From Rhizophagus irregularis (lineage: Eukaryota > Glomeromycota > Glomeromycetes > Glomerales > Glomeraceae), in contig NC_089454.1 of NCBI RefSeq assembly GCF_026210795.1, positions 124,001-188,000 on the forward strand: a stretch of DNA of 64,000 bases, read 5' to 3'. Positions 1 to 64,000 of this stretch are shown piece by piece. Positions within the stretch are counted from its first letter, which is position 1. Every line of letters begins with the position of its first letter. The position numbers and the translations under genes were made by a program. The notes under the pieces are model-generated. The model did not search any database, was not told the origin of the DNA, and saw only the letters and a list, made by a program, of their open reading frames with translations.

Positions 1-200
1 CACTTAACTGGTTTACTCCTTGCAACTTACCACTATTGATTTAATTCGGCGTTCCCTTAATCTTGAATTTTTCATAAATGGTGGATGCAATTTTTACCCA
101 TCTCACTATGACGATATTGAGGATTTATAACTAGTTATAATTAATAAACGTATACGATATTTGTAAAGTTTAAATCAAATGAACATTTCCAATTTTTTTT
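1..200 (-). pseudogene. Relic of a Myb-like gene (second repeat)
   Basis: Read on the minus strand, this stretch matches the end of intron 2 and the start of exon 3 of the intact Myb gene at 37,427-37,971. An acceptor-like TAACTAG is followed by a frame reading WVKIASTIYEKFKIKG, which aligns with WARIAAIINDTFKTKR of the intact gene. A codon that is CAA (Gln) in the intact gene is TAA here. The copy is cut by the window edge or decayed, so it is a pseudogene fragment. The match was made by eye. Confidence 0.55.
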
Positions 201-1100
201 CTTTCATGGCATTACCGTATAACGGGGCCATAGTACCCCGGGTATGGATACAGATTTCAGCCTTATATCCCATACCATTGCGTGAGTTTTTATTATTAGT
301 AGATAATGTATAAAATTTTTATAATAATTGTGATAATTGAGTAAGCTGGTGGTAGTAATGCATGGTCGTAGACTCGTAGTATTACCAAAATGCAATGTGA
401 TAATATATCAAATTTATTAAAACGAATTACCTTGTGTTATTGAAAACTTCGAAGTAACATATACAGTAACAAATTTGAAAATATTAAGAACAACGATAAT
501 TTATCACTATAACTAAGTCTTTCGTCAACAGATAGGTTCTCTTGATATTGGGAAGTCGACCTTCTGTAATATCAACCTGTGAGTTTTAACATAACGACAA
601 ATTCTTATAAAAATTTTGGTGTTCTTTTGAATAAACTAATCTTTTCAACAGATAATTATTTTTTTTAATTAATTCGGTTTTCTTAAATCTTGAATTTTTT
701 ATAAAGCAACTTTTTAAATAAATTGTGGATTATTTGCCAAATGTATAAATGTATATAAAAGTATTTGTAAATGAAACATTTAATATTTCGTGTTTTTCAA
801 ATCATAAAGAGAATCGGACAATTTATATAAATAATATTCAATTTGAAGATACAAATTATAAATTCATCGTCTAAATCATGAATTAAATTGTTTTTGATTC
901 AATGATATTGGGAGAAAAAGTTTTTGGAATATCGGTCACGGAGTCCTTCATTGATTGGTGAAAATGGCAACTACGTAAGCGATATTAGTTATGATAATCA
1001 AATCTGTATATTCGTCTTCATATTTTTCATTTAAGCATTTATTGATACAATTACCGTATGTTGTGTTGCTTTTCATTATAACGAGTCCACTTTGCATCCA
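200..1100. other. Gene-poor stretch with a second Myb-like remnant
   Basis: No gene is visible. About 38 bases at 669-705 repeat the sequence at 41-75 (a TTAATTCGG block followed by CTTGAATTTTT and ATAAA), which suggests another fragment of the Myb-like relic. An imperfect inverted repeat (TTGATATTG then AATATCAA) lies near 541-575. The 100-200 bases before 1,115 must hold the promoter of the ubiquitin gene, but no clear TATA or CAAT element was identified. Confidence 0.35.
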
Positions 1101-1114
1101 TCCCAAATTTCGCC

Positions 1115-2523
1115 ATGCAGGTATTTGTAAAAACACTAACCGGAAAAACGGTAACCTTGGAGGTAGAGTCGTCTGATACCATCAGCCTAGTTAAATGCAA
1201 GATCCAAGACAAGGAAGGAATTCCCCCTGATAGTCAACGTTTTATTTTTGCTGGAAGTCAATTGGAAGATGAGCGTACCTTGAGTGATTATAATATCCAG
1301 AAAGAGAGCACAATTTCTCTCATCTTGAAACTACGTGGTGGGATGTTTCAAGAAACTAGTGGCCGCAATGGATTTGCAACACTCACGCAAAATGTGCTAA
1401 CACCTAAAGAACGTCCACAAAATGGAATTCGTGCGGTAAAAGTGAATGGAAAGGAACAAGGTTGACACTGATGGATCGCTTCTTACTATTTAAATATTCG
1501 GAATGTCCTGATTTTATGACTTGTGCTTTGATTGTATTACAATGTCTAACTTGCTTAATGCAGACCCAAAGGAGTCTCCGAAAGGACCTTCTGTTGCCTC
1601 CCCAATACTACCAGATACGAAAGAGAAATTATTAGCTCTGTTACGTGAAGAAGAGCGTCAAAGGTTTTCACCTGAAATACAAAAAAAGTATTTTGAAGTT
1701 GGGAGTGATCCTACGTGTGCCAAAGATTGGATGGATGTCACTGATCAGATGCAGCATGAGTTGGTTCGAGAGTTTGGATATTCAGATGAGGCAGTACAAT
1801 TATTGCGGCGTGCACCACAGCTTTATCCGGGTAAAACGTATTTCCATCTCTCTTTCAACTTTTTTTTTACAATATTTAATCTTATGTCTTTTTTCTCATC
1901 ATCCAGATGATCCTGAATTCCGTACAACGCAAGTGTATGTTCGCAACAATATTGCTAATATTGGAAATCTCACTGAAGGAATGCCGGCACCTGATTGCCC
2001 ATTGGTTCCTCTAGAACCTTCGATTTTTACAGCAATAATTGATAATGGTAACACTACTTCACCAAATTTAGTTCCTTTACGTTCGCTTTGTAAATCAGGA
2101 CGACCTCTTGTTCTTCTTGGTGGATCATATACTTGTCCTTTATACCGATACATTTCTCATGTACTCAATGATATATACGTTCGATATAAAACACAAGTAG
2201 ATTTTTACATGATTCAAATCCGAGAAGCACACGCCTCTGATGTTTGGCCCATTGGTAACATTGTAGATGTTAAGGAGCATCGCACATTGTCTGATCGTTT
2301 AGCTGCTGCTCGTGAAATGGTTAAAAAAACCCAGTTAGAAATTCCCGTACTAGCAGATACAATGGATGATACTTTTTTAAAATTGTACTCACCATGGCCA
2401 TTCCGCTTTTTTGTCATTGCGGATGGTACTTTAAAACTTGTTGGAATGCCAAAAGAAGCACATTACGATACAACAGATCTCGTTAAATGTTTAAATGATC
2501 TTTTATGCGACAAAAAGGAATAA
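1115..2523 (+). CDS. Ubiquitin-like / iodothyronine deiodinase-like fusion protein
   Basis: Proposed exons are 1115-1460, 1564-1830 and 1907-2523 (1,230 nt, 409 aa). Residues 1-76 are a divergent ubiquitin ending LRGG, followed by a ~40-residue tail. The rest is thioredoxin-fold, deiodinase-like: the active-site segment reads GSYTCPLY, with Cys (about residue 281) where vertebrate enzymes carry selenocysteine, and EAHASD (His about 313) is followed by [12 protein letters not shown], both family hallmarks. Intron 2 (GTAAAA..TCCAG) is clear. Intron 1 has a weak donor (AAG|GTTGAC) but a CTAAC branch site just before ATGCAG, and splicing keeps frame exactly. The ubiquitin ORF would otherwise stop one codon after that donor, leaving no room for a second promoter. 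The alternative is two genes, ubiquitin 1115-1465 and deiodinase starting at ATG 1542. Fungi lack thyroid hormone, so the substrate is unknown. Confidence 0.75.
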
Positions 2524-3039
2524 TATCTTTTTTTTAAGTTTCTAAGGCTATTCAAACTTGTAATATATATTCATATTTATACGCAGTTTTTTTGACTTGT
2601 TTTTGTATTTTTTGTATTATATAAGATCTATACATCTAACTATATACAGTATCTGATTTGAAAAATCAACAAAATAATTTTTTAAATAAAGAATTTAGTT
2701 AGTTTAAATTATATGTTAATATTATTTAATTATGTAATAATAGAATTAAATAAATAACTAACATATTGAGATAGCTTTAAGCAGACAATACCAACTCGAA
2801 GCCTATTATGAACGATTCTATCTATTGAGGATAGCATCTTTGACAATAGGTAAAAGTAATACTACAAATACATCAGTTCTCAATTTTTTCAGTCACGGAC
2901 CCTAAAAGTCCTGCATGTGACTAACACGTGATCCAAACAAAAAATAGTTATGTAAGTTGTATGAAACAATTTTGTAATTTGCGAATTTATTGAAATTTCA
3001 TTTAATTATTTTGTAAGCTAAAACTAATTTGGCATAAAA
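2524..3039. other. Intergenic, nothing recognised
   Basis: AT-rich spacer between the 3' ends of two convergent genes. It holds the likely 3' UTR and polyadenylation region of the deiodinase gene. A short imperfect inverted repeat (GTCACGGAC .. GTCC..GTGAC) sits near 2,893-2,922. No ORF of note. Confidence 0.4.
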
Positions 3040-3593
3040 TTAATCGACATGAAAGAAATTCTTGTCTTCTGAGAATTCGGATTTCCTGGCTCCTAACTTA
3101 ATAACCAAGTACGCTTGCCCGATTGGCACCGGATTGTTAGTTCCGGCTACAATACTACCTTGTAGACCTTGGGGCACGTGGAAACCGTTGGGAATAAGAT
3201 TTCCATTACGAATACCGTCTCGAACAGCATGCAATTCTTGGATATTCCTAAAGTGGAAAATGCAACGACTTTGTTCATCTCTACGTTGAGCATTGTTGAG
3301 GTTGTACGTAGCAAATTGGTCCATTGCGTTATTGTAGGCATAGTTATTGATCCATAATTGATTTGGTTTTATTATCAAAATCGGATCTAATTCATCAGTC
3401 TTAGAAATTGCTTAACATATCTTTTGACAATGGCGTTTCCTGCTTCCGGAAAGATCGGTTTGATTGTTTCTTTGATGGTCGGATATAACGATAAATCAAG
3501 TTCTATAATGAAATATTAGAAATGATTAGAATATTCAAGTATTGATTATTTGAAAAATAGATTTTTACCTTCATTCTCACTTTTTTTGAACAT
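3040..3593 (-). pseudogene. Unrecognised gene with a frame break
   Basis: Exon 1 (3569-3593) starts at an ATG and is followed by a 66-nt intron (GTAAAAATC .. CATTATAG). Exon 2 continues in frame as ELDLSLYPTIKETIKPIFPE and then stops at 3387-3389. A second open stretch, 3040-3378, begins with DPILIIKPNQLW and runs 112 codons with convincing amino-acid composition. The two reading frames meet at the stop with a one-base offset, and no plausible intron could be found that joins them. This is most simply one gene (~160 aa) broken by a single-base frameshift. An assembly indel is possible. The family was not recognised. Confidence 0.5.
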
Positions 3594-3960
3594 TTGAGTT
3601 GTTGAGAAAAAAGAGATCCAAGTTTATTTATTATCATTTTATTAAATTTATTTTATTTTATATTAATTTTTTCGTCGGATCTTAAAATATCAAAATGATC
3701 CTCTTAAAAACCAATTTGATTGTAACCCATCCCCTTCATTTTTGAAAAATTTTTAAAAATAAACAAGCTTATGAAATGTCACGTCAATTTGATTGTTTGT
3801 TTAACGTACCCCGCCCCCCCTCATTTTTGAAAAATTTTTGAAAAATAAATAAGCTTATGATATGTCACGTGACTTTATAGTAGGCTAAGTAGGCTACATA
3901 TAATTGTAAAAAAATGTATATTTCTTTTATCAATCTTATTTTTTCAATTATCATTATTAT
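3594..3960. repeat. Two-copy direct repeat in a spacer
   Basis: Two imperfect copies of an ~80-bp unit lie at about 3,720-3,790 and 3,815-3,870. Each has CTTCATTTTTGAAAAATTTTT-like sequence, then AAGCTTATGA and TGTCACGT; the second ends in the palindrome GTCACGTGAC. The rest is AT-rich spacer. Confidence 0.5.
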
Positions 3961-3967
3961 TTTTAAA

Positions 3968-4279
3968 ATGTGGTTCATATTAGCTGTCTACAAAGAAAAG
4001 AAATTATTAAATGAAGATGCAGTAGAAATGGTATCTACAGAAACTTTGGTGATTTACTGTTCGAAGTTTTAGACTATGATATATTTGATCAACCAATAGT
4101 TGTTCAATTTTACAATGAATTAACGAAAATTGGACCAACGTTAAATATGGTTTAAGTGCAAATTGGTTTGTGTGAAAAGTTTCAACCATGTCAAGTTAGA
4201 TTTACGTTAAAAGAGCTATGTACCCATTTTGTCAAAGATAATTGGCTGACAAGAGGAAGGATTAATGTAAGAAGTTAGA
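3968..4279 (+). pseudogene. Decayed coding fragment, family unknown
   Basis: Codons read MWFILAVYKEKKLLNEDAVE, then shift frame into NFGDLLFEVLDYDIFDQPIV and VQFYNELTKIGPTLNMV, meet an in-frame TAA at about 4,153, and continue in the same frame as VQIGLCEKFQPCQVRFTLKE with a final stop near 4,278. Composition is clearly protein-like across both breaks, so this is a pseudogene with at least one frameshift and one internal stop. No family recognised. Confidence 0.4.
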
Positions 4280-4454
4280 TAAAACAATAAAATCAATTTT
4301 ATTAATAAATTACTCAATAAATTCTGTTTACAATAATACAAGTTTATATACTTATATCTTGATACTTACTTAATTTGGCCCCCCTCAATTTTTAAAAAAA
4401 TCTGGACCAAACAAACTATTAAATTTATTAAATTGGAGTGGTCTTATATATAGA

Positions 4455-5065
4455 TAGCGTTAAATTCTTTTATTGTTAAATTAAGGAGAGATTCAGATTT
4501 TCGTGATGATTCCAAAATTGATCCTGCAAAAGGATGCCTCGGTTAGTGAATCTTTTATCCACCTCGTGCAAATATAAGCAATAATCAAGCGAAAAATCAA
4601 ATGAAAATTCTAATAAAATTTAAACCTACCATTATTTTCACTGATATTTACAATCTGTATATTCCGCAAAAGTAATAATAAGGTAGGTTGGTTTGTAGTT
4701 CGGATTAGCTTCTTGAAACATGTCATCACGATGTTAATCGATTTTCTCATCTTTTTAGATGTCCCAAAATAAAATGGACATATTACTCCTCTTGTTATAT
4801 ATCGGCGTTCCTTCCCTCTTTGATAGCATCATATGTTTCTCTCTTTTCTCTTGTAACTCAATTCTAAGATTTAAAAAATCAATAAAGTTGGAAACTGTTG
4901 ATTTTCACGACGTGACCGCGAGGAATTACGGCTATTATTAAAATATTTATCCCCTATTGAAGTAGACAATAAGAATTACATGTGAGAAAAACAAATTTTA
5001 AATCTAAACTTTTATGATGATTTATTACTCCATATGGAATTAATTATAACTGATTTTCATAGATA
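4455..5065 (+). repeat. Dispersed repeat, copy 1 (inverted copy at 27,600-28,135)
   Basis: This segment is repeated in reverse complement near 27,600-28,135. Shared blocks include the GATAGCGTTAAATT start, ATATAAGCAATAATCAAGCG, TATATTCCGCAAAAGTAATA, GTTAATCGATTTTCTCATC, CCCAAAATAAAAT-like sequence, TATATCGGCGTTCC, and GACAATAAGAATTACATGTG. Copy 1 carries about 115 extra bases (about 4,825-4,940) that copy 2 lacks. No transposase or terminal repeats were seen, so the element class is unknown. Confidence 0.7.
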
Positions 5066-5528
5066 TTGTTATACTAAAATCGTTTATAAACTACATTTAT
5101 TTTATTCATTTTATTAAATACTGCGCCAAGGAAAATCTTAAGTTCATCAGCGAATACTGATATACTGATCAAATTATTGTCTTTTTTTTTACATTTTTCG
5201 CACGAAACACTCTTCAACTTCTTCGAACTCTGGCTGGAGAATAGCGCGTAGGATTATTGTAAATAAAATTGATAATATATTCCATAAATATCCTAAATTA
5301 ATAGGTAAGTGTGCCTCACGCAGTTTCTTTATCCGCCCAATGTTACTTCATTCACTATACGATGCAGATTAAGGATTTTTCCAGCTAACTATATGATTAC
5401 ATGACTACAGTCTTCCCCGGCAGATTGGATCAAATATTTCGGTAAAAGAATATAACATTTTTCTTAACCGAAACGAAAACACTGGATATAAGTTTAATTA
5501 GGAGAGAGGTGAAGTATTCATTGTTGAA
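5066..5528. other. Intergenic, nothing recognised
   Basis: AT-rich sequence between the dispersed repeat and the Uma2-like relic. No coding signal or structured repeat was seen. Confidence 0.35.
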
Positions 5529-6485
5529 ATGGCCAAGGCAGTACACGAAGCTGCAGTTTCATATATTCAAGACTGCTTTAAAGAACCTAATAATGGTGTA
5601 AAAGTCGGCCCGATAGAGGTGCTCAATCAGCCATTTAAGAGATTCTACTTGGTTTTCCGTTATCGGCTTATATTAATAGTTCACATCTGTTTCCTATAGA
5701 CCATTATAAACCAACCGGACATGGGGAACAATTTGCGGCAGATATCTCTGTTTGTGGAAGAGTTCCTAATGTTATAAAACCCTTAATTCCGCACCCCGGT
5801 CCGCCCCCGAGTGATGTACAGTAGATGTACTTTTATAGTTTTATACTTCATTGACAATTATTTTCAGAGTCAATTTCCCAATATTAATATATATTTACAC
5901 AGGGTAACCCTCACGCGAGAATCATCGGTGAAATAGCCAACACTCAAAGCATCACTGCCTTGAATACGAAATGCGAAGCATGGATGCACGAAACATATGT
6001 TCGTTGTGTACTTGGAATAAAGCTTTTTCCTAAACAAGCTATTAGGGGAAGTTGTTCATCATGCAATGTTGGTATGTATTTTACATCAATTATTTTCATT
6101 TTTATGAGATTTTTTAATAATAGCTTAATAGGCTAGGCTGTGGACGCCATTGGGAGGAAGCGTCTTATCTACAAATGCAACAGCAGGAGTACATGTTACC
6201 GAGGTGGGATTAGTATATTATATTATTGTGATCAAATTTCAATGGGCTAAAGTAATTTTTGCAACATGATAGTGGGATTTTGGCACGATACAATATAATA
6301 ATAATACACCTACACCTACCGGTTGCGACGCCTTGAATAACCCTGCCTTTCAAATCCTTATTCCAATCATAGATGCTTTCTATGACCCTCCAACCGTTGC
6401 AGTTGTATGTACCTGGAACAGTTGTTGGTATAAGTTTGGAATTGATTTATTTGAACTTCAACAAGTGGTTGTAGCAAAAAATTAA
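5529..6485 (+). pseudogene. Uma2-like (DUF820, PD-(D/E)XK) nuclease relic
   Basis: The pieces read in order: MAKAVHEAAVSYIQDCF.., then in another frame HYKPTGHGEQFAADISVCG and GNPHARIIGEIANTQSIT.. with AWMHETYVRCVLGIKLFP (exon from 5903 to a GTATGT donor at 6072), LWTPLGGSVLSTNATAGV, and finally TEWDFGTIQYN to the stop at 6485. This order matches the Uma2-type putative endonuclease family that is abundant in Glomeromycotina, recalled from memory. The frame breaks near 5,637 (consistent with one lost base) and does not close at the 6,071/6,132 junction. The gene is therefore probably inactivated, but recently, because most of the protein is still legible. Confidence 0.65.
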
Positions 6486-7130
6486 AATATGAAACATTCA
6501 TTGCTTATTTGATTCATGCTCTTCAAATACTTTGTTAGCCTGTTGGATAAATTCTTGCCTCAAACAGAAAGACGTGCAGAAAGTTCATTGGCGATTTTAG
6601 TACTAACTACTGCATTAAGCTTTTGTTCATTTCAATAAAGGTCATTTCAATTTCTGTAAAAATACCATTAATTTTTTGGATATACGTGTGGAAAGGTCAT
6701 TAGCAATTTTATTATCACGTTTAGCGTTTTTTTTCTAGTCTAATTCATCGTGATGAGGTAGTTAAAATCAATTGAGTTTTATTTTTTTATTAGCCATTAT
6801 ATTAATTCAACTTGTTAAACGCAGACTTATGAGACTTTAATGCAGTTAATTACTCAGTCTATGCAGAGATTACTTAAAAATACGGCTATAGAGCCAGCAC
6901 CTGGAAGATTTATATTTGATTCCAATAGCCCTGCGAACACTAGTTAGGATGAGAAGATTTTTTTAACAAGCCTTTTAATAATAAAATTTTATACAAAGAT
7001 GTAAATTATTCAATGTTATGTGACAAATGTAAAGATTTCGTTTTATTAATACAGTAATAAAAATAAATACGAAGCTCGGGACTTTGCCCGTAGTGTTGTA
7101 CATGATAAATTTCTATGCTAGCATACATGT
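6486..7130. other. Spacer with one isolated exon-like fragment
   Basis: Mostly AT-rich and featureless. At about 6,826-6,947 an acceptor-like AACGCAG is followed by an open stretch reading TYETLMQLITQSMQRLLKNT and ending NSPANTS then a stop. It looks like the last exon of a lost gene, but no upstream partner was found. Confidence 0.3.
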
Positions 7131-7990
7131 TTATTCTTTTTTAAGGTATTCTTGAACCCTAGCCTTTTTCTTCTTCGGCTCTTTCCCAACGTCAGTTCTA
7201 TTTTTGCGTAATTCGGCTTCGTTTTCTTCGGCAATGGCCTTGTTGAGGCTGATATGATATTCGGTTTCACTTGTACATGAAATACTTTCTGACGTATAGA
7301 GGAGAAAATACCACTCCGTGGCTGTAGTGATGATGCCATAGAGATAGTCGAATTCTTCCCCGAACGTCATCCGCTTTTCGTTTCCTCTTGTTAATTTGGT
7401 GGGCACTCTCGCATTGTATAACGTTCTGTGGGACGGATGGTCCATTAGCAGATGAAACTTAAACTTTAACCTGAGTCGTATATCCTTAAGGTAATGCAAC
7501 AGAGCTTCGTCATTATCATCGATCTTGTGTGTTTCTTTTCACAAGCAATTTACTATCCGTTAGTAATGCGTAGAAGCAACTTAAAAATAAGCGAAAAAAA
7601 AACTTACTTGATACAATTTGCGGTATGTCTGTTATTCGTCCATCTTCAACGCCATACTTTGCTAGCTCTCTTTCAAGTCTTTCTTAGTCTTGTACGAGGA
7701 GAATGACCTCAATTTTCTCTCCTTACACTCCTTAGCGAAGTCCGCAAAACTGTTGCAGGTCCTAAACCTAAACCAATACTTCGAAGCTTTTCTTCGGTTA
7801 TCTTGAGGAAGGCACGACCAATAATCTCCTCCTTTTCTAAAATTTTGATAGCCACTCGCTAAGTTTCAAGTCTTTTTCCTTACGCAAGAAATTTATCAGT
7901 TCCTCAGTAATTTTTTAACTTCATCCGCCAACGTGACCGTCTCATTTCCAGTAGTAGTGGAGGTAGAGGTAGAAGCTGGTGTATCTACAA
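7131..7990 (-). pseudogene. SAM-domain / nuclease-like (Crinkler-associated) gene relic
   Basis: Minus-strand fragments in order: a Ser/Thr-rich start (DTPASTSTSTTTGNETVTL), SAM-domain pieces EELINFLRKEKDLKLSEW and IIGRAFLKITEEKLRSIGLG in different frames, FAKECKERKLRSFSSYK, and LAKYGVEDGRITDIPQIV. An intron (GTAAGT at about 7,605 to CACACAAG) follows, then IDDNDEALLHYLKD and the C-terminal part FDYLYGIITTATEWYFLLY (ORF 7131-7499). This is the SAM plus PD-(D/E)XK-like family common in Rhizophagus, recalled rather than searched. At least two frameshifts lie in the SAM part, and roughly 100 residues of the nuclease core usually found between the two halves are missing. Confidence 0.6.
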
Positions 7991-8310
7991 TATTACAATA
8001 TCTGACATAGCGTTACGTTTTTATCGTGATATTTGGCTCGGACAAAAAAATAGTGTTACGTCCGGAATAATACCGATGTGAAATAAAAAAATACTTCTTC
8101 AGCATTCTTAGCCCAGCTATGTCCACCGGCTAGGAGAAAGCAAAGCGTTAATATATGATTTTATGTCGCACAAACAGGTCGGGTGATTTTCACCATTGCG
8201 TACATTGCGTAATTGCACGTGGTTTATATAAATATATCGATACTTTATTATTATTTATGAGGAGCAACTGATACAATAATATTGCGACACACATGATGTG
8301 AATAAAAATA

Positions 8311-8538
8311 TTATTTATCTTTGCTTAGTACCTCTGGCACCGTTTCAGTAGGAGGGTACACGATAACATTGATTCCCTTTTCACCAGAATAGATACGTTG
8401 AGGTTGTATAGGGAAATGAGTAAAAATTCTATCTTGCGGTTCCATTCTTATTGCACCCTCTACTTCAAATTCATTGATGTTTCTTAAGTTGTTGATTATG
8501 ACACTAACAGATATAAACCCAACCTTATATAAGGACAA
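8311..8538 (-). CDS. Small hypothetical ORF, possibly the end of a decayed gene
   Basis: A 75-codon ORF with protein-like composition (EGAIRMEPQDRIFTHFPIQ, then RIYSGEKGINVIVYPP). Upstream on the same strand, fragments such as RLVAIQDLPYKQIVTTKA and RFQDIDSTSLS appear in shifted frames with stops. The ORF may be the surviving 3' part of a larger broken gene. Family not recognised. Confidence 0.3.
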   Translation of the reverse strand: MSLYKVGFISVSVIINNLRNINEFEVEGAIRMEPQDRIFTHFPIQPQRIYSGEKGINVIVYPPTETVPEVLSKDK

Positions 8539-8913
8539 ACTGGTTGAATCAATATCTTGAAATCGATCTAGACGACGGTTTCAATTTCATCCGCAAGAGA
8601 AGAAACTCTTACGCCCGGCGATCTCAAAATTACGAGTCCCTCAGCCTTTCATAGCTTATGCTTTTGTCGTCACGATTTGCTTATATGGTAGGTCCTGTAT
8701 TGCAACTAGACGCTCTTTCACATTTTTCTCATGTTTGTATGGGGAAAAATAAAGGTATTGGTTAGCTTCAATTATAATATGCGAACGTATTAGCCAATCA
8801 AATTAATTTAAATCACGTGATTTTATATTATGTCAGCAAAAAATTGATTTTATTTATTAAATGTTTATTTTTTTAAAAAGTTATTTAATTTTAAAATTCT
8901 AATAGCGGTACCA

Positions 8914-9165
8914 TCAAGTATATATTATTACAACAACCTCAAACTGATGTACAAGCCAAATCGCTGATGTTTTGACACAAGAGACAGTAGCTATGTTTCT
9001 AAAATAATAATAAAAAAGATTAATTACTTTGATAATAATGTAACATAATTTAAAAAAAACATACGTTGCTCGAAAGGCTATTGGCACTTCTGTACGTAGT
9101 CCTTGCACCTCTGTACGTAGTCCTTTGGTGTGTCTAATATCATGCTGATCACAAACATAGTGCAA
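8914..9165 (-). CDS. Possible small two-exon gene, function unknown
   Basis: The first part reads HYVCDQHDIRHTKGLRTEVQ and then repeats GLRTEV, followed by a GTATG donor. An acceptor (TTATTTTAG) at about 9,002 leads to an open stretch IATVSCVKTSAIWLVHQF. The internal duplication GLRTEVQ/GLRTEVP comes from a short tandem repeat. Support is weak: no family, small size. Confidence 0.25.
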   Translation of the reverse strand: MHYVCDQHDIRHTKGLRTEVQGLRTEVPIAFRATYVFFKLCYIIIKVINLFYYYFRNIATVSCVKTSAIWLVHQFEVVVIIYT

Positions 9166-9489
9166 GCCGTATAGTAAAAATCATTAGTGAAGATTTTTTA
9201 TGTAAAATTTCGAAACTTTCATTATTAATAAATTATTAATTAAAATTGCTCATGTAAAAAATTTAATTTCCTAAATTCTTTCTAGACTTTATAACTTTTA
9301 CCATTATTAAATGTAAATCTTTAGACATTAATCTAATAAATTACAACCGCGAATTTTTAAAATTTATCAATTTCGTTTATTTCCGCCAGATAAGAAAACT
9401 GTTCAAAATATCTTGTGCTTGTTCATTTTCTAACTCTACACTACTATTAGAATTCATTTCTTTTCAAATATGGCGAAGATTATCTTGTG

Positions 9490-10191
9490 TTATTTTTTCG
9501 ATTCCACACCATCTAAACCAGAAATCTGAAGTCGTGCTTGTTGAAATTCTGCGCTCATATTTGGATCCACCCTAATGTCATAGCGATTAAATAAACCTTC
9601 AAGTTGTTGTTCATAGATTACAACACTGTAAATTCGATACTTTATAAATTCACTTGCAAAACTATCAAATTGTTCAAAGAAATTTTGGTCAGATAATGCT
9701 TCAAGCAACCCAAATGTATTTTTATTATTATTTATTATGTCTTCTTGCAAAGATTTAATGTATGATTTTTCTTGTAAAGTAGAATAATCTGATTCAGGTC
9801 GGGAATAAAATACATGTAAAAATGCACGAGCATAATCTGATCCATAATCACCACCCAATCTGCAAACACTTAATGGTAAGTGGATCCAGACTTTCATCCA
9901 CTTCGCAAATCCGTTTAATGCATGTTCAACTCCGGATTTTAAAGATTCACACAATTCATTAAAAACATCTATAGGTAAAAGATTTTCTGCTTCATATAAT
10001 TCTTCGCCAAAAATATCAAATACGTTGTCGATACTATTTCGAAGTTTTTCTATCCATACTGACACCATATCTGACATTTTATGTGCCTGATTTCCAGCAG
10101 GAAGATATTCTAATCCATTTGGACTGTAAATCCGAGGAATTGGGTCGTAACTAGTTAAAAATTGATAAATTGGTTCATACAAATTTGACAA
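9490..10191 (-). CDS. Hypothetical protein, single ORF
   Basis: An open frame of 233 codons with good amino-acid composition, rich in Asp, Glu and aromatic residues, with no membrane segments or recognised motif. The frame opens with TTG. The first in-frame ATG is 38 codons later (MSDMVSVWIEKL), yet the 38 codons before it (for example YDPIPRIYSPNGLEYLPAG) look coding, and an in-frame TGA sits just upstream with no acceptor between. Either translation starts at the internal ATG (195 aa) or the true 5' exon has been lost. It lies next to a Crinkler relic on the same strand, but the two do not join in any evident way. Confidence 0.5.
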   Translation of the reverse strand: MSNLYEPIYQFLTSYDPIPRIYSPNGLEYLPAGNQAHKMSDMVSVWIEKLRNSIDNVFDIFGEELYEAENLLPIDVFNELCESLKSGVEHALNGFAKWMKVWIHLPLSVCRLGGDYGSDYARAFLHVFYSRPESDYSTLQEKSYIKSLQEDIINNNKNTFGLLEALSDQNFFEQFDSFASEFIKYRIYSVVIYEQQLEGLFNRYDIRVDPNMSAEFQQARLQISGLDGVESKK

Positions 10192-10399
10192 GATAACGAA
10201 TTTGTAAATTCAGTTGTATATTATTTATCCCATTCATTAAATACTTTCCACTTTTGAAGATAACTTAGGAACATTACTTGCCATACTTAATTTTTCCAAA
10301 AAGTACTGAGCGAATTGTTTGTGCCTCAAGCGTGGTGGTAGTTTCCTTAAAGATTTTGTCAAAATCTTGATCCTTTATATTGCGAAGAATGCCTTACCA

Positions 10400-11110
10400 T
10401 TCACGTTTAATTTTTTAAAGCAGGTATTAAGCATAAATTGGAATGCACGAGATAGTCTCCAGTGTCCCGTATAATTAGAAGAAATAGGTTACAAAGTTTC
10501 CAACTATATTCGTTACTGGTTTTTTCTGCGCCACATTTCTCCGTGATCTGGAACATAGGTTTAGTTGATAACATTGGACACTTTAGAGGGACACTTCTTT
10601 TTCCCTGATAACAGCTTGCTTCGCTGTTCCCGAAAGAAATTCTTGCACAAAAGTGAGATTGCTTCCATTACAAAACATGTATTCCGGTGCTAGAACATTA
10701 ATTATATACCTAAATAATTTTTTCTCCCTCATCCCATTTAAGATCAGTTGAAATTCATCGATATGAAGAAATACGAAAAGTCTTTGAGTGCCTTTGAGAG
10801 ACAAACTTTCGAATACTTGCAAAGACGTTTTGAATATTGAAAATTTTGATGTAAGACAAAGCCTGTTCAAATCTTAATTCATATTTCTCCATAATGTAAG
10901 TACTTATAGAGAATCCGCAAGCAAATAATCTTTTCATTTTCTAGAGGGTAATCTTGCTTATTAAGTCTGATGCTGTTCCCAAAGTCCAGGTAAAGGTACA
11001 AAACGGTTAAAATGTCGCTTAGTATCTTTGAAAAGCCTCTCCTTGTTGGTTTGGATATTATTGAAAAGCTCTTTACCAAGTCGAGTTTTACCTACATACG
11101 ATATTTTAGA
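10400..11110 (-). pseudogene. Crinkler-type P-loop ATPase relic
   Basis: Minus-strand fragments in three frames give a Walker-A-like VGKTRLGKELF (about 11,090), RFVPLPGLWEQHQT, a Walker-B-like FLHIDEFQLIL (about 10,760), EYMFCNGSNLTFVQEFLSGT, then KCPMLSTKPMFQITEKCGAE. The order and the IDEFQ .. FLSGTA signature match the ATPase domain of Crinkler (CRN)-like proteins found in Rhizophagus. Several frameshifts and stops make it non-functional. CRN proteins are known as effector-like proteins in oomycetes and some fungi; nothing about activity can be inferred here. Confidence 0.55.
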
Positions 11111-11199
11111 GATAGATGAAAAAACATGCATAAAATATTTGGAACATTCAAAAAAAATCCATACCTATCCTAGGTTGAAATCTGACTTGGTGTAGGTGT

Positions 11200-11570
11200 T
11201 TGCAGGTTGCAACACTCGCGAATTATTCATCACATTATCCTAACAATATTAGCTATACTAGAGAGATCTCAATCTTTTAGTGGCATCCCTATAAAAAATA
11301 AATGTCCGGAAAATGTCAAAGAAAATGTCCGGAATAAATCAATACAAATTCCGGACATATGTTTGTCCAGAAAATGTTCCAAAAACACACTCGTTTCCGG
11401 ACACTCATTTTGTCCGGAATTTGTACTGGTTTTAGTTTTTGTCCGGTATTTGTCCATATTTTGTCCAAAACTTTAAACAACGGAAATCAATATGAAAATC
11501 GGGATACTTTTGGGACATTTTGCAGACATTTTCAGAACATTGTCCGGAAAGTATCCGGATTTCTCATTTA
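11200..11570. repeat. TGTCCGGA repeat cluster with one CCCTATAAAAAA end
   Basis: The octamer TGTCCGGA or its complement TCCGGACA, with near variants, recurs about a dozen times between 11,300 and 11,560. The cluster begins at 11,287 with CCCTATAAAAAATAAATG, the same terminal motif that ends the related cluster at 26,564 and both ends of the MITE at 23,690. Short overlapping ORFs here are by-products of the repeat. Confidence 0.6.
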
Positions 11571-11574
11571 CAAA

Positions 11575-11770
11575 ATTTATCAGTTAATTTCAGCCGAATT
11601 TATCAATCAATTTCAGCCGAGTTTATCAGTTAATTTCAGCCGGGTTTATCAATCAATTTTCAATCAATTTCAGTCGAATTTATCAATCAATTTCAGCCGA
11701 ATTTATCAGTTAATTTCAGCCGGGTTTGTCAGTTAAAATTTATCAGATAATTGCAGCCGAATTTATAGGA
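11575..11770. repeat. 23-bp minisatellite
   Basis: Imperfect tandem copies of a 23-base unit (TTTATCAGTTAATTTCAGCC plus GAA, alternating with AATCAATTTCAGCCG variants), about eight copies. Confidence 0.75.
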
Positions 11771-11889
11771 TAATTGCGACTAATTCCAGCCGATTCATAA
11801 ATATATATCAGTCAAAAGTCAAATTTGCATTTAGCAGCCAAATTTAGAATTGATTATAAATCAAATTTACATTTGAATTTCGAAATTTA

Positions 11890-12430
11890 AATTATAAATC
11901 TTTATTAAATCAAATATAAATTACATTAATAAACATTATACGGTATATGCTATATTTTCTAAATATTTTTAGTATCTAAATAATAAAAGTGATATGCAAT
12001 ATTTAAATATTTAAAATGTAAAATTAATAAGAGATATACGGTATTAGTAGTAGTATTTAAATGTAAAAGAAATAAAGAGTTATTATTAGTAATATTTAAA
12101 CGTGAAAAAATTAATAAAAGATATTAGTATTTAAATGTAAAAAAAAAAATAATTAGTATTATTAATATTTAAACATAAAAAATTAAGATATTAGTATTTA
12201 AATGTAAAAAAAAATAATTAGTATTATTAATATTTAAACATAAAAAATTAAGATATTAGTATTTAAATGTAAAAAAATAGAGAAATATTAGTATTTAAAT
12301 GTAAAATGATGAGAGGTATTAGTTTTGGTGTAAATAGTGTAAAAAAAGAGATATTAGTATTTAATGTGAAAAACAAGAATTAGTAATGTTTATATGTAAA
12401 AAAAAATAATAAGAGCGAGATAAAATAAGA
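11890..12430. repeat. AT-rich tandem repeat, ~62-bp unit
   Basis: Repeated blocks of GATATTAGTATTTAAATG then AAAAAAATAATTAGTATT and AATATTTAAACAT. Two nearly identical ~62-bp copies lie at 12,120-12,250, with more degenerate copies on both sides. Confidence 0.65.
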
Positions 12431-13010
12431 GAAAAGTTACCAATATTATCGATAATATTTTCAATTTTACTATTTTTTTTTTGTTATAAATTGATGAAAA
12501 AGAGCTCGTAAATATTGTAAATATTGAAAACAAAAAGAAAATAAAAGAAAGAGGAAAAAATTTTTTTATTTTTTTCTTTTGAAAAAACCATATATTTATA
12601 TATTTATAGTAAATTCGTGATTTACTATTTTTAAAACAATCATAACACGTATTATCAATGACACGTGCATGATTAACTTACAATTTTGAAAATAATTTTT
12701 ATTGGCCAATTATTAGCATGATGGAATTCCTATGATCCTATCTGCTATAGTTACACAAATTATTTACGTTCTACATTATTTTCTTAACATGTTGGTTTGT
12801 AAAGACCTTGTAAGACTAAAAATATTTAATAAAATATGCATTTTTGTCCTTGGAATTTACGTGATCTTTCCTTTGAAATCTTTGTAAAAATCACAAATTG
12901 TCATAGAAATATAAAATCGATCAATAACCTTGTTAAAAATCTACTTTCAATTATTTTTTAGAGAATTGTGATAATAAATAAAGCATTTAACCATGCAAAA
13001 AAAGAATAAA
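12431..13010. other. AT-rich spacer, nothing recognised
   Basis: Very AT-rich sequence without coding signal. It ends in A/T homopolymer runs just before the LINE relic. Confidence 0.35.
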
Positions 13011-13014
13011 TAAA

Positions 13015-13710
13015 TAAATTTTTTTTTTTTTAAAAAAAAATTAGTAACGTGTTTATTAATTAACAATTCAATAATATTAATTGATTACATAATTATTTAA
13101 ACACTTAGAAGAAAATTTAATAAAAAATTAAATTATCCTCTATAACTGAAAGATCATCAATTAAATTTTTAACTTCTATTTTCGATGAAATCTTGTTAAA
13201 TCTGTTATTAAAATCGCCTCTTATTAACTTCCAATCTTTACTTTTTCCTAATAAAATTTCTGATTGTTGATTAAGAATCTGTATAAAATTAAAATTATTT
13301 TCACGTAAAATATTACATTCTGTATGCTTCTCTTGAATTTTTAACATTTTTTCGTATTCTACTATTGATCTTTCTATAATTTCTTTGACGTTCAGAAGAT
13401 TCAAAAGATAGAGTTTATAAAATAAAGAATCTTATAAAGGAATTGCCAACGTATAGAATCTTAAATAAAAGGAACGTTAATAAAATAGAGAGTGATATAT
13501 GCATAAGATGTGAGAGAAAAGTGGAAGACTGGGATCATGTATGGGTATGCGAAAGGAATGAGTTCGCACACATTGCCAAGGAGAATATTTATTCCTATTA
13601 CTGATAAAACTAAGAGTTTTTCTTTCAATCAAACTCATTTTTAAATTATATAGAAATAAGTTTTCTAGTTTGGCGCTATTAAGCAATTCGTAAATAAATT
13701 TTTTTTGCAT
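13015..13710 (-). mobile_element. Non-LTR retrotransposon (LINE) 3' fragment with inverted 5' part
   Basis: On the minus strand, 13404 to 13117 encodes the C-terminal tail of a LINE ORF (NVKEIIERSIVEYEKML.., ILLGKSKDWKLIRGDF..). On the plus strand, 13,404-13,605 encodes the region that should precede it: DRVYKIKNLIKELPTYRIL and a zinc-finger-like CIRCERKVEDWDHVWVCE. The two halves are head to head. The minus-strand 3' end leads into a run of A (seen as T at about 13,020-13,032). This is the structure expected from twin-primed reverse transcription. Domain identity is from recalled Rhizophagus LINEs. Confidence 0.55.
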
Positions 13711-14336
13711 TGCGTCTATTTTTTTTTATTTAATGTTTATTGCCCATAATTTTGGAACTATTTTTATTAAAATAATAATTCAGTTGACGGTTAAAAGTAA
13801 AAAAGCTGTCTGCTGCATTTTACCACCAAAAATCAATCTTTATTTAATGTGTAAAAATCAGGTTACATACGAAAAAAAAGTAATATTTCTCGATTACCAA
13901 AAAAATTTACAAGGAAAGTTTTTTAGCCAAAAATCAAAATAATCTCATTTCTTCACTCTAGTTAATGGAAATTTCATTTAGGATGTATTAAAATTTTAAT
14001 TATTACGGGTTTTTTTTTTATTTTCATTGTAATCTTTAAATTAAATTTATAAATGTGAGAATTTAGTTAAGGCAATGTAGAAATAAAATAAAATTACTAC
14101 ACCTACCAATGACCTTCTTTGTTGCTGATCTGCGAGATTTTTGTTCAAAAAAATCGCTTGCATCGTTATCATTTTTGTCACCCTCTCGTCTAATCTTTTT
14201 TTGTTTTTGATTATTGTCTGATCTTTTCATTCTTTTTTTATCTTGAATAAAACCTATGGACCTTTTACCTTTCATATCGACACTAAATTGTTAAGAATTA
14301 CTTGATTTAGCTTTATATTTAGAAATGACTTAAAAT
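13711..14336. other. Spacer with a lysine-rich exon-like ORF
   Basis: 13,733-13,942 is open on the plus strand but of low complexity and unconvincing. On the minus strand, 14,063-14,275 begins MKGKRSIGFIQDKKRMKRSD and reads as a basic 58-codon exon ending at a GTAGG donor-like site. It could be an extra exon of the gene at 14,337-16,045 or a separate small gene; its role is unresolved. Confidence 0.3.
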
Positions 14337-16045
14337 TCAATATATAATTATATCTCCTTGACCTGGATTATCTTTAGGTTGCTTTACTCCAATTCCACGC
14401 TTATCAGCCAAAAAGTCAATTAATTCATCTTGTGCTTCAGGATATAATATTAAGTAAGCATTCATTAAATGCTCAGGTTCTTCGCTCAGCCAAAAATTCT
14501 GATCTGCAAAGTAAAATACATTAGAAAGACCGTTAATTCATTAAAAAATTATGACAATTATTACCTCTTTCATTCACATCTTCATTAGGCTAAAAATTCA
14601 AAATTATAAAATATTTAATTTAATATTTATATTATTATAAAACACACAAATTTTTAGAAAACATTAATCGTTATCACCTCAATCTCATCATGCATATTTT
14701 CTAAATCCTCAGAATTCTAGAATTTTTTTTTAAAAGAAAAAAGGTTAATGTGAATTATAATTGTAAAAAAGTTTTTAATGGTCAATTAAATACCTGCCTG
14801 AATATGCTTTTCTGATTGCATTTCATCAATTTCATCATCTTGCTCTTGGTCCTTATAATTCTTTTTATTTCGTGAATATTCACCTGGATAGAAAAATGCA
14901 AAAGCAATACATGATATTATGATTAATTATTAAATTATAAATGCAGATTGATGTAAAATAAAAAAAATTAATACTTACGTTTATTATTAATTATAGCACG
15001 GATTATTTCCTTAATTGCCCAATCGTTAGCGCAATTAGGAAAAGTGGGATTTTTTTGTTTAAACTAATAATATAACATATGAATTAGCATATAAAATAAA
15101 AATATTAAATCATTTGAATGAATCAAATTTAATGCAATTACCAGATAGATAAGACTTAAAATTTTTTTCATATCCTGGTCACACCATTTCTTATTACGAT
15201 CTAACATACCATTGATCAAATCACGTAAATCAGCCTAATAATAGTTTAATTTTAAATATATTAACAATTTAATTATTATTAATGTAAAAATATTATAAAA
15301 TAAGAACTTACACGATATCCTTCGATATTCACGTCTTGTTAAATTCAATGCTTTACGAACATTTTTAGCTAAATTACCACGTGGTTTTGCAATAGGTAAT
15401 GATGGTTGGACTGGTTGATCCTTAAATGAAGATTGAATAATAGATGATTGATTTAAAAATGATGTACATGGACTCAAATGACTTTGAGATTCAATATCTT
15501 CAACGGAAGCAATTGAAGATCTTCTTGATTGCTGTTACAAATTAAATAAATCAGTTATTTTATATAAAGTAATTTATACTTTATACCAAATCACATACAT
15601 TTTCGTCTGTTGAATCTTGATTTTGTTGTTGACTTTGCTTGAGCCGTCTAAGTAAATCTTTATTTTGTTTATTCATAATTTCTAATTGATTTTTTAGGTC
15701 TTGTATACTAGTAGCTGTTAATGAATATTTTTTTTTAAATTTTAATATATAAAAGTATTAAATTATAAAAGTATTAAATTATTATTTAAAATTATAATAT
15801 ATTAATAAATAAATATACTTTGACCATCACTAATAAACGTAGATTGAGTTTCAGGTTGGGTATATTTTTTTTTACTAATTTTGACATCACTTTTAAAAAC
15901 GCGAGCAAAAAAATATCTAGAGAATAAAATTGCATTCGCGTTTGAGAAAATTATATACTATTTATAATATATTGATAAATCCACATCTTACAATAAACTC
16001 CCTATAGAAAATCAACATACAATCAGTCCAATCAACCTTTTTCAT
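14337..16045 (-). CDS. Multi-exon hypothetical gene, DNA-associated protein suspected
   Basis: A chain of short exons on the minus strand: a start-like MKKVDWTDCMLIFYREFI (ATG at 16,045), VFKSDVKISKKKYTQPE.., a Gln-rich coiled segment (SIQDLKNQLEIMNKQNKDLL), SRRSSIASVEDIESQSHLSP.., then KPRGNLAKNVRKALNLTRRE, NKKWCDQDMKKILSLIYL, FPNCANDWAIKEIIRAI, acidic linkers, and a last exon DQNFWLSEEPEHLMNAYLIL to a TGA at 14,337-14,339. Introns begin GTATGT, GTGTAA and similar. Not all junctions close in frame (the one near 15,310 is doubtful), so the gene may be damaged or the exon model is imperfect. Composition suggests a nuclear protein, but no family was recognised. Confidence 0.45.
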
Positions 16046-16930
16046 ACATTTTAAACGTGCTATTTTTCTGTAAATATCGTAAATCTAGAGATTCATCTGG
16101 TATTAGTTACTGCATGTCAATCTAGTAAATAACATTTGTGTGCGATATCTTTGACTTTTATTTTCATAAAAAAATAGACATTTAAAGAGTAAAATTATTG
16201 TGTATTTAAACAAAATATAACATTACATTTATAAAAATAATAAATAAAGCTAAACTGTTATTGGACCGATCAATTATTCATTTGGTAATCAATCAGATAT
16301 CTGATAAAGGACATTTATAACTGAAAGTTTAAAATTAAAAAATATTTTACGCAATAAATTTAATAAAAAATGTATTTTTATACTATTAAATAACTTTTAT
16401 TTAACAATATTTTTTTATTTTTACATTCCACATGAACTCTATTTGGAAAATTTAACTTGCATACTGTACTTGAAATTCCGAAGTTTAAAGTAAGGGGAGA
16501 ATTTTTTTTAAATAGGAGTAAACCTTTTTTTTTTTTGTGCAATATATTTTTTATAAAAAAAAGGGTGGAATTTTTTTTTCACATGAAATGAAAATTCTCA
16601 CACTAAAGTACATAATAAAAAAGATGTTAATTACGTAGTTTTCTGATCATGTATATCATGTATATCAGTTTTAACTGTTTGTTTAATATCAATCATGGGG
16701 AACATTTCCTTATTTAATGATACTTAAATTAAATTAACTTGATATAGCTTAGCTTGATATTAAATTAACTTAATATAGTTTAGCTTGAAAGTCTTATGAT
16801 CATCCCTGAACTGGTACTTCTTTATTCGGTAAACTACATATTATTCAGATTAATAAATATTCATTAAAAACTATTATTTGATAATCATTGTGTATCTCAG
16901 ATTGAAGCTCATGCACCTCATGTGAAGTAT
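16046..16930. other. Intergenic, nothing recognised
   Basis: AT-rich sequence with homopolymer runs. Short repeated words (AACTTGATATAGCTTAGCTTG near 16,736-16,790) form one imperfect duplication. No coding signal. Confidence 0.35.
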
Positions 16931-16959
16931 GTGAATTGGTTGATTATCTGCGATCTGAG

Positions 16960-17400
16960 TGCTTTTTTTTTAATATTCTACTGGTAACTAAGAATAATAA
17001 AAACATTTCACAACTCAAAAATATGATCAATTTACTTCTTTTAGGTAAATGCAGAAAGTTTATCTTTTTTTTATGTTCTTTAATTAGAAATATGTTTAAC
17101 CATTCATTTTTTTTTATTATAGGAACTGGTTAGAATGAACTTTTGAAACAGCAATTTCACCTTTTCTGAGGTAGATGGTGTTTCTTTATCTTTTTTTTTG
17201 GTATTTTTCTTTTAGGAACGTTACTAATCACTCCTTTTCTTTTTTTCTTTATAGAAACTGGTTAGAATGAACTTTTTAAACAGCAATTCATCTTCTTTGA
17301 GTTAAGTAGTTCATTATCTTTTTTTTTTGTATTTTTCGTAAGGAACATTACTTACCGTCTCTTTTCCTTTTATTATAGGAATGAATTACTTAGATTTCTT
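16960..17400 (+). repeat. Short tandem array of intron/exon-like units
   Basis: About three units, each with a long T tract, an acceptor-like TTATAG, then GAACTGGTTAGAATGAACTT (one copy starts AAACTGG), AAACAGCAATT, and TTTTAGGAACGTTACT. The pattern resembles the larger arrays at 23,100-24,850 and 59,820-62,065. No protein-coding frame runs through it. Confidence 0.5.
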
Positions 17401-17555
17401 TGTAAAGCAAAAAGTATGGGATAATTTAAGTGTAGAAAGAATAAAAAAAATTAATGAATATTTTAAAAAATTAAATAATGTATCTTCTATCAATAAATAA
17501 AATTAATTAATACTACTAAAAAAGAGTATTATGAATTACTTTAGATTCAACTAGG

Positions 17556-17578
17556 TGTAACCCGTCACATTGTGACGG
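17556..17578. repeat. Perfect palindrome
   Basis: CCCGTCACA is followed directly by TTGTGACGGG, giving an almost uninterrupted palindrome of about 19 bases in otherwise AT-rich spacer. It may be the end of a small element. Confidence 0.6.
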
Positions 17579-17619
17579 GAATGATACTTGCCCATCAAGT
17601 AAGAGAGTAATAAAGAGAG

Positions 17620-17960
17620 TAATAATAACACACGTCTCCCATCACTTCTTTTCGTCTCCCATCACTCCTCTTCGTCTCCCATCACTCCTTTTTACCTCCC
17701 ATCACTCCTCTTCATCTTTCCATCACTTCTTTTTGTCTCCCATCACTCCTTTTTATCTCTCATAACTCCTCTTCGTCTCCCATCACTCCTTTTCGTCTTC
17801 CATCACTTCTCTTCATCTTTCCATCACTCCTTTCCGTCTCTTATCACTTCTCCTCATCACTCCTTTTATCTCCCATTACTCCTCTTCATCTACCATCATA
17901 CCATATTTCTCCTTTTTGTTTCCTATCACTTTTCACTACTCTTTTTTACTCTCTTTCATC
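17620..17960. repeat. ~20-bp CT-rich minisatellite
   Basis: About sixteen imperfect copies of CGTCTCCCATCACTCCTCTT. The pyrimidine strand is the plus strand. There is no coding frame. Confidence 0.8.
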
Positions 17961-19254
17961 TTCCATTACATTCCATTACTCCATTATTATTTCATTTTTT
18001 ATTAGATTCTTTCTTCTTGATCATTGTAATATGAAAAAAAATTCAATTATAACAATCTATTGTCATGAAAAAAATATTTCCCATAGAATTTACTAAACCG
18101 ATCTATTGTTACAAAAAATAAATAAGTAAATTATACATCAGTCTATTTATATTGAGCCTAAAAAATAATTAGGGAAAATATTATTACTAATAATAATAAT
18201 AAGAATCGGAAAAAAGGCAATTACCATGGTGCTATCAATCTGATCACCGATCCAAATCTAAATGGTTTAAGAATGTGATTTGAGAAAAAAAAATAACAAT
18301 GAAGAAAATTGAAAAAAAGATAAAAATAAAATTTGAGGGAAAAGAAAAAAGATAAGAAAAGAAAAAAAGGAATCTGTAAAAAAAAATAAGCACCGAAAAA
18401 AATTCTGAAAAGAAAGAACAATAATCTGGTCCAAAAAGACTGAAAAAAAAATTTTAAAATAAATTAATAATACGGTCTAAAAAAAAGACCGAAAAAAATA
18501 ATAATATAAAAAAAAATCGATCTTAAAAGACCAATAAAAAAAATTTCAGTTTGGAAAAAAACCAATAAAATTCTCGGGTTGGAAAAAAAAACCAAACCAA
18601 AAAAAAAGGGAAAAAAATGAAAATTTTTTTTAAAAAAAAAGGAAAAGAAAAAGGGAAAGAACAAGGAAAAAAAGTTTAAAAGAGAAAAGAGGAAACTTTT
18701 AAAAAAAAGAAAGAACTGAAAGTAAAAGATCGATTCAAGGAAAAAAAAAGAAAATTAAAAAAAAGGGAACTGAAAGAATTCAATTTGGTAATTTGGTTCG
18801 GAAGAAAAGATAAAATTTTAAAAATAGGTTTAAAAAAAAATGAAAAAAATAAAATTGAAAAAAAAATATGTAAATCGGTCGATTAAAATTTCATTAACCG
18901 GAATTGGATTAGATATAACAATATGACTTGCTAATCAAGCAGGTCTTAGCTATAAAGAATTCAGATCAGCAATTCAAAATTAATTTATACAGGTTAATTT
19001 AAACGTAACGGCCAATGATTTTTTTTGTGTAATAAAAAAATGTGGTGGCAAAAAATAATTATATGCAATTCTGTGGCACATTCTGATTTATGTGACATCC
19101 ACAGATCCACCCCCACATCATACGTATAAGATCAACATTCCAGTGGCTGGTTTATATATATATTGCAGATCATCCCAATTATCAGATGGTAATACGACTA
19201 ATACGTTTAGCAATTTATTATTTATTATATGTATAAAATACAAAAAATAAATTA
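17961..19254. other. A-rich low-complexity region
   Basis: 18,280-18,870 is dominated by runs of A with interspersed G and short words such as AAAAGACCGAAAAAAA. The minus-strand ORFs here (Phe-rich) are artefacts of poly-T. No gene was seen. Confidence 0.5.
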
Positions 19255-22200
19255 CTAATCTTTTGAAATTTCAGCTATATCCTTATCTCTATCTATAATA
19301 CAATATTTATTTCCTAATGGAAAAAAGCCAACACAACAATCAATAGCTGATACTCTTATAAAATCATAATAACTAAATTCACTAAATAATAATACTCCTA
19401 CATTATCTTCAGTAACTGGTTTTGTCCACTGAATATACGCTAACATTTCTTTTTGATCATTAAATTCATATAAAAAAAGAATTCAATAATTCCATAAAAA
19501 GTTTTTGTTACAAATTCAGATTCACGATATTTGAAATTCGCCCATTTATCAACTTCAATTTCCGTACCTAAAAAATATATAAAATAAAAATATTGTAATT
19601 TATTATAATTAATAAACACTACAATAATATATAAAACTGGAATATTTACTTTTACAGTATGATTAATTCTTGCCCAATCATTATTCTTATTAATCCATTT
19701 TGATCCAATAAAATATTTATTTTTGGTTAACATCCGTCCATACATTATACCTTCTTTTGGTAAACTCTAAATAAATTAATAGTTAATATATTTAAAAATA
19801 GTTGAAAATTAAAATATGATAATAATATTTAATCAAACTGTACTTACATTTAAATTTAAATCAGTTATATTATATGATGTTGATAAATTTTCTTTTATTT
19901 TTTTAAGTTGAATTTGTGCAAGAATATGTTTTTTAGTAGGAAAATAAAATTCTTCAAAATAATATTCATCAGTATATATTAAATGCTGAGTATACTGCTT
20001 TGGAGATGATTTTGATAAAAAAACATGTTGATAAATTTCATGATAAGGGAGATGGTTAAATAATTCCATAAGATATACGTTATTAATAATATTTTTATAG
20101 GGATGTAAACGTGATTTTGCCAATGGAATTAACATTCCGCATATACGCTCCATGGGAAACTGCCAAGTGGCCCAACAAGGACCTGTATTTCTAATACTAT
20201 CAGTTACATGTAATAAGTAATGAAAACAAAGTTTCATTGCACTGATATTTTCTTTAATACCGCCATAATATTCTCTACAAATAAAATAAAGTAATAAAAA
20301 TATTAATTTAAAATATTATAATGAAATATAGTAAATATTTTGCATTAAATAATATTATTAATTTTTTTTAAAAATTAATTAAATAAATTAATGTATACTT
20401 ACTTTTCGTAATGCTTATAAAAATTTAATAATAAAATTTTAATTTCTGATATATCTTCTTCAAATAAACATAATTTTTTACATAATCTAACTGCTTTAAC
20501 AAATAAAGCCCAACCTTCATAATATTTTATTGGAAGCTTATCTTTTAACAAAGGTAAGGAATACATAATAATCCAGGCCATCCATTCTTCTGCCTTATAA
20601 CTATTATAATAAAGAGTAATATTACGAGGTGGGCGTCCAAGATAAGATGGAATCATTTTACGAGCTGTATGCATTAGATTTCCAATTTCGGTCCATATAG
20701 TTTTATTAAGTATATATGGTTTATTACTATTTTCGCCAACATTTTTGAAAAATACACCAAACCAATGCTTAACCATATATTTTGCAACATTTTCAAACAT
20801 TAGGTGCATTATATCTAATGCAAAAGAAGATGGAAATTTGATTGAAGGTAGATCATATAATATACTTTGATTTTTTATTCCTGATATTATAGTTAATATA
20901 TATTATTATTAGATAGTATATTTATTATAATAGATTAATAAAAACTTACCATAATTTCGTTGTAAAGATTCAATTGCTTGTTGTGTTGTTATACAATTTA
21001 AATTTCGTATCATTTTTTCATATTCTTCATGTGATCTTAAGGGTAAATTATTTGCATCGTAGCTCATTAAATTATTGGATCCTATCGGAGGAATGGTAGA
21101 AAAGTATACATGTTTTACACAGATTCCTTTAATATTACAATAGCGACATCCCTTATATGAATTATGGCCAGTAAAACACATTAGTTTTGTCAGGCCAGGT
21201 GTATCACCCGACCATGACAAAACATGTGCTTTTAAAATAAAATGATTCTTGGTATTGCCATCTATACAGTCAGTACCTCCTTTATAAGATAAAAGATTTT
21301 AATTAAAAATAGTTTAATTATTTAATTACATTATAATTATTATAATTGTAAATAAAACTTAACTGGCTAATTCCTTAAGTTCATCAACTATTGGATTCAT
21401 GAATGAGTTAAAATCTTTTGGCTCCTTTGGTCCAGGAATTATTGATGTAATTAATAAATTTTCCTTAAGTACCCGTTTTTCTGGTGAAAGATTTGCATTA
21501 ATAAATAATAATATCCAGCAAGTTTCAGTTTTTTGATGAAAGATCTGATAACCATCTACAGAGCCAGTTAAAGCAATATCATGCTCGTCTTGAAAATATC
21601 CTATTTTCAAAAGATCTAAATAACATTTTCCATCAAATACATCTCCTATTTTACCATCTTCGCCAAATCCATTACGTGTTGTGTATATATATCGATAACG
21701 TAACTCATTTGCACGATTTGGATTTTCATATTGTATTTTTAAACGCTTTATAAGGGAAAAACACGCAAATTGGTAACGTGGTTTTTTTTTTTGATCATAC
21801 CTAGATTCATTGCAATAAGGACATAGCATTTCATTCTTAAATTGTCCTGTATATGCACAACAGGAATTAATACACATATCAATCCACTGTGGTTCAGTAT
21901 TTACCAATTTTTTTAATGTTTTTTTTATTTGATAAATACTGATTGAAATATTGCTTGCTCTCATGATCTGATTCAATGCGTTATCAGTTAAATTGCATCG
22001 AACTTTAATTTCAAAAAGTCGTAATGCTTGTGCCAAGTCTTGAGATATATTTAATTTAAAGTCATCTATATAAGTTGAAATTTCGTTAGCAATACTATAT
22101 AAGCTATTATTTAAATATAATATAAAGATATAAATCAAAGCTTACTATTATTTAAGTCGTCCGTAAATGATGTTTCTTGTGCATCATAATTATTATATTC

Positions 22201-22760
22201 TTGATCTAATTCTTGCATATAATAATCATCTTGCAAGCTACCATTGCTTGAATTTTCATAATCCTCTAAGCTACCATTGCTTGAATTTTCATAATCCTCT
22301 AAGCTACCATCACTTGAATTTTCATAATCCTCTAAGCTACCATTACTTGAATTTTCATAATCCTCTAAGTTATCATAATTGTTATCATCTAGCGAGTTAT
22401 CATTGTCACTTAAATCTTGTAAGTCATTATCATTATTTAAATTATTATCTTGTAATAATTTATCATGAAACTCATCCATAGTTAAATCAGTATTTTGATA
22501 AAAATCTTGAAATTGTATATTATCGCCCCTATCACTTTTATTAATATAAATAAAAATTAGTTAAGTTTTTAGTTTACTTAGTATTAAACTGAAAAAACTC
22601 ACCTTACTTCAATACTTTGGCTATTCATATTTGTATCTTTTATCCATTCAAGTTCTTTTTTTCTATGCTTTTTTACAGTTGGAACGGTATAATACTTACC
22701 GCCTAATTCAGGGTTTTCTGCTTTACAAATAAAACATTTACACAATACTTTTTCTGACAT
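19255..22760 (-). mobile_element. tnp2/Plavaka-type CACTA transposase gene
   Basis: Minus-strand exons include 22603-22760 (MSEKVLCKCFICKAENPELG), 22146-22534 (acidic, four 11-residue repeats SLEDYENSSNG), ~21359-22103 (CPYCNESRYD; SVDGYQIF; LINANLSPEKRVLKENLL; IPGPKEPKDFNSF), 20950-21279 (LSWSGDTPGLTKLMCFTGHN, CRYCNIKG), 20403-20880 (FALDIMHLMFEN), 19848-20274 (WATWQFPMERICGML), then 19,255-19,745. The order and motifs match tnp2-like transposases that carry out cut-and-paste transposition. Three places do not close in frame: the exon 2/3 junction, the junction near 19,570, and a T7 tract (A7 on plus, 19472-19478). The copy is probably inactive. Terminal CACTA repeats were not found. Confidence 0.75.
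22233..22370 (-). repeat. 33-bp in-frame coding minisatellite
   Basis: Four tandem copies of a 33-base unit inside exon 2 of the transposase encode the acidic repeat SLEDYENSSNG. Copy number is a likely length polymorphism. Confidence 0.8.
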
Positions 22761-22769
22761 TATAAAATT

Positions 22770-23100
22770 GAAAAATTAAAAAAGGGAATTTTATTTATAA
22801 AAGTGTGTTAAATTCAAAGATATTTTTACTGAGCGACAGAGCGTGATCAACTTAATCTCCTGATTAAAATATTGATAACCGATATGTATCACAAGAAGGG
22901 AGGTTTATATTTGTACTACTTGGCAAAAAAAATTTAATAAAGATGAAGCATCAGCGTGAATTTTTTCTTTTTTAAATAACTTCTGAAATTTGGAACTCTT
23001 TTATTATTATTATTTTTTAATTACTTAATGTTTAGGGATTTTTTTTTTAGGAATCAGCTTTATGTTGAGTGGGTCTTAAATTGAGGGAATTTGGTTATTT
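22770..23100. other. Spacer upstream of the transposase
   Basis: Should contain the transposase promoter and one terminus of the element. No CACTA/TAGTG terminal motif was found by eye. Confidence 0.35.
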
Positions 23101-23159
23101 AAATCCCATTCATCATATCAATATAACAAATTGGAATCCATGTTGAAAAGATTGTGAAG

Positions 23160-24850
23160 TAGGTGGTGGTGATGCTGTAGTAGCAGAAGTATGTATCATT
23201 TTAATGTTTTTTATTCTATGATCTATTAGATATAATTACACACTTTTCATAATGATAATGTATTTATATGCAATTAATGATATAAATTATATTTAATAGA
23301 TATAACTCTTATTTTCTTTACTTGACGTAATATTCATAGTGATGATGTTAGAACATGACTTGGGCTTAAACACAATAAAACAATCATTATTTTTTATGCT
23401 ATAGTAAGTGCCCAGTTTCTTTTTCATTTCTTTTATTATTATTTATTTTTCACTATTTTTTTTATTAAATTTTTTTCTATTTATTTCTTTCCTTTATTTT
23501 TCTTCTTTTATGATCGGAAAGCCTTGGAACAGTTTTAACTTGATGTTGCAGTACCATAGTAAGTGTTAGATTCTTTTTTTTTCTTTTTTTTTATTAATTT
23601 TTATTTTACTATTTTTTTTATTAAATTTTTTTCTTTATTTTCCTTCTTTTAGGATCAGTTTGAGTTCGGATTGATGTTGCAGTACCATACCCTGTAAAAA
23701 ATATGATCTGTGTTTTATCTTTCCATGTTTTTCCATGAATGTATCATTTTCATGGAATTTATAGCCTTAAATCATGGAAATTTTCATCTCGCTAATACAG
23801 ATATCCGTGAATATATCATTTTCACAGAATTTTTTATAGAAGACACAGAGAAAGAATGGAAATATTCAGATAAAAATTTTTTATAGGGATAGTACCATAG
23901 TAGGCATCAGATTCTTTTTTTATTTATTTTTTTTGATTTATTTGTTTTTTTTTTGATTTTCACTAATTTTTTTTTATTAAATTTTTTCAATTTTTTTTCT
24001 TTCCTTCATTTTCTTCTTTTAAGATCAGGAAGTCTTGGTTAGGTTTCAGCGCGTGGTTGCAGTGCCACAGTAAGTTCCAAATATTTTTTGAAAAGTTTTT
24101 CTTTTTTTTTTTATTAATTTGCCAATAATTTTTTTTTCTTTTCATCTCCTGAGATCGGGAACTCATAGGTCAGATGGAATGATACAATGGTAAGTGTCAA
24201 TTCTCATTTCTTTTTCGTTTCAAATAAATTTTTATTATTATTATTTATTAATATCTTTTTACCTTAGATTCAGAAGTTTCAGCGTAATGCAACAGTAAGA
24301 ATTAATTTCTTTTTTTCACTCTTTTTTCCTGTTTCATTCATTCATTCTTTTTGTTTATATTTACTAATATTTTTCCTTTATTATTTTTCTAATTTAGATT
24401 CGGGAGAGGAGGGCTTGGATCAGATTGTGCGCCTACTGCTGCGGTACTATAGTAAGTGCTGGGTTCTTTTTTTTCATTGTGAATTTTTCCTTTATTTGAT
24501 TATTTTAATTAATACTTTTTATTAACTTTCTTTCTTTAGTTTTCTTCTTTTAGGTTCAAGAAGAGCTAGATTGGATTCTGCATGATGTTGTGGCATTATG
24601 TAAGTGCTATATATCTTTTTTTTTCATTTTTTATTCCTTTTTTATACTTTTTAAGTCTTTAGATTCAGATTGGATGAGACGTACTTATTGGATGTGATAC
24701 TACTGTACACTGTAAGCACTAAATTTTTTTTCATTTTGAAACTTTTTCCCTTATTTTTTCATTTTTTTAATTTTTTTTTTAATTTTTTTTTCTTTGTCTT
24801 TTAGGTGGGAAGTTTTAGATCAGGTTTAGCAGTGCAAATGGACCGATAGC
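23160..24850 (+). repeat. Tandem array of microexon/intron-like units
   Basis: About ten units of 120-180 bp. Each has a T-rich tract ending in TTTTAG or TTTAAG, a 27-58-nt block that starts ATTCAG, ATCAGG or GATCAG and ends in GTTGCAGTACCATA-like sequence, then a donor-like GTAAGT or GTAAGC. The blocks diverge in sequence and length while the splice-like borders persist. No common reading frame links them. The unit at 23,652-23,899 is split by a MITE. Confidence 0.6.
23690..23890. mobile_element. 201-bp MITE with CCCTRTAAAAAAT ends
   Basis: The element starts CCCTGTAAAAAATATGATC and ends in TTTTTTATAGGGAT, inverted terminal repeats of about 13 bases plus a matching CAGAT/ATCTG further in. 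It is flanked by AGTACCATA at 23681-23689 and 23891-23899, a 9-bp direct repeat present once in neighbouring array units. No coding capacity. A 9-bp duplication would fit a Mutator-like origin, but the ends are slightly asymmetric. Confidence 0.75.
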
Positions 24851-25687
24851 TCCCTCATCAGCTTTAAAAAATTTATTATCAACATTTCTTAAAAATTTAC
24901 GAAGATGATTAGCAAAAATTATTTTTGCTCAAAAACTCCCACGTTCTGGTAAGATTTATCCAGAAAAGAAGAAATTACACACGAATGCTAACTTCAAAGA
25001 ATATTGTCTAGTGGATACCTCAAGACCCTTTTCCTTCTTATGATACCTATCACCAAATCTGACCCGTATTATTCAAGCACGTCAGAAAATACCCTAACAA
25101 ATGATCTTCAAAAATTGACACATGATTCATTAGTGCAAAAATCATCTGACCACCTGTTTTGTTAAATATTTAATTTTACTTTAGTTTTATGCAGAGTTGC
25201 AGACCTTCGTTCATCTTTAATCTCAATACAATATATAAGCAGGATAGACTTATAGTATTTAGTGAAGTAGATCTCCAGATCTGAAATAACAATGTTAAAA
25301 TTTCTTTTGTATTTGTGTTAATTTTGTGGTTTTCATGTGGAATCTCACAAATTTATTAAATCTTCCTAGAAATTGTTTTACAATAAAGTATACCTTTATC
25401 TACAATTTATATTATTGTGTTGTGTTTAAAAATAAATAAATAAGATGTCTTAAAAAAATGAAAAAAATGATCATCCCTATGATGACCAATCTTTTTTATT
25501 TTATTTTTTTAAGTCTAGCTACATATGAAAACTTAAATCAGAATTTTGTAGTGGCAAATAGCAATAGCGAACAATTAATAATAACAATTTATAATACTAA
25601 TATTGTAAATAACAAGCAATTATTGATAATGATAAATTCCATAATAAATTTTTATTTGAATAATTAAACGAACAGATAATTCAAAAA

Positions 25688-25737
<50 letters not shown>

Positions 25738-26200
25738 ATTATTTTTTCTAAAAATTTAAAAAATAATAATGATCAAGTTAATTTATTTTATTTAGATGAT
25801 TTAATGTAATAAATTATACAACATCAGATCCAAACTCTACTCCAAACCAGTTTTTGAACTTGATCTGACTCGTAGAACCAAAACCGAACTGGTAAAGTCG
25901 TTCCCATCCCTATTACATGTGACAATTGTGACATACGTTGATAATTTAATTTTACTACCATTGTGATTTGTAAATTATAAAATTATAATAATTTTACTAA
26001 TATAGAAATGCGCAGCTACTGATTTTATTTATTTTATTTATTAGGTTAACTTTGCTCTGAGCTAATACAAAAAAATATTTAAGTACATTCTGCCTATTGT
26101 ACGTGGTTTATACCTGAATGTTACCTCTTATTCATCTACCCTATCCTTCAAACCAATAATGGCTTCTGTCTTGTGGTCTCGTGTTAATCAGTTCATCCCT
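24851..26200. other. Intergenic, with one poly-A run
   Basis: No convincing gene. 25,458-25,667 is open (69 codons with a hydrophobic start) but AT-driven in composition. A 46-base A run lies at 25,690-25,735 and could be a retroposon tail, though no element body was recognised upstream. Confidence 0.35.
25690..25735 (+). repeat. Poly-A tract (46 nt)
   Basis: An uninterrupted run of 46 A. Its length may be affected by sequencing or assembly. Confidence 0.85.
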
Positions 26201-26214
26201 TCCATTGTATTTTA

Positions 26215-26564
26215 ATAAAATTCCAATCCATAGCAAATCTTTTTTTTAAAAAAAAATCTGTACATATTCCGGACATTTTCTGTATAGAAAAACGGCAATT
26301 TTTTTTTTAAAAAAAATTCTATACAAATTCCGGACATTTTCCGTATTAGAAAATTAATAATTTTTTTTTTTAAAAAAAATTCTGTACATATTCCGGACAA
26401 TTAATAATTTTATGTACATATTCTGGACATTTAAAAACTTGTGAACGGATGATGTGATTATTTTTTAGGACGAAAAATGGTCATTTTCTGGACACATTCA
26501 AATATGCCAGGACATTTTCCGGACATTTTTGTAGATGCTTTCCGGACAATCCTTTTTTATAGGG
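26215..26564. repeat. TCCGGACA repeat cluster, ~62-bp tandem units
   Basis: Three tandem ~62-bp units, each with a T-run/A-run pair followed by TCTGTACATATTCCGGACAT, and then further copies of TCCGGACA. The cluster ends TTTTTTATAGGG at 26,564, the same terminal motif as the clusters at 11,287 and 23,690. Confidence 0.65.
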
Positions 26565-26739
26565 CATATTATGCCAATTAAATTGCGAGGTATCGGTATC
26601 AGAGGTATCGGTATTAGGGGCTAAAGGTGTGGAACCCTCCAGAACAAATCCTCAACTGATGTCAAGGGGAAACAAGTGTGATTAAAAATCGAATTCTGCC
26701 GTAATGTAACAACAATTTCACACATTTATACCTGTTTTC

Positions 26740-27033
26740 ACTGTCTCTTGTCCTGTAGAAAAACAACAAAAAAAAAGAAATTTACAAAGTAAGTCAGCAA
26801 AACATGTCTCAGCAGTGAAGTAATGAACTGCGAATTTCTTGTTCGAGAAGTAGCTTCGGGCACTTGTACAATGATGTGAATGTTATCCTTATCCTCATCC
26901 TTTATCTTAAAACATTGTTTAAGATTATGGTTAGGTCTCAATTTCTCGCCAATAATGATTTTATCGCCAACGATAACAGAAAAATATCATCAAAAGACTT
27001 TCCTAAGAGTATACAATTTAGTGACATCACCAT
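26740..27033 (-). pseudogene. Crinkler N-terminal relic
   Basis: The minus strand starts MVMSLNCILLGKSFDDIFLL (ATG at 27,033), then in another frame reads GEKLRPNHNLKQCFKIKD and DNIHIIVQVPEA. A hydrophobic start with LNC-LLG, followed some distance on by H-I-H-V-V-P, is typical of the ubiquitin-like N-terminal part of Crinkler-type proteins in Rhizophagus. The middle is compressed and the frame is broken. No ATPase part follows; the one at 10,400-11,110 belongs to another gene. Confidence 0.5.
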
Positions 27034-27599
27034 TTTGGAAATAAATCTGTAAATCGATAAAAAGAATTTTAGAGAAAGAAGTACTTTTTGGAGAGAGAAA
27101 AGAGAAAAGTTTTGAGAAAGTTTGAGATAGTTATATTATATACTTGTAAAAAAAAAATTTATGCGATAATATGATGAGTATTCACTATCGATTAAAAAGG
27201 TGAATTACTGTACGCAATTATTTGGTTGCGACCGTATTTGACTAAGTGTGAAATGTATTATGTAAATTTTCTTTTTTACTATAACTAGTATTTTTTATTT
27301 TTATTTTTATTAATGGTTATCAGTTAGGAACCTAAACTGACGCGAATTAAAATAATTTACAAATAATAAGAAAATTGAATTACAAAGATAATGATGAAGA
27401 ATTTATTACAGTATCTAGTCATGAAGAATTTAAATAGCTTATCCTTTATATTTAAAGAATAAGAAGCTAGAAATGTGGTGAATTGAATTTGGTATCGGTT
27501 GAATTTTCCATACATTTTAAAGTAAGAAAAAAATACTGTATAATCACATTACTAGTAGTCAAATAAATTTTTTTAAACGATTTTAGTTAGTATCATAAC
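27034..27599. other. Intergenic, nothing recognised
   Basis: AT-rich spacer without coding signal or repeats that were recognised. Confidence 0.35.
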
Positions 27600-28135
27600 T
27601 AGTTATACTTATTGGTATAACAATATCTGGTTTTTTTTTTGGTATGACAATATCTGTGTTTAAATTATTTTTTTTTTAATTATTATATTACATATGGAGT
27701 AATAAATCATCAATAAAAGTTTAGATTAAAATTTGTCTTTTATCACATGTAATTCTTATTGTCTAGGGGGTAAATATTTTAATAATAATAATAGCAAAGA
27801 GGGAGGGAACGCCGATATATAATAAGAGTAATATGTCAATTTTATTTTGGAACATCTAAAGAGATGAGAAAATCGATTAACATCGTATATTTCAAGAAGC
27901 TAATCCGAACTAACCTTATTATTACTTTTGCGGAATATACAGCAGATTGTAAATATCAATGATCAAGATAATGGTAGGTTTAAATTTTATTAGAATTTTC
28001 GTTTGATTTTTCGCTTGATTATTGCTTATATTTGCACAAAATTTGCAGGATCAATTTGAATACACTTTTGGGGAAATGATTCTATCACAACCACCTCCCC
28101 TTAATTTAACAATAAAATAATTTAACGCTATCCAT
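27600..28135 (-). repeat. Dispersed repeat, copy 2 (inverted relative to 4,455-5,065)
   Basis: Reverse-complement match to copy 1 over about 500 bases with many shared blocks. It lacks the ~115-base segment present in copy 1 at about 4,825-4,940 and carries its own small indels, so both copies are old or independently truncated. Confidence 0.7.
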
Positions 28136-28690
28136 ATGTAAAGGGATTTTTTTTAATAAGAATGTGACGTATTACAATAAAAAAAATGATACATGCAAAA
28201 AAAATTATAAACTGTCTGATAAATTTGCCCCATTGCTTTATTGATCATATGAAAAAAAATATATAAAATACAGGCTACATGAAGATGCTATTTATTCGAT
28301 GTATTCTCTTTTTACAAGATAGTCCGCTACAGTTCACAGACTCATCACATGACTTTTGACAGAAATTTTGTTCTATGACTGCGGAAATAATTATCCGTAA
28401 AATTCTTTTCTATAATAATAAAATATGGATTGAAAATTGTACCAAAGCTTAAAGCTTATATACTAGTTATAGTAATTTATCTTTTGTTGCATTTCCATAA
28501 ATTTTAGGCAACATAAATCATTACATTTCCCACACTTAGTCAAATACGGTCAACCATACAACCGAAAAATTTTTTAATAAATACTCATGATAAATACTTG
28601 ATAAATACTCATTGATTTTTTTTTTTTGATTTTATGATTTTCATTTTTTATAATTTTTCACCATCACATAATATTATCCAATACTTCATA
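28136..28690. other. Intergenic, nothing recognised
   Basis: AT-rich spacer between copy 2 of the dispersed repeat and the next gene. Poly-T runs, no structure. Confidence 0.35.
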
Positions 28691-29395
28691 ATGTCAAGAA
28701 AAAAGACTGCTCAGTCTATATTGTAAGTGATAAAAAATGAATGTGAAAGAAGTAAAAGAAATAAAAATGGTTTATGCGAGTTATTAGAAAATATAAATGT
28801 TCCAGTTTCACAATGATACTATATATTGTAGCAGTTGATACTAATCCCTTCCTGTTTCAGATTATACCAGAATAATGCTATTAGAAAAAAATCAACTATA
28901 GGACACACCAGAATCAAAGATCTCCTTTTTGATGAGATTAAAAAAATTCCATGGAATCCAGATAAATTTCCTGGGGAAAATCTAAGCAAAAATGTATATT
29001 TAATATGAATTTCTTAGAGAAGGATGAGGAAAAAAAAGTGAGAAAAACTATCAGAGAGTTTCTTTATCAATATATAGAGACCTGTGATTCAGACTACTTC
29101 AAAATTATAAAAGATAAAGACTAAATGACATACGTTTGCATTAGTAAAATTCCTAAATTATTAACCTTTATCTATTATTTTTTGATAGGGCTGATGAACT
29201 AAGCGAAGAACTTGGTGCTCTTGTGGTGATTGACAAGAGTGAAGTTAACAAATCAATACTTTCTAATTTTACAAAAGCAAAAAATAATCCAAGCACCATT
29301 GATTCTACATCTATGAATCTCAGTAAAATCGTTGAAAAACTCAAGAAAATTGGGCAAGACCTATCAATTAATTCATATATGCAACATCAGTTGAC
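28691..29395 (+). pseudogene. Unrecognised gene truncated by a LINE fragment
   Basis: ATG at 28,691 begins MSRKKTAQSI. An intron (GTAAGT .. TTTCAG) follows, then an exon reading LYQNNAIRKKSTIGHTRIKD and KKIPWNPDKFPGENLSKN, a short disrupted junction, KVRKTIREFLYQYIETCDSD to a stop at about 29,122, and a further exon after TTGATAG reading ADELSEELGALVVIDKSEVN.. up to about 29,391. There the sequence changes into the end of a LINE on the opposite strand, with no stop codon in host-like sequence. The protein is Lys-rich and of unknown family. Confidence 0.45.
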
Positions 29396-30120
29396 CATAC
29401 CCATATTTCTCTCTGCACGAACAGGAATTTAGCTATTATGATATATGGGGATATGCGCACTACTGAGTAATAATGCTTCATCCATCTATTATGGATCACA
29501 AGTGCCATTCCTGATCCTTTAGTTTTTTGATCGCATTCACTGAAGATTATCGAATAAACTTTTGACTTAATGTCCTGGTTTATAAAATATTCCTGTCGAT
29601 AGTCTATATTAGTTTCTGATATAGCCATAATATCGATGCTATTTTCATTAATGAATTCCAGTAAGTTATGAAGTTTCTGTATAGACGGGACACTAGCAAT
29701 CCCATCTATATTGTGTGCTGCAATGTTCAACTCTAAAAACATTGAATCTTTCGTCTCTTGTTTGTTCGACTTCCCTTTAACAAATCTTAGCCTTTGTCTT
29801 GCTAAGAATACATTAATACTTTCTTCACTTGTCAATGAATCAACAACTTCTTCTATGTTGTCTTGATTCTTTTGAAAATCCCCTTTACAACCGTTAATTC
29901 ATTTGTTTCGGGGTATATTTTCTTTTTCTGCTTCGACCAGCTTTGTATCCGTTTTTGTTGTTGTGACCGTTCATCACTCGCGTGCTGTGTTGAGGACGCG
30001 TTATTGTCCTGATTACTCTTGTGGAGATTGCCCAGAGCTTGGCATTTTTCCCTCCCTTCCATTATTACTACACGTGTAACTTCGTTTATCATCTTGTGTA
30101 ACCTTCACTTTTGTTTTTTG
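29385..30120 (-). mobile_element. LINE 5' fragment: apurinic-type endonuclease domain
   Basis: 29,368-29,835 on the minus strand encodes an endonuclease/exonuclease/phosphatase fold: LNIAAHNIDGI, HNLLEFINENSIDIMAISE with the catalytic SETN, and GSGMALVIHNRWMK. The upstream ORF (29,853-30,092) is a basic, Gln/Ser-rich region like the LINE N-terminus, joined through a one-base frameshift near 29,880. No reverse transcriptase follows, so this is the 5' piece of an element. That is unusual because LINEs are normally 5'-truncated. Confidence 0.6.
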
Positions 30121-30935
30121 CTTAGACCGGCTAAAGAAAAAAACCCAATATAATATTAAAACTTAATTCTAAGGAGAGTTTTATATTATATGCTTTAAAT
30201 GTATTTATAGCTCTACTAGCAATTTTCTCACTTTCTGTAAAAGTTAATTCTAGAATATTATTTGAAATCACAAAATTTTATTATTTTGATGTACATTTAG
30301 CATGATTTATATAATGGATTAACCGAAAGGTTATAGCACCTTTCAACTTTTTATTTGTTGTGCAGTCTTACAAGTTAAAATCACAAGATATTAGCATTTT
30401 GCACAAGTGCATTTTTAGATTAGCTTGTGATTCACATTATTGTTATATTAAATATTGATATTATTTACTCCAATAACTTTATTTTGTTATACAAATAGAA
30501 ATATGAAAAGTATAGAAATATGGATTTAATATCAAAAAATATATATATTTAACCTTAAACTATTTTGCAGCCAAATTTGCCTGCAATTTTGTTTTTTAAT
30601 TAAAGACACTTTTAAATACCTTAAAATATTTTATTGCATAACCAATATTTTTGTAATAAATTCTATAGTATTTTCTAAGTAAAAATTGAAAAAAAAGTTC
30701 AATTTGATTAATGATTTTTTAAAAGTAAATAATAGACAAATTATAACAAATAGTAGCTAAATTTTTTAAATTGAAATATCTTTTTATCCATTAACCCTAG
30801 AAATATAAAATTACCACCATTTGATGCATCTTAATAAAAAGAATCCGATAGAAATAAAATTGTCCTTCTACAAATATTATTTGACAGGATAACTCATAAA
30901 ATCTAAAAATTTATAAATTAATATAACCTTTTATT
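30121..30935. other. Intergenic, nothing recognised
   Basis: Very AT-rich. No coding or repeat signal beyond homopolymers. Confidence 0.35.
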
Positions 30936-31484
30936 AGGACCCAGAAATATATATATAGGGGTCAGGTGGCAAAAAAATTTTTTACTATGAGCTGTACGCA
31001 GAGACTTTTTATATGAGTAGTACGCATAATTGACACCTGATATTGAAAATCCTGCAAAAATACGCAAATAAAATTTCAGACATTAAGTTATTAATTATTT
31101 TATCATGGCTTCTCTATTATTTATAAAACCAAATACTAATGTGAAAAAATAGAATTTACCATTTTTCAATAATATTTTTCTAAAATTACACTTTTAACCA
31201 TTAGAAATTTCTTTCAATTAATACTAAATATTACAATGCGGTTAATTAAATAAGTACGTACAATAAAAATATTTTATAAATAAGATTAGCCAAATTTAGG
31301 CCAAAAATACGCAAACTAATTTTTTACATATAAAAATTTTGATAAAAAATACGCAATCTTGATGACCTAACTATAGATGAAAAATTCTAAAATTGTACGC
31401 AAATCAAAACTTTACTCCGTCTAATTCCACTATGATGGCGACGCATCTGTGTACCCTACCCCTGTATATATATTTCTGGGTCCT
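30936..31484. mobile_element. 549-bp MITE, copy 1, 8-bp target duplication
   Basis: The element begins AGGACCCAGAAATATATA and ends with the inverted repeat TATATTTCTGGGTCCT; terminal repeats are about 27 bp with about one mismatch. It is flanked by CTTTTATT on both sides (30928-30935 and 31485-31492). It has no ORF. A second copy lies at 54,917-55,455. An 8-bp duplication is typical of hAT-superfamily transposition. Confidence 0.85.
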
Positions 31485-31492
31485 CTTTTATT

Positions 31493-32017
31493 TATCAATT
31501 TTAGAGTTATGATTTTATTACCATTAAATGCGCCTTAATAAGAGGAATCTAACAAATATAATTTCATCCTTCTATGATCACTAGATCTTAAGATATTTTA
31601 AAAATTCAAAAATTTTTAAAATTAATTTTAGCTCCTACAGTTTAAGGGATAAAAAATATAAATATATCATTTTGCTATCGCATTTACATATCGATGATAA
31701 AAAATTTTTCATCTGTAGCTTTATCAAAGGTTTCCCACCGCACATATTAATAAATTGTCTTAGATGTCTTAGATACCTCAAATGAAGGTATAAAATGGGA
31801 ATCATTTTAGTTGTTTGATTGTTTACATGCATAATGACGGTATCATGTATTTCTCTCAAATGAAAGTATAAATTGGAAATCATTTAGTTTACTATTATAA
31901 TCACCTGAATAACACATGTATAGATTTATATTTACATTTGCAAAACGCACACATTTTAAAAATCAATCATATAATCAAAGGGCGTATTGTCTATAATATA
32001 CTGGATGTCTTCATACG
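31493..32017. other. Intergenic, nothing firm
   Basis: An open stretch at 31,635-31,883 (minus) has two related segments (SNLYFHLREI and PILYLHLRYL) from a short internal duplication, but is otherwise unconvincing as a gene. Confidence 0.3.
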
Positions 32018-32534
32018 TCATTTTGAAATAGAATCAGCAGAGAAGGAATGAATTCGATTTATTTTATCTATACCTATTGCATTAAAAAGTGTATAGAGTT
32101 TCTTGACCTGCTCGATTCTTTTCTGTAAAAGTACATCAGAAGTACCTGCAGGAAGCTGAGCTTTAACTTCTTTATTTAGAATTTTACTGACTGTATTAGA
32201 CTCCGGATCAACTTGTTTTTCAGATGCTCTGGATAAGAGCTTTCCCAAATTGACAGTAACAAAAGATAGCTTCTTAGGTCACACGATTAACAAGGATTAC
32301 GGCATCACAAAGTTTTTCATACAAATGAGAAAAGGTTGGCGTTCCCATTTTTACTGCTAAGGGATCACAGCTTCGTATTATTTTCTCTAGGCAAACATCC
32401 AAAGAATCCTTGGCCTCGTTATACTTGGCCTTAAACTCATCAGCCATAAGTCTGGCGTTTTCTTGCCTAAGTAAGTCAATCTCAGATGCCATTTTCGAAA
32501 ATAATTTTATACACTGTATATTTGCATTCAACAT
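32018..32534 (-). pseudogene. Coiled-coil family gene, pseudogenised
   Basis: It reads MASEIDLLRQENARLMADEF (ATG at about 32,491), LEKIIRSCDPLAVKMGTP, LYEKLCDAVILVNR, then an in-frame TAA, FGKALIQSI, a frameshift, and ASEKQVDPESNTVSKILNKE to SFSADSISK. A short N-terminal coiled coil with this C-terminal block is an abundant Rhizophagus family (from memory). One nonsense and one frameshift mutation separate two otherwise well-kept halves. Confidence 0.55.
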
Positions 32535-33004
32535 TGGATGTAAAATCCCGTCGATTACATTATTCTCACTATTGATAAAAAATAATTTTTTTTTTTTGTT
32601 TAAAAATAAAGTAATTTTTTATTTTCTGATGGTATAACCAACTAAAACGGATAACGACATCAAAATAAAAAAATTCACGTGATTCCACTTTGTGAACTTA
32701 GTTCACGAAGTTTTGCCAAGAAAATTTCCCCTCAAAAATATATTTTTTTTCGGGAGGATAGTCTTCCATTATTTCCTTGTCTTAATTACGTAAAAATGCT
32801 TTATTAAATAGTTAGATTGACTCCCGCAGTAGCAAAGCTACCAGGGAATGCGAAAAATAAATACAAAAGTTCAGGACGTAGCCCGGATACATGACGAATT
32901 TACTATGCTACTCTATCTATTAATAAGTCCATTATGACTCATAAAATCCTCCTCACGTTCTTACACAATTCTATATCATCTTTATAGGTTCAGTATTTCT
33001 TGGT
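32535..33004. other. Intergenic, nothing recognised
   Basis: Spacer with a moderately GC-richer part at 32,860-32,900. No coding signal. Confidence 0.35.
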
Positions 33005-33514
33005 TTACCCCAAGAATGTTGTATCATTTAAGGACTGTAAACAATTGTCTAAGATCATTGTAGTCATATTCAACCCATACTTAATTAAGTGGCAAATCCT
33101 TCGGCCATTATAACTATTTTTCGACCATTTAAAATGGACTGGTGGAAAATCAGTTGGAATCCGAATACATTGTGGTAAGAATACAATCCTCATTCCATAA
33201 CGATTTTGCATTCGATGATTAGCGAACTGTTGCCATGTTGGAAAATATTCCTCACGATCTAATGTGCACCATGCTCCATATTTCTGCCAACTTAAACCGT
33301 CCCGAAACTTGGCATTATGCACATCTTCATATAATCTCAAACACAAGATCTCAAATTGTTGATTAGCATAACGATTTGATTTGTTAATGTTGTGGTTCAT
33401 AATGTTTCCTTTCAAACGGCGAACTTCAATTGACTCAGTAAATAGGGCGGAATTATCATAATTATATTTGATTTGCAATAAACTTTGATACTGTTCCTCA
33501 GAAATCTTAACCAT
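33005..33514 (-). CDS. Hypothetical protein, 169 aa, intronless
   Basis: ATG at 33,514 starts MVKISEEQYQSLLQIKYNYD. The protein has good composition with several Trp, Cys and His residues (WQKYGAWCTLDREEYFPTWQ; WSKNSYNGRRICHLIKYG) and no signal peptide or membrane segment. The cluster of aromatic and basic residues could indicate nucleic-acid association, but no family was recognised. It is complete from ATG to stop and unbroken, in contrast to its neighbours. Confidence 0.6.
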   Translation of the reverse strand: MVKISEEQYQSLLQIKYNYDNSALFTESIEVRRLKGNIMNHNINKSNRYANQQFEILCLRLYEDVHNAKFRDGLSWQKYGAWCTLDREEYFPTWQQFANHRMQNRYGMRIVFLPQCIRIPTDFPPVHFKWSKNSYNGRRICHLIKYGLNMTTMILDNCLQSLNDTTFLG

Positions 33515-34012
33515 GGCTATCTTATGTCAGTTTCTACACATCCACAAGTATAAGCAGAAAATTAAAGGAAGATGAATGATAGTGCCAAAGTATCTAGTGG
33601 AATAAAAATTATGTACGGACGGTTTTATCTACTGGCTATATTATCTGCTGTATATTGTGATCAACATCACACAGTCACAGATAATAAATGACGCGCTATT
33701 TTAAGTTTTTCATTTGAACAAAACAATATTAAAAAAACCTATAACATGATAAAGAGATGGATCAGCAATATCAGTCAGAGATAATGTTATCGTGTAACAA
33801 ACTTACTGGAGATAAAGCAACATTTTTCTTCGATGAAACTTTATATAAACCAGGGTACCTGTAGTAGTTGTTTCAATCTTACCTCTAAGACAAGAAACGA
33901 ATCTGTAATATACTCAGATAATAAATCTTGAAGAGCAATTTTAATTCTTGTATAAATTCTATATAAAGGTCAATTTAAATTTATTCTTTACTGAAGGCAA
34001 AGTTTGTCTAAA
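33515..34012. other. Intergenic, nothing recognised
   Basis: Spacer between two divergently oriented genes. It probably contains both promoters; no clear elements were seen. Confidence 0.35.
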
Positions 34013-34186
34013 ATGGAGTTTATTTGGATTATTGTAATTTCGGCAATAATTATCTTATTTCTCGGCGGTATATGCTATCGTTGCTGTATATACGATCCAG
34101 AACAAGAACAAATGATCGAAGATCTAGAACAAGACTTGAACCAAATAATTACAAGGTCATGGAGTAGAGGAAGTCAAATGGAGTAG
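34013..34186 (+). CDS. Small single-pass membrane protein candidate, 57 aa
   Basis: ATG at 34,013 (an upstream in-frame TTG is not expected to be used). The sequence is a short N-terminus, a membrane segment (IWIIVISAIIILFLGGIC), a Cys-containing juxtamembrane YRCCIY, and an acidic tail (DPEQEQMIEDLEQDLNQ). The organisation is that of a small membrane microprotein. No homologue recognised and no introns. Confidence 0.4.
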   Translation: MEFIWIIVISAIIILFLGGICYRCCIYDPEQEQMIEDLEQDLNQIITRSWSRGSQME

Positions 34187-34389
34187 AGGGATTTAAAGAA
34201 GTCATTTGGGAGAACCTTAGCCCTGCGTTCTAGTATGTTTTTAGAAAAAAAGATAATATTTACCTTATTCAACCATAATTCAGTTTATGGAATATGAAAG
34301 TTTTTAGATCTTAAGATTCATGTAAATATTTATGAAATTTTGAAAAAAAAAACATTTAATTTTTAATTAATAAATACAAGAATAATTAT

Positions 34390-35360
34390 TTATTCCTCAA
34401 AATCCATGAATGTGTTGCAACATGATCGCAAACGTTTCTCAGGATCGGACTGTAATAAAGACGAAATGAGATTTTTAGCATCCGAAGAGATTTGATTTGG
34501 TATTTTGATAAGTTTCACGTGTTTTCAACCATAAAAGGAGGCTCCCCAACCAAAAATTCATAACACAACACTCCAAGCATCTATCTTTTGGTCATAACTC
34601 GTGTCTTTGATCATTTCAGGTGCCAAGTAATCAGGCGTAACGTCTCTAGCTTGCGTCGAAATCCGAAATCTTTATCTTATCATCACTTGACAATAGTATA
34701 TTTTTCTGGCTTCATATCTCATGAATGATTTTTTTCTTTTGAAGATAGGCAAGAGCATCTGCTATCTGAGATATATAACTTGCTGCTTTATGTTCTGTAA
34801 AAGGCCCATCTTTTTGATGATGCTTATACAATTCTCCATTTTCGGTATATTCCAACACCAAAAATACGCGATGCTTATCGTGAAAGTAACCATATGACCA
34901 TATAAGCGCAAGATATTGAGACGTCTCAAATGGAGACATCCCAATATCTTACGCTTATATGGACAATTTTCTTGTCTTTTCTCTTGCCGTATAAACCCGA
35001 CCGAAACGCCCTCCACCAAGAGGGTTCCCCATTTCAAAATCATCTAAACGCCACACTCTAGCTCTTAAGAATTTGTTATTTCGTTGATTTGCCAGAGGCT
35101 TCATCATAAATTGATAATTCAGATTTTTGGCCGTGTTTAATAGAACTCGAGACTTTTCCAGATTTGACAGACTTCTGTTGATTATCTGGTTTATTTTTTT
35201 TGGAATTGAATTTTCCCAACAGACTTTACAGTAATGTTAACAACAGTTTTTGGCACTAGAGAAACGCGTTTTGCAGAACACTCAAATCCGGATTCAATTT
35301 TGAGTTTATCCATACGCTCTTCTAGTTTTAAGTTATAAGCTTTATTGTTTTCCTTGCCAT
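34390..35360 (-). pseudogene. Aurora-like protein kinase pseudogene
   Basis: Minus-strand fragments, without the introns normal for this genome: MDKLKIESGFECSAKRVSLV (35,360), a Ser/Lys linker, RVWRLDDFEMGNPL with the glycine loop GGGRFGRVY, NILRLYGYFHDKHRVFLVLE with a GELYKHHQKDGPF block, HKAASYISQIADALAYLQKK then IIHE, NILLSSDDKIKISDF, DYLAPEMIKDTSYDQKIDAW, LVGEPPF, and SSLLQSDPEKRLRS. This follows the Aurora/Ipl1 kinase order. There are many stops and frameshifts, and the strand carrying the ATP-anchoring Lys is missing, replaced by a quasi-palindrome (34,898-34,962). The lack of introns suggests a processed copy. Confidence 0.7.
34898..34962. repeat. Quasi-palindrome inside the kinase pseudogene
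   Basis: Two 30-base arms (34898-34927 and 34933-34962) are reverse complements with 27 of 30 matches, separated by AAATG. One arm is the normal coding sequence for RLNILRLYG; the other is its inverted copy. Confidence 0.85.
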
Positions 35361-35990
35361 GAAATTTCGCGTTTAATATTAAAGAGGTTTTGTTAACATT
35401 TCCTGTAAATTTGACAAGTCCGTTGTTAGGGCAATTATAAAAAGAATAAAAGTGAAAAGAAAAAAAATAATACTGTGAGTCTGTGATATATACAAAATTG
35501 ATGCTATTATCACGTCATTTAATAGTTTTGGAATTTTGTGCTACATCGATAAATTTATAATACGTAATACGTAGATAAAAATCATAATCTACAAATGCTC
35601 AGATCAAATTATTATGTGAAATAGCCCAAGAAAATTTCCCGTGATTCCATTTTTGTGATGAGGATGAAAAGTAGTATTTACGAAATTTATCAGGGAATGT
35701 TAATACTTCCGGGACACAAACTTATTCACTTTGTAATTATCGATCAGTGGTACAAATGACATTAATGTGAATAGGTAAAATTAGAAAGTTTGTGTTGTAT
35801 TTATTTATCAATAAAGTTACTTTACAAAAATTCTAATGTGCTCACAAGTAAACTTATCACAGAGTTCATTATACATGATAGTCTAATTGTTCTCCGTCGC
35901 TCAATTCTTCTATTTTTTTTTCTTGAACAATTTTAACGCATTAACTGCATTACAGCTGACCATCATCTAAAACAAAGTAATTTTTCTCGA
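35361..35990. other. Intergenic, nothing recognised
   Basis: Spacer. No coding signal. Confidence 0.35.
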
Positions 35991-37200
35991 CCAGGAATCC
36001 AAATAAATGATTAGTGTTACGATTACCAGTACCATTGTGAATGGATCAGATTTCATTTGAGATCATGTGGGAGTTCCTTGGGACACAGTGCAACGTCCCT
36101 GTTGCTGTATTTTTTTACGATTTCGTATAACATTTTATCGTCTATTACCTGAAGCAAGAATCCATATTAGCAAAGTTCCTTCGCTCCTTCCTCGCAGATT
36201 CTTGCCAAATTTTTCCTTTCTTCTTCAGATATTGGTTTTGCTATTCTCTTTTTGGCGTTACGAACAAAATACAAATAATTCGTCGCGTACTATCCCGTTC
36301 CACTTCGATACCTTCAATGTCAGTTTTCACAGAATTGTTTCGTAATATGTTCGTAAACGATATAGGATCAACGAAATAAATATTCAGACTTCAGAGTATC
36401 CGAATCTTCATAATAAATAAGATTAAGAGTAAGGGGTAGTTTTCCTTCTATTACCCTCACATCGAATAAATGATACAGTAATGTCCTTAATATCCCATCT
36501 ATGTCACTTATCATCATGGGTATAAGATACAAGGATATCATTAGTGGCATTATTACAATAATATATCCACCAGGGGTTGCTTTTACAAAATAAATTGCTA
36601 AATTATCGGTATCCTCATAATATCTGAAAACTATATCAGGCCTTTCAAAGCCATATTGTGGAGTCAATGAAAATAAACCTGTATGTATCATCAGTACATA
36701 AAATCATAGAGCCTTAAATATACACACAAAATTCAAATATTATCTTACCAATCTGCAAAGTTTTCGACATTAATGAGGCTGGATTGAACCTGTTGAATTA
36801 TATGTTCTTGTTCGGTTGCTTATTTTACTACTAAGCTGAAATTTATAATAAAGTTAGAACCGCATGCGAAAAAATAAATATGAAAAAGAAATCCAAATTA
36901 AATGGTTCGGAGTCTGGACGAAGACTACTCACAAATATTCACAACTTTAGAATATGCGATGTGGAGTTTTCAGAACTAACTTCAAAAGATATTCTTGCCC
37001 CAATATCTTACCGGACCAGGTATAAAAGTTATTATAGTCCAAGGGTTAGTTGATGGATTTATAACCACACGAAGAAGTAGTTCGTTATCTTGAAACTTCT
37101 GTTGAATAATTACTCTCTCAGTCTTAGGATATGTGTTATCCCTAGTGGAATCACTATTTCTATACGAGATGAATTTTTCATGATTTCACCATAATCAATA
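35990..37200 (-). pseudogene. Decayed multi-exon hypothetical gene
   Basis: Minus-strand coding pieces: VIIQQKFQDNELLLRVVINP then TNPWTIITFIPGP ending at a GTAAGA donor (about 37,010), ATEQEHIIQQVQSSLINVEN up to a GTAAGA donor (preceded by a stop), ORF 36,368-36,691 (PDIVFRYYEDTDNLAIYFVK..; DIDGILRTLLYHLFDVRV), and RNAKKRIAKPISEEERKNLA in a shifted frame. Composition is protein-like throughout, but stops and shifts prevent a full model. Not recognised beyond resemblance to lineage-specific Rhizophagus proteins. Confidence 0.4.
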
Positions 37201-37426
37201 TATTCAGTAAAAAAATAAGTATATAGTGTACTATTCTTTATTAAATAAAATATAAATACAAAAATATTTATAATAATAAAAATAAAAATATTATCACTTA
37301 TATTTTATATCATATACAATATATTATACCCATTTTTTTAAACTTCAGATGGATGAATATTTCATAGAATTCACGTTTCTTAAGATTTTTATATTAGAGA
37401 ATTCGCGTGATTTTAAGGTTTTAATG

Positions 37427-37971
37427 TTAAATGATTTCATGAAATTTTTGAGATTCTAATATTTCCAATTGCTTCCTCAGACGTTGATTGTAATTGTTTT
37501 TTATTTGATTCGCTGTTCTTTTAGTTTTGAATGTGTCATTAATGATGGCAGCAATTCTTGCCCAACCATTATCAGTTTCACTTTGACGATATTTGAGGAT
37601 TAAAGCTTCTTCTTCCTTTGATAATGGATGCTTATCAACTGGTTATAATTTATAAAGGTATAAGGTATTTTTGTAAATTTAAATCAAAAGGAAATATTTC
37701 AATTAATAATTTACTTACTGCCATCAAGATGACCGAAATACCTTTCACGACATTGCTTAGCATTGCGAGTTCCCATTTCTGCTGCTATATTTCTCCATTT
37801 TCTTTTATTATATTTTATTACCAAACTTATTAATTTTTCATCTTCCTATTATTAAAATATAAAAGAAAGATTAATTAATAATATTGACAATAATTAAAAA
37901 ACATGAAGAATGTAAATTACTTCAGCTTTCCAGTGAATATGCTGACGATGAATTTTTTTCATTTTAGGCAT
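37427..37971 (-). CDS. Two-repeat Myb-like DNA-binding protein
   Basis: Three exons (37921-37971, 37719-37845, 37427-37638) with consensus GT-AG introns give 390 nt and 129 aa, frame closed. It starts MPKMKKIHRQHIHWKAEEDE. Repeat 1 is WKAEEDEKLISLVIKYNK .. WRNIAAEMGTRNAKQCRERY; repeat 2 is SKEEEALILKYRQ .. WARIAAIINDTFKTKRTANQ then IKNNYNQRL. The spaced Trp residues and KQCRERY/NQIKNNY helices are the R2R3-type SANT/Myb signature, so this should bind DNA as a nuclear factor. It is very short with no activation domain visible. Related relics lie at 1-200 and about 670-750. It could be a domesticated or transposon-associated Myb. Each exon alone is too short to stand out as an open frame. Confidence 0.85.
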
Positions 37972-38496
37972 TTTCTTTTTCTTTTTTTTTATATTTTTTA
38001 TAAAAAAAGTAAAAAAAAAAGGAAAGAATAAAAGAAAAGAAATGAATAAAAAAAGATAATTTTATTAATTAATTACTTTTTGAAGCAGTAAACGTAGTAA
38101 TATCTTTAAAAAGTGTGTGTAACTTTGGTGATTTTAGGTTATTCATTTTTAATAATAATAAAAGGAAATTAATTTTATAAATTACAATAAAAATGAACCG
38201 TTTTTTTTGGTTACAAAAATATGGCGTTTGTATTGATCCTGTAAAATATCAAATGCCAAGTACTGTGCCTGAAGTAACCATCTGATCAAAATATTTGAAG
38301 AAAGAAATAGTTAACCGCGTTTGCTGTCATTTAAATGATTAATCATTGCCATTAATGAGTTAATTAAGGATTGAAAAAACCAGTTTAAATACTGTATATA
38401 TCAAATTTAACTTTTAAATTATTCCGCAATAAAAAATGGGATAATATTTTATTAACAAAAATTTATTATCATAAAAAAAAAATGGAATCATAAAGA
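37972..38496. other. Intergenic, nothing recognised
   Basis: Spacer with poly-A/T runs and a small hairpin (AACCG, T-run, GGTTA) near 38,196. It holds the promoter of the Myb gene and the 3' end of the channel gene. Confidence 0.35.
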
Positions 38497-41400
38497 TTAT
38501 TTTCTCTCTTTTACTAATTTTATCAATTCTTTAAGATTTTCTTCTACGGAACTAATCCTATTCGTTATATCATTTATCTTTTCTTCTAAATTATTTTGAC
38601 AATCTTTCAACTTTTGTTTTTCTTTACTTTTACTTATTTTACCATCATTTACAAATAATTCTTCCTCTTCTATATTAGATATTGATGTATCCCCTCTATA
38701 ATGATGTTTTTGATGTTTTTCATCAAAATCATCATCATCATCATCAATTTCATCAATATAATCATCATCATCATCAGTTTCGTCATCCTCAAATTTATGA
38801 AAACGATCTAATAATGATTTATGTGTTTTCTTATATTTTTCAGCTTTTGCTAACCATTCTTCTTGACTTTCCAAACTACCTACATAATAAATATATCTTG
38901 GATTTCCCCTTGTATTACCAAATGGTTTTTCTATCGCTTCATATTCTGCTATTAAATCTGCTCGAAATTTTAATACTGCTTGTTTAACATTAGATTTTGT
39001 TTCATCAAATACACCTCTTAAAGGAAAAAAAAAAAATGAATTCATAAATTTAAATTTACAAAAAAAGTTAAAAGAATTAGAAGAAAATTTATTATTACTT
39101 ACGTCATAAATGCAATTAACATATTCTGCATAATAAAGACTAATAAAATACTTGCGACTATAAAATGAATGAACTATTATATAATATGTATATAACCGTA
39201 TATTTTTCTATAAATTATAATAAAAATAAAACTTACTTATACTTAATACTGTTATTGGCCAAAAATTCCAGTTTTCCAATTGATCCCATCGACCAAGCAT
39301 CCAAAAATATACTGCAATAATAGATTGTGGTAATTTACGATAATAATTATCACTTGTTGTATCGAGGTCGTAAGTTTGATGAATTTTAAATTTAAATGAA
39401 GAATCATCATCTGTTTCAAAAGTTTCTCCTGAAGGTTTTTCACTAATATAATCTGGATGTCTTAATAAAAAGTGCCTATTATTTTTAATAATAATAAATC
39501 AAATTAATTTTAAAATCTAAAAAAAAAAAATCATCCCAAAAATATAATAATCATAATTCGACTAATTTGACTCACATAGAATGTCCAAACCCAATGATCA
39601 CAAGTAATATAAAAATTATAAATGTTGAAACTCCATATAATATGTTTACAATCATGTTAATGTAGTGAGCAGATTTTTCAAAAAATCTCATGAGGAGTAT
39701 CAATTCAAACCAAAGTAATAAAATTACAAAAGTTATGGTTATTACCCTGGAGTTATCAGATAAATTAAGGGTTTTAAAAGTATAAAATGTTGTTAATGAT
39801 ATTATAGGAACTACACAGGCTAAAAAATCAACGATATGATAAACTGTAAAATATTTCCATCCATCATAACGTAATTGAATGATTTCTTTTGATAGTAGGT
39901 AATATCCAAGATAATAAAATATAAAATAATATAAATAAGAAATTTTTTCTTTATAATCAATAACTCCAGTGATGATACCAAACAAAACAGCATAAAGTAT
40001 ATATAATATAATATGTCGTATAAAGTGATTGCGTGCTGATTCCCATTTAAAATTTATACAAGCTTCCATTGCTGGATTATCGTATAATACTTCGTTCTCA
40101 TCTTGTCTAATGAAACGTAGAAAAGAACTTCTCTGATGATCTTCTTGTAATGTATAGCCTCTCGGCTTTAATAATATTTTTGTGAGAAGAAAAGGAATTT
40201 TCCATTTAGGAGCTTTTTTATCAATACCTTCAGGGTAAACTGTGAAATCTGGAAGTGGGACTACACGTAAATTTGTTACTGGCAATTCTTCAGGTTTTCC
40301 TTCCTTGTTCCTAAGAGAAAGTTTCGAGTTGTAAAACTTTATTAAAAAGAAATATAATATATTTAAACACGAATTTATTTTATTACCTTTTAAAACTTGG
40401 ACGAACGCTCTTTACTTTTTTCCACCAAGATTTCTGTTCTTGCTTCTGTATTAAACCTGGTTTAACATTTAACGCATAAACTGATCTATTGTATCCCCTT
40501 TTCAACTCCTTTTGATTAATAAATATAGGATCCAAATATTCTTCTTTCGCGCCAAAACATGGTTTATAAAACATTTCTTTGATATATATATCTATATATA
40601 AAAAATTATTTGTTAGTCTTAGTATTATGGCTTGGAATACTAAATAAATTCACTAACCTAAATTACGTTCCATTAACAAAGGAATAACTTTGCTAACGGT
40701 AAACATCCAACCCGTGTTTTGCATAGCATTATTTGAATAATATTCAAGTAACATCGCGACTATCTTACGATGCGCACCTATTAAAATATGAAAATGTTTA
40801 AAGAATTGGTAAAATTAGAAAAAAAAATTTTAATGTGTTTTAATTACCTTCCGAACTTTCAATTGCAATTTGCAAATCACTTTTCTTTATTGAACTTTTC
40901 AAATCGTGAAGCCTTGGAACATGTAAATTTCGACAAATGTAAATCGGACAATCTACATTATTTCTTAATGATGTGTTCTCGAAAAGAATACGTTTTATTA
41001 AATTAATTCGATGTCCACGAATAAGGTTAGCCATCAGATTAAAACGAATTTCCGACAATTTCCAAACATTCGGATATTTTTTAATAATATGAATAACAAG
41101 TTTTTCCGTATCATGAACCAAAGATTCGAATTTATTTTGATTTTTTGGACCAACTGGTTCATTCCTTCGATTATATAGAAATTCCAGAGCTTCACATGCT
41201 TCCTTCAAAGTATGTGTATTTTGTGGCCAATGAATATTTATTCCTAAAAAACTCATACTATTATGTTTAGATGGGATCTTTAAATCTAATGAAAATTCAT
41301 GTTTTCCAATTGAAAGAGAATCAATGAGAATTCTTTGATTTCCTGGATTTGTCCATATATATTCTAAAACTCTTTTAGATTTTGCGTTACGATCTTTTTT

Positions 41401-43022
41401 ACGCCATACTTGAACAGTTGATTCACCTATAATCAATTGAATTGATTTCTTTTCATCCAAATAAGCTGAAATTCGTCTATATTGTTTATAATGTACCCAT
41501 GGTTCTTTGTTATTAACAACGATAGAACGATTATTTTCCTTTCTTGCATCCAACCATTTTCCATCTAATTGAAATATTATATGATAATATTTAAATTTAT
41601 CCGTAGAATGGTCATAAATATTTTGAAATGAGAGTTTTAAGAGATTTTCCGAAACTCTCAAATGTCTATTCAATAATGCTTCAATAATAGGATTATGAAG
41701 AATAGAAAAAATTTTTTCATCATCAGTGACAGAAATAATTGTTCCACTTGAATTTGCAATTGAATAATTCGCACTTCCTTGTAACATTGGAAATATTTTT
41801 TTAATATCTATTTTATGAATATTACTTTTATAAGAGAAAAGATCCCAAATAATTATTACAGGAGCAAATTTAACTTTTCCATTTTCATGATAACCAATTT
41901 CTTCTTCAACTATAATAAATAATTCTTCATCATTATTAATAAATGATATTAATTTTATTCCATTAATATTATAAAAAGATTTTGTTGTTACTTCAAGTCC
42001 ATTTTCCATTAAATAAATAGTAATACTATTATCACCATGACAATGAGCCAATAAAGTTCCATTTTTAGAAATCGCAAAGATTGCGTTTCCAATAGTTGAA
42101 GAAGTAATGATTTCTTCACGTTTCTGAAAAGTCATTTCTAATTCATAAGATTGTAAATTATACATTTCAACCCTATTGGTTTTATAATCTTCAGCGAAAA
42201 AATAATTTTTTTCAACACTTGAATTTAAAAATTTTTTACAAGAAACATCTTGATATAATTTTAATATATTAAATGCTACTATTGAAGGAAAGTAAAATTC
42301 TTCCGCATTTATTGTCTTGTTAAATAATCCTGATTTTGGAAGTGAAAAATTATCTTTATGATAAATTTTAGATTTTGTAATACCTAAAACGTTCATAATA
42401 ATTAAGTTTGTGAATCCATTAGATTCATCTGATTCTGCTGTGGATGAATGATTTTCTAAGAAATGTAAAACTCCTCCAATATTATCAATTGTAGTTGGAA
42501 TTTTTGATTTATTACGAGTTGAAATGACAAAAGTCATTGAGGGAGTAAAACCATCATTCCCTGTTTCTATGTCAATAACATTTTGTGTTCTTTTCAAATT
42601 ATTCTCATCTGGTCCAGACATTATATCATTATCATTAAAACATGAAATCGCAATCAATACATCATTAGTTCCACGAATATTTATCGAGTTGGATATAGCC
42701 AAAGACCAATAAGGAGAAAGTAAATTCGATTCATTAAATTTGATTAAAGTAATACATTCATCTAAATCTTTTGATTCATATAATCTTATTTCATAGTTTT
42801 CTAAACAATTAAAAAATTTAATTTTTTCGATTTTTTTTTTAAAAAAAAAAAATTGGTTTTTTTTTTCGTACCGGTATTGAAAAAGGCAGCGAATCTTCCA
42901 TCAGGGCTTAATGCCACGTGATTTTTTGAAACATCGTCTTGAATTTTTGATTCCCTGCTTTGAAAAGTGTATATCGAGGCTACTTCGTTAGTAATTTCAA
43001 GAAAATCAGTTTCTTTTTGCAT
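38497..43022 (-). CDS. Ion-transport channel with WD-like N-terminal domain
   Basis: Eight exons (42872-43022, 40848-42800, 40658-40777, 40387-40591, 39576-40310, 39237-39475, 39103-39157, 38497-39016) give 3,978 nt and 1,325 aa with the frame closing exactly. Residues ~1-700 are beta-rich and propeller-like (NHVALSPDGRFAAFF at the start; FAISKNGTLLAHCHGDNSIT). An ankyrin-like stretch (HRKIVAMLLEYYSNN) follows, then a membrane domain with about six helices (for example HIILYILYAVLFGIITGVI; ITITFVILLLWFELILLM), a pore-like VYFWMLGRWDQL segment, and a last helix SILLVFIMQNMLIAFM. The tail has an Asp-rich run and a coiled coil. This is the TRP-like ion_trans family expanded in Rhizophagus; ion selectivity cannot be read from the sequence. 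Confidence 0.85.
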
Positions 43023-43101
43023 AATTGGAGAAGTAAATTAGAGAGTAGTAATATTATAATCGTAACGGCGAATCTGTAATATATATATATATTATACAAT
43101 G

Positions 43102-43134
<33 letters not shown>

Positions 43135-44880
43135 TTAGAAATTATTTTAAGACAAAAAACAAATCAAGGGGGAATTTACTAATTAAATGAACTTAACGTA
43201 GTACATTTGTTTTCTTTATGAAAGTCTGTTTGAAACGACTAAATTTTATTCTTTCATTATAAAATAAATTGACAAAAATATTTTTCATACAAAAATCCAA
43301 ATTTTTAATTAATTTATTTGTTTTTTTCCTTTGTTAGTTCTTAGAAGAGTCAATCAGTGTCTCACCGCAATTTTATCTCCGTTTATTTTTCTTTTTTTGG
43401 AATTACATTACTTTATGTTTGCATGTTACACAAATTTAAACAATAAGAAATCAAATTTTATTCGTTGTTCAATAAAGAACTAAATATGATAAAATCTACA
43501 CTATAAGCATATACATTATGATCGGAAAATATTTATTTAATCGGTTGTTAATTACTATATTCTCGATTATTCTCATTGCTATCGTCGCTTTTTAAAACGG
43601 GTTTGCTACATTTGAATTTCCCCCTTATATAATATGTCGCACAAAATACTCCGGAATCCGGATATTACTATGTAAGGCTGGACAGTATTTATTTATTTAT
43701 ATATTATTTATTTTTTTTATTTATTATTTATTTTGCAGTTGTTAGTAGTATATTGTAATAACGAGTAAGAACAATCGGAGCGGTGCATTATTTTATTTTA
43801 CCTCATTTGTTCCGGAATTTATTCTGTAGATTTTATCTCGGAAAAATATTTTTGCGGTAAAAATCAAAGTTTTTTGTGGACATTTACTCCGGAAACCTGA
43901 TAGACTTTCACCCGTTATTCCCTAACGTCTTAGTCAGTACTGAAGTAAACAAAGATTTTGCTTATTGTTATAAATATTTATAGTATCGGTAAATACTAGA
44001 CGAAATATAAGTAATAATCAATCGCAAAACATCGAATTAACATAATTGCCAAAGTTAGTTCAACTTTCAAGAAAATTCCCTACTCCAAGTTAAAGGATGA
44101 ATTAAATCATTTCCTTCCTTATCTGTTATTTTTAAAATTCTTCCAATTAATCTCATTGAGCTTCATATTCATATTTGTTCATATTCGCCTATTTTTAAAT
44201 ATTTAATTATTTACTTCAATTTTAACGATGCATTACTATAAATATTAAACAAAAATAAATTTCAAATATGGGGAACGATTTTCATCATTATCTATCTGAT
44301 CTGAGTAATGTTTTCATGATCATCTGATTGTTATTCCATCAGGTCAAAATGTTCAAAGTCTACTGATAGATAATATGTATTTGATATTATTCTAATATAT
44401 CAGAATATAATTATAATTGGTATATATTCTTTTAAAAAAACGAATAGTTTTGTTTTTTTATTCATAATAAAAATTTTATTTATTCGAAAAAGGCGAAATA
44501 GATAGTTCAGCCCTCTTTTTTTTCAAGATTTGTTTGCGTACCTAGCCCAGCACGGCTATAATTCTGGGCATACATTAATGAAAAAATATCAACCAATAAA
44601 AATCAATGACAGTACGACGACCGTATACTCACTCATTATATTCTCATAAATTCGACTAGCTATATCGATCAGTTAAAAGTCTAAATAGGGCCAATTATAA
44701 TGAAGGCATATACGAAAAAGTATATTATTTTGAAAAGTCGTACGAAAAAAAGCGGTAAAAGTCTTATGTTAAAATAGAGTACCATCAAATATAAGTAAAA
44801 TTTAAGTTCACGTAAATTTTCTAGTAAAAGCTGTATATTTTTAAGTGTAAAACCAATAAATTTATCAAAAATTATTTATA
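43023..44880. other. Intergenic; AT microsatellite at 43,081-43,134
   Basis: A long spacer upstream of the channel gene. It holds a TA dinucleotide repeat at 43,081-43,134 and otherwise AT-rich unique-looking sequence. No gene was found on either strand. Confidence 0.4.
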
Positions 44881-44929
44881 TAAAATTGCCATTGATTACT
44901 TTAAAAAATGTATGGGTCGTACGTGCAAT

Positions 44930-45065
44930 TCGATGTCGGACAAAATCTCGACATCCATTTTCCCGACAGGACGTTTGCCCGACACAGTTGACCTACATTA
45001 GTTTTAATGCTGATCAAAGTTGTCGGGAAAATGTCCTGTCGGGAAATCGTCTGTCGGGAATTATT
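44930..45065. repeat. TGTCGGGA inverted-repeat cluster
   Basis: TCCCGACAGGAC and its complement GTCCTGTCGGGA face each other around about 45,000, with further TGTCGGG and CCCGACA copies. The layout resembles the TGTCCGGA clusters but uses a different core. Confidence 0.55.
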
Positions 45066-45087
45066 ATATGCCAATACTATACTACAG

Positions 45088-45286
45088 CAGCGATGTGCAC
45101 TGGAACATTGGAAGCTATTGGAAACTTCCAATTCTTCCAAATTCCAATCTTCAAATACCATAGATATTATATGTAAAGATAATATGAATAAAAAATTATT
45201 GGAATATTGGAAAGGATTGGAATTGGAAGGATTGGAAGGTCCAATTCCGATAAAAAATCATTGGAAGCCTTCCAAGCACATCACTA
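45088..45286. mobile_element. ~200-bp foldback MITE with GATGTGC ends and TTGGAA repeats
   Basis: The left end CAGCGATGTGCACTGGAA and the right end (reverse complement TAGTGATGTGCTTGGAA) form terminal inverted repeats. The interior is built from ATTGGAA and TTCCAAT words in opposing orientation, so almost the whole element folds. No clear target duplication was resolved. ORFs across it are artefacts. Confidence 0.6.
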
Positions 45287-45622
45287 AATACTAGCACAAA
45301 ATGAACAATAAAAGATCTTGAACAACTTTTAATCATTAACAGACATTAATAGGTTTCTTTCTGCAATTCCACCTCCTAATATTCATTCTGTTCAAGTTTA
45401 TGTTTCAAATACTCTATTACTTTTAATTCTCTCTTCCAAAATTAATAATACTGCTGAAAAAATCTTTCATTTACAATATCCATAATCTATAAATTTTTTC
45501 AGTTATAGATAAATTTCAATCACAAAGTCAATAAATCATGCTGAATAAATTTAATATGAAATAAAGTTTTTGACTTATTTGCTAAATAGTATCAAATATG
45601 ATAAAAGAAATTTGTATATGTT
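45287..45622. other. Intergenic, nothing recognised
   Basis: AT-rich spacer between two MITEs. Confidence 0.35.
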
Positions 45623-46075
45623 GTGCCTCAGATTGATTCTTGCCTCGGCTGACAGCTGACGCACCTCAGATTAAAATTGTCACCTGACGCGCCTCACTTT
45701 ACAATAAAAAATTGATTATAATTAAGCATTAAATTTTCTAATCTAATGTACATTTGATTATTAATAAAACTTATTTGCTGTATTTTCAAATATTCAATCC
45801 TAAAATTTTAGATCAATTGGATTCATGCTTGCTTTTGAAATCTTCATTTAAAAATGTGTTTATAATGCAAATTTTCCAAATAATACTCGCATTGTATATT
45901 TAATAGGAATTAAAATTGTATAAAAATTTCAGATTATGTGTAAATTATTGTGACAAATAGGTTTAGTTATAACACGAAGGCAATTTAATTAATAGAAAAA
46001 AAGTTTATTTATAGTAGACTAAATTTATACGATTTAAATGAAGTGCGTCAGCTGTCAGCTGTCGATCTGAGGCAC
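45623..46075. mobile_element. ~450-bp MITE with GTGCCTCAGAT ends
   Basis: The left end GTGCCTCAGATTG is followed by CGGCTGACAGCTGACGCAC; the right end is GTGCGTCAGCTGTCAGCTG then CGATCTGAGGCAC, its inverted copy. An extra CACCTCAGAT/CGCGCCTCAC block lies just inside the left end. The interior is AT-rich with no ORF. The target duplication is not resolved in the TA-rich flanks. Confidence 0.7.
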
Positions 46076-47138
46076 ACATATATATAAAGGTCATCTGATA
46101 TTTATGATGTAACGCTGGCCAGTATTTTATTGGATTTTAATTCTGGCTAAAAGTACATATGGTGACCATCACCACTAGTGAGCTTTAGTAATACCCTATT
46201 TAAATAACTAAAATTATGTATATTTCCTTGGATTTTTAATTAGTACATTGGATGTGACCTCTATTATAATTATCCGGGATCCTGTTTAAATTAAACGATA
46301 ATATGCATTATGCATTATCAGTTATCCTCATAAGTTCAGTTAAAGCAGATTTTACATAATTGTTATTTTGGTCGGTTACTATTTATCCCATCGGTATTAT
46401 GTATACACCGTATACACCGATGGATTTTTTTGTAAATTACTTCACCGGTATAAAAAAAGTACAAAAAAGTATAAAATCCATCGTTGTATACAATGAGATA
46501 AGCATGGGTATCTAATAAATACTCCATATACACATATATACCGATGCTCTTCAGGGGGGCCAGACATCGGTGCAGTTATTCATTGATACCCAATAACAAG
46601 TATGTACTGTATTAACATAATAATAAAATTATTGGGAGTTTATTATAAAAATTGCATGAACGGTCCCGTCAAACTGATAATATTATTATTAGATATTACC
46701 ACATATGTAAATATATAATTAATCCTAAAAATTTCAATACAGCGTTTGTAGAAATCACCTACATATTTATTTACCTATCATGCACTTGAAATGTCATAAC
46801 GTCAGAACTAGAATTATTGAGGCGCGAAATTGAGACAGACTATGAAACAGAATGCCGAGCTTAAAAAGTTTAGGATTCGCAGAGTGATAAAGAACCTATA
46901 TTATGATATCGAACAAATATTTTTGCTATATTATTAAAAAGGACCCTTTGCTAATCCTTATATGGATAAGCATCATATTTGATATTATGAAATGAGATCA
47001 TACTAACTTCATAAAGATGAATTCCGAAATTTGATTTTTGGGATCGCTAAAAATCGCAAGAAGGAGCAATATTGGTCGATTTTTTATATGTCTTGCACAA
47101 ATCAAATGAAATACAGTAAAACGAAAAATCTACAACTA
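46076..47138. other. Intergenic with a small inverted repeat
   Basis: No gene. An imperfect inverted repeat near 46,389-46,426 (CCATCGGTATT .. ATACACCGATGG) may be a degraded element. The rest is featureless. Confidence 0.35.
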
Positions 47139-47482
47139 CAGTCTACTCGCTTTATAACGAAGTGAATGGTTTAGCAAATCAAGTCTTCGTTATAAGTATA
47201 ACTCGGGAAAATTTTGTATGTTGCGGTAAATTGTATAATACTTGTATTATGGATAACGCATATATCTTCGTTATTGAATAAAAATTCGGTATGAACAAAA
47301 ATTCGTTATAATAATTTTATATACACTGGTTATAGACTTACTTTGTTAAACGGTGTACAGCATTTTACTAGTAATATTCGGTATAACGAGAATGTTTTTA
47401 TATGATAAAATTTGTACAACACCAAAGGTTCGCTATTTTAAGAAATTCGTTAAATCAAATTCGTTGTAAAATGAGTGGACTG
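47139..47482. mobile_element. Tc1/mariner-pogo type MITE, TA target duplication
   Basis: The element starts CAGTCTACTCGCTTTATAAC and ends, as reverse complement, CAGTCCACTCATTTTACAAC. TA dinucleotides flank both ends (47137-47138 and 47483-47484). The interior holds several TTCGTTATAA-type words in both orientations. No transposase. CAGTNNACTC..ATAACGAA ends and TA duplication are typical of pogo-like non-autonomous elements. Confidence 0.75.
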
Positions 47483-47659
47483 TATCAAATTATTTATGTA
47501 TGAGATAATTCATATAATGATAATTACTTTTTATATTGTGACTGGAACTTTTATCACGTTCCAACTTACTGGGCCTGGATGCATTATAGATTAGATAGAA
47601 AATTTGTTAATATAATTAACAATTGTATTTGTAGTCAATTCTTTTCTACCCCTATGCAA

Positions 47660-47960
47660 TTACAGGCCAAGAATTTTTAGCCGTTGTATGGGCAGTTTCA
47701 ACATTTCCAACATTATAAAACCTTTTACTATTGTAACCGATCATGTTGCATTGAAATGGCCCCAAACATCAAAATTCCAAAAGGAAGGAGGTAATACATA
47801 ACTATCTAATCGGGATAGTTCATTTATATAATTGTCCTTGTTATAGAATTTTGAGGTCATCATCCCCAGCATGTGAATAATTGGCACGGGTCCTCTCCTG
47901 AGTTTCAAAATGGAGTTTGGAGCAGCATAGCAAGCGCCAAAACAAAACATTGAAAATTTA
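47660..47960 (+). mobile_element. Ty3/Gypsy RNase H fragment (relic)
   Basis: Plus-strand frames read GQEFLAVVWAVSTF, then TIVTDHVALKWPQTSKFQK, matching the RNase H region that follows Ty3/Gypsy reverse transcriptase (typical LAVVWAVEKF .. VTDHAALKWL). Frameshifts separate the pieces, and no reverse transcriptase, integrase or LTR was seen. The minus-strand ORF at 47,741-47,980 is a shadow of this. Confidence 0.6.
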
Positions 47961-49009
47961 TATCTTGCGTCATATGACATAATATCACGAAAATAATGTA
48001 ATAAACAAATTCAAAACTTTCTATGAGGAATTGAGCTGAAAGATAAGTTCTCAATACCAAGGTATTAGAATAGCATTAATAATAAGCAAATAAGTAAGAA
48101 ATGGAAAATGTTAATTTTTGCTTTAGTTCGAAAAATAAAATGATTTTTTTTTTTTGCGGATTTTTGAATTGTGAGCGAAAGTAAAAAATACAGCTATAAT
48201 TAAAGAATTTTATTAATTATAGGAAGGAAGGAAAGTTTTTTTTCACAGGTAGCATTATAGTAAAAAAAAAAAAATATGACGCATTAAATCGCCAAGTCCT
48301 AATATGTTAGGTAAGTGATATTATTTCGATTGTTTCCTATTTTTAAATTTAGAAAATCTTTATAGAAGGTTTTTTGAGATTAATTTACATCAAATTTAAC
48401 ATAACACAAATATTCAGTTTCAAGTTAATAAAAATGAATAGTTATCAAAATAAAAGGTGACTAATAAATAATGAAACCGGGTATATGTTTTTATGAATAT
48501 GAGTACCAGTACGGTGTTTGTCAAAAATATATAAAATATCGGGCTGTTAATTGTACATGTGTTCGTCAATTCCGATTAATATTCTTATAAGTATTTTAAT
48601 TTCTCATCTCATTTATGATTGGTTAGCTAATATTTTAAAGTTTATTAACCGATCCAATTGTGTAAAGTTACCAAACACTTACCAGTTTTAATATATTAAT
48701 TCGGTGCATTATATGTTTTGCTACACCAATCATTACTAGTAAATGGGGTCATGAGGGTTTAAGCACTAAAGATTTACGGAGGCATCCAATAAAATTATAG
48801 TCATTAATACATTAAAAATAATACTCAAATATGGAATTACGAGGAAAATAAGCCACAAAATAGATTAAATATTTATATGGTAACTTTATTATATTACAAA
48901 ATGTAAATATGTAAACAATAATTTTTTGTTGATCGTCTCCTATAAATATGAGAATATTAAAATAAAATTTTTGAAATTTTTTTTTTTTTTTTTTTTGGCT
49001 AAAAAAAAA
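47961..49009. other. Intergenic, nothing recognised
   Basis: AT-rich spacer with poly-A/T runs. The last few hundred bases must hold the promoter of the next gene. A T/A-rich run (48,975-49,010) directly precedes its start codon. Confidence 0.4.
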
Positions 49010-52000
49010 ATGATGACGATGAGAAGTAATTGTAAAGAAAGCATGCGTTGTATATTATTTATTTATTTGTTATTACATTTGATAGTATTACCAGCATATG
49101 TTGCAGCAGCAGTGGAATATCGTTCGCTTGATGGTTCCAATAATAATATTGCAGAACCAAAAGCTGGAACTCCTAACGTTCCTTTTTTTCGTCAAAAACC
49201 ACATGATGCAAACTATGCTGGGGATAACAGTGAAATGGTTTCTTCTCCAGGAAATTACAATTACAACCCCAATGAAGTAGTTCCAAAATGTAAGGACTTA
49301 ATACCAAAAGGAATGTTTCCTTTACCAAGATGTATTAGTGATGTATTAGACGGTTACCAGACAACAGCAAAAGATGCATTCTCTTGGGATTTTATTGACT
49401 CATTTAAATCAAAAAGAAAAGTTTCTCACATGGTATGCACTTCTTACGTGAATCTATAATTTTCTGGAGGATCTTCATTAATAGAAAACATTTTGGTTTA
49501 CTAGATAACATTTTGGGGACAATTTATGGCCTTTGACATTGCATCATCTCAATTTACAGGAGAAAATTTGCCTACTGGAATTATCATTCCAAGCGACGAT
49601 GCTGAATATTTATCTAGTATATCGGGAACGACAGCTCCTCTTAATGAAGTAAGATAATCACGTGTCTATGGTGTATTGGTTTTTTAGGTATACTGCGCCA
49701 TGTCCGTCAATATTAATTATCATCCTTTAGAATGCCTTAGCATTTAATCGATCAAATCCAAAATCTCGCCAAGGTACTAATGGAGCAACCTCATTTGTCG
49801 ACGCGAGCACTATTTATGGAATCGATCAAACTAAACTTGAACAAGAATTGCGCGATTTTGGTAATAGAGGAAAATTAAAATTGCGATACACGGATACTCC
49901 GGATGGTCAATTTGGGTATCCACCAACAGGTAACATAAAATAGTACTTTTATTAAATTCAAAAAATAACGAATAATAATTATTTCTTCTATAAATTGTAG
50001 ATGCAAATGGGGATTATATTTTAGGATTTGCGCCAAAACGAAGTGCAAATTTGTTTACGCATATGATTCATACTATATTTCTTAGAGAACATAATCGTCG
50101 ATGTGATGAATTGTATGCAATACATCAAGATGAATGGGATGATGAAATGTATTTTCAAGAAGCAAGAAGATGGGTTATTGCTCTTATTCAAAAGATAACA
50201 TACAGAGAATATCGTAAGTGAAAGCATTCATCTTATCCCAGAAATTTTAATTATAACGCAAACGCAATATCATATTTTTATAGTTAGTATCATTTTGGGA
50301 GCCCCTCTTTTGCCATATACCAAATATAATCCGGATCTCGTTCCAGGTAAAATTTTATATGTATTATTTGATTTATTATTCTAACAAAAATTTTATTCAC
50401 AAACCATAATAAATAATATTAAAAAGGTTTAGAAACCTTTTTCACGACTGTAACAATGAAATATGGACATTCTGAAGTCAGGTACAAATTATCTTTTATT
50501 ATATTTTTTTTATATTAAAAAGTTATTATCTTTTTTATAAATTTTTTTTTATTAGTGACTTTTACACAATTGTCGATAACGACGGACAAGTATTGAACAC
50601 GCTACCATTAAGCGCAATTCAAACACCACTCCTGATGGAGAGTTTTAATATTCCTGTTATAGCTTCATCACTTTCTTTACAAAGGTAAATATACGGTAAT
50701 ATTTTCTAATTTACTATCTCAATATTTATAACATCACATGATTTGTTTTATTATAAAGACAAGAGGAAGTAGACATCTTTTATACTGAAATGATGAGAGG
50801 CTTCAGATTTCCTACCGGTGATATTAATGATATTGCTAGTATCGACCATCTTCGTGTTCGTGATCGAGGAATTCCTTTGTATAATGATGTTAGAGATGCT
50901 TATGGGTTACCACGCGTTGAAAAGTTTTCAGATATTACAAACAATACAGTAGCTCAAGCGCGTCTACAAGAAACTTACTCAACTGTAGATTCTGTTGAAG
51001 CATTGGTTGGAGCTCTTGCTGAAGATCATCTTGTGGGTTCAAATTTTGGACCCTTGATACTTGCAAGCATGAAAGAACAGGTATATTAATTTTTTTAAAA
51101 AATCGAGTGAATATTATTTCGTTTACATTTTTATTTTATTTTATGTTAGTGGGGATTGATTCGCGATTCTGATAGATTTTGGTATGAATCTCCGGGAAGT
51201 GGATTTACCATCAGTGAAATCAATCAGATTAATAATATCACATGGCGTGATGTTCTTACAAAAAATGTTCCCGCTAGTTTCTCAATTCCTGGAAATCTTT
51301 GGTTTGTTCAACCGGTATCGACATTTGGAACCACAAACATCATTGATAATCCAGCTCCGGATTATCCAAGATTAAATTTCTTAAGATTTAGCGATGTTTA
51401 TGAAATTCGATGGAAAATTGATGGGGATAATATCCAATTCCTTCTTACTATGCTAAGTAACAATGCATGGTTTGGTTTAGGATTTAATTCAGATGGTATT
51501 GCATATTTTACAAATTTTTCTAAACTCTCGAATCATCAGACCTTATCTAAAAAAAAAAATGATTTAATTTATTAAGACAATGGCATGATAGGTGCCGATA
51601 TAGTGTTGGCACGAACGGTTGACTCTGCAAACATAGAAATAGCTAATTATAAGTCTGCTGGATATCAACCACCAGTTAAAGATGAAAAAAACCAGTTTAT
51701 TAAGTTAATAAGATTTAATGTCTCAAGTGTTTCCACGCAAGTTGAATTCAGTCGTCCATTAGCTGCCCCGGACAGAAGGCCTATTACCAATAATCCTACA
51801 ACATGTAAGTAATTTCTGAATAATTTTCTTCTAATTCATAAATTTTTTCTTATATTTCTTATCATTAAATTAGTGATTTACGCTTGGAACCCTGGTAGCA
51901 ATGGACTTTCATATCATGGAGGTAATCGTGGAAGTTTGAAAATCAATTTCTTTTCTTCAACAATTGCACAATCTGCTGAAACTAAAAACAAGTTAACAAG

Positions 52001-54710
52001 ATTGTTGCATGGTTTAGCGATGTTTGTGACTTGGAGGTTTGTTTTTTGATTTATATTTGATTTCTCTTTTTATTTAATCTTATTTAATCTTTATATTGAT
52101 TTACTTTTATTTTACATGACGTATCTAGTGTTCTATTTCCATGTAAGAATAATTAATATATATGTTCTTTTTAAAAAGAGATGAATTTTGATTGACAATC
52201 TCCTCTGATTTCTAAATTTCATAGTATCAGTTTTTATCGTTCGTTACTGGAAACATGTTGATACATATTTATTTCAACATCGAAACATGCAAATTGTTGG
52301 TGGAGTTTCCGTGTCAACTTTCGGAGCTGCGGCAATGGCAACTGCAGATTATCAAAAAAGATCAATCCATGGATTGTATGGTTCATTATAAATAATTATT
52401 AAAAAATTCTTCAAAATGTGTTCTTAATTAAATAAATTATATTTTAGGGTTGGCATATCAATTTATACAATCGTATTCGCTCAAATTGGATTAGGCTTTA
52501 TAGCTATTTGGGGTCTCGCTCACCTTGAATCGGCCAACCGCGGTATAATGCGTGGAATCAGGATGGCGCACTTTATATTAGGATCTTCGTTGATCATTGT
52601 CGCTTGGTAAACAAATTTTCATTTGTGCATATATATTTTTAATTTGAAAAAAAGGAATTAATTTTATTTTATTAGGGTTAATATTTATCTCGGAATTATC
52701 CAGTTTGGTGGAAATATGATGTGGAGAATCGCGTATTTAATATGGATAGGTTTGTATTATTTAATTGTTATTAAAATTAGATACATATTAACATATATTT
52801 TTATAGGTTTTACGTTAATAGCATTTATTGGAGGGGAATATTGGTATAATTTTAGAAATGGAAATTACTTTTATCGCAAAAGTGATCTTGAAACCAAACA
52901 AAAACGCATTCATGAGAAAATTCCCGCTGATGTTTATGAAAGATTGCCAGTCGTCACCTGGGATGTAAGTCTTATATGAGATTTAATTTTAAATATCTAT
53001 TGATAAAATAAAAACTAATTATAGATATATATATTTTAGGATGTTAATACAAGAATTGCAAGTGGTGCTCAATTAGTTGTTGCTGAAGGATTATTATTTG
53101 ATATTCGAAAATGGGTAAACTAATTTTCTTTAACAAAAAATTTATTTATTTACTATTTATTTATTTGATTTTTATGTCTTTTTTAGATAAGAATTCACCC
53201 TGGAGGTGCAAAAATTTTACACCGTGTTATTGGAACTGATATTACCAACGATTTTTTCTTAGATACTTCAGATCAGTCAAAGTTTACATTTGATCAAAAA
53301 GATAGTGAAAACCGCCATTCAATGATTCAATATAATACACTTAAAAAATATGATGACACATCTAGTTTTGATGATTCTAAGCAAAAGAAAGCAGTACTAA
53401 AGAGACGTTCAATAGCAAACGTTTTTGATGTAATTAATAGTTCATCATTTAAAAATTCTAGAGTGGCAACACATCACCATTCAACGTTTGCGACAACAAA
53501 ATTAGCATCTATGGTAATAGCTAAAGTAAATGAATATTCTGATGATTTACACAAAATTCAACAAGTTGAAAGTGAACATAATCCGCATGTTTTTAAAAGA
53601 TATATATTGGTTAATAAGGAAATTGTATCAAGAAGTGATGCTCGAAGACCCGTAATTAAACTTACATTTCAAGTTATTAATTATGAACAATTACCAGAAT
53701 TCTTGCCAGGAGATTATATTGAAATTTTATGTCATATTAAAGGGCAAGTACTATTACGATCTTATACACCACTTCAATCTGATAAAGAAAAATGTTTCTC
53801 GATTATAATTAGAGTTTATGAAGAAGGACTAATGTCTAGACATTTAGTAAGTATGATATATTTAAAAAAAAAAAAACTTTATTATCACATTATTAAACAA
53901 AAATTTACATTTTTTTATTTCAATTTTCAAGATGAAACAATTAGTTGGATTTGAAATTAAAGTCCGTGGTCCATTTGATATTAGTAACCAAATATCTCCA
54001 GTTCTTAGTCCTTCAAGTCCTAATTCTTCAAATCTTAGTCCTTCAAACCTTAATCCTTCACATTTAAGTAGATATTTAAGTAGATATTATGAGCCATCTC
54101 CAAGACATATATTATTGAATTCCTTATCAAATGATAAATGTTGGGATGTATTATTTATGATTGCAGGAGGAACTGGAATAACTCCTATGTTACAACTAGT
54201 AAGTTTAATAGACATAAAAGTTTTTTTATTACCGAGCTATAAATAATTCTAATTCATTATTTATTATAGATAAAATACCATTTAAATTACCTAAATCAAT
54301 CACCTAATAGAAACTTCAAATTGTTTTTACTATTTGCAAATGAAACAATCTCGGATATATTTTATTTTAAATATTTAGAACATCTAGTAGCAGCAAGTAA
54401 TGGAAAATTAAAAATAACATATATACTTACACGACCACCATCAAATTGGGAAGAATTAAGCGGACATATAAATGAAGATATATTATGTAAATGGCTTTCA
54501 AATAATTATATACCAGATGGTTTAGATCAAGTTACTGAAAATGAAAATTCTACATATTATATGAAAAGATATATGCAAGCTTTAATACAAGATTCCAAAC
54601 ATACTATTAAACTAATTACATGTGGGCCTCCTTTAATGATTGATTCCATTGAAGAATCTTTAAATAATATTGGATTTCCTATTAATGATAAAGCCATTTT
54701 TATTAGATAA
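49010..54710 (+). CDS. Secreted peroxidase / DOMON / cytochrome b561 / cytochrome b5 / FAD-NAD(P)H reductase fusion
   Basis: Twenty exons join to 4,284 nt (1,427 aa) with every junction in frame. Start ATG 49,010; signal peptide CILFIYLLLHLIVLPAYVAA. Residues ~70-575: animal-type haem peroxidase (SFVDASTIYGID; LFTHMIHTIFLREHNRRCDE; proximal-His motif MKYGHSEV about 358; HLRVRDRGIPLYND). The usual WGQFLDHD reads WGQFMAFD (about 144), so the distal Asp-His pair is lost. Residues ~585-700: DOMON (RFSDVYEIRW; AWFGLGFNSD; GADIVLART). Residues ~740-930: cytochrome b561-type helices with spaced His (LLHGLAMF; SIHGLVGI; RMAHFILG). Residues ~948-990: cytochrome b5 core with HPGG (about 976). Residues ~1090-1427: ferredoxin-reductase module with FAD motif RSYTPL (about 1163), AGGTGITPM (about 1269) and CGPPLM (about 1398). 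Expected topology: reductase cytosolic, peroxidase outside. Exon 12 is only 14 nt. Confidence 0.9.
52129..52142 (+). other. 14-nt microexon of the peroxidase-reductase gene
   Basis: TGTTCTATTTCCAT lies between an acceptor (TATCTAG) and a donor (GTAAGA). Inclusion restores frame and gives SVLFPLSVFIVRYW across a membrane helix. It is easily missed by automatic annotation, which would then split the gene. Confidence 0.8.
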
Positions 54711-54916
54711 TAATACTTATAAAATTTATGTATTAAGTTTAATTTTATAATTTAATTTGCATTAATATTTTTAAAATATATATTATTATTATTAAATTTA
54801 ATTTTATATTGATATTGCTTGAAAATTTGTATTTTAAATATTCTGTAAAAAATATAGTTTTGCAATGAAGCTATTTTTGATAGAAAATTTCTATAATATA
54901 TTTCACACACTTCTAT
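54711..54916. other. 3' flank of the reductase gene
   Basis: AT-rich sequence between the stop codon and a MITE; the likely 3' UTR. The MITE insertion begins 206 bases after the stop. Confidence 0.4.
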
Positions 54917-55455
54917 AGGACCCAGAAATATATATATAAGGGTCAGGTGGCGAAAAATTTTTTTACTATGAGCTGTAACGCAGAGATTTAGTACGCATAA
55001 TTGACACCTGATATTGAAAAACCTACAAAAATACACATAAAAAATTTTAGACATTAAGTTATTAATTATTTTATCATGGCTTCTCTATTATTTATAAACT
55101 CAAATACTAATATGAAAAAATAGAATTTACCATTTTTCAATAATATTTTTCTAAAATTTCACTTTTTTTAATCATTAGAAATTTCTTTTAATTAATACTA
55201 AATATTACAATGCGTTTATTAAATAAGTACGTACAATAAAAATATTTTATATATAAGATTAGCCAAATTTAGGTCAAAAATACACAAACTAATTTTTTAC
55301 ATATAAAAATTTTGATAAAAAATATGCAATCTTGATGACTTAACTATAGATGAAAATTCTAAAATTGTATGCAAATCAAACTTTACTCTGTCTAATTCCA
55401 CTATGATAGCGATGCATCTGTATACTCTACCCCTGTATATATATTTCTGGGTCTT
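54917..55455. mobile_element. 539-bp MITE, copy 2, 8-bp target duplication
   Basis: Same terminal repeats as the element at 30,936-31,484 (AGGACCCAGAAATATATA; right end TATATTTCTGGGTCTT) and nearly the same interior. It is flanked by ACTTCTAT at 54909-54916 and 55456-55463. The different 8-bp flank shows independent transposition rather than segmental duplication. Confidence 0.85.
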
Positions 55456-55463
55456 ACTTCTAT

Positions 55464-56340
55464 TATATTTTTATTATAAATACTTTGTTTATAAAATTTT
55501 AGAATATATATATATAGATTATATTTAGAGATCAAAATAAACTGAAATATTTAGTCATTTGACGAAATCGAAATAAGTTTAGACATTTAAAATTAAAAGA
55601 CGAAATGCCAAAATTTAATATTCCATGGTATTTCTATGGATTTTTCATAAATTTCCATGGATTTTTAATTATAATAATTATTTAAAAAAATAAATTTTTA
55701 TTAAAATATAATATTTTTTAAAAAGAATTTATAAAACCATTATAAATATAATTAATTTTATATATTTTAATAATAAAACTATAATTTTATATAATTAAAA
55801 TTAAAATTAAAAATTATTATTATATAGTTTAGTCAATGACGAAACCAAAACTAGTTGGTGACGAAACTGAAATTTTTTGCAAAAAGAGTTTAGGCAGGCA
55901 TCATTAATTATATTAATATAAAATCATATTTTTAGTTAAAATTATAATATTTTTAATAAATTGATTAATTGATATTTTTTTTGTTATTTTTATAAATTCT
56001 TTTTACTATTTATTATTTTAAATATTAAAAATTTTAAGTATTACTAAATATTATTGCTGAATGCTGATAATTGTTATAAAACTTTATCCATTAATATTTG
56101 CTAATAGTCTAATACTAATGCAATAAAAACATCTGCAGTAAGGTCCAAAAAATTTTATTTTATTTTATTTTATTTTATTTGCCTGCAGCACATTTAATAC
56201 TTTATTAAGATAAAATAATAAAACTATACAATATACATGTAAAACTATATAAAATCCTAATTTATTAAGTACTAAATTACTTATCATTACCCCATATAGT
56301 ATATGTATTGTCAGATGAAAACTCTAGCTAGAGAAGTAAG
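55464..56340. other. Intergenic, nothing recognised
   Basis: AT-rich, with a short TTTTA repeat at 56,151-56,180. No coding signal. Confidence 0.4.
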
Positions 56341-56359
56341 CCTTATATGAAACAAATTT

Positions 56360-56930
56360 TTCTTAAAAATCATTTTTTAAAAAAGTTTCAAAATTTAATT
56401 ACAAAACTTATCTGGAATATCAGCGTTCATGTTGGAGCTGATTTTTCTATACAAAAATAAAAAAATGTTTTATTAAAAATATTTTTAAAGAAAGTTTAAA
56501 ACTTAGTTTCAAAATTTACCTGAAATATTGATGTTCAAAATGATTTATTAAAAATATTTTATTAAAGAAAGTTTCAAAATTTTTTTTTAAAACTTTACCT
56601 AGAATATTAATATTCATGTCAGAACTGAATTCCTGTATAAAAAATAATAAAAAAAATATTTTTTTATTAAAAACATTTTATTAAAGAAGTTTCAAAATTT
56701 TAGTTTTAAAACTTTACTTGGAATATTAATATTCATATTGAAATCGAATTCTTAAATAAAAATAATAAAAAAAACGTTTTTAATATTAAAAATATTTTAT
56801 TAAAGAAAGTTTTAAAATTTTTTTTTGAAACTTTATCTAGAGAAACAGCATTCACGCTTGAACTAATTTCCTACCAAAATAAATAAAAAAACATTTTTTA
56901 TTGTTTAAAAAATGTATTTTTTAAAGGGAT
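56360..56930. repeat. ~115-bp tandem repeat, five copies
   Basis: The unit contains ATTAAAGAAAGTTTCAAAAT, AACTTTACCTAGAATATTAA, TATTCATGTCAGAACTGAAT and TCCTGTATAAAAAATAATAA. Five imperfect copies, the first two the most divergent. Confidence 0.7.
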
Positions 56931-57207
56931 AATTTTAACGCTCACCCCGGGTGAAAATCACCTGGTCATATGACATCGAATTTTACGTTTCAAAAAAAAA
57001 TTAATTTATTTTTTAATATAATAAATAACATATGTATTATCAGTTATATAATTTACATTAATAAATCTCGTTTATAACAACAAATAATGTTTTTATTAGT
57101 ATTTGAATTACATTAAGAATTACATCAAAAATATCTGTCGTTCTCCTCTCTGATTATAATTTTCTAATATAGAGTTACAATACATAAAAATCTACGCTGC
57201 TCTCATA

Positions 57208-58101
57208 TTAATTAAAGTAGTTATTAGTACAATAAAAAATCAAATAAAGAGTGCACTCTGGTATAAAACTATGGAAGTATAGTATAATACCTCTATATTT
57301 CCCATCCCTAGCATTTGGACACTTTTTCTGGTAATGACCAGATTTTCCGCATAACAGACACCTGCGTTGACTCTTTGCCACTTGATAATTTGGATCATTC
57401 AGGTTTTCTTGCATCGGGACCCATTTTTTTGATAATTCCATAGCGCTCTTCAATCTTTTCTTTGAGGGAGCACCTCGTATTTTAGTAACATTAGGATTAG
57501 TAATCTGCCCAATTAAGTGCTGTTGTAAAGGAATAATTATATTGCTAGTATCTTATCTCGATTGATCTTCTGTATAATTATTCACTTCTAAATTATTATT
57601 AGTATGATCATTTCTTTCTGATTGTATTTCATGTTTGGCTGCAATAAAATCTTTTAGTATCTTAATTAATTCTTCATCAGTTTTTGTTTCCAAAGTAACA
57701 TTTATAGCAGTTTTTGCTGTAGAAAATGCAACTCCAAATCGATTTCTTTTGGAATTATTTTGGCGCATGATTTCATTAGGTTGAATATGTTCTACTCCTT
57801 GAAAATAACGCAAACTTTGAAGTGTAAAGTTATTTTGAAATGGTGGCACTGATGATGTTAAAGTATCTACAGGTTCTATTGCAGAAAGAACTGGTGAATT
57901 TTCAAAACTGCAATCCAAATTAATTATGTTATCTTTGTACCATCTAGCAGGTATCATGCTGATATGAAATTTTGCCGAACTTGAATATAACATTACCCTC
58001 CAGAAATGGCGACAGATAATGCCTTTTGTAACTGTTTCCATGCAGGTACACAGGTCGAAGGGGCACCATTGTCCAAAATTCAAAAAATGCAAATTCCACA
58101 T
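57208..58101 (-). pseudogene. MULE/FAR1-type transposase C-terminal fragment (SWIM plus zinc knuckle)
   Basis: Starting near 58,070 the minus strand reads a SWIM zinc finger (CTCMETVTKG .. CRHFWRVM, a C-x-C .. C-x-H pattern) followed by FHISMIPARWYKD, a linker, and TDEELIKILKDFIAAKHEIQ. The frame then meets one TAA at about 57,553 and continues without shift through NPNVTKIRGAPSKKRLKSAM to a CCHC knuckle, CLLCGKSGHYQKKC. This is the tail of a Mutator-like transposase. The DDE core is absent: the sequence upstream of the SWIM domain is unrelated repeat. The element is therefore 5'-truncated with one nonsense mutation. Confidence 0.65.
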
Positions 58102-58720
58102 TTTTCTGGAAAATGGTGGGAAATTGTGGAAAATGCTGCATTACGCCGAGCAATTTTTTGGAATAGCATTGTTACAACATTGTCTGATTTAGCAAATTTT
58201 ATGAAAATTTGGGAAAATGCTACATTATATCTCAAATGTAACATTTTGTAACATTTTGTAACATTGTTATAACATTGTCATTAAAATCAAATTTTGCTTT
58301 TTTTTTGTCAAATGTTCCAATTTTCTTACAAATGGTGCATTTTTATGAAAATTCCACATTTTATCTCAAATGTAATAACATTTCATAAAATTGTTATAAC
58401 ATTGTCAATTAAAATTAAATTTTGCTTTTTTTTTGTCAAATGTTCCAATTTTCTTTCAAATGGTGCATTTTTATGAAAATGCCACATTTTATCTTCAATG
58501 TGATATCATTGTAACAACATTTCATAAAATTGTTGTAACATTGTCAATTAAAATCAAATTTTGTCAAATATTCTGATTTTTTGGCAAATGGTGTATTTTT
58601 TTATGAAAATTCTATATTTTCTGTCGAAATGTTGCATATTTTCAGCAAATTTTACGTTTTTTGGCCAAATGTTTCATTTTCGTCAGAATGTTAAAATGTT
58701 ACATTTTTTTTTTGAAAATG
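58080..58720. repeat. ~160-bp tandem repeat
   Basis: Three imperfect copies containing TCAAATGTAACATTTTGTAA, CATTGTTATAACATTGTCA, AAATTTTGCTTTTTTTTTGT and CAAATGTTCCAATTTTCTT. ORFs across it are artefacts. Confidence 0.7.
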
Positions 58721-59100
58721 CTCAATAATATGGCATTACGCTGGAAAATGTAGCATTTCACCAAATTACAAAAGTAAAAAGCATCACAATTATCACATTT
58801 TTTGGAAAATTCCACATTACATTAAATTACACTAAAAAATGTAGCACTATACTAGATTATATAGCATTACACTAAAAAATACCACAATTACACTAGACAA
58901 TGTAGCATTACACTAAAAAGTACCACAATTATCATATTTTTTAGAAAATTTCACGTTATACTGGAAAATGTAACATTATGCTAGAAAATGCGGAATTGCA
59001 CTAAAAAATGCGGAATTGCACTAAAAAACACAAAAAAAATACTACAATTACACAGGATAACATAGCATTACACTTAATTACATTAGATAATTTTTATTTA
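58721..59100. repeat. Short-period repeat, TAGCATTACACTAAAAAAT family
   Basis: Irregular copies of GTAGCATTACACTAAAAAAT, ACCACAATTACACTAGA and AATGCGGAATTGCACTAAAA. Confidence 0.6.
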
Positions 59101-59261
59101 TTTGTAAAATTACGGACATTATTAAATTTATAATATTTATATTCTAACGCATTATTTAACATTAAATTCACATTGTTAATATTAACAATGTATCAACACG
59201 ATGTGTTGTTTAATTTATACGAAACCTTACTACTGAAGACTCCCTCTTTTTGTCACTATAA

Positions 59262-59325
59262 ACAGGTGGAGGGAGCAGCAATGGCTCTCCCCCTATAGGT
59301 ACTTTATGGCCTCTACCTGTTTACA
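59262..59325 (+). ncRNA. Candidate structured hairpin
   Basis: AAACAGGTGGAGG pairs with CCTCTACCTGTTT (one mismatch), enclosing a second short stem around GGCTCTCC. GC content is well above the surroundings. It could be a small structured RNA or the end of a mobile element; no known RNA family was recognised. Confidence 0.35.
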
Positions 59326-59494
59326 GAGGAAGGGGCTTTTCATAAAGTTATTAGATAGATATATATATATGTATATATATAAGTATATATATACATCTAT
59401 CAAAAAAATTATAATAAAAAAAAAAAATTTTTTCAGGGAAAATGCCCCTATTTATACAAAAATATATATCACGTGTATCACGTGATATTACTAA

Positions 59495-59580
59495 TAATTA
59501 CCGCAGCAGGCGCAGCTTCAGCTGCGCCTATAGCGAAAAAAAATTAAGCTTTTTTAGCAAAAGCTTAATTTTTTTTTCTT
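59495..59580. repeat. Two strong hairpins before the 2.2-kb array
   Basis: GGCGCAGC, TTCA, GCTGCGCC (about 59,508-59,527) and AATTAAGCTTTT, TTAGC, AAAAGCTTAATT (about 59,540-59,568) are perfect stem-loops. They continue the hairpin-rich style of the array that follows. Confidence 0.7.
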
Positions 59581-59780
59581 ACGTCCCTTTCTTTCGACAT
59601 TTCTTTCTCACCTTCCCTTTCCCCTTTCCCTTTCGTTCTACCCCTCCCTTTTTCGTTTCATTTTCCCCTTTCCCCTTTGTTCTTCCTCCCTTTTCGTCCT
59701 TTTCCCTTTCATTTTTCACTTTCCCTTTCCACTTTTCCTTTTCGTTCTTTTTTTTCCCTTCCCTTCCCCTTTTATCGTAA
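59580..59780. repeat. Polypyrimidine tract
   Basis: About 200 bases made mostly of CCCTTTCC-type words. A polypurine block of the complementary kind (GGGAAAGAGAAAGG) lies at 61,565-61,640 near the other end of the array. Confidence 0.75.
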
Positions 59781-59819
59781 ATTAGAAATATTGGAAATTT
59801 CCTTTCAGAAAAACAAAAG

Positions 59820-62065
59820 GGTAAGTTTCGAATCATTTGATTCGAAACTTTAATATTTTTTTTTTTATTTTTTAGGAAACGTTTCTAACGTTTCCTATAT
59901 CTTCTTTTTTTTATAGGTCTTTTCGCCGTATTCAACTTGGAAAAACGAAACAGTAAATTTCGAGGCGTTCGCCTTGAAACTTTTTTAAAAAATATTTAAT
60001 TTAGGAAACATTATTAACGTTTCCAATAATTCTTTTTTTTTATAGGTTTTTTTGGCGTACTCGACTTAGGAAAATGAAATGGTAAGTTTCGAGGCGTTCG
60101 CCTCGAAACTTTTTTTCTAAATACTTTTTAGGAAACATACTGACGTTTCCTTTCTTTTTTTTTTTATAGATTTTTTAGTTTTGACTTTGGGAAATGAAAA
60201 ACTGAAAGGTAAGTTTCGAAGCATTTCGCTTTGAAACTTTTTTTTAAAAAAAAATTTTTTAATTTTTTTGTAAGGAAACGTTTCTAAGTTTCCTTTTTTC
60301 TTTTGTAGGAACGCCAGATGTTTGGATAATGTATTTCGAAATGAACCGGTAAGTTTTGCAACGAATCGTTGCGAAACTTAAATTTTATTATTTTTTTTTT
60401 AAGAAACGTTAACTAACGTTTCTTTTTTTATTTTTTGTAGGTTCCGGACGTTTGGATAGTGAAATTCAAAACGAGCCAGTAAGTTTTGCAACATGTGTTG
60501 CGAAACTTTATTTTATTAATTTTTTTTTTAAAGAAACGATACTAACATTTCTTTTTTTCTTTTTTTTAGATTCCGGACATTTGGATGATGAATTTCGAAA
60601 CGAACCGGTAAGTTTCGCAACATTGTGTTGCGAAACTTTATTTTATTAATTTTTTTTTAAAGAAACGATACTAACGTTTTTTTTTTTCCTTTTTTTAGAT
60701 TCCGGACGTTTGGATAATGAATTTCGAAATGAACTGGTAAGTTTCACAACATTGTGTTGCGAAACTTGAATTTTATTGTTTTTTTTTAAGAAACGTTAAC
60801 TAACGTTTCTTTTTTTTTATTTTTGTAGGTTCTGGACGTTTGGATAGTGAAATTCGAAACGAGCCGGTAAGTTTCACAGCATGTATTGCAAAACTTTATT
60901 TTATTGATTTTTTTTTTAAAGAAATGATACTAAACGTTTCTTTTTTTCCTTTTTTTAGATTCCGGACGTTTGAATGATGAATTTCGAAACGAACCGGTAA
61001 GTTTTGCAACATTGTGTTGCGAAACTTTATTTTTATTTATTTTTTTTAAGAAACGTTAACTAACGTTTCTTTTCTTCTTTTTGTAGGAACGCCAGACAAA
61101 ATTTTTGGGTGAAAGGTAATATTTTTGTTTTTTTTTGTTAATAATTTTTTCTACGAAACGTTAACTAACGTTTCAGTTTTTTTTTTATAGATTCACGACT
61201 TCGCCTCCAGGACGAGATTTCGAAGGTAAATATTTACCTTCGAATCAATTTTGTTTTTTTTTGTTTAACGAAATGTTAGTAAACATTTACTAACGTTTCG
61301 TTTATCTTTATTTTTGTAGTTGATTTTTTGGTCGCCTTCTGTACGGAAGAATTTTGAAGGTAAATATAAGAACCTTCGAAGTTTATTTGTTTTATTTACA
61401 ATGAAACGTTTACTAATGTTTCGGTTTTCATTTTTTAGGTTCCAGGGTGCCGTTTCAACATTTCGAAGGTATTAGAACTTCGAAATTATTGGATTTTTGT
61501 TATGTAATGAAACATTGTTTAAAGTTTCGTTTATTTATTTTTTTTTTTGTAGGTTAAAGGAACGGAAAAATGAAAGGGAAAGGTGAAGACGAAAGGGGAA
61601 AGAGAAAGGGGAAAGAGAAAGGGAAAACCGAAATGGAGCGGGAGAACATTTCGAAGGTATACTTCAAAATGTTTGTTATACCTTCGAAATGTTTGTTTTT
61701 TATTTTCTTTTTTAACGAAATGTTTATTAACGTTTCATTTATTTTTTCTTTTTTTTAGGTTCGATGGCTCCTTGGACATACCGGAGTTCAATATTTCAAA
61801 GGTATATTATACTTCGAAATACTTTTTTTATTTTTATTTTTCAATGAAACGTATATTAACGTTTCGTTTTTTTTCTTTTCTTAGGTTTGGTAGTTCTTGT
61901 CCTTGAACGTATGGAATTTAACATTTCGAAGGTATATAACTTTGAAATGTTTTTTATTTTGATTTTTTTTCAACGAAACGTATATTAATGTTTCGTTTTT
62001 TTTCTTTTTTAGGTTTTAAACTTGACTTGGCTTATCAGACATTTGATACATGAATGAATTAGAGG
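59820..62065 (+). repeat. Array of ~17 hairpin-flanked microexon/intron-like units
   Basis: Period about 130 bp. Each unit runs: acceptor TTTTTTAG or TTTGTAG; a 29-40-nt block (mostly 38 nt in the central units, beginning ATTCCGGACGTTTGGAT and ending AACGAACCG); donor GTAAGT that forms the 5' arm of a stem-loop (AAGTTTCGCAAC, loop, GTTGCGAAACTT); an AT spacer; a second stem-loop (GAAACGTTAACTAACGTTTC) containing CTAAC; then a T tract to the next acceptor. Stem sequences change from unit to unit but keep pairing. Later units (61,100 on) have palindromes such as TTCGAAGGTAAA / TTTACCTTCGAA over the donor. No continuous reading frame was found. Confidence 0.75.
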
Positions 62066-62500
62066 TACGGATTATCCATAGATCATTGGATATCCGATGA
62101 ATATTGATTATTGTTAAATAATAATAATTGTGCATTTATTAATAAATAATATTATAATAAATTATGTGAAATTATTAAACCAGTGATTTAAATTGTCATG
62201 GCGTTTACACTAAATTGTTTAAAATTATTACTAAATTTCGCTCAATTGTCCGAAATTATTACAAAATTTTACTCAATTATCTGAAATTATTGCAAAATTT
62301 CACTAAATTGTCTCTGAAAATGTTGCATTTATACCGTTTACACTCAATTGTCCAAAATCGGTAAAACATTTTCACTCAATTGTCCGAAATTATCCTAAAT
62401 TTCATTAAATTATTCAAAAATTTAGCTAAAATTTACCAAAAACATGCCACAATTTTCCACAATTTGCATTACGTTTGCACAACATTGCTGAAAAATTCAC
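62066..62500. other. AT-rich sequence grading into a minisatellite
   Basis: Repeated words such as CACTCAATTGTCCGAAATTAT occur several times. No coding signal. Confidence 0.45.
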
Positions 62501-62960
62501 CTAAATTTTCAACAATTTACATAACATTACTAAAAATTTACCTAAATTCACCACAATTTGCACTTCATTTGCATAAAATTACTAAAAATTTAACTAAATT
62601 CACCACAATTTGCATTACGTTTACATAAAATTACTAAAAATTTAACAAAATTCACCACAATTTGCACTTCGTTTGCATAGCATTACTAAAAATTTAACTA
62701 AATTCACCACAATTTGCATTACGTTTACATAAAATTACTAAAAATTTAACTAAATTCACCACAATTTGCACTTCGTTTACATAACATTACTAAAAATTTA
62801 ACTAAATTCACTACAATTTGCACTTCGTTTACATAACATTTCTAAAATTTAACTAAATTCACCACAATTACATTACGTTTGCATAAAATTACTAAAAATT
62901 TAACTAAATTCACCACAATTTGCACTTCGTTTGCATATCATTACTAAAGATTTGCCTAAA
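62500..62960. repeat. ~52-bp minisatellite
   Basis: About nine tandem copies built from ATTACTAAAAATTTAACTAA, ATTCACCACAATTTGCACTT and CGTTTACATAA. Confidence 0.85.
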
Positions 62961-63300
62961 ATTTCCCACAATTTAATGATAATTTACTGAAAAATTTCTT
63001 AACATTTGAATTAGGAATTCTGTAGGAATTCCGCCATTTTGACAAAATTTGCCAAATTGTAAGTCCTCCATTATCCCAAAATTGTAACACAATTTATCCC
63101 AATTTACTGGGATAATTCTCAATTTGCCAGAAAAATTCCAGGCAAATTTTGCGACAATGACATCTGTTCAACCTGTGGTACAGAGGTGAATTCCATCAGA
63201 TAACAGTGCCACTAAATTTTCACGTTGTGATAATCCACCTATACGACGTATTCTCCATGTTTCAATAATATTCCCACATCAGGAAATTTTATAGCGCGAA
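62961..63300. other. Intergenic, nothing recognised
   Basis: AT-rich spacer between two minisatellites. Confidence 0.35.
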
Positions 63301-63750
63301 AAATTGCGTAAGTTTACGATTTTGTAAGTTTACGAAAGTTTATGGCATAATATTTCGAAAAATTTCGAAATATTACGTAAGTTTACAATTTCGTAAGATT
63401 TATGTGATATTACGGTTAAAATATTACGTAAGTTTTCAATATCGTAAGATTTACGCAATATTACGGTCAAAATATTCTGCAAATTTACAAAACTGTAAAC
63501 CTGCGTAATATTACGGTTGAAATATTTCGAAAATTTACGAAACTGTAAACCTGCGTAATATTACGGTTAAAATATTTTGAAAATTTACGAAACTGTAAAC
63601 CTGCGTAATATTACGGTTGAAATATTTCAAAAATTTATGAAACTGTAAACCTGCGTAATATTACGGTTAAAATATTTCGAAAATTTACGAAACTGTAAAC
63701 CTGCGTAATATTACAGTTGAAATATTTCGAAAATTTACGAGATTGTAAAC
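63300..63750. repeat. 50-bp minisatellite
   Basis: About six copies of a 50-base unit (AATATTACGGTTGAAATATT, TCGAAAATTTACGAAACTGT, AAACCTGCGT), more regular toward the right, with a degenerate start of TACGTAA-type words. Confidence 0.85.
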
Positions 63751-64000
63751 TGCATATGCAGTAGAACGTATACAAGGGGCATGTGATACTATTGAATAAT
63801 CAAAAATAATATAAACACCTTTTCTTTTATATAAACACCTTTTTTTTTAAGTTTGGGAAAGCAAATTTATTTTTATTTACGAATTTTTTATTATTTACAA
63901 TTTTTATGTTAAAAATTAAAGTAAATTCTAATTTTTATTATAACTTAATAAAAAAAATACACATTTGATACTTGTTCGCTACTATTTTATAAAATAGTAC
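63751..64000. other. End of window, nothing recognised
   Basis: A short palindrome (TGCATATGCA, about 63,751) and a small duplication of ATATAAACACCTTTT. No coding signal. Confidence 0.4.

Follow-up and report, generated by a model that had tools for sequence, protein, structure and literature searches.

A peroxidase-like head fused to DOMON, cytochrome b561, cytochrome b5 and reductase modules in Rhizophagus irregularis: a probable CYBDOM-type electron exporter

In a 64,000-nucleotide stretch of the Rhizophagus irregularis genome (the window), the gene at 49010..54710 (+ strand, as for every feature below) encodes a single protein with a peroxidase-like domain, a DOMON domain, a cytochrome b561 core, a cytochrome b5 and an FAD/NAD(P)H reductase. 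We consider this protein to be probably a transmembrane electron exporter of the CYBDOM type, fed by NADH, whose outer head probably binds haem and is not a peroxidase.

Rebuilt from the DNA, the gene contains 20 exons; its 19 introns measure 57-92 bases and are GT..AG throughout, and the GC content is 33.8% in exons vs 17.9% in introns. Spliced together, the exons read as a single frame of 1,427 codons and a stop, in agreement with the sequence-only reading. A database protein from R. irregularis (P0001, with 20 member sequences) is equally long and matches from end to end with 4 substitutions. The module junctions lie inside exons: the end of the peroxidase-like domain and the start of DOMON share exon 9, a single open exon; DOMON is joined to the first membrane helix within exon 11; exon 16 connects the last helix with the beginning of cytochrome b5; and the b5-FAD and FAD-NAD junctions fall inside exons 18 and 19, respectively. 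Two adjacent genes fused by erroneous exon calls could be suspected behind a gene model predicted from DNA. Because the junctions sit within single open exons, P0001 is full-length and relatives carry the same order, we reject this reading as exceedingly improbable. The earlier claim of five modules in one protein is likewise confirmed by Pfam families on the spliced protein (b561 falls below the cut-off and is backed by relatives), and the sensible topology proposed for them is supported, with conserved haem and flavin ligands.

The protein starts with a putative signal peptide (residues 1-34; 49010..49111), in which residues 14-32 are hydrophobic and the cleavage site is a predicted one; the peroxidase match begins at residue 37. 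This hydrophobic start suggests that the head is secreted. The peroxidase-like domain (residues 37-560, exons 1-9; 49118..51281) matches Pfam An_peroxidase (4.6e-92), and its peroxidase fold is supported by a fold search with the relative P0034, for the head only (rows span 19-563). Active members of the peroxidase-cyclooxygenase superfamily are characterized, in the available text of PMC4420034, by a distal -G-Q-x-x-D-H-D-, an -R-x-x-E- and a proximal His with Asn. The An_peroxidase domain is present here, but the first two of these motifs are not. The distal motif WGQFMAFD (49511..49537; GQFMAFD in the compared span) aligns Ala150 and Phe151 with the Asp and His of active peroxidases, and the site of Arg-x-x-Glu reads K268-R-S-A271 (50036..50047), where alignment with bacterial genes reveals loss of the Glu. 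The ester Glu, at first mapped to Asn272, is placed at Ala271 by the bacterial alignment. Arg269 adjoins the aligned place of the Arg, whose loss is uncertain.

These losses extend across the family. The distal His (0/39), Asp (0/39) and Glu (0/46) are absent from all readable rows of P0001-P0050 and from all readable Glomeromycotina rows (His, 0/37; Asp, 0/37; ester Glu, 0/43), and the distal His is lost in 8/8 paralogous loci of the R. irregularis genome. The bacterial relatives, comprising the best 80 of 273 confirmed loci and 3 chosen plasmid genes, have the distal His in 70/70 readable rows of 83. Having lost both residues of the distal pair, His and Asp, as well as the ester Glu, the head is unlikely to carry out classical peroxidase turnover. 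The earlier proposal that electrons are fed to an external peroxidase is not supported in that form.

The proximal side of the head is retained. The proximal haem ligand His362 (50468..50470) is present in 43/43 readable rows of 50 (also 32/32), Arg441, near this His, in 42/47 readable rows, and the calcium loop T209-x-F-x-D-x-S215 (49788..49808) is kept by alignment. The Asn partner of the proximal His has become Asp in 45/47 readable rows of P0001-P0050; Asp occupies this place in 10/82 readable bacterial rows. DdPoxA and the cyanobacterial peroxidase 8s6c share the fold and the proximal His/Arg of the head but keep the distal His and ester Glu and are not fused to a membrane chain (for DdPoxA, as far as the available part of its source goes). 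On this residue pattern, the head probably binds haem in a non-peroxidase role.

The DOMON domain (residues 599-712, Pfam 1.5e-17; 51396..51887) has the ligands Met635 (51585-51587) and His722 (51915-51917, just beyond the Pfam match), which are found in 48/48 and 45/45 readable rows of 50. Their spacing of 87 is close to that of the ligand pairs given for the CYBDOM proteins HYP1 (M90/H174; PMC10784544) and CRR (Met89/His180; PMC10784552) in the accessible parts of these papers. Searched on its own, the DOMON part of this protein found no match in the PDB or among plasmids.

The cytochrome b561 core (51984..52838, including the 14-base exon 12 at 52129-52142) was delineated by alignment and profile, and contains five membrane helices and the ligands His753, 785, 815 and 858. 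These four His occur in 40/40, 40/42, 42/42 and 36/36 readable rows of P0001-P0050, the second being missing in 2/42. The Pfam Cytochrom_B561 match of this protein (residues 753-878, E 0.014) is under the family cut-off, and 16/32 chosen relatives have a b561 match at E <= 0.01. A profile built from 13 chosen relatives matches the solved b561 structures 4o6y (5.6e-4) and 5zle (0.02); a PDB search with the b561 piece of this protein alone gave one chance match (E 1.8). The P0034 model has five helices; a hydropathy scan of this protein found four above threshold, with a weak second helix. An extracellular N-terminus followed by five helices would leave the C-terminus on the cytosolic side, the orientation described for CRR. 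None of the three other b561 loci in the genome is matched by this protein in tblastn (E <= 1e-3).

Cytochrome b5 is divided in two. Its first part (52956..53255) carries the HPGG ligand His976, conserved in 46/46 readable rows of 50, and the Pfam Cyt-b5 match (residues 945-995, 1.3e-6) covers only profile positions 1-51 of 74. It is followed by an insert of ~70 residues (53256..53465), apparent from alignment and of low pLDDT in P0034, and then by the second part, HHHSTFATTKLASMV (53466..53528), with His1070. This His lies in a conserved HxHSxxA motif beyond the insert, is found in 48/48 readable rows of 50, and, in P0082, belongs to a motif spanned by the Pfam b5 match; confidence in the P0034 model is low directly before it. 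His976 and His1070 are the predicted pair of axial ligands. His1016, the first pick for the second ligand, is not conserved and was replaced by His1070. The interruption of b5 had been missed in the earlier reading.

The FAD domain (53643..53976) matches FAD_binding_6 (residues 1125-1207, 1.7e-11) and contains R1163-S-Y-T, with its Arg in 47/47 readable rows. The NAD(P)H domain (54145..54659) matches NAD_binding_1 (residues 1268-1407, 9.2e-16), with GGTGITP at 1271 and CGPP at 1399. The nearest solved proteins to the reductase are NADH-cytochrome b5 reductases. These and cytochrome b5 share with it the FAD R-x-Y-T, NAD GGTG and b5 HPGG motifs but differ in that b5 is here split by an insert and tethered to b561. 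The one feature here that points to NADH over NADPH is Asp1310, a marker of that preference.

These modules suggest the following route. In the cytosol, NADH would reduce the FAD of the cytochrome b5 reductase-type module, and the electron would pass via cytochrome b5, interrupted yet haem-competent, to b561, first to its inner haem and then to its outer one. Having crossed the membrane, it would arrive at the Met/His haem of DOMON, the secreted domain that would reduce an outside acceptor; ferric or cupric chelates, quinones and oxygen are the likeliest candidates. The head, with its proximal haem side and calcium site, would most likely serve a non-peroxidase function such as positioning, or the handling of an acceptor or oxygen.

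The membrane core resembles CYBDOM metal reductases, not gp91-type oxidases. CYBDOM proteins (HYP1, CRR, SDR2) likewise have a secreted DOMON with a Met/His pair and a b561 core of five helices and four His; in the source text available they consist of DOMON and b561 alone, without a peroxidase-like head or fused b5/reductase. HYP1 is described there as taking electrons from cytosolic ascorbate and reducing ferric and cupric ions in oocytes (PMC10784544), and a section title claims ascorbate-dependent ferric reductase activity for CRR (PMC10784552). The hard-wired reductase would replace the cytosolic ascorbate used by ordinary CYBDOM proteins. The Naegleria and stramenopile ferric reductases with DOMON (PMC3591440, as far as its available text describes them) also combine an extracellular DOMON with an NAD(P)H-driven reductase but are built on an FRE core, with no peroxidase head, b561 or b5. 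Fungal Ppo/linoleate diol synthases belong to the same peroxidase superfamily but carry a P450, according to the available text of PMC4420034.

The layout does resemble dual oxidase, as the sequence-only reading proposed: DUOX also has a secreted peroxidase-like head (distal His lost, two rows) on a transmembrane chain with FAD/NAD(P)H. DUOX differs in having a gp91/ferric-reductase core and EF-hands where this protein has DOMON, b561 and b5; no EF-hand, PF01794 (Ferric_reduct) or P450 family was found in it by Pfam at E <= 1. If it were a DUOX counterpart generating reactive oxygen, exported electrons would reduce O2 to superoxide/H2O2 and the head would shape the product or dock partners. 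We regard this as unlikely, since the protein has neither EF-hands nor a gp91-type core, the genome contains five separate Ferric_reduct matches, and the characterized CYBDOM protein HYP1 reduces metals in the part of its source available. In another reading, also unlikely, the head would hold a five-coordinate haem (or a His/Met one where Met replaces the distal His) that is fed by the DOMON haem and handles extracellular O2 or NO; the family would then be a second, independently built dual-oxidase-like class, with the distal His lost as in DUOX.

Two further alternatives concern the head itself. It could lack haem altogether and serve a metal reductase merely for adhesion or the binding of partners, in keeping with the rebuilt distal pocket and the lost ester residues; retention of the proximal His and Arg441 would hardly be expected without haem, which makes this improbable. 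A working peroxidase outside the cell, supplied with electrons by the membrane chain and clearing H2O2 at the cost of NADH, would accord with relatives that retain the distal His, Arg and Glu (P0082, P0083, P0085, P0165 and P0179) or the distal His and Arg without the Glu (P0110 and P0111). The distal His is retained in a few chytrid and algal relatives, and the retained distal residues may represent the ancestral state. Given the losses in this protein, its paralogues and all readable Glomeromycotina rows, such activity here is very unlikely, and a probably haem-binding, non-peroxidase head on an electron exporter is the reading we prefer.

The five-module architecture was also borne out beyond this gene, which is neither unique nor specific to Rhizophagus. 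Nine such loci were found in the R. irregularis genome; the DOMON search of the genome missed the C11 and C32 loci and so is not exhaustive. Relatives with the same order occur in Glomeromycotina and chytrids; as the protein searches scored ~8,000 candidates of limited length each, absence from Dikarya or other Mucoromycota is not implied. Module matches among 32 chosen relatives (E <= 0.01) were peroxidase, 32; DOMON, 32; Cyt-b5, 30; FAD, 28; NAD, 26; and b561, 16. Algal and metagenomic relatives have only the peroxidase, DOMON and b561 modules: P0085, P0091, P0103, P0105 and P0107 carry these first three in the same order, with no b5 or reductase domain by Pfam, and their distal site is intact in P0085, altered in P0091, P0105 and P0107, and unreadable in P0103. 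No DOMON or b561 was detected at E <= 0.001 in the 8 long bacterial members scanned, and single-protein scans of prokaryote genomes and IMG/VR confirmed no relative.

In a midpoint-rooted FastTree phylogeny of 37 chosen sequences, the Glomeromycotina rows (1.0) and chytrid rows (0.986) each group together. The fungi-vs-rest split has a support of only 0.557, so the case for a single origin comes more from architecture than from the tree. Among the matches listed in the open-licence literature, no title or opening of an abstract describes the peroxidase-DOMON-b561-b5-reductase order, and no paper in that literature combines 'DOMON' with 'An_peroxidase'. Animal-like haem peroxidases in Mucoromycota proteomes are ascribed a peroxidase-P450 layout in the available text of PMC10629195. 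The protein belongs to a large family, common to mycorrhizal fungi and chytrids, for which we found no description among the matches listed. A symbiotic role, raised in the sequence-only reading, is putative; the occurrence of the family in chytrids argues against a role limited to symbiosis.

If the proposed route is correct, early-diverging fungi would possess a large family of transmembrane reductases wired to NADH, with nine loci in this genome, and fungi would have a means of driving a CYBDOM chain that needs no ascorbate. The family would also offer a comparison with dual oxidase, as a tethered peroxidase head that has lost its catalytic His. RiFRE1 is one ferric reductase named for mycorrhizal fungi in the accessible text of PMC4196481; if iron or copper is reduced outside the hyphae by the proteins described here, they would bear on the metal nutrition of these fungi.

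The interval 49010-54710 (+) was rebuilt as a single gene of 20 exons that join in one frame of 1,427 codons, as the sequence-only reading had proposed. All introns are GT..AG and 57-92 bases long, with a GC content of 17.9% vs 33.8% in the exons. The closest database protein, from Rhizophagus irregularis, differs by 4 substitutions in 1,427 residues. Pfam recovers peroxidase, DOMON, cytochrome b5, FAD and NAD modules in that order; the remaining claimed module, b561, lies between DOMON and b5 as a match below threshold. The module junctions fall within exons 9, 11, 16, 18 and 19, which argues against an artefact of two adjacent genes. Elsewhere in the window we observed a ubiquitin gene (1082-1462, +; 2.5e-27), a deiodinase-like open frame with SYTCP and an iodothyronine deiodinase domain (1636-2520, +; PF00837, 5.9e-24), and Transposase_21 with weak DUF4218 pieces (19836-22141, -), suggestive of a CACTA-type element.

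The fusion gene is a member of a family and not a single gene. A database search with the fusion protein as query returned 61 proteins. P0001-P0047, except P0006, carry names from Paraglomus and Entrophospora, which are Glomeromycotina, and from Rhizophagus, Funneliformis, Diversispora, Dentiscutata, Cetraspora, Scutellospora, Gigaspora and Acaulospora, which we take to be Glomeromycotina; P0048-P0050 are chytrids. Precomputed Pfam domains (peroxidase, DOMON, Cyt-b5, FAD_binding_6, NAD_binding_1) are all present in 35 of P0001-P0050, and the other 15, several of them partial models, lack one or more. A search with chytrid P0048 gave 45 proteins, 28 with chytrid-type genus names, and 13 of these 28 have all five domains. 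The module order is shared by Glomeromycotina and chytrids as judged from alignments and motif positions, the precomputed lists carrying no order. A search with alga P0091 (120 listed of 1,381 matches) yielded, among the matches listed, mostly peroxidases without DOMON, together with peroxidase-DOMON-b561 proteins from Scenedesmus, Tetradesmus and EukProt or metagenome entries, the chytrid P0165 (Powellomyces) with the full domain set, and P0110 (EukProt) with peroxidase, three DOMON domains before a weak b561, b5, FAD and NAD. P0110 starts with an Spt4 domain, which may be a gene-model fusion. P0085, P0091, P0103-P0107, P0111 and P0179 (algae, EukProt or metagenomes) are peroxidase-DOMON(-b561) proteins with no reductase, some with an intact distal site and some with an altered one. 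In metagenomic P0098 a peroxidase is fused to a reductase of the gp91 type (PF01794, FAD, NAD), with EF-hand absent from its precomputed domains.

The source genome (G000; 146.7 Mb, 32 contigs) contains nine fusion loci, including the window gene. Its An_peroxidase matches were grouped by hand into eleven loci, ten outside the window. Eight of the ten (L105-L108, L110-L113) align with the family across peroxidase, membrane and reductase parts and carry the module signatures, the DOMON of L110 and L112 being detected only as short alignments and ligand motifs; L109 and L114 have peroxidase similarity alone or none. L105-L108 form a minus-strand cluster at about 1646-1707 kb of contig 27. A DOMON search gave 7 matches, each adjoining a peroxidase match, a lower bound as it missed the C11 and C32 loci. 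Three other b561-matching loci (L004, L005, L006) have no tblastn match to the fusion protein at E <= 1e-3. Ferric_reduct has five matches (contigs 3, 17, 30, 32), so gp91/FRE-type reductases are present alongside the fusion loci.

The available part of PMC4420034 gives three defining features of the peroxidase-cyclooxygenase superfamily: G-Q-x-x-D-H-D, R-x-x-E, and an Asn paired with the proximal His. At the first two places the fusion protein has GQFMAFD and KRSA. Across P0001-P0050 the distal His position holds Phe (18), Met (14), Leu (2), Ser (2), Ile (1), Ala (1), Thr (1) or a gap (11), and none of the readable rows has the distal His (0/39), distal Asp (0/39) or ester Glu (0/46). The proximal His is present in 43/43 readable rows, its Asn partner is replaced by Asp in 45/47, and the calcium residues Asp152 (38/39) and Asp213 (49/49) are kept. 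Among 83 bacterial genes (the best 80 of 273 confirmed and 3 plasmid genes) the distal His is found in all 70 readable rows (13 gaps) and the Glu in 70/83. In 18 of 24 readable chytrid-type rows the preceding position holds a His and the distal His position itself a different residue, usually Leu (e.g. WGVMLHLD); only P0082 (Borealophlyctis) among the 24 has the true distal His, with R-x-x-E, and P0165, aligned separately, has both as well. Distal His, Arg and Glu are kept in P0083, P0085 and P0179 (metagenome or EukProt), and distal His and Arg in P0110 and P0111 (the green alga Cymbomonas; Pfam peroxidase and DOMON); the His is gone from P0091, P0105 and P0107. With the distal site kept in scattered relatives and lost in others, an active head was probably the ancestral state, lost more than once.

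The Pfam Cyt-b5 match in the fusion protein covers 51/74 profile positions. The HPGG His is present in 46/46 readable rows of P0001-P0050, and the customary second-ligand stretch is missing directly after HPGG. Downstream, H-S-x-x-A occurs in 48/48 readable members, 46 of which have an additional His two places before. The two b5 His lie 50-108 residues apart where both motifs matched patterns (94 in the fusion protein), leaving aside one negative value due to a chance match; ordinary cytochrome b5 has a spacing of 24. One Pfam match in P0082 (927-1001, profile 9-73) spans both motifs, and the b5 of P0110 is uninterrupted (1369-1432, profile 10-73). We read this as a cytochrome b5 split by an insert, longest in Glomeromycotina.

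Among CYBDOM (DOMON + b561) proteins, HYP1 uses cytosolic ascorbate as the electron source for reducing Fe(III) and Cu(II), and CRR is built alike, according to the available parts of PMC10784544 and PMC10784552. Unlike ascorbate-fed HYP1, the fusion protein carries a b5 and a cytochrome b5 reductase after the membrane part, and the nearest solved relatives of its reductase are NADH-cytochrome b5 reductases. Fungi are not known to produce true ascorbate in more than small amounts. With b5 and an NADH-type reductase behind the membrane part, NADH is the likely donor and would pass electrons through the reductase module and b5. The sequence-only reading suggested that electrons could end at the external peroxidase-like domain; the missing distal residues make ordinary peroxidase catalysis there unlikely. 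Fewer haem ester bonds in this superfamily go with lower potentials, -0.276 V for DdPoxA with one ester (available part of PMC5787809); extrapolating, a head that has lost both ester residues would have a very low potential and seems less likely to be an ordinary electron sink. Electrons would then leave at the DOMON haem, and the head would have a non-peroxidase role. A bold alternative is that the head handles oxygen.

In layout, the fusion protein with electron exit at DOMON resembles a CYBDOM chain plus b5 reductase under a head like that of dual oxidase (DUOX). In two invertebrate DUOX rows Glu occupies the distal His position and R-x-x-E is retained. Both rows also show an aligned proximal His, at odds with the available part of PMC4420034, which states that the DUOX proximal His is absent. 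No description of the peroxidase-DOMON-b561-b5-FAD/NAD order appeared among the literature matches listed, and several database names of relatives read 'heme peroxidase'. Each single module is already known, and we regard the family as a variant built from known modules.
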